DNA of 25,805 nucleotides from a virus. Shown here in pieces: positions 1-25,805 of the stretch. The notes beneath the pieces are model-generated. The model had not been told where the DNA came from. It worked only from the letters and a program-made list of their open reading frames with translations, and did no database searches. The stretch spans positions 1 to 25,805 of IMG/VR virus record IMGVR_UViG_3300017917_000553; one strand, given 5' to 3'. Position numbers and translations under genes: made by a program. Numbering within the stretch: position 1 is the stretch's first letter; each line of letters begins with the position of its first letter.

Positions 1-3000
1 CGTTAGGTGTTTCTATGTAAACCATTACATATCCGGAACCCGGTATGCTGGCAATTACTCGTTTGTTCTTGTCATCATAGAGAACCTTGGTTCCTGTTCT
101 CTTCGGATCTGAAACTCCGTAATCTAAAACATCTTTATAGGTATACTGCTTTTTCTTCTGAATAACTTCCCAAAGACCGTTTTGATCTTTGTCTATCCAC
201 AATTTGGCATTGTTTGGCAATAATGCTGCATGTGGTTTATTAACTGTATCGTAAGTTTCAAATCTCGCAGATTTCATCAGCCAAACATCAGCGAACGAGC
301 TGGCTGTAAATTCCGGATCTTCTGCATCTTCTGCTATAGTAATTGTGATGGTAGAAGTGCTGTCGTCCGGAACTGATGTAACTTCATAAAATCCTGTTAG
401 TTTAGAAATCTTAAATCCTACAATATCGCCAACGGCTATAGCATGTGCTCTGTTAAAACTTATAACTAATTCTGTTACATTTCTTTCTATTCCAACAACA
501 AATAGAATCGATGATTGTACAAATCTATAAACGTTCCATGTTAATCCTTCAAATGTAATCCAAATGTTCGAATTAACTGTTAGCTGTTCAATGTCAAGGG
601 CTAGTAGTTCGGCTCTTGATCCTACAGTGACATCTATTTGATCAGCCTTAACAAATCCTGCTGTTAAAAATGGCAGTGATTCATAGGAAGCCGGAATAAA
701 ACCATCAGTGCTGATATCTTGAGGTAGTATAGTAAAATTAGAGTTAGTAACTCTATAAAATCTATCTAGAGGTTCAGCAGGTAAATTTTCAACATAAAGA
801 ATAGGCTGAGGATTGATTAAAAAATTATCCTTGAACAGTTCAATTTCCTGTTCTCTAATTTGATCATATCCGCCTAATCTACCTACCCTAAATGCCCACT
901 CTTCATTTAACTCAATGCTGGCATTATCTGTTTCGCTTAGTTTATCAAAGACTTTTACTATGGCATTATTAGTGCCTTTTTCTCTGATAAATCCTCGATA
1001 CAATCTTAATTGTGTTACAGGATCTTCGGCAAGATTCTGCAGATAACTTCTGGTCTGGTAACCAATAGTATGACGAGCTAATTCTCTTTGAGTAAGACCC
1101 ACACCGTCAGTTTCTACTTCGAAATAATCTTCAAAGAGATTTATTCTATAATCAAAATTAGGTACTAGAGATTTAGTTGGCGTAGAATCTAACCTGCTCC
1201 AACTAGCTTCATCAAATTCTTCTGTGCCTTGTTGAGTAAATTGACTAACCCAGAAATAAGATTTGTATTGAACAATATCACCAAGTTTGTAATCAACGAA
1301 CGGAGACCAATTTTCAATATTGACATTGTCAAATAAGAATCCCGGGCTGGTATAATCGCCGTCCCAATCTACTGTACGGAAACCTTGGACCTTTATTCTG
1401 TCTTGTCTGTATCCTGTAGTTTTTTCATATATTACATCGTTGAAAACTGTTCTGTCTGAAAATACAACAACGTTTTCTTTCAACACATAGAATGCTTTGA
1501 GGTAATAAATTCCCTCTGTTGTGTTAGTAATAGAAACTTCAATTCTTTGGAAATCTCTTTTTACATTTATAAATTCTGGTCGAAGAGGTGTTCCGTTACT
1601 CTTAAAAATTTGATAATCATAAAAACTGTCAAGGAAGCTTTCTGCAACACCAACAGGAATACTGATTACTAATTTTTCCGCACAAGGACTTAACGAAATT
1701 AAAGATCCAACATCCCAGTTATGTCTAGTCCAGAACATAAATTCTTTTGCAGAAGTGGTCCAGTCTTTGGAAACTTTTAATTCTCGATCGTAATCGTCAA
1801 ATATAAATCCTATAGATTTGAGATAGGCTTCGTATCCTAATAAGAAATCTACAACTGCTTGTACGGTAGTTAATTCCTCTCCGTAGGATAATTTTTTCAA
1901 ATTAAAGTAGTTGAAGTTTCTTCTTTGGAAAGCTTCAACAGCACCTCTTAAAGGCAACTTAGGTATTTTTGTCCAGTTTGATTTTTCAAACTCGGCGGTC
2001 TGATTTGTTCGAATAGCTCTAAAATAATCGCCTCTATAAAGAACTATTTCTCCGTTATTAAAAACTCTGTCAGCAGTCCATTCAGTATATGGGGCACTTA
2101 CTCCGCCAACACTGATCAACGGGTCAGTCTGTGTAGTTACTGGTTCGTAATAATAAAAATACGGTGCTATAGAATCGTAGCCTGTGACTTGCCAACCCCT
2201 CGATGTTTTTTCGATAAGAACACCGCTATATCCTATTGCAACAATCGGAACGCTGACATTAAAAATAATGTCGTAGTTTTCGGGCGGAACAAATATACTG
2301 CTAGACGACGACTTAGGACTCTTAGAATCTAAAAGATATTTCTGCTGAGTCTTGTCAACGAAACCAGAAATTCTTGATGTTAAAGAAACATTGATATTAG
2401 AAACTTTATTTCTAAATTCGTCTACAGATACACCGAGATACTTTATGTAAGATACTAGGTAGTTTACTATACCAGATGCTAATTCTTCGCCTGTATCAGG
2501 AATTACAATATCATCTAAAGTAATAAATTTATTTGAAGCAGTATTAATTAATTGATTGACATTGTTAAGTTTCTTTCTAGACAGATCAAAACCTTTGTTG
2601 ATAAAATCATAAGGCTTTAACAACATCAATGCTATTGTTACCGCAAATGGCCATTCAGAGCTTGAGCGCCATGCATATTCTGCTGGGCCTTGATCTCCGA
2701 ATACAAAACTTCCTTTGTTATTAACTAACGTAAAATTAAGAGCCAGCCCCGAGTCTAACGGACTTAATAATACACCGTCAGCATTTACAGGAATATGCTG
2801 TAAAATAGTAGGTCTTGCATAACGTGAATATCGACCTGCTTTTTCGCCTTGTCTAATAATTCCGTCTCTAATATCTTCCCACAGGATTAAATTGTTTGAA
2901 GTATAAGGAGCTTCTCCGTATTCTGAATCCCACCAGGTGGGTTTTTCGCTAAATCCTAACATCTCCCAAGGACAGGTATGAGGTCTATCGGTATCATAGA

Positions 3001-6000
3001 ACCACTTATAGACTCCTCTCCAATACCCCGGAAGATTGATAGCTCCGGTTTGGTCTGTCATTGAGCTATATGTATAGGTGAAACTATTTTCTGAATCAAA
3101 ATATTCGTTGAGAGTATAACCTATACTTGTATTGGATATCCATTTTAAAAATTCTTGATTTACAATATTATCGATTTGTTTTTTTGTAAATTCTGCATTT
3201 CCGTAATATCCGCCTAGAGCTAGATCTATATCAAATAAGTTACTGTCATAATCTACTTTTAAATTGTTGTAAATTCTTAGTTCTAATTCTAAAAGTAAAT
3301 CGTCTCTATAATCTCCATAGCAGGCAGTTAGGCTTCCGTCGTGACCTTGTATTACTTCTTTAGGTTCAACATAAGTGTCGTCGATAAATTTTGTCGGAGT
3401 ATATTTTTTGTATAATCCTAGTTTTGTCGGAGTAGGCGGAATGAAAGAATAACTGGTAGAAACATATTCTCTAATTTCTACAACATCGCCCTCAGCTAGA
3501 TTCACATTTAAGATTACGAATCCAAAATTAGAATTGAAAGTATAGTCTCTACCAACTAATAACTGTTGTTGATTTATATAAACATAAACGGCTCTTCTGC
3601 TTAAATCGTCTAAATTAAATTTTTCTGACAACGCAAAAGTCTTTATCTCTGGATCATCTACTTCGTATAAAATTGTAGTATATGCTCCGCTTCCTACCAT
3701 ATCAGAATCAGAGAACGGACTTTTTTCTGTTTTAGTCTTTGAAAGAATGTTGATTATTTCATCTACAAATTCTGGAATATTTTCATTGAATGGTAGTTCT
3801 ACAGCTTTTATCAAAAAGCTGTTTTTGAATTCTGAATAAGATTTTTTAGCGAACTGAATTGATTTAATAGCATTAAATTTTTTATCGCAGAGCAAAAACA
3901 TTGATAACGGAGCAAGTCCAGAATGTTTTAGAAATCTTTTTCCGTATCTTCTATAATCAAATAAATTTCTTAGATTAGAATCACCAGGAATATTTCCTAC
4001 AAAATCAGTATCCCATTCTACCGCTGTTAGTAAGTGGTCTGATGCTTCGCCGAAAGTAAACGATGTCAACTCTTGGTTAAGCGGGTTCTTTTCCAATCCC
4101 ACAGGGATTTCGTAATATCCCAGGTTAGGTTCTACATTTGAAACTATTTTTACAGATAGTACATCGCCTGCTGTGAAGGTTTTATCAAATGTAAATTCAT
4201 TATTAAATCTAGTGTAAGAAACTTTTGTTTTAAAACCGTTAAGATAAAAATTAATTTCCCCGGCTTGATCATCTTCAAACAGATCCCAATCTACAGTTTG
4301 TAATGTAACTTTGTTTGTGTTTTCTGTTATGGTAGCAGAATCTATTATAGGCTGAACATATCTGTTTTCTAATAAATTCCACCCGTTGGCTAATCCTTTA
4401 TCATTATTAAATTTGTAAAAGCCGGTTGAAATTTTTAGACTTGTATTTCTTTTATTTTCGAGATAATTTATTGTATCTGTATCCCATGTCCAGCTGAACT
4501 GTATGTCGCCGACATTGTCAATATTAAGATAACTTAGACTGAAACCTAATTCCGAATCAGCTGTGCTGGTTCCTACTTTATAGGTCAATAACTTAGTTCC
4601 AACAAAAGTACTGACCGAATATTTTTCATTGTTAGAAAAACTCACACCATCGGCATCAAAAGCATCAAACAATGGAGATTGATTAGTTGAAGTTTTTTCT
4701 TGGCTCTTAACCCAGTTAGTTCCGTTGAAGTGGAACATTTTTCCTGCGTTAATTTTTCCTCTTTTAACTAATACAGATTCGCCTAGCCTAGACTCACCAT
4801 CAACTTCTAATCTTAGATGTATTTGTTTTCTTCCGTTGAATGTGATAAATTCAACTTTATAAATTTTATTGTTTGATAAAGAATCAGTATCAGCAGTTAC
4901 AAGTATTCTTGCACCGTCAAATAAAAATTCTCCGTCTATATTGTAACCTGTACTGCCTTCTATTTTACTAAAAATGTCGTCGGTAAAAGTATCGACATAG
5001 TCAACATTATTCTTAGAGATTGCACCGTGATTATACAACTGCAAATCTGCTTGGAATTCGATAATAGGTCTTTTGGCTCGTTGAGCTTCGTTCGCAGGAA
5101 AATCTTGACCTCTACTCTTGTAAGAATACTCTAATACTGATCTGTGGAACCATCTATTATATCTACTCCAAGGATTGTTGTCCTTGGACGTTCTATTGAT
5201 AACAATGTAATCTTTAGCAATAGGAAAAGCTGTGGCATCATCGAAAGGCTCTGTATCAAAACCTGCGTTATCGAATAATACTTCGGGTGTGCTATTGTTT
5301 ATTCCTGGCGGAATTAAATCATTAAATCTCTTAAGAGCTATAGATTCTCCAACACCTTCGATTAACCAAGTATCTCTTGAATATTTTTCTGGGACAACTT
5401 TTCCTCTGAAAGAAATAACAAGCCCGTTTGTAAACTCTACATTGTTACTGCTGGTATATGTTGTTTTTCCAATGATTTCTTTTTCAACATCGAGTTTTGT
5501 ATTTTCTTCTATATCAGAAATTATAAATCTACCAAATCTATCTGCTGTTACAGCAGACTGATAAAACAATACATCTGGTGCGTCTAGAGGAACATTGAAT
5601 ATCACGTCGCCTAATTCTGCTCCGTTGTTTGTAACTCCAATATTATAATCTAACGCAGTACCTCTTCCTACTGCTTCAACAAATTCCCAATCGCCGGTAT
5701 TCTCATCAATAGTGCTTCCGTCGCCTGGATTGATATCTACTCTAGCTTTCCATAGTTTTTCGTTAAAGGTGGCTAATTGGCCTGCTTTGTATGCGATTAC
5801 AGGATTGTATAACAGACTTCCTGTATCGTAATTTGTTTTAATTGTAAATCCTTCCTTAGGAGCATTTACTTTAAAAATATACTTCTGTCCTCTATATAAA
5901 GTAATAGTAGGATTATTAGTTAAACCGTCAGGAGAAAATACATAAGTCGCGCCGAATCCCAGCTTAACTCTATATGTACTGGTTATGCCTACATAGTTTC

Positions 6001-6463
6001 CAAAAACATCGACCGGTGGGGGGCCGAGCGGCTCCCAAAAATATTCACGATAGTTGACAAACTTGTCCCAGTCGATTGGAGGATCCCAGGTATAATGTGC
6101 TTGGCCTGTGGTCTTGTTATCGTTTTCTTCATTGTTACCAAAAAACTTAATTTGATTTTTAAGATCTATGTAATCAACAAAACTTTCAATTTTGTCTTGA
6201 TTTTTTGTAATTACACCAGGTTCAAGTTGGTATCTACTTCTTAGGGTTCCGTCGTCGTCGAGATATACATCAGATGATTTAAATGTTTTTCCGTATCTTC
6301 TGCCTATGTATCCGGTAGTTTTTTCTAGTACGCCCGGTTGGATTAGCGGATCTACTACTGCACCGAAGAACTTTTCATTCGTATCGGTTCTGAAGATTGA
6401 TGGTAATAGATCAACCGTTCTTCTAATCGGTAACTGACTTTTTGGAAAAATTTTATCTGCCAT
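1..6463 (-). CDS. Giant baseplate/tail structural protein, 3' end outside the window
   Basis: The minus-strand frame is open from an ATG at 6463 to the left edge, 2154 codons, and I found no stop on reading it through. The gene starts 9 bases after the gp6 stop, so it is the next cistron of the baseplate operon, where T4 carries gp7 and gp8. I see no proof that it is a gp7 homologue. Visible pieces: a cupredoxin-like beta segment at about residues 170-215 (core TITLYRGQKYIF). Three short W/Y-rich units at about 216-260, 1456-1500 and 1717-1756 share the pattern Y-x-x-G-x-[IL]-[VA]-x-[YF] ... W, like carbohydrate-binding family 5/12 modules. A conserved-looking block at about 1135-1190 contains LPGYWRGVYKWFYDTDRPHT. 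I recall that last block from large virion proteins of marine T4-like phages, but this is from memory and unchecked. The role is inferred as baseplate periphery or fibre-network protein. That it is a real gene is very likely. Confidence 0.88.
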   Translation of the reverse strand, partial: MADKIFPKSQLPIRRTVDLLPSIFRTDTNEKFFGAVVDPLIQPGVLEKTTGYIGRRYGKTFKSSDVYLDDDGTLRSRYQLEPGVITKNQDKIESFVDYIDLKNQIKFFGNNEENDNKTTGQAHYTWDPPIDWDKFVNYREYFWEPLGPPPVDVFGNYVGITSTYRVKLGFGATYVFSPDGLTNNPTITLYRGQKYIFKVNAPKEGFTIKTNYDTGSLLYNPVIAYKAGQLATFNEKLWKARVDINPGDGSTIDENTGDWEFVEAVGRGTALDYNIGVTNNGAELGDVIFNVPLDAPDVLFYQSAVTADRFGRFIISDIEENTKLDVEKEIIGKTTYTSSNNVEFTNGLVISFRGKVVPEKYSRDTWLIEGVGESIALKRFNDLIPPGINNSTPEVLFDNAGFDTEPFDDATAFPIAKDYIVINRTSKDNNPWSRYNRWFHRSVLEYSYKSRGQDFPANEAQRAKRPIIEFQADLQLYNHGAISKNNVDYVDTFTDDIFSKIEGSTGYNIDGEFLFDGARILVTADTDSLSNNKIYKVEFITFNGRKQIHLRLEVDGESRLGESVLVKRGKINAGKMFHFNGTNWVKSQEKTSTNQSPLFDAFDADGVSFSNNEKYSVSTFVGTKLLTYKVGTSTADSELGFSLSYLNIDNVGDIQFSWTWDTDTINYLENKRNTSLKISTGFYKFNNDKGLANGWNLLENRYVQPIIDSATITENTNKVTLQTVDWDLFEDDQAGEINFYLNGFKTKVSYTRFNNEFTFDKTFTAGDVLSVKIVSNVEPNLGYYEIPVGLEKNPLNQELTSFTFGEASDHLLTAVEWDTDFVGNIPGDSNLRNLFDYRRYGKRFLKHSGLAPLSMFLLCDKKFNAIKSIQFAKKSYSEFKNSFLIKAVELPFNENIPEFVDEIINILSKTKTEKSPFSDSDMVGSGAYTTILYEVDDPEIKTFALSEKFNLDDLSRRAVYVYINQQQLLVGRDYTFNSNFGFVILNVNLAEGDVVEIREYVSTSYSFIPPTPTKLGLYKKYTPTKFIDDTYVEPKEVIQGHDGSLTACYGDYRDDLLLELELRIYNNLKVDYDSNLFDIDLALGGYYGNAEFTKKQIDNIVNQEFLKWISNTSIGYTLNEYFDSENSFTYTYSSMTDQTGAINLPGYWRGVYKWFYDTDRPHTCPWEMLGFSEKPTWWDSEYGEAPYTSNNLILWEDIRDGIIRQGEKAGRYSRYARPTILQHIPVNADGVLLSPLDSGLALNFTLVNNKGSFVFGDQGPAEYAWRSSSEWPFAVTIALMLLKPYDFINKGFDLSRKKLNNVNQLINTASNKFITLDDIVIPDTGEELASGIVNYLVSYIKYLGVSVDEFRNKVSNINVSLTSRISGFVDKTQQKYLLDSKSPKSSSSSIFVPPENYDIIFNVSVPIVAIGYSGVLIEKTSRGWQVTGYDSIAPYFYYYEPVTTQTDPLISVGGVSAPYTEWTADRVFNNGEIVLYRGDYFRAIRTNQTAEFEKSNWTKIPKLPLRGAVEAFQRRNFNYFNLKKLSYGEELTTVQAVVDFLLGYEAYLKSIGFIFDDYDRELKVSKDWTTSAKEFMFWTRHNWDVGSLISLSPCAEKLVISIPVGVAESFLDSFYDYQIFKSNGTPLRPEFINVKRDFQRIEVSITNTTEGIYYLKAFYVLKENVVVFSDRTVFNDVIYEKTTGYRQDRIKVQGFRTVDWDGDYTSPGFLFDNVNIENWSPFVDYKLGDIVQYKSYFWVSQFTQQGTEEFDEASWSRLDSTPTKSLVPNFDYRINLFEDYFEVETDGVGLTQRELARHTIGYQTRSYLQNLAEDPVTQLRLYRGFIREKGTNNAIVKVFDKLSETDNASIELNEEWAFRVGRLGGYDQIREQEIELFKDNFLINPQPILYVENLPAEPLDRFYRVTNSNFTILPQDISTDGFIPASYESLPFLTAGFVKADQIDVTVGSRAELLALDIEQLTVNSNIWITFEGLTWNVYRFVQSSILFVVGIERNVTELVISFNRAHAIAVGDIVGFKISKLTGFYEVTSVPDDSTSTITITIAEDAEDPEFTASSFADVWLMKSARFETYDTVNKPHAALLPNNAKLWIDKDQNGLWEVIQKKKQYTYKDVLDYGVSDPKRTGTKVLYDDKNKRVIASIPGSGYVMVYIETPN
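5683..5955 (-). other. Cupredoxin-like segment followed by a carbohydrate-binding-like module within the giant structural protein
   Basis: Reading the minus strand, residues about 170-215 give a beta-rich stretch with TITLYRGQKYIF, the pattern of a plastocyanin/cupredoxin-like domain often seen in marine phage virion proteins. It is followed directly by IAYKAGQLATFNEKLWKARV and a closing DWEF, which resembles the Y-x-x-G-x-x-V-x-Y ... W layout of carbohydrate-binding family 5/12 modules. No copper ligands are apparent, so a structural fold is more likely than metal binding. The assignment rests on pattern recognition only. Confidence 0.4.
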
Positions 6464-6472
6464 ATTTTTACT

Positions 6473-9400
6473 TTACTGAACTGTAACTCCGATAGTTGAA
6501 ACTATCTCAACGTCGTCGACTCTTGCACCACTAATAAAAATTTCATCTGATCTAGATTGAATTTCAAATAAGCTATCCATTTCCTGAGTTGGCTGCTTGG
6601 GTGTTACCACAAGGTTACTTACATCAGGTGATACTGAGTTAATGATATATGTTGTTAACTCGCTGAGATAAAACTTATCACCGAAATCCCAATTAGACAC
6701 ATCAAAGAAATCATTTATAGCTGCAATAATTCTAACCTTCAAATCATTATCATTAATTGTTTTATTTGGATTTTTTACTATTTTAAAAGTTGCCTGCAAT
6801 TTTTCTTCTGAGGCTGCGCCGAACAGTATCTTATATCTAACAGGATGATAAATGATTTCGTCACTGATAGATTTGATACTATTAAGTTTTGTTCCAAAAT
6901 CTATTCTTAACGTATCAATAGACGGAGGTTCTGGTATTGTTGTTGTGTTTCCTAACACGTAATTTCTAAATGCAACGTCATAGTTTCTGGTTAAGAGATA
7001 CACATCTATAATGTTACTAGAGCTAGGATCTATTCTTCTATCTTCTGATGCATTATGCACATACTGGAATTTAAGATCTTTTCTTCCGAAGTTGGCCTTG
7101 TAGGAAGGCTCTAATATCAATGTATTAGTTGTCTTGTCAACACGCTTGATTCTATTTTCATTACTGTCATAAAAATAAATCAACTGTCCGTCTGTGTAAT
7201 CGTTCACAGACACTTGTGCTTCTCGTTGAAAAACTAAAATAGGTTCTACTTCAGTGTCAACTAATTCAATATTTAAATTACCTGAAGCATCATTTACTTC
7301 TTTAAAAAACAAGAAGTTAAGCTCAGTATCTTCGCCTGCTATTTCATTAAACGCATCGGGATCGTCAATTACTCCGTCGTCGTCTCTGTCAGAGAATGCA
7401 ATTTTTATTTCGTTGGCACTTTCATAACCGTCGCTGTATTTTATAGTATCGTCGATCGAGAAATTAATATCTCTCTTCAACGGAGTACTATCGGCTGACG
7501 AATTAATGCCCAATACCTTAACTTCGTCTCTGACGATCTGTCCTGTTTTTGAATCGTATACTTTTTTGGTAATGTCTATGTAGAATCTGTTTTGTCTTAT
7601 GCTGCCAAAGACATAGTCAATACCCCTGACCCTGATAACATATTGATCTGCTCTTCTTACAAAAGCAACTAACCAAGAAGCGTCAAGATTATTTCTAGTG
7701 TTGTCGCCGGTCTTACCTAGGCTGAATGGTGTTACTAAATCTAAGTTAGGAGAAATAATAACTTTCCAACTGCCTGCGGTATAATCGTATCTTAAACCAA
7801 AATTTTGATTTTCGGTTAATTGATTGATAATTTCCTGTTCTATACCTGTAGGAAGATTGTTGATAAACTTTGGAACGATTCTTCTTGCAATAGCTCCGCT
7901 AGGTATAAAATCACTAAACGTAATTGGGCCCAATCCGTTAGGCAATGCTCCGCGGCCTGCATTAGTACCGTCGCCGACAACACTAACAACTTTAGTCCAC
8001 AGATATTTTCTTTGTTCTAAATCGCTGTTGTTTATATCAACTATTGATCCATTTTTAAATGCTTTTCCTTCGGGTGGAACAAATTTAATCAATGCATTAG
8101 TAAAAACATATTTCAAGCTGCTGGTGCTGAAAGATCCTACTCCAAGCAATGAATTGTCAATGACATTTTTAAAATACCCAGTGCTTTCATTTATTCCTGA
8201 GCTGAGACTTTGCCATACTACGTTATTATCAACAAATAAAATTTTGTCAAACTTAGTAAAATAAAAATTATAAACGTCTGTTGAAGAAAACACTGGTTCA
8301 ATTTTATTTCTTATAAAATTAATAATGTCTAATCTGTTGGCAAACTTAAAAGTAAGATTTCTTTCAACTTCTTCTCTGTAAACATAACCGTCGTCGGCAA
8401 ACACTCTGATAGAGCTGTATTTTCCGCTGGCATCTATGATATCATAGTTTCTAGAAATTCCGCTAGATGTTCTATTGATGGATTTAACTTTTAAAATTTC
8501 TTGGCTGCTTGATAGCGGCGCTAACTGATAGTCTTCAGCAGTTATCATCCTGTTTTGTGTGTAATACAATGCAGGTGCTGCTGCTCTGATATTGTCTGTG
8601 CTTTCTGAACCGGTTGCGTTTGAAACTGTGTAATTTAATCCTAGACCCACAGTTAGCGTTTCAAGATTTCCTGCCTTACTGATATAAGGTATAGAAACAT
8701 TTACGCCTCTCATTTCAGCGGGAGATATTGTATAGCTCAAACCGTTTGAAGTTCTGTAATATGATCTAAATGTGCCTCTTGGAAGATTACCATATACACC
8801 ATCTGCAAACAATAGTTCGATTGTGTCATTTTCTCTGGTAGACACTGAATAGATATTTCTGATATTACTTTCTAAACTATTATAGGCAATATTATTACCT
8901 ATCAAGCTGCTGACTTTTACCCACTGAGCTATTTGTGTATTAGTAGCATCTAGCTGGAACAACCACACATCGTCGTTGTTGATGTTTTCTGTTTCGATAG
9001 CGATTGTTTCATTGATTGTAGGAACGTCGATCGTGAAATCTGCTAGTTCAAGATTTCCTTGTTTGAACATTAGATAAAAACCTGTGTTGGCACTGCCTGG
9101 TCCTTTACCGTCTTGTCTGTAGATAAATCCTAGCTGGTTGCCGGGTGTTGGTGGTTCTTCGTAGATAAATTCTTGATTTTTAAAAGTAGTGCTTACTAAT
9201 TCAAAATCCATAGATCTGCTGGCAACATTTTTAGTGAACGCAAATAAAGGAACATCCTTTAGTGCAGATCTAAATCTATACTGTTCTGTTTGTATTCCTT
9301 GTATTACCGCAGAGCCTTGGTTTCTACCAAATTCTACGTTGTCTGTCATTGAAGCATTTAAGATTAAAATAAATTGTTCAAGCCAGTTTGTGTTGGTTGG

Positions 9401-9838
9401 GTCGTTCCAACTGATAATTTGATCTGCTAGATTTCTTCCGTTACTGTCAACAATTTCTTCGGTAGTAGAAACTGTACTGAATTTCAGTAAACCAGAAGAT
9501 GAAATATTTCGCTTGGCATTGTAGCCTAGCATTCTAGCTATTCTTAATACACTTTCTCTTCTGTCTGCTAGTTCTAAGAAGTTTTCTCGACTGGCTAAAT
9601 CTATTCTAAAAGATAAACTTTGACCTATAAATGCCACAGCATCTATCAAGGCCATGTACTCAGAAGATTCAATATAATCGTTGAAATCTTCCGGATAATT
9701 TTCTCTTAGGTACGTGATAATAACCCTACGTAGATTCTCAAAATCGTAGGATTTAAAATCTGCATTCTTAAAAGTCTGGTAAATTCTAGTCCAGTCTTGA
9801 TTAAGAATTAAGTTATTTTGTCTAGATGTAGTGGTCAT
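6473..9838 (-). CDS. gp6: Baseplate wedge protein gp6
   Basis: gp6 dimers join neighbouring wedges into the ring of the contractile-tail baseplate; the family is related to phage P2 gpJ. The N-terminal 100 residues carry the family hallmark: YLRENYPEDFNDYIESSEYM, then AFIGQSLSFRIDLASRENFL, then a run of Arg/Glu ending in RIARMLGYN. The rest is beta-rich and ends in VTPKQPTQEMDSLFEI, typical of wedge proteins. At 1121 residues it is much longer than T4 gp6 (660), so extra domains sit in the middle or C-terminal part. It follows gp25 after a 46-base gap containing a hairpin and a late-promoter-like motif, and precedes the giant structural gene by 9 bases. The order gp25-gp6 supports the call. 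The start is the first ATG, just before TTTSRQNNL. Confidence 0.92.
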   Translation of the reverse strand: MTTTSRQNNLILNQDWTRIYQTFKNADFKSYDFENLRRVIITYLRENYPEDFNDYIESSEYMALIDAVAFIGQSLSFRIDLASRENFLELADRRESVLRIARMLGYNAKRNISSSGLLKFSTVSTTEEIVDSNGRNLADQIISWNDPTNTNWLEQFILILNASMTDNVEFGRNQGSAVIQGIQTEQYRFRSALKDVPLFAFTKNVASRSMDFELVSTTFKNQEFIYEEPPTPGNQLGFIYRQDGKGPGSANTGFYLMFKQGNLELADFTIDVPTINETIAIETENINNDDVWLFQLDATNTQIAQWVKVSSLIGNNIAYNSLESNIRNIYSVSTRENDTIELLFADGVYGNLPRGTFRSYYRTSNGLSYTISPAEMRGVNVSIPYISKAGNLETLTVGLGLNYTVSNATGSESTDNIRAAAPALYYTQNRMITAEDYQLAPLSSSQEILKVKSINRTSSGISRNYDIIDASGKYSSIRVFADDGYVYREEVERNLTFKFANRLDIINFIRNKIEPVFSSTDVYNFYFTKFDKILFVDNNVVWQSLSSGINESTGYFKNVIDNSLLGVGSFSTSSLKYVFTNALIKFVPPEGKAFKNGSIVDINNSDLEQRKYLWTKVVSVVGDGTNAGRGALPNGLGPITFSDFIPSGAIARRIVPKFINNLPTGIEQEIINQLTENQNFGLRYDYTAGSWKVIISPNLDLVTPFSLGKTGDNTRNNLDASWLVAFVRRADQYVIRVRGIDYVFGSIRQNRFYIDITKKVYDSKTGQIVRDEVKVLGINSSADSTPLKRDINFSIDDTIKYSDGYESANEIKIAFSDRDDDGVIDDPDAFNEIAGEDTELNFLFFKEVNDASGNLNIELVDTEVEPILVFQREAQVSVNDYTDGQLIYFYDSNENRIKRVDKTTNTLILEPSYKANFGRKDLKFQYVHNASEDRRIDPSSSNIIDVYLLTRNYDVAFRNYVLGNTTTIPEPPSIDTLRIDFGTKLNSIKSISDEIIYHPVRYKILFGAASEEKLQATFKIVKNPNKTINDNDLKVRIIAAINDFFDVSNWDFGDKFYLSELTTYIINSVSPDVSNLVVTPKQPTQEMDSLFEIQSRSDEIFISGARVDDVEIVSTIGVTVQ

Positions 9839-9850
9839 TCTTTAGCCTCA

Positions 9851-9880
9851 CCCAGTATTTATTTGTAAAAATAAACTGGG
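9851..9880 (-). promoter_or_regulatory. Hairpin overlapping a late-promoter-like motif upstream of gp6
   Basis: The gp25-gp6 gap contains CCCAG (9851-9855) and TTTATTT (9858-9864), a 4-base loop, then AAATAAA (9869-9875) and CTGGG (9876-9880). This makes a 12-bp stem with a 2-base bulge. On the minus strand the distal arm reads AAATAAATA (9856-9864), a near match to the T4 late core TATAAATA, lying 17 bases before the gp6 ATG. It may be a promoter for gp6, a processing or attenuation hairpin in the gp25-gp6 transcript, or both. Confidence 0.45.
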
Positions 9881-9884
9881 TATA

Positions 9885-10328
9885 TTATGTTGTAACTGTG
9901 TTATTACTTCTATCAAAGTTTAGGGTCATCCTTTCATTGATGTTAAATGGCAGATATGTTACTTCTGCTTCTATCCTTAATCCCTGATCTGTGCTGTCAA
10001 TAATAACAGAGCCTACCGATATACGCGGATCGTAGTTCAAAATATCTTCGATATCCTGCGCTACTAATGTTCTTACTTCTTCTGTGAAATTTTCAAACAG
10101 CACATCCCATATGACTGTTCCGAAAGAAGGATTTTCTAATTTTTCACCTTTTCTAATGTAAAAATGATTTAACAAGTCCTGTTTGACTAAGTCCAAATCA
10201 TAGAGTTTGTAGTTCTTTTTATTGTTATTACTACTGAATCCTCTATAGGTAAATGTACCTCTATCAGTGGATACCTGTGCAAAATTAGAAGCTACTACTT
10301 TCTGGTTATAAAGTCTGGTTATGGCCAT
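9885..10328 (-). CDS. gp25: Baseplate wedge protein gp25
   Basis: gp25 is the small lysozyme-fold-named but non-enzymatic wedge component found in all contractile injection systems; it nucleates the sheath at the baseplate. The product is 147 residues (T4: 132). It shows the family pattern: KLYDLDLVKQDLLNHFYIRK early, then GEKLENPSFGTVIWDVLFEN, then EDILNYDPRISVGSV, ending in a short beta strand with PFNINERMTLNF. The frame stays open 29 codons upstream into gp5, but I chose the ATG at 10328. It comes 1 base after the gp5 stop, has an AGGGAG ribosome site 7 bases ahead (10336-10341), and begins MAITRLYNQK as expected for the family. Its position between gp5 and gp6 fits. Confidence 0.93.
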   Translation of the reverse strand: MAITRLYNQKVVASNFAQVSTDRGTFTYRGFSSNNNKKNYKLYDLDLVKQDLLNHFYIRKGEKLENPSFGTVIWDVLFENFTEEVRTLVAQDIEDILNYDPRISVGSVIIDSTDQGLRIEAEVTYLPFNINERMTLNFDRSNNTVTT

Positions 10329-10329
10329 T

Positions 10330-11940
10330 TTATGTCTCCCTATCAGTATCTTTAGGAGCGAATCTATCTGGTGCAAAATTCTCGTGTAGAATCCAAGGTT
10401 CATGCATAGGTACACGCTTCATAATACTGTTAATTGTTCCTGCGTTATATTTCTTATCCCAACCTGCACCGGTAGATGTTGCAGGCGCAGGGTGAGTCGT
10501 TAACGGAGTTAGCGGCGAAGCCGCGTCCGCGATAGCGGCCGAAGGACCGTTTAGATCAATTTTAGATCCCTCAACTTTGATCGCTGTACCGCTTTTGATA
10601 TCTGTTGTAGATCCTGCTGTGATCTTGTTACTTGTACCTGTTCTAATATCGTAACTTTCCGATGTGGTAAATTTAGCAGCACCGCCGTTGATCTGTTCGA
10701 AGTCTCCGCCCAGAGTGATTTTACCGTCCTCTCCTGCGATCAGTTCCCAGTTTGTTTTCATTTCCATTCTGGTTCTACCGGACACCGCTTTCATGTTTAT
10801 ATTTCTACCGGCTTCAAGATTAATGTCTCTGTCGGCTCTAATATTAAGATCGGTTTGCGTATGAATCGAAACACTGTCTTCGGCATAGATATCTATTTTT
10901 CCATTACTGGTCATTTCTATCCAAGTAGTGCCTCTAGAATTTCCTATGTAGATTAAATCTTCAGAATTGTGTAATAGTATCTGATGTCCTGTTCTAGTTC
11001 TTACCCTAAAATATTCTCCGTAAGGAATAGTAGGATCACCTTTTCCTCCTTTGAGAACATCTACATATGCATCGCCCTGCCCTAATTCTCCTGCAGGTTT
11101 TTTACGCTGATATCTATCGTCACCATCATCCATGACAAACTGAGTACCGCCTAGTCTTGACACAGGGACCGGAGTATCTGTAGGACCCTGTAGCTTACCA
11201 ATGACAGATCGTTTAGCGTTATTTCTTCTATCTACTGGTCCTGGGGTGCTGATACCAAACACTGAACTAGGAACTTCACGTCGTGAACTTGATGTTGTAA
11301 TTCCTCGTATATCATCCTCTAACAATCCCTGTCTTAAAAATGCTTCAGCGATAGGGTGTACTGGTTTCTTGATTTTATCTACGTCAGTTTTTTGTTCTAC
11401 AGAATTTAATTTTTTGTTGATTTCAGCCACAGGCAACGGTAGGCTTGAATTGTATCTTTTTTTATCTTCTGAAGAAACATCAAGTTCGGTCGAAGCGCCT
11501 ATAGCAGGAACCATATGATTGGCAAATCTAGGAGGCACACAGGCTATCCAAAAACCTTGGCTAGGATCGCCGTCCACAAAAACGCACAATACTGTAACGC
11601 CTACATCTGGCGGGACAAACCACATGCCGTAGCTTTTCTGCGTGTCGTTGAAAGCTTCTGATGTGGTAGATCTTGCATTGGGATTCTCTGCACCTGTGGG
11701 GCTGGTTGTATTCTTTCCTAAGAATTCGTAGGCTGTTGATCCAAAAAATGGACTGGCATATTTGACCTGATAGACTTGGTTGTCGTCGGCCAGTTCGTTG
11801 CCTTGATCTCTTAATAGAGTTACTTCCAGCGTTCCCATGAATGTAGGATCCAAGTGGCTGACTACCCTTGCAAGGTATATGCCTGTGCCTACGCTTCTTT
11901 TGTTGGTAACGTTAGCGGGAACTCTTCTTATCTGTGCCAT
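10330..11940 (-). CDS. gp5: Baseplate central spike protein gp5 (VgrG-like, no lysozyme domain)
   Basis: This protein forms the trimeric needle under the tail hub that pierces the cell envelope. Residues 1 to about 160 form the OB-fold: GIYLARVVSHLDPTFMGTLE, then YGMWFVPPDVGVTVLCVFVD. Residues about 160-300 are a linker with GGTQFVMDDGDDRYQRKKP and RVRTRTGHQILLHNSED, as in VgrG proteins. Residues about 300-470 are a run of short strands (SVSIHTQTDLNIRADRDINL, EAGRNINMKAVSGRTRMEMK) that fits the triple-stranded beta-helix. The tail ends with VPMHEPWILHENF. T4 gp5 (575 residues) carries a lysozyme domain between the OB-fold and the helix; nothing like it is visible here. It lies 14 bases after the hub gene and 1 base before gp25. 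Confidence 0.9.
   Translation of the reverse strand: MAQIRRVPANVTNKRSVGTGIYLARVVSHLDPTFMGTLEVTLLRDQGNELADDNQVYQVKYASPFFGSTAYEFLGKNTTSPTGAENPNARSTTSEAFNDTQKSYGMWFVPPDVGVTVLCVFVDGDPSQGFWIACVPPRFANHMVPAIGASTELDVSSEDKKRYNSSLPLPVAEINKKLNSVEQKTDVDKIKKPVHPIAEAFLRQGLLEDDIRGITTSSSRREVPSSVFGISTPGPVDRRNNAKRSVIGKLQGPTDTPVPVSRLGGTQFVMDDGDDRYQRKKPAGELGQGDAYVDVLKGGKGDPTIPYGEYFRVRTRTGHQILLHNSEDLIYIGNSRGTTWIEMTSNGKIDIYAEDSVSIHTQTDLNIRADRDINLEAGRNINMKAVSGRTRMEMKTNWELIAGEDGKITLGGDFEQINGGAAKFTTSESYDIRTGTSNKITAGSTTDIKSGTAIKVEGSKIDLNGPSAAIADAASPLTPLTTHPAPATSTGAGWDKKYNAGTINSIMKRVPMHEPWILHENFAPDRFAPKDTDRET
10336..10341 (-). promoter_or_regulatory. Ribosome binding site deciding the gp25 start
   Basis: The minus strand reads AGGGAG here, 7 bases before the ATG at 10328 and inside the last codons of gp5. 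It supports the short gp25 start over the 29-codon longer reading. Confidence 0.75.
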
Positions 11941-11954
11941 TTAAATTCCAATAA

Positions 11955-14459
11955 TTAATTTTCTGGTAACCTTAGATTACTAGCTGCGTTGGCAAGTCTA
12001 GTAATTCCGCTGGAAACTGCTGCTGCTTGTGTTCTAACAAACGATGCTAGATTTCCTCTTTGACCTCCAAGTGCTGCTAGTTCTGTTTGTACAGGAACCG
12101 GAGGAGGGGGATCTCTAGTAACTTCTGGCTGAGGCGGGGTATTAAGACCGTTAGGCTGTGGTTTAGGTTGATTAACATCGACTGCCAGTGCGTTTTCTTT
12201 ATCTGCATCAACTGGTTGTAGTCCTTCAAGATCTTTGTCCTGCAATGGCATCCTAATACATTTTAATTTTTGTTTGAATATCCCGTCTACAAAAGTGCTT
12301 TCTACCAAAGTCACTCTGTATATTCCTGTAAACGGAGATACCTTTCCCCGCTTTGACCATTTATACTGACCTGTTACAGGATCAACGTCTTGGGGATTTT
12401 GAAATCTCACAAAAATATAAACATCGCTGCCTTCGTAGTTAGCCGATCCATCGTTGGTTATCTGGGGAGTCGCGGCACTAGGAGTAGCAAAGTGATTGGC
12501 GATTCCCGAATCAACTAACCAATAGGTATCTCCTAGTATTTCCAGATCAACAGTGACTAAGTCAGCACTGCTGCCTGTGATAAAGGCTTTGTGGAAAGAT
12601 TCTGCTACTTTCTGTTCTGTGGTTTTAGTTCCTCCACCACCTTGATTTTCTTTCTTCAGTGCGTTGGGGTCTCTTAATAATCTTCTTCTTCCGGTATAGG
12701 CCAGCTGAACCTGAGGATTGCCACCGTTAGTGGTATTGACATTTTTTCCTGGCTGCGGTGCTGGGCCTTGTTGATCAGGGTTAGTAACCTGTGCAGATCT
12801 AGCTTCAGGCTGAGGATTGTTTCCTGTAAAGAACAGGTTGTTAATCTGTATGTTAAAGTTTAATATGTCTACGTTCTTTCCTGTGTAGATATAATTGTAT
12901 TCTTTAACAATTTGTTTTTCCAGAGCCTTGTATCCCACCGCCGCTGCGTTGGGGTTAGAGAATACTGTGTGATGTACTAGGTAAGGAACCACTCTGTAAA
13001 TTATCACTTTACTAAAGTCGCCTAATAAGGTATCAAACTCTCCAAATTTCATTTGAACATCTAACTTAAACCATCTGATGTAACCTTCTTTGGTCAGCTT
13101 ATTAGGATCAATAGCATCCTTGGCATACTTGGAACTGAGCACCAACTGTGTTATTATGTCTGTCAGCGACTGTGCCTGAGAAAATTGAAATTCTCTATTT
13201 TTAGGATCAATGGTTAACTTATCTCTGTTAACCTTTCCTGTCTTGGGATCTACTTTGTCTCGTTCAAAGCCGAAACCAAAATGTCCGCCGCTCTGTGGGC
13301 CGAAGCCGAACGGAGATGCTCCGATGTCGTTGGGATCAAAGTTGGCAGGATCTGGAACCGCGGGTTTAGGATTTCCTGCCTTTTTCTTTTGAGGAGCTTT
13401 GGGATTTTCTTTGGCTCGTTTACTGTCATCTGTTTTTGCCGTTTCCCACACAGGACTTTTGTCTGCGGTGGTAGGAAAATCTACGATATAAATGTCTGGC
13501 TGCTCTAGACGTTTCTCATCTTTGAGTTTTTTCTCGTTGTCATTGAGCACCTTGGTTAAGTTCTGACAGGCTTCTCCTACTGTATCTCCTTTGAGTTTTA
13601 GATCAGTATAGGTAATATTATAGTTGTCTGAAAAGCCTTGATGATTATAAGGAACTCCTTCTACTCTGTACTTACTGCCCGCTTCAGTTACTTCGAATTT
13701 GATACTGGTCAACTTCATCACAAAGTATTTTGATTTAACTATTCGAAGATCCTGCATCTTTTCGTCATATCCTTTGAAATCTAATTTCAAAAGATACGGT
13801 GCATTGTCGAGGTAATTGGCATATTTGTTAGATATCGCTGCTACCTGCATGCTCTGTAATAATAAACCCATGCTGTATGGTTCTATTATTTCAAAACTAA
13901 ATTTAACGGCATTACTGTTTCCAGTCTTTGGACTGGCTGCAATTACAGATTGCATAGTAAAGTTGTTGACAAAATACTCCGGGACTCCGTATTCTGTATT
14001 AGCTCTTTGTGATTCGTATCTACCACCAGAGCTAAAAACTACTCCTGTTAAGGCTGCATCGTTGTCTCGATATAATTTAGGATTATTAAATTGTTCCTTG
14101 GTCAAGCAGGCCAACGTCCACAACGGAGAATAAGATGCGAACTGATGTAAAGGATTAGAAACTACATTTATCAATGCAGAGCCGCCGGCAACGTTTACAG
14201 ATTTATTTTTTGTAGCTGTTGATTTTCCGTTTTTTATAGTGTTTGTCGCAGCTTCTTCTTTTTTATCTGTGACTCGTTCAGCAGTACCCTGAGTTACTGT
14301 AGAATTAACAGGTGCTGGTTGTTGAGCTGAACCGTCTGGCTTTCTATTATTTTCAATGGCATTAGCTACTGCGGCTACTGGTCCGGCGACCTGAGTGATT
14401 TTTCTTCTAATATCTTCTACGGCACTTATAGTCGGTAATATACTGTCAAGTAAGGCCAT
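11955..14459 (-). CDS. Large baseplate hub protein (gp27-like candidate)
   Basis: 834 residues, encoded between gp53 and the spike gene gp5. In contractile systems this is the usual place for the hub ring that holds the spike, so I infer a hub role. The sequence alone does not prove gp27 homology, and T4 gp27 is only 391 residues. Residues about 95-290 look like a beta-rich hub domain (HQFASYSPLWTLACLTKEQF, FVMKLTSIKFEVTEAGSKYR). Residues about 290-400 and 560-610 are low-complexity linkers rich in Pro, Gln, Asn and Lys. Residues about 420-560 and 620-750 are again folded, with YWLVDSGIANHF and GIYRVTLVESTFVDGIFKQK. The C-terminus is Pro-rich and then helical. An AGGAG ribosome site (14466-14470) stands 6 bases ahead of the ATG, and the gene begins 1 base after the gp53 stop. 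Confidence 0.6.
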   Translation of the reverse strand: MALLDSILPTISAVEDIRRKITQVAGPVAAVANAIENNRKPDGSAQQPAPVNSTVTQGTAERVTDKKEEAATNTIKNGKSTATKNKSVNVAGGSALINVVSNPLHQFASYSPLWTLACLTKEQFNNPKLYRDNDAALTGVVFSSGGRYESQRANTEYGVPEYFVNNFTMQSVIAASPKTGNSNAVKFSFEIIEPYSMGLLLQSMQVAAISNKYANYLDNAPYLLKLDFKGYDEKMQDLRIVKSKYFVMKLTSIKFEVTEAGSKYRVEGVPYNHQGFSDNYNITYTDLKLKGDTVGEACQNLTKVLNDNEKKLKDEKRLEQPDIYIVDFPTTADKSPVWETAKTDDSKRAKENPKAPQKKKAGNPKPAVPDPANFDPNDIGASPFGFGPQSGGHFGFGFERDKVDPKTGKVNRDKLTIDPKNREFQFSQAQSLTDIITQLVLSSKYAKDAIDPNKLTKEGYIRWFKLDVQMKFGEFDTLLGDFSKVIIYRVVPYLVHHTVFSNPNAAAVGYKALEKQIVKEYNYIYTGKNVDILNFNIQINNLFFTGNNPQPEARSAQVTNPDQQGPAPQPGKNVNTTNGGNPQVQLAYTGRRRLLRDPNALKKENQGGGGTKTTEQKVAESFHKAFITGSSADLVTVDLEILGDTYWLVDSGIANHFATPSAATPQITNDGSANYEGSDVYIFVRFQNPQDVDPVTGQYKWSKRGKVSPFTGIYRVTLVESTFVDGIFKQKLKCIRMPLQDKDLEGLQPVDADKENALAVDVNQPKPQPNGLNTPPQPEVTRDPPPPVPVQTELAALGGQRGNLASFVRTQAAAVSSGITRLANAASNLRLPEN

Positions 14460-14460
14460 G

Positions 14461-14760
14461 TTAGACTCCTAGGTATTGTTCTAGGTTTGATTGTTTAGGT
14501 AGGTATATTGTCTTTCCGGGTAAAAAATCATAGATAGGATCTTTTAATACATCCATGTTTCTCTGAACAAACACCCACCATAGTTTTGCATTTCCGTAAA
14601 CATCATAGGCTAACAAATCTGGTCTATGTCTGTACTGATTTTCAATGACATATTTAAAATCGTCATCTTCAGCAGGAATAGGTCTTATTCTTAGAGTTTC
14701 TAGATAAAGATTGTTCTGAGGTGTTGCCGCCCACGGTGAACTATTTGTATATGTTGCCAT
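14461..14760 (-). CDS. gp53: Baseplate wedge protein gp53
   Basis: gp53 is a wedge component that joins adjacent wedges; its core is a LysM-like fold also seen in P2 gpX. The 99-residue product has the characteristic order: YLETLRIRPIPAEDDDFKYV, then YRHRPDLLAYDVYGNAKLWW, then FVQRNMDVLKDPIYDF and a C-terminal PGKTIYLPK. The pattern of a disordered N-terminus, RxDLLAxDxYGxxxLWW and a late PGxxIxLP is typical of the family. T4 gp53 is about twice as long (196), so this is a compact version. Its ATG overlaps the upstream stop by 1 base (TAATG), which suggests translational coupling. Confidence 0.85.
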   Translation of the reverse strand: MATYTNSSPWAATPQNNLYLETLRIRPIPAEDDDFKYVIENQYRHRPDLLAYDVYGNAKLWWVFVQRNMDVLKDPIYDFLPGKTIYLPKQSNLEQYLGV

Positions 14761-15848
14761 TATAGATATCCTACTCCGTCAGGACCAACCATCTTACCAG
14801 CTGCATATGACTGTAAATTAAATTTACGCAGAGCTTCTCTGCTGTAAACAGGAACACAGGTAACAGATATTGTACTGACTACTGGTACCCAAGTATTGGT
14901 TTTAAACAATGTACATCTTACGTAATTAACATCTTCTTTGAGGTCAACTGAAAACTGTGTGATGATTACAGGAATCTTATCAAAGACGCTGGCTCCATAT
15001 CCATAAAGGTGACAGATGATTGGAGGATTTCCTGCGTTGGCGCTCTGTCCGAAAAACATTTTTGTCGCTGTTTTAAAAAATGTTGTGGCTGCGATCCAAT
15101 ATGCTGCATCTGTTTCTGTTTCTGAAGTGAATTCGCCGCTGATCTGAATGTCATCTACTGTGCTGCTTTTATAAGAATAGTAAGGATAGTTACTGTGTAC
15201 TAGATCGACACGCTGATAATCAGCTTTGGTAGAAACTGTGATGTTTGGCAGATAAGGAAATACTACGCCGCCTGTGTCTCGTAGTCTGTTAAACATTTCA
15301 GAATTGAATAATTGCCACGGAGCATTTATTCTTACTCGCCAATCATCTTTACTGCCTGGATCTAATTTTATCGCAGCGCCTTGGCTCTTAAATAAATCTG
15401 CGCCTCTGGGTAAATTTGCGCCTCTTTTTAGGCTAAGTATATCGTTAAGGGTTCCTGCAGTCTTACTAATAGCACCTGCTAAACTTTGAAGTCCACTACC
15501 TAAATTACCCCCAGTTAACTTACTTAAACTACTGGTTATGTCTGCTCTGATGGCACTTGTACTACCGGCTAAACTTTGCAATCCTGCGTTGGCTTGGCCG
15601 ATGATAGAATTAAATTTTCCTGCGTTGTCACCGAATGACGCTCCGGCGGCATTCTTAATAGCTGATGTAGCTCCGTTTAAACCGCTGCCTATTTCGCCAG
15701 CAAGGCCCGATATTTTTTTATCTAATTCTGCTTTTTGAATCTCATTAGAAGCAGACAATATCGCAGCATTGGCAGAGTTAGTAACTTCCTGCGTAGCAGC
15801 ATTAGCGGCCTGTACTAATTTAGCATAAGGGTTTGTTGGTAATGTCAT
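14760..15848 (-). CDS. Tail tube cap/initiator protein (gp48/gp54-like)
   Basis: First gene of the minus-strand baseplate operon, 362 residues (T4 gp48 is 364, gp54 is 320). The N-terminal 150 residues are Ala/Ser/Gly-rich and helical, with the phrase LQSLAG occurring twice. From about residue 165 a beta-rich domain begins: DDWRVRINAPWQLFNSEMFN, VVFPYLPNITVSTKADYQRV, then ISGEFTSETETDAAYW and VRCTLFKTNTWVPVVSTISV. This resembles the tail-tube fold shared by gp19, gp48 and gp54, so a protein that sits on the hub and starts the inner tube is the best reading. I cannot separate gp48 from gp54. Downstream gp53 overlaps by 1 base. A late-promoter-like TAATAAATA lies 27 bases upstream. Confidence 0.65.
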   Translation of the reverse strand: MTLPTNPYAKLVQAANAATQEVTNSANAAILSASNEIQKAELDKKISGLAGEIGSGLNGATSAIKNAAGASFGDNAGKFNSIIGQANAGLQSLAGSTSAIRADITSSLSKLTGGNLGSGLQSLAGAISKTAGTLNDILSLKRGANLPRGADLFKSQGAAIKLDPGSKDDWRVRINAPWQLFNSEMFNRLRDTGGVVFPYLPNITVSTKADYQRVDLVHSNYPYYSYKSSTVDDIQISGEFTSETETDAAYWIAATTFFKTATKMFFGQSANAGNPPIICHLYGYGASVFDKIPVIITQFSVDLKEDVNYVRCTLFKTNTWVPVVSTISVTCVPVYSREALRKFNLQSYAAGKMVGPDGVGYL

Positions 15849-15875
15849 TTTGGTAAGATTGATCCCTGTTAACTC

Positions 15876-15884
15876 TATTTATTA
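15876..15884 (-). promoter_or_regulatory. Putative late promoter of the baseplate operon
   Basis: The minus strand reads TAATAAATA, one base from the T4 late core TATAAATA. It sits 27 bases before the ATG of the first baseplate gene and in the divergent gap with gp55. The same nonamer occurs before the structural gene at 20833, which makes chance less likely. Confidence 0.6.
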
Positions 15885-15914
15885 CTACAGAAATATGCTA
15901 ATATTATAAGTAGT

Positions 15915-15920
15915 AGAGGA
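15915..15920 (+). promoter_or_regulatory. Ribosome binding site deciding the gp55 start
   Basis: AGAGGA stands 9 bases before the ATG at 15930. The frame could also begin at a TTG at 15921, but that would leave no room for this site. The ATG gives MTQPPKIKYLTNKDL, which aligns with the T4 gp55 N-terminus. Confidence 0.65.
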
Positions 15921-15929
15921 TTGGAAATA

Positions 15930-16772
15930 ATGACACAACCACCAAAAATAAAGTACCTAACAAACAAAGATTTATTAAAAGAAATACACCTAAGCAAGAA
16001 CACATACTGCATATTCACTAAACCAGAATACCATGAATATGATCTAATTATACCAAATTTAGAAAAACTTAATATACGAACTGTAGCAGAAGCCAAAAGA
16101 AACAAGGCTAGTAGATTAGCTAAACAGGCGTATGAACAATCAGACAGAAAACGTCCGCAAAAAGAATTCGAAATTGATTACAGAAAAATCGCTAAACAAG
16201 ATTTAGTTTTCCGTGTAATGACTTTCGAACATGTTCCATTAGCTCCTGGAAGAAAGAAAACTTTAAAAAATACTGCGGACAGTCACGAAAAAGTAAACTT
16301 TCCTCCTTTCCAACATTGGAAATATGACGAAAACGACAATTTAATCTGTGTCGGAAAAAGTCATTGGGTAGGCGGTCTTAAAACTGGAAAGTTTTCCAAG
16401 GATCACGGACAGATGACTGACAATCTTGCCCGTATGTTTTTAAAACTCTGCGATCGTTATGCTACCAGAGGCAACGTCAGAGGCTATACCTACAACGATG
16501 AGATGAAGGGACAAGCCATTCTTCAACTAACACAGATAGGACTACAATTTGATGAAAGCAAATCTGATAATCCTTTCGCTTACTATACTGCTGCTGTCAC
16601 TAATTCATTCGTTAGAATTATCAACATTGAGAAACGTAACCAAAACATTAGAGACGACATTCTCGAAATGAACGGTATGAATCCAAGTTGGACTCGTCAA
16701 AACGGTGGAAGTTCTGGCGCAAGTAGCGGACCGGTAGTCAGCGGTACCGTAGATGGAAGCGATTGGGATTGA
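15930..16772 (+). CDS. gp55: Late-transcription sigma factor gp55
   Basis: gp55 binds host RNA polymerase core and directs it to late promoters (TATAAATA-like -10 sites), acting with the sliding clamp in T4. The product starts IKYLTNKDLLKEI, close to T4 YNYVNNKELLQAI. Residues about 170-235 hold the sigma region 2-like core: MFLKLCDRYATRGNVRGYTY, then GLQFDESKSDNPFAYYTAAV, then TNSFVRIINIEKRNQ. The C-terminus is a Gly/Ser-rich stretch ending acidic (VDGSDWD), comparable to the acidic, clamp-binding tail of T4 gp55. At 280 residues it exceeds T4 (185); the surplus is a charged segment at about residues 35-140. It opens the plus-strand gp55-gp47-gp46 block and is divergent from the tail operon it probably activates. 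Confidence 0.9.
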   Translation: MTQPPKIKYLTNKDLLKEIHLSKNTYCIFTKPEYHEYDLIIPNLEKLNIRTVAEAKRNKASRLAKQAYEQSDRKRPQKEFEIDYRKIAKQDLVFRVMTFEHVPLAPGRKKTLKNTADSHEKVNFPPFQHWKYDENDNLICVGKSHWVGGLKTGKFSKDHGQMTDNLARMFLKLCDRYATRGNVRGYTYNDEMKGQAILQLTQIGLQFDESKSDNPFAYYTAAVTNSFVRIINIEKRNQNIRDDILEMNGMNPSWTRQNGGSSGASSGPVVSGTVDGSDWD

Positions 16773-16804
16773 TTTAATTCTTACAACAGCGTACACTATA
16801 ATCT

Positions 16805-17815
16805 ATGAGTTTATTCAAGAAAGCTGCGTGTTTTACCGATATACATTTTGGTTTAAAGTCTGGAAGTCGTTTACATAATTCCGACTGCGAAGACTTTGTC
16901 AAGTGGTTTTGTGATACTGCCAAAGCTGAGGGCTGCGAAACTGCTTTCTTTCTAGGCGACTGGCATCATAATAGAAGCACCACTGATGTTTCTACTATGA
17001 ACTATACCGTGTCGAACTTAGAAAGACTGAGTCAAAACTTTGAAAAAGTGTATTTCATTCTAGGAAACCACGATTTGTTCTACAAAGACAAACGTGAAAT
17101 TAACTCTATTGAGTTTATGAGATTGTTTCCTAATGTCGTTCCTATAAAAGATCCGTTTACAGAAGGCGATGTTACTATTCTGCCTTGGCTAGTAGCGGAC
17201 GAATGGCAGCAGGTTCCTAAGATCAAGAGTAGATATATTTTCGGTCACTTGGAATTGCCGAACTTTTATATGAACGCTATGGTGCAGATGCCGGATCACG
17301 GACAGTTGCAGAGCACACACTTTGTCAATCAAGAATATGTATTCAGCGGACACTTTCATAAAAGACAAAGCAGCAGGAATATTACCTACATTGGAAATGC
17401 ATTCCCCCATAACTATGCTGATGCCGGTGACGATGATCGAGGTATGATGATCCTCGAGTGGGGAGGTACTCCTGTTTATAAGTCGTGGCCTAATCAGCCA
17501 GTTTATAGGACTTATAAGTTAAGTCAGATTATTGATAGCCCAGACAAGCTATTGCGTGAAAAAATGCACTGTCGAGTAACCATCGACCTGCCTATCAGTT
17601 TTGAAGAAGCAAACTTCATCAGAGAAACATTTATTCCTCAGTATAATCTCAGAGAGTTAATGTTGATTCCTGAAAAAGTTGATGTGGAATCAAACTCAAC
17701 TCCTATAGATATTAACTTCGAATCTGTAGATACTATCGTGATGAATCAGATCAACGCTATCGATTCTGAAACCTACGATAAAAAACTGCTCTTGGAAATT
17801 TATAAAGATCTATGA
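16805..17815 (+). CDS. gp47: Recombination nuclease subunit gp47 (Mre11/SbcD-like)
   Basis: gp47 is the metal-dependent phosphoesterase half of the gp46/gp47 complex, which resects DNA ends for recombination-dependent replication. All the metallophosphatase motifs are visible: DIHFG with D12 and H14, GDWHHNR with D52, GNHD at 87-90, GHLE at 147-150, and GHFHKRQ with H183 and H185. The 336-residue length is close to T4 gp47 (339). The gene begins 32 bases after gp55 and overlaps gp46 by 4 bases (ATGA at 17812), so the two subunits are probably translated in a coupled way. No clear ribosome site precedes the ATG. Confidence 0.95.
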   Translation: MSLFKKAACFTDIHFGLKSGSRLHNSDCEDFVKWFCDTAKAEGCETAFFLGDWHHNRSTTDVSTMNYTVSNLERLSQNFEKVYFILGNHDLFYKDKREINSIEFMRLFPNVVPIKDPFTEGDVTILPWLVADEWQQVPKIKSRYIFGHLELPNFYMNAMVQMPDHGQLQSTHFVNQEYVFSGHFHKRQSSRNITYIGNAFPHNYADAGDDDRGMMILEWGGTPVYKSWPNQPVYRTYKLSQIIDSPDKLLREKMHCRVTIDLPISFEEANFIRETFIPQYNLRELMLIPEKVDVESNSTPIDINFESVDTIVMNQINAIDSETYDKKLLLEIYKDL

Positions 17816-19590
17816 TCAAAATTAAGAATTTAACTGTTAAAAACTTTATGAGCGTGGGCAATCAAACCCAAGCCATAGATTTTGATAGAGGACAATTAAC
17901 ACTGGTCTTAGGAGAGAACTTAGACCTAGGCGGTGACGATTCTGGTGCCCGTAATGGCACAGGCAAGACTACGATCATTAATGGATTGAGTTATGCTATC
18001 TACGGACAAGCACTGACTAACATCAAACGTGACAATCTAATCAATAAAATCAACGGCAAAGGTATGCTGTGTACTGTTACATTTGATAAAGACGGTCAAG
18101 AATATCATATCGAACGTGGTCGCAAGCCCAATCTATTGAAGTTTAGTATCAATGGACAAGAACAGGATCTGCAAGAACTAGACGAAAGCCAGGGAGATAG
18201 CAGAGAAACGCAGAAAGCTATTGAAGATGTCTTTGGTATGAGTCACGAAATGTTCAAACATATCTTGGCGCTAAACACTTATACTGAACCGTTCCTCAGT
18301 ATGAAAGCATCTGATCAGCGAAATGTTATTGAACAGTTGTTGGGTATTACTCTGTTATCTGAAAAAGCAGAGAATTTAAAAGAACAAATAAAGATAACCA
18401 AGGATGCTATCCAAACAGAAAACACTAGGATAGAAACAATTAAAACATCTAACGAAAGAATACAACAGAGTATTGAATCTTTAGAAAGAAAACAAAAGCT
18501 ATGGCAGGAAAATAAGACCAAAGCAATTGGCGATCTAGAAAAGAGCATCGAAGTTCTTGCCGAGATTAACATTGAACAAGAAATAGTTAATCAGAGAGCT
18601 CTGGTTGAGTGGAACAAAAACAAAAAAGAAAGAGATTCTCTCATTGGTCTTATCGCTAAACAGACTGCTGCCTTAGATAAAGAACAAAAACAATTAGAAA
18701 AAATCAAGAAAGAACTGATTTTACTAGCAGAACACAAGTGTCATAGCTGCGGTCAGGATCTGCATGATGAAAAACATCAGACTATGGTCGATGCAAAGAA
18801 TGATCAACTCAACGAAACTACCGCAGGTGTCTCTGATCTAAACAACGAGCTTGAAACTTTAAATCAAGCATTGTCTCTGCTAGGAGAAGAAACTGTCAGT
18901 CCCAAGGTAATCTACGATAATTTAGAAGAAGCATTGAATCATAAAAATACTTTGGAATCGCTTTCTAAAGAATTAACTTCCAAAGAAGCTGAAAAGAATC
19001 CCTACGATGATCAGATCGACGATTTAAAAAATACAGCTATGCAGGAAATTGATTGGGAACACATCAATGAACTGACAAGAATCAAAGATCATCAGGAATT
19101 TTTACATAAACTGCTGACTAGCAAAGACAGTTTTGTACGTAAAAAGATCATTGATCAGAACCTAGCATTTTTAAATCAACGGTTGACCTATTACTTAGAC
19201 AAGATCGGACTACCTCACATCGTAGAATTCCAGAACGACCTCACAGTAATCATAACACAACTGGGTCAAGATCTAGATTTTGATAACTTAAGCCGCGGCG
19301 AGCGTAACAGATTGATACTTTCACTGTCTTGGGCATTTAGAGATGTATGGGAAAACATATATCGTCCGATCAATCTACTGTTCATCGACGAACTAGTAGA
19401 CTCCGGAATGGACAGTTCTGGGGTAGAATCCAGCATCGCTGTATTAAAACGTATGACCAGAGAACGTGAAAAGAATGTTTTCCTAATCTCTCACAGGGAC
19501 GATTTAACCAGCAGAGTAAATCACGTATTGAAAGTTATCAAGGAAAACGGATTTACCAGCTATTCTAACGATGTAGAAATCGTAGCATGA
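17812..19590 (+). CDS. gp46: Recombination ATPase subunit gp46 (Rad50/SbcC-like)
   Basis: gp46 is the SMC-type ATPase partner of gp47. The 592 residues show the full family order. Walker A is at 46-54 (ARNGTGKTT). Two coiled-coil arms, about 190-300 and 320-440, are rich in Glu, Lys and Gln. A zinc hook, C310-H-S-C313, lies at the apex. The ABC signature is LSRGERNRL at about 493-501, Walker B is LLFIDELVDSG with D526 and E527, and the switch histidine is H561 in ISHRDD. Between the leading GEN and the Walker A loop there is an inserted Gly/Asp-rich loop (LDLGGDDS) that T4 gp46 lacks. All catalytic positions are intact. It overlaps gp47 by 4 bases and the next small gene by 4 bases. Confidence 0.95.
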   Translation: MIKIKNLTVKNFMSVGNQTQAIDFDRGQLTLVLGENLDLGGDDSGARNGTGKTTIINGLSYAIYGQALTNIKRDNLINKINGKGMLCTVTFDKDGQEYHIERGRKPNLLKFSINGQEQDLQELDESQGDSRETQKAIEDVFGMSHEMFKHILALNTYTEPFLSMKASDQRNVIEQLLGITLLSEKAENLKEQIKITKDAIQTENTRIETIKTSNERIQQSIESLERKQKLWQENKTKAIGDLEKSIEVLAEINIEQEIVNQRALVEWNKNKKERDSLIGLIAKQTAALDKEQKQLEKIKKELILLAEHKCHSCGQDLHDEKHQTMVDAKNDQLNETTAGVSDLNNELETLNQALSLLGEETVSPKVIYDNLEEALNHKNTLESLSKELTSKEAEKNPYDDQIDDLKNTAMQEIDWEHINELTRIKDHQEFLHKLLTSKDSFVRKKIIDQNLAFLNQRLTYYLDKIGLPHIVEFQNDLTVIITQLGQDLDFDNLSRGERNRLILSLSWAFRDVWENIYRPINLLFIDELVDSGMDSSGVESSIAVLKRMTREREKNVFLISHRDDLTSRVNHVLKVIKENGFTSYSNDVEIVA

Positions 19591-19826
19591 ACGACGATAC
19601 ACACGAATTAATAATAAAAGCCTGCCAGGATTATTTTAAATGGCAGGATAGATTTGAACACAAAGGCTCAGACGAGGCAGGCATCAAGGCTAGAAACGCT
19701 CTTGCAGAAATTAGAAAACTATGTTTTAAAAGGCGCCAAGAAATACAAGAAAAAAGAGAGGATCGCAGGAAACTCAGAAATGCCAAGAACGGACGTCCCA
19801 GTAATATAACTAAAGATGAATATTAA
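19587..19826 (+). CDS. Small charged helical protein of unknown function
   Basis: 79 residues, starting on the ATGA overlap with the gp46 stop, so it belongs to the same operon. The sequence is almost wholly helical and strongly charged: LIIKACQDYFKWQDRFEHKG, then SDEAGIKARNALAEIRKLCF, then a basic tail with KRRQEIQEKREDRRKLRNAK. I recall similar short proteins beside gp46 in marine T4-like phages, but I know no function. The basic C-terminal half could bind nucleic acid, or the protein could be an accessory to the gp46/gp47 complex; both ideas are inference from charge and position. Confidence 0.8.
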   Translation: MNDDTHELIIKACQDYFKWQDRFEHKGSDEAGIKARNALAEIRKLCFKRRQEIQEKREDRRKLRNAKNGRPSNITKDEY

Positions 19827-19841
19827 TGATTCAACATTCAC

Positions 19842-20315
19842 ATGACATGGTTATATCACGGTACAGAAGTTCTAGAACTTCCTGAAAGTTGCGTAGGATT
19901 TGTGTATCTCATCACAAATAAAATCTCTGGAAAAAAGTACATAGGCAAAAAATTAGCCCAATTTAAAAAAACTACCTATAAAACAGTAAAATTAAAGAAC
20001 GGCAACAAGAAGAAAAAGAAAATTCGAGGCAAAATCGAAAGCGATTGGCGCGATTATTACGGTTCGAACGTAGAGCTTAATAAGGACGTTGAGCAGTTAG
20101 GCACAGAAAACTTCACCAGAGAGATACTTTATTATTGCGAATCAAAGGCTGAATGCAGCTACATCGAAGCCAGGGAACAATTTAGGCGCAAAGTTTTAGA
20201 AAGTAATGACTATTACAATGGGCATATTCAGGTTCGAGTTCATGGCTCTCACATATTAAAATCCCGTCTTTTACTAGAATCACAGACTGACTTAGACACA
20301 CCTAAGGCTCAATAA
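19842..20315 (+). CDS. GIY-YIG nuclease-like protein
   Basis: 157 residues with a GIY-YIG signature: GFVYL at 19-23 and YIGKK at 33-37, spaced as in the family. A Lys-rich loop follows (about 42-64), then SDWRDYYGSN at 67-76, NFTREILYYC at 90-99, and YIEAREQF at 107-114, where E109 or E112 could be the metal-binding glutamate. The usual catalytic Arg is not obvious. Related phage proteins are often labelled Seg-like homing endonucleases, but the same fold also serves DNA repair; the family does not decide between them. It follows the small helical gene by 15 bases with no strong ribosome site, and is the last gene before the hairpin-rich gap. Confidence 0.8.
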   Translation: MTWLYHGTEVLELPESCVGFVYLITNKISGKKYIGKKLAQFKKTTYKTVKLKNGNKKKKKIRGKIESDWRDYYGSNVELNKDVEQLGTENFTREILYYCESKAECSYIEAREQFRRKVLESNDYYNGHIQVRVHGSHILKSRLLLESQTDLDTPKAQ

Positions 20316-20791
20316 ATCCAGGCAAAATAATGCGGTTTTTGGCTTGCGCAGGCCTAAGTTCGTGCGCTCTAAACCTGGTCATTTGGTGGTCACAGGGACG
20401 GAATTCCACGCCGCAGTGGGGCTCAACTACTACCCGAAAGGATGAAGATCGCTTAAAACCTGCGATTTAGTTGTTTGAAAAGGATACACAAAGGTAAAAT
20501 GAAGGGAGAAAAACCCTACGTTTACAAAGATGTTAGCGTATTTTTGTAAACCGCCGTCATAAACAAGACATGGCTCGAGGTACCGGATGACCGCCTCTGT
20601 AATGCTATAACGCTAAGTGACTTGCCGTACTCGGATAATGCACATTTCTTGGCCCGGAAACGGGCTAAGTGTGACCATTAATATCTGGATAATGTTAAAA
20701 CTGCTTCGCAGTTAATAATTACATCAGTGTTATAAGAAAAGAAAAATGCGTTGAGCGTTAGCGAAAACGCAAGCGAGCTTCGCTCGCTTTC
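20316..20791 (+). ncRNA. Candidate large structured non-coding RNA
   Basis: No convincing open frame crosses this stretch of more than 450 bases, and its texture differs from the neighbours: many short perfect inverted repeats and GC-rich tracts. Stems seen: CCAGG/CCTGG (20318-20322 with 20374-20378) enclosing GCGCA/TGCGC (20346-20350 with 20363-20367); TCCAC/GTGGG (20405-20409 with 20416-20420); a 7-bp stem 20446-20452 with 20462-20468; AGGG/CCCT (20503-20506 with 20514-20517); a 9-bp stem 20520-20528 with 20543-20551; CGAG-TAC/GTA-CTCG (20576-20583 with 20627-20633); a 9-bp stem with a GAAA loop (20648-20669) extended by CACA/TGTG; AACTGC/GCAGTT (20699-20704 with 20708-20713); and GCGTT/AACGC (20755-20759 with 20766-20770). 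It ends in a terminator-like hairpin. I see no tRNA, tmRNA, RNase P or group I intron core. The plus strand is inferred from the terminator and the neighbours. Confidence 0.55.
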
Positions 20792-20793
20792 TA
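20771..20793 (+). terminator. Terminator-like hairpin
   Basis: AAGCGAGC (20771-20778), loop TTC, GCTCGCTT (20782-20789): a perfect 8-bp GC-rich stem followed by a short T run (TTTCT). The U tract is short, so strength is uncertain. It separates the upstream early-type block and the hairpin-rich region from the late-promoter-like motif at 20792. Confidence 0.6.
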
Positions 20794-20800
20794 ATAAATA
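20792..20800 (+). promoter_or_regulatory. Putative late promoter for the 20833 operon
   Basis: TAATAAATA, identical to the motif before the baseplate operon, starts within the T run of the preceding hairpin and 32 bases before the ATG at 20833. A terminator followed at once by a late promoter is the arrangement expected at a boundary between early/middle and late units. Confidence 0.6.
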
Positions 20801-20832
20801 ACAAATATATCTGCTTTCTGGACTAAACAAAA

Positions 20833-22377
20833 ATGAAATTACAATCTATCTTATTAGAACAACACCTAGCAAAATCAAGATCGATACTGCGTGAGAGCTG
20901 TGATGGGCTAACAACTTATCAAAGGACTATCGTAGAAGGAATTTATAAAGACTCCTTGCCTTTGATTGAAGCTACAATGACTGCCCAACAGATACAAGAT
21001 CTGTTCGGAGAAGTTGAAAAATCCGCAACTGCTGCTGGTGGTAACAGAACAATGTTAGGCAAAGGGGTAGATGTTGCCAAAGCTGCTGACGAAACTATCA
21101 ACAAGATTGGCAAATGGATGCAGAACACAACGCCAGTCAAAGCCTTTGATCAAAAGTTTGAAGATCTCAAAGGTAAGGTATCTGAAAAGTTTCCAGACCT
21201 AGCTAAGAATCTTACAGCTATGGGCACATGGGCCAAAGAAAATCCTGGAAAGACTGCTGCTATTATTGGTGTGTTGACTACTATCGCTGGTCTTGCGGGC
21301 GGTCCTGTAGGTGGTGCTATCGCTGGTCAGATCTTAAGAGGTGCTACAGAATTACTCAAGGGTGAAAAACTTTCCACTGCTATCGGTAAAGGTATCAAGA
21401 CAGCTGCCTACGGTGCTATCGCAGGTTGGTTATTGGACGGATTAGGTGATTGGTTAGAAGGTCTAAGAGCAGAAGTTGTGCCATTTGACAAAGTTCCTGG
21501 ATTAGTAAAATTAGACGTTGGCGTAACTAGAACACTGTCTATTGGCGGCTCGACATTGAAAGAAAAAGTTTATTCAGTATTTGTTCCTGAAGATCTAGCT
21601 GGAACCATGCAGGCATCAATCAATGCGGCCCGTGGCGGTGACGTTGATGCATTTAAACAGATATATGATTTCTCTAAAAACTTTAGTCGTTCAGATTATC
21701 TAGCTGGCATGAATATCACAAATGCTCTTTCTCAACAACTAGCACAGCAAAACGATGCATTTTTACAGGGAATGACCGCTGCTAATGATCTAATTAGATC
21801 AGCAGCACAAGGCGCCATTGCAGGTAAACTAGATGCTAGTCAAGTCAAAGTTGATGGTAAACCAGTAGAAGGCGAAAAAACTCCTGCCAAAGAAAGCTGG
21901 CAACCAAATTATTATGTACAGACTAGACCATTAACTGAAGGTCAAGTTGGACTGATGTTTAAATCTGTACAACAATTAAATGAAGGTCCTATGGACTGGA
22001 TCAAAAAGAAAGCTGGTAATTTAACTACAAAAATTACCGCTGACAAGTTAATGGGTGCTTGGAAGAAAGCAGGATCACCCACAGACAGCAACGAAGTAGC
22101 AGAATTTCTAAAAGGTCAAGGTGTAGTCGACGATGTAGTAGCACAGGTTTATCAGACTATGAAATTGCCTTCGCCAGGAACAGCAGAACAACCTGCTCCG
22201 GAAGGATTGAGCTACAAAGAAGTAGTAGATTTAGTCAACAAACTTCCATTAGAAAGAAAACTTAGATTATATAAGTGGATGAATAAATCAAAAGCATCTC
22301 CAGAGCAACAGGCAACACGCAACACTCCACCAAAAACTAAACCAGCCGCAGGTGCTGCAGAACCAGAGGTAGCATAA
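20833..22377 (+). CDS. Putative virion-associated protein with hydrophobic Gly-zipper segments
   Basis: 514 residues; function not known to me beyond likely virion association. It starts MKLQSILLEQ, similar to the starts of the next two genes. Residues about 45-80 contain TAQQIQDLFGEVEKSATAAG then GNRTMLGKG, a phrase I recall from hypothetical structural proteins of marine T4-like phages (memory, unchecked). Residues about 138-175 are hydrophobic and Gly-rich (AAIIGVLTTIAGLAGGPVGG), followed by a second such segment around 190-205. After a Gln/Asp-rich middle region the C-terminal part has two L-x-E-G points (PLTEGQVGLMF, QLNEGPMDWIKKKAGN) and a small helical domain. It ends in a Pro/Ala/Lys tail. 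The stop overlaps the next ATG by 1 base (TAATG). Confidence 0.85.
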   Translation: MKLQSILLEQHLAKSRSILRESCDGLTTYQRTIVEGIYKDSLPLIEATMTAQQIQDLFGEVEKSATAAGGNRTMLGKGVDVAKAADETINKIGKWMQNTTPVKAFDQKFEDLKGKVSEKFPDLAKNLTAMGTWAKENPGKTAAIIGVLTTIAGLAGGPVGGAIAGQILRGATELLKGEKLSTAIGKGIKTAAYGAIAGWLLDGLGDWLEGLRAEVVPFDKVPGLVKLDVGVTRTLSIGGSTLKEKVYSVFVPEDLAGTMQASINAARGGDVDAFKQIYDFSKNFSRSDYLAGMNITNALSQQLAQQNDAFLQGMTAANDLIRSAAQGAIAGKLDASQVKVDGKPVEGEKTPAKESWQPNYYVQTRPLTEGQVGLMFKSVQQLNEGPMDWIKKKAGNLTTKITADKLMGAWKKAGSPTDSNEVAEFLKGQGVVDDVVAQVYQTMKLPSPGTAEQPAPEGLSYKEVVDLVNKLPLERKLRLYKWMNKSKASPEQQATRNTPPKTKPAAGAAEPEVA

Positions 22378-23468
22378 TGAGAATAAATGAAATTTTAACA
22401 GAAAGTCAAGAATTACAAGAAGGTCCGATCTTAAACAAGATTGGTTCAGCCGTAGGTAAAGGCGTAGGCGCACTGGCCAAAGGCGTAGGAGCTGTAGCAG
22501 GCGGAGTAGCAGGACTTGGCAGTGCTATCAAGAAAGGATTCCAAGCAGGCAAGTCAACTGTAGCAGGCGGTGGCGACGATGACGGAGCAGCATCCGGAGG
22601 CGGAACATCGAGCGGCGGAACAAAACCAGCCAGTGGATCAACAGGCGCAGCAGGAACTGACGGAGCAGCAGGCGCAGCAGGTACTGACGGAGCAGCTGGA
22701 GCAGCTGGCGCTGACGGAGCAGCTGGCGCTGCAGGAAAAGCCGGAGCAGCAGGAAAAGCCGGAGCACCAGCACCGGCGCCTGGCGGAACAGCAAGTCCTG
22801 ATGCAAAATACCCTGGAGGCAAAGCTGGAAGTGCAGCGGCCGCAGGAGGTGCAGCAGGAAAACCTGGAGCAGCCGCAGCGGAAGAACCAGCAGCAGGCGG
22901 AGCCGGTGGAACAGCATATGCTCAAGCTCAGAAAGCTATTCAATCTCTTCAACCTCAAGATAAAAAGAAAATTCTTTCATTGTTACAAAAAGATCCAAAA
23001 TTACAAGCTAAGTTAAACACAGCAACAGCTAAGCCAGTAGCAGGCGGCAAGCCAGCGGCAGGCGGAGCACCAGCACCTGGAGGAGCACCGGCAGCAGCAC
23101 CAGCAGCGGGTGGCGCAGGAGCATTTGGACAAATGGCAGGACAATTAGCCAAGGGCGGCACTGCTCAACCAAGTACAATGGCTGATGCTCCTGTAAGTAA
23201 AACAAACAAAGCCAAGCCTGGCAATCCGAATGTAGCAGCACCAGCAGCTGAACCCGCAGCAGCACCAGCAGCAGCACCAGCAGCAGCACCAGCAGCAGGA
23301 GAACCAGCACCAGCTAAAAAGAAAGGCGGACGCAAAAAAGCCGCTGCACCAAGTCAAGCAGAAATTGATGCAGATCGTGAACGTTTAATGGGACCAACAT
23401 CCGATTCTGTTATCAGACGAGGTAATTTAATAGCTGAAGGTCAACTAAGTATCTTCAGAAGAAAATGA
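22377..23468 (+). CDS. Ala/Gly/Pro-rich putative structural protein with a collagen-like tract
   Basis: 363 residues of low complexity. The start MRINEILTESQELQEGPILN resembles its neighbours and contains two L/I-x-E points. Residues about 20-60 are an amphipathic Gly/Ala/Lys stretch (GSAVGKGVGALAKGVGAVAG). Residues 90-131 are 14 unbroken Gly-X-Y triplets such as GAA, GTD, GAD and GKA, the pattern of a collagen-like triple helix. Residues about 180-220 form a small helical segment (AQAQKAIQSLQPQDKKKILS). An Ala-Pro linker follows, then a basic patch, KKKGGRKKAAAP. The C-terminus reads RGNLIAEGQLSIFRRK. The repeats create long open frames in other phases and on the other strand that I do not regard as genes. 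It overlaps both neighbours (1 and 4 bases). Confidence 0.82.
   Translation: MRINEILTESQELQEGPILNKIGSAVGKGVGALAKGVGAVAGGVAGLGSAIKKGFQAGKSTVAGGGDDDGAASGGGTSSGGTKPASGSTGAAGTDGAAGAAGTDGAAGAAGADGAAGAAGKAGAAGKAGAPAPAPGGTASPDAKYPGGKAGSAAAAGGAAGKPGAAAAEEPAAGGAGGTAYAQAQKAIQSLQPQDKKKILSLLQKDPKLQAKLNTATAKPVAGGKPAAGGAPAPGGAPAAAPAAGGAGAFGQMAGQLAKGGTAQPSTMADAPVSKTNKAKPGNPNVAAPAAEPAAAPAAAPAAAPAAGEPAPAKKKGGRKKAAAPSQAEIDADRERLMGPTSDSVIRRGNLIAEGQLSIFRRK
22644..22769 (+). repeat. Collagen-like Gly-X-Y repeat coding tract
   Basis: Fourteen consecutive codon triplets begin with Gly; Ala dominates X and Y, with Asp and Lys in some. Codons vary (GGC, GGA, GGT; GCA, GCT), so the DNA repeat is imperfect, which suggests selection on the protein pattern rather than a recent DNA expansion. 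Proline is scarce in the tract, unlike animal collagen but common in phage versions. Confidence 0.8.
23235..23300 (+). repeat. Ala-Pro repeat coding tract
   Basis: Near-tandem GCA GCA GCA CCA units encode AAAPAAAPAAAP-like sequence, an extended linker, just before the basic patch KKKGGRKK. Three nearly identical 12-base units make slippage-driven length variation likely between relatives. Confidence 0.75.
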
Positions 23469-23935
23469 GAATTTCAGAAGTATTATCAGAAGCAGGAGAA
23501 TATGAAAAAGGTAAATCTTTCGCATCAAAACTCCTGTCTCCAGACCAATGGATAAATCCCAAAGCCGGCGGAGCCTACGATAAAGGCACAGAGTTTGGAA
23601 AAAAACTTTTATCGCCCACTGATTGGTTTAAATCAAATTCGTCAGATGAACCCGAAGATGAGCCCGAAGACGACGAACCAGAGAAAAAAACTGTCGAGAA
23701 ACCTGCAGCAGTAGATCAAGATTCTGTAAAAAGAATCATTGATGAGATTGTTGCAGGACAGCCCAGATACAGAGAAGACCTTGATAAGTTATCAAGATTT
23801 CGCAATGATGTGATAAATGGTAGCGTTAGTGTAAATGTTGACAGCGATCAACTGTCTAATGCGCTGAAAGCGATAATTGATAACGAACAGTTATCTCAAG
23901 ATCAAATAAAAATCTTAAAACAATATTCGTCTTAA
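23465..23935 (+). CDS. Small acidic putative structural protein with a duplicated motif
   Basis: 156 residues, not recognised. It begins MRISEVLSEAGEY, like the two preceding genes, and overlaps the previous stop by 4 bases (ATGA). A motif is duplicated at about residues 13-30 and 38-55: YEKGKSFASKLLSPDQW and YDKGTEFGKKLLSPTDW. An acidic linker follows (DEPEDEPEDDEPEKK). The C-terminal 70 residues look like a folded helical domain (VKRIIDEIVAGQPRYREDLD and SNALKAIIDNEQLSQDQIKI). It ends 1 base before the stop of the convergent gene, with no terminator between. Confidence 0.8.
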   Translation: MRISEVLSEAGEYEKGKSFASKLLSPDQWINPKAGGAYDKGTEFGKKLLSPTDWFKSNSSDEPEDEPEDDEPEKKTVEKPAAVDQDSVKRIIDEIVAGQPRYREDLDKLSRFRNDVINGSVSVNVDSDQLSNALKAIIDNEQLSQDQIKILKQYSS

Positions 23936-23936
23936 A

Positions 23937-24146
23937 TTAAAAGAACGGCAATCCAGTTTTCTTAGTGGTATCGAGATTTTCTTTAATAATCTCGCCGACT
24001 AATTCTCTTTCTTCCCAACTTAAATGCATGGCTTCAGCGTAAGAAAGACCTCTCATGTACCAACACATTTTCAGAACATCCTTCTTGATAGCCTTTGCCT
24101 CGTTGTCCATTTTTTCAGTTAGCCGTAAGATCTCCGGCAAGGGCAT
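23937..24146 (-). CDS. Small protein downstream of gp26, possible hub-assembly partner (gp51 position)
   Basis: With the start at 24146 (MPLPEILRLTEKMDNEAK) the product is 69 residues and the gene begins 2 bases after the gp26 stop. The frame is open to an ATG at 24224, which would give 95 residues but overlap gp26 by 76 bases; neither start has a good ribosome site. I prefer the short form because the gp26 C-terminus is itself well formed across the overlap. The sequence is helical, with KAIKKDVLKMCWYMRGLSYA and EAMHLSWEERELVGEIIKEN, ending TTKKTGLPFF. In T4, genes 51 and 26 are adjacent and both act in hub assembly, so position suggests a similar role. Homology to T4 gp51 (249 residues) cannot be shown from this sequence. 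Confidence 0.7.
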   Translation of the reverse strand: MPLPEILRLTEKMDNEAKAIKKDVLKMCWYMRGLSYAEAMHLSWEERELVGEIIKENLDTTKKTGLPFF

Positions 24147-24148
24147 TT

Positions 24149-25015
24149 TTAAGATCTTACTGCGAAAAAATTTGCCTGATCCATCGTAATAGGCAAATCG
24201 TATTCTTTTGAACAATCGTTGCATTTTACAACAGGTTTGTATTCAATCTGTTCTTTTAGATTCTTAACATGATTAGCTATGTTTTCAAAAATTTCTTTTG
24301 GAGCATTGTTGATAAACTCCGAAATCATTTTTGGATCATTGACAGAACCGTCTGGAGTATCTATACGTGTGATACAACCAGCAATTAGATCAACAGTTAG
24401 TTCTGTGAGTTTTACAAAACTTTTTCCAAATCTATCTAATTTTTCTTCGTCACTCATCTGGTCATCGTTGATGATATTAAAGACTCTCTGCTCTTCTAAA
24501 GTTTTAATAGATGTTTTGGTTAATTCTTGATAAGTGTAAGGTCTGATTTTAACAACTAATGGATCAATATCTACCGTATCAACAAAGTCGTAGCCTTCAT
24601 AGACTCCCAGCCATTGTTGTAGGCTAACATCATAATCATTTTCGGCATTGCAATGAGGGCAATTAGCTGAAACTTCCATTTTTGCACCGTAGGTAGCTAG
24701 ACGTATAGCTACTAGACACATATCTAAATCGATGCTAGGCATCTTCCATGGGTCATGGATAGCAGGAATACAGCTCTTGATCAGTTCAACTGTGCTTTGC
24801 CCGGACAATAATGCATCGGGAGTTTTGAACATTAGTTCATCTTTGGCGGTCATAGAGTACACAGCGTACTCATCGTTTGAACTTAAATCCAAAGCGCCAC
24901 TGGGATAAAACTTGCCTTTAGACGGCAATTTTACATATAATTTAGGTTGTCTATACCACTGAGACAACGGATTTTTTTTATCTTGTGGTAATTGGTTTTG
25001 TTCGCTAGAGCTCAT
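24149..25015 (-). CDS. gp26: Baseplate hub assembly protein gp26
   Basis: 288 residues of the T4 gp26 family, required for hub assembly and thought to act as a chaperone around the tape-measure protein. Signature pieces: WYRQPKLYVKLPSKGKFYPS near the N-terminus, then YAVYSMTAKDELMFKTPDAL and SGQSTVELIKSCIPAIHDPW. Next come a Cys pair C119-P-H-C122, the helical block KIRPYTYQELTKTSI, and a second Cys pair C265-N-D-C268. The end reads LPITMDQANFFA. The two CxxC pairs could form one zinc site, which is inference. I chose the ATG at 25015 over one 30 bases upstream because GGAG (25021-25024) stands 5 bases ahead of it. A TATAAATA late motif lies 33 bases upstream. Confidence 0.88.
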   Translation of the reverse strand: MSSSEQNQLPQDKKNPLSQWYRQPKLYVKLPSKGKFYPSGALDLSSNDEYAVYSMTAKDELMFKTPDALLSGQSTVELIKSCIPAIHDPWKMPSIDLDMCLVAIRLATYGAKMEVSANCPHCNAENDYDVSLQQWLGVYEGYDFVDTVDIDPLVVKIRPYTYQELTKTSIKTLEEQRVFNIINDDQMSDEEKLDRFGKSFVKLTELTVDLIAGCITRIDTPDGSVNDPKMISEFINNAPKEIFENIANHVKNLKEQIEYKPVVKCNDCSKEYDLPITMDQANFFAVRS

Positions 25016-25020
25016 TTTTT

Positions 25021-25024
25021 CTCC
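25021..25024 (-). promoter_or_regulatory. Ribosome binding site deciding the gp26 start
   Basis: GGAG on the minus strand, 5 bases before the ATG at 25015. It would fall inside the coding region if the longer start at 25045 were used, so it favours the shorter protein. Confidence 0.7.
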
Positions 25025-25033
25025 AAATAAATA
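25025..25033 (+). promoter_or_regulatory. Putative late promoter for the tape-measure gene
   Basis: AAATAAATA on the plus strand, 52 bases before the ATG at 25086. It matches the motif upstream of gp6 exactly, including the following C. It is a weaker match to the T4 core than the opposing site at 25049. Confidence 0.4.
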
Positions 25034-25048
25034 CATTATCGACAACGG

Positions 25049-25056
25049 TATTTATA
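25049..25056 (-). promoter_or_regulatory. Putative late promoter of gp26
   Basis: The minus strand reads TATAAATA, an exact match to the T4 late promoter core, 33 bases before the gp26 ATG. This is the best late-promoter match in the window. Confidence 0.7.
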
Positions 25057-25085
25057 TACGTAGTTTTCACCTAAAAAATTAAAAT

Positions 25086-25805
25086 ATGGCACAACCTGTA
25101 TTAGTAGACATCCCTGGAATTGGCACAGTTGAAGCCAAGAATGCCGCATCTGAACATACTCTTAATGAAATACTTAAGATAATGAAGAAGTACGAAAAGC
25201 AAAAATTAGGCGGCGGCGGAGGTAAAGACGAAAAGAAAGGTGGCGGTGGTGGAGACAAAAATAAAAAACCCACTGCTGAAGACAAAAAAGAAGAAGAAGA
25301 AAAGAAAAAATCAACTTCGTTGTTGTCCAAGATGGGCAGCACAGTCAAAGGAGTTACAGGTGGACTAGTAGGACTTGGTGAAGGAATTACTGAAGTAATT
25401 TCTAAATTTGCCAATGTAGGTGATAGTTTAACTAGTGCTGCAGGAATATTTTCAAAGATACCATTGGTAGGCGGCGCATTCGCTGCCGTAGCGGGCGCAG
25501 CTGAATCGGTTACAAAAAGTTTCCAAGATGCTGCTTCATCAGGAGCAACGTTCGGCGGTAGTGTAAACAGATTCGCAGGAGCTGCCAGTGCTGCTGGTAT
25601 GACTATGGAACAGTTTGGTAGTTTCCTTAGAGGCAATACAGAAGCATTGATTGGTTTCGGTGGAACTACAGAAGAAGGTGCTAAAAGATTTACACAGGTT
25701 TCTAAAGCAGTAAGGGCTACATCGTCAGACTTATATGCATTAGGTTACGGAACAAAAGAAATTAATCAAGGTATTGCCAACTACGGTAAACTGTTAAGAA
25801 CACAG
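25086..25805 (+). CDS. Probable tape-measure protein (gp29 position), 3' end outside the window
   Basis: The frame is open for 240 codons from the ATG at 25086 to the right edge. The first 45 residues are mixed (MAQPVLVDIPGIGTVEAKNA), then a Gly/Lys/Glu-rich low-complexity stretch at about 38-78. Next comes a long Ala/Gly/Ser-rich helical region with hydrophobic segments (GSTVKGVTGGLVGLGEGITE, IPLVGGAFAAVAGAAESV) and FAGAASAAGMTMEQFGSFLR. That texture, and the location head-to-head with gp26, fit the tail-length ruler threaded through the tube; in T4 gene 29 lies in the same hub cluster as 26 and 51. No motif is diagnostic, so an internal virion protein remains possible. There is no strong ribosome site. 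A long minus-strand open frame across it is an antisense shadow. Confidence 0.7.
   Translation, partial: MAQPVLVDIPGIGTVEAKNAASEHTLNEILKIMKKYEKQKLGGGGGKDEKKGGGGGDKNKKPTAEDKKEEEEKKKSTSLLSKMGSTVKGVTGGLVGLGEGITEVISKFANVGDSLTSAAGIFSKIPLVGGAFAAVAGAAESVTKSFQDAASSGATFGGSVNRFAGAASAAGMTMEQFGSFLRGNTEALIGFGGTTEEGAKRFTQVSKAVRATSSDLYALGYGTKEINQGIANYGKLLRTQ

Follow-up and report, generated by a model that had tools for sequence, protein, structure and literature searches.

To our knowledge, functions are known for few of the large ornate RNAs, among which GOLLD and ROOL have known ties to phages or prophages. The RNA analyzed here shares its size class and ornate fold with GOLLD, ROOL, and OLE (PMC12286853) and with HEARO; its likeness to GOLLD, ROOL, or HEARO is one of size only, and none of the four gave a match at E values of up to 10 in Rfam (4227 families). 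A match was found to Polynucleobacter-1 (Rfam RF01718), a 141-nt motif published in 2010 with no function given (Weinberg et al. 2010, PMC2864571). The motif was graded as “probably” an RNA and “probably” cis-regulatory, its range being Burkholderiales and fresh water or estuary (PMC2864571). The cis-regulatory label is a curators’ guess that lies outside the covariance model, and among the papers searched, none besides the 2010 one names either Polynucleobacter-1 or RF01718.

RF01718 is the single Rfam match above cut-off within the window, i.e., the whole 25,805-nt stretch of viral DNA that was analyzed. The match spans model positions 1 to 141 of 141, and its score far exceeds the gathering score of 37 (Table 1). 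The earlier note on this DNA, made from the sequence alone, had taken the region for an undescribed RNA without a match to any known one. The latter statement is wrong, and the former holds for only part of the region, the first 136 nt being RF01718 and the remainder new. The gap itself is real: between the end of the GIY-YIG open reading frame (ORF) at 20315 and the start of the following ORF at 20833 there is no + strand ORF of ≥50 amino acids, which disposes of a protein-coding reading. It is also, as noted previously, the sole long gap, the other apparent one (positions 1 to 6463) being a single open ORF of 2154 amino acids. Its folding energy is −147.5 kcal/mol, compared to −125.7 ± 5.6 in shuffled sequences (z −3.9; reached by 0 of 100 shuffles). 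ARAGORN detected no tRNA or tmRNA genes in the whole window, and in Rfam there was no match to group I or II introns and only a chance match to class B RNase P (11.6 bits over 27 nt, cut-off 97).

Table 1. Coordinates of the RNA, its structural elements, and adjoining features in the window
Feature	Position	Strand	Evidence or remarks
SegE-like GIY-YIG endonuclease gene	19842..20315	+	PF19835, E 5.9e-32; phrog_447
Full-length conserved RNA, ~480 nt	20320..20797	+	blastn and nhmmer conservation; 95-pair structure with covariation
RF01718 Polynucleobacter-1 RNA, already known part	20341..20476	+	cmscan 100.7 bits, E 5.5e-21
Helix P1, closes 5′ domain	20332-20336 / 20410-20414	+	5′ side outside RF01718 model
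Helix P4	20424..20473	+	96.7% paired; double changes in 5/6 pairs
Helix P5, inside P4	20447-20452 / 20462-20467	+	
Helix P7, 12 bp	20520..20551	+	Loop holds PK2 strand UUAGCGU
Pseudoknot PK2	P7 loop 20533-20539 with 20610-20616	+	96.6% paired
Pseudoknot PK1	20556-20560 with 20587-20591	+	Most conserved core (GCCGUCAU ... GGUACCGGAUGACCGCC)
Helix P8	20570..20608	+	20571-20607 is the strongest covarying pair overall, 42 joint events
Helix P9, inside P8	20577-20580 / 20594-20597	+	
Direct repeat copy 1, NNA-CUC-N7	20627..20639	+	GUA CUC GGAUAAU in window
Hairpin P10, between repeats	20648..20669	+	Stem and GAAA loop
Direct repeat copy 2, NNA-UCU-N7	20681..20693	+	AUA UCU GGAUAAU in window
Helix P11	20748..20770	+	20751-20767 and 20752-20766 covary
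Helix P12, terminator-like 3′ hairpin	20771..20789	+	Covariation
T4-type late promoter −10 element of downstream operon, outside RNA	20791..20799	+	TAATAAATA

RF01718 covers no more than the 5′ third of a longer conserved RNA, ~480 nt in length. Homologous loci align with the window from ~20315-20320 to ~20801 and hardly past that, and all 13 of the large virus records tested also match RF01718. An exact pattern for the RF01718 core identified at least 119 stretches in IMG/VR; with two patterns from the 3′ half used to fetch further loci, the whole RNA was found at >340 IMG/VR loci, in contigs of up to 355 kb, exact patterns favoring near relatives in such a collection. Where the contig leaves room, searching with the 3′ part gave 207 loci, 203 of which also have the 5′ part, and all 104 loci obtained with the 5′ part have the 3′ part, a joint presence which indicates that the two are one element. 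What had been an orphan Rfam motif thus makes up a third of a large RNA that is present in hundreds of contigs from uncultured phages.

The carriers are large T4-like phages, mostly from freshwater metagenomes, the freshwater attribution resting on the published RF01718 range. Compared to the Burkholderiales range of the 2010 report, the present RNA was found in metagenomic phage contigs; the exact 5′-core pattern gave no match in a GTDB-based collection of bacteria and archaea (84,980 genomes), and the 3′ pattern matched one truncated metagenome-assembled genome (MAG) contig (L349). A second MAG match of the 3′ pattern (L350), without an RF01718 match, was set aside as probably due to chance. 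In searches of named or isolated phage genomes, blastn gave no match of the RNA, the core alone gave chance matches only, and a rumen relative (see below) gave none. Diverged relatives were also observed, namely L216 and L229 (two copies on one 327-kb contig) and L132, in which the 5′ and middle domains are kept and the 3′ domain is different, without evident twin repeats.

Covariation was analyzed in 185 clusters at <90% identity (mean pairwise identity, 66%) using an APC-corrected G-test against a tree-based null, from which the E values derive, in our own R-scape-like script rather than R-scape itself. About 40 Watson-Crick pairs were detected at E <0.05 per alignment, the covarying pairs defining P1 to P9, P11, P12, and the two pseudoknots, PK1 and PK2. 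In a separate check, a fixed 95-pair model including both pseudoknots was counted on an alignment of 60 diverse sequences: 84.6% of the cells were paired, and double compensatory changes numbered 858, versus 276 ± 17 in 500 shuffles (none of which reached the observed value) and 123 to 246 in slid controls, with a covariation score of 0.417 versus 0.179 (shuffled) and 0.071 to 0.121 (slid). The compensatory changes that the earlier note had proposed to look for are hence present and above controls. Much of this support comes from P6 to P12, PK1, and PK2, all of which lie outside the RF01718 model, as do the closing helix and the twin repeats.

At the level of individual pairs, 20334-20412 in P1 occurs as GC (87 sequences), AU (67), and CG (15), with E <0.025, and the four inner pairs of this helix are paired in 92.5% of cells. 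Both-side changes affect 12 of 12 pairs in P7 (six of them significant) and double changes 7 of 7 in PK2, where 20537-20612 and 20538-20611 have E <0.025. In PK1, 20558-20589 is UA in 112 and CG in 73 sequences, i.e., 100% paired with 24 joint events, and 20559-20588 is likewise 100% paired; P8 and P9 are paired at 95% and 98.8%, respectively. At the 3′ end, covariation in P12 is seen for 20774-20786 (39 joint events) and 20772-20788 (22 joint events), both in alignment register. P12 corresponds to the final 8-bp hairpin noticed previously and was not called on the + strand by the terminator scan because the T run is short in the window.

Two other hairpins named in the earlier note were also found in homologues, one with a correction. 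The 9-bp stem with a GAAA loop at 20648-20669 is present as described, eight of its pairs being part of the 95-pair model. The stem at 20520-20551 exists, its claimed length of 9 bp being too short for an actual 12 to 13 bp. The outer stem at 20318-20378 can form in the window (CCAGG/CCUGG), yet homologues do not conserve its 5′ strand, the family-wide partner of CCUGG being CAGG at 20393-20396. On each of the points on which that note thought its proposal might fail, namely, an alignment without covariation, a conserved protein frame, or absence of the gap in relatives, the outcome favored an RNA. Overall, positions 20320 to 20797 encode one structured noncoding RNA with a pseudoknotted core (PK1, PK2, and P8/P9) and a conserved 3′ hairpin. 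Full-length conservation, covariation that includes the pseudoknots, and an own sigma-70-like promoter in some loci all sustain the notion of a large ornate phage RNA, and we consider it almost certain that this is one large, independent molecule.

The GIY-YIG gene lies within three genes upstream of the RNA in 287 of 303 loci and is the immediate neighbor in 282, and in most loci the RNA starts no more than ~30 nt past the GIY-YIG stop. (PHROG 447, to which the protein belongs, carries the label “NAD synthetase”, which has spread to many phage records even though the protein is a GIY-YIG endonuclease of SegE type.) This proximity, together with the terminator-like hairpin at the 3′ end just ahead of the late promoter, would suit a 3′ untranslated tail of the gp47-gp46-GIY-YIG transcript, acting in cis as a stability or termination structure. 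We regard such a tail as unlikely. The same RNA occurs behind unrelated genes in the other 16 loci, several of which have promoters of their own, and two contigs are without that GIY-YIG gene, while the size of the RNA, its pseudoknots, and its conserved single-stranded words far exceed a terminator. Among the loci in which GIY-YIG is missing, L253 and L331 have a sigma-70-like promoter (TAGACA-17-TATAAT) just upstream of the RNA, L301 has TTGACT-17-TATACT after a terminator-like hairpin, and L183 has TTGACT..TATAAT. Over all loci there is no excess of sigma-70-like promoters upstream (6 of 318 versus 7 of 271), suggesting that, where the RNA has its usual neighbors, read-through from the operon upstream probably produces it. 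Given its varied neighbors and the promoter and preceding terminator that it sometimes has, the RNA is a gene of its own, not a part of another gene.

The 3′ half contains two direct repeats, 54 nt apart in the window, one on either side of hairpin P10. The 7-mer (N7) of copy 1 equals that of copy 2 in 185 of 185 clusters, with 12 N7 forms among them, and the preceding CUC (copy 1) and UCU (copy 2) are invariant. The N7 columns covary by identity, not by pairing, all listed pairs being 100% identical: 20633/20687 (G in 97, A in 88) underwent 35 joint changes, 20637/20691 10, 20639/20693 9, and 20634/20688 8. An identical N7 pair is present in at least 312 of the 313 loci with a complete 3′ part (by a pattern test, with one possibly chance match), compared to the 17% identity expected if copy 2 were drawn from the pool. 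The far relative L183 obeys the same rule with a different 7-mer, ACGAAAU. The twin words, which covary by identity and whose positions can be altered either separately or in concert, provide an unusual handle on function.

A search for complements of N7 in the RNA and within 3 kb was negative, as was one in cis that allowed G-U pairs. In five large contigs there was no excess of the own motif near starts, and the gapped 10-mer complement occurred only in the RNA itself and at one site in G011. These results leave a phage-encoded pairing partner unsupported. Contig G011 (145,656 bp; L301/L371/L374) carries two RNA copies, 78% identical, both with the 7-mer AGATGAG; the extra complement site (CTC form) is on the − strand at position ~2971 of L378. 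Two further candidates were rejected: mutual pairing of the repeats or palindromic dimerization is broken by C variants at 20634/20688 and by L183, and a stop codon after the repeats, as in T4 gene 60 ribosomal bypassing, is out because the window already has an in-frame stop ahead of copy 1.

Identical words could also arise if the twin elements were alternative strands of a two-state switch, competing for one strand and kept at equal energy. The RNA does contain a shared cis partner of this kind. The word NAAG occurs at 20564-20567 and 20666-20669, with 20564 and 20666 covarying by identity (77%, 24 joint events), and either copy can pair with CUUN at 20648-20651 in the 5′ strand of P10, which suggests, from the sequence patterns, alternative folds around P10 by strand exchange. 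For N7 itself no complementary cis strand was found, with or without G-U pairs, making a switch based on the twin elements quite improbable.

Twin programmable 7-mers look guide-like, and the tight synteny of the RNA with an immediately upstream nuclease gene recalls the layout of HEARO/IsrB or TnpB-omega RNA, so that the RNA might be a guide or scaffold of the GIY-YIG nuclease. Several observations render this decidedly improbable. The RNA-bearing contigs G006 (121 kb) and G011 (146 kb) have no SegE-type GIY-YIG gene anywhere in the sequence read, and in the seven named phages that encode its nearest homologues, the RNA is missing beside the nuclease gene and the genomes lack an RF01718 match over the cut-off. 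In addition, SegE-type GIY-YIG proteins are a known family of free-standing homing nucleases. The upstream nuclease is not required by the RNA, and the co-encoding typical of OMEGA-like systems breaks down in the 16 GIY-YIG-less loci and in these two contigs. Since the defining bond of RNA-guided systems, that with a nuclease, is not maintained, and none of the three matches in Rfam, the RNA is not filed with GOLLD, ROOL, or HEARO.

The conservation of identity rather than complementarity, as in DNA-binding sites of one protein, would also agree with the repeats being a DNA-level device, such as a recombination or replication site, lying inside the RNA gene. The fixed CUC versus UCU difference in every cluster is unexpected for DNA iterons, the repeats adjoin a covarying RNA core, and paralogues within one rumen-phage genome differ in their repeats (see below), all of which makes this very improbable.

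Of 298 genes that come next downstream, 92 are convergent and 206 lie on the same strand, and the identity of the downstream genes varies between loci. A late promoter at the region’s end had been predicted and is borne out: NATAAATA follows the RNA in 197 of the 309 loci examined, compared to 0 of 321 upstream of the RNA and 0.7% of random 60-mers, and the window encodes a gp55-type late sigma factor at 15921-16772. A riboswitch-like cis-regulatory leader of the downstream gene, as the 2010 grading (PMC2864571) and the same-strand majority would have it, is highly improbable and already largely refuted by the convergent cases; the varied downstream genes, the late promoter interposed between RNA and gene, and the covarying 3′ hairpin that ends the RNA also speak against it. 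The evidence thus corrects the assumption that the RF01718 motif is a gene leader. Homologues of the late operon that contains 22377-23468 (a Gly/Ala/Pro-rich ORF with low-complexity repeats, among tail and baseplate genes) are the usual downstream neighbors of the RNA.

Our preferred reading, to which we give a probability of roughly 0.6, is that of a stand-alone RNA of ~480 nt with twin programmable N7 elements. The RNA would be made in early or middle infection, mostly as the last piece of a gp47-gp46-(small ORF)-GIY-YIG transcript ending at P12, just before the late promoter. It would then be free and stable, its core presenting the two copies of N7 beside P10, and its role is probably that of a trans-acting or structural RNA, not of a leader acting in cis. 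We infer transcription from the promoters, the hairpin, and covariation; its timing, the action in trans, and a common partner are likewise proposed on sequence grounds. Because N7 drifts between phages and never between copies, both copies would have to recognize one target, in the simplest case a single partner nucleic acid that is bound either successively or at two places. That they bind one common nucleic-acid partner is a tentative suggestion, to which we give somewhat less than even odds; a nucleic acid of the host is one candidate, a protein that reads the two sites another, and identity may also be demanded by some intramolecular process. Two observations weigh against parts of this proposal. 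The GIY-YIG neighbor kept in the great majority of loci counts against full independence of the RNA, and a looser link between the two is conceivable; and the differing repeats of paralogous RNAs in one rumen-phage genome speak against one shared N7 target.

These paralogues belong to a second orphan family, cow-rumen-2 (RF02947), which may be a cousin of the present RNA, carried by phages of the rumen as large as 424 kb. The cow-rumen-2 model covers the core (20519-20612) at full length in the window and in 3 of 15 other loci, with scores of 17.5 to 22.9 bits that lie below the gathering threshold of 66. Conversely, a covariance model of the present core built without rumen sequences matches 21 cow-rumen-2-pattern loci at the same spot (E 0.005 to 0.7) and no chance-pattern loci, and it recovers the diverged relatives (L132, L216, L229, and L183) with E values between 6e-20 and 2e-6. 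Both RNAs have, in order, a UAGC-loop hairpin, GCCGCCAU / GCCGUCAU, GUAC(A/C)GGAUGACC, and GUAA, and cow-rumen-2-pattern contigs share GCCGCCAU, GUACAGGAUGACC, and GUAA in the same order as the present RNA. RF02947 RNAs have a plausible counterpart of PK1 and likewise possess direct repeats around a hairpin, rumen-type repeats of ≥7 nt being found in 50% of own pairs versus 13% of crossed pairs. They differ in having another 5′ domain and several copies per contig, with three or four RNA copies in each of the rumen-phage contigs of 411 to 424 kb. The repeats of such paralogous RNAs within one genome differ, suggesting that the match matters within one molecule. Given the subthreshold scores and the reverse E values, kinship of the two families is likely rather than proven.

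It is conceivable, if rather doubtful, that RF01718 and RF02947 each represent a piece of a single superfamily of large RNAs of phages, with a pseudoknotted core and two identical, freely varying words of 7 to 8 nt, which would represent a new, “self-matched” kind of RNA with a mechanism known in no other RNA, for example, the hand-over of a strand between two identical docking sites.

The cow-rumen-2 model (106 nt) itself looks truncated (L391-L509; contigs 3300028832_000001, 3300037455_000543, and 3300023371_000061). In these loci, conservation extends from CCUCGGARCGAA, well upstream of GCCGCCA, to past UAGGCU, and late-promoter-like motifs (TATAAATA) often follow.
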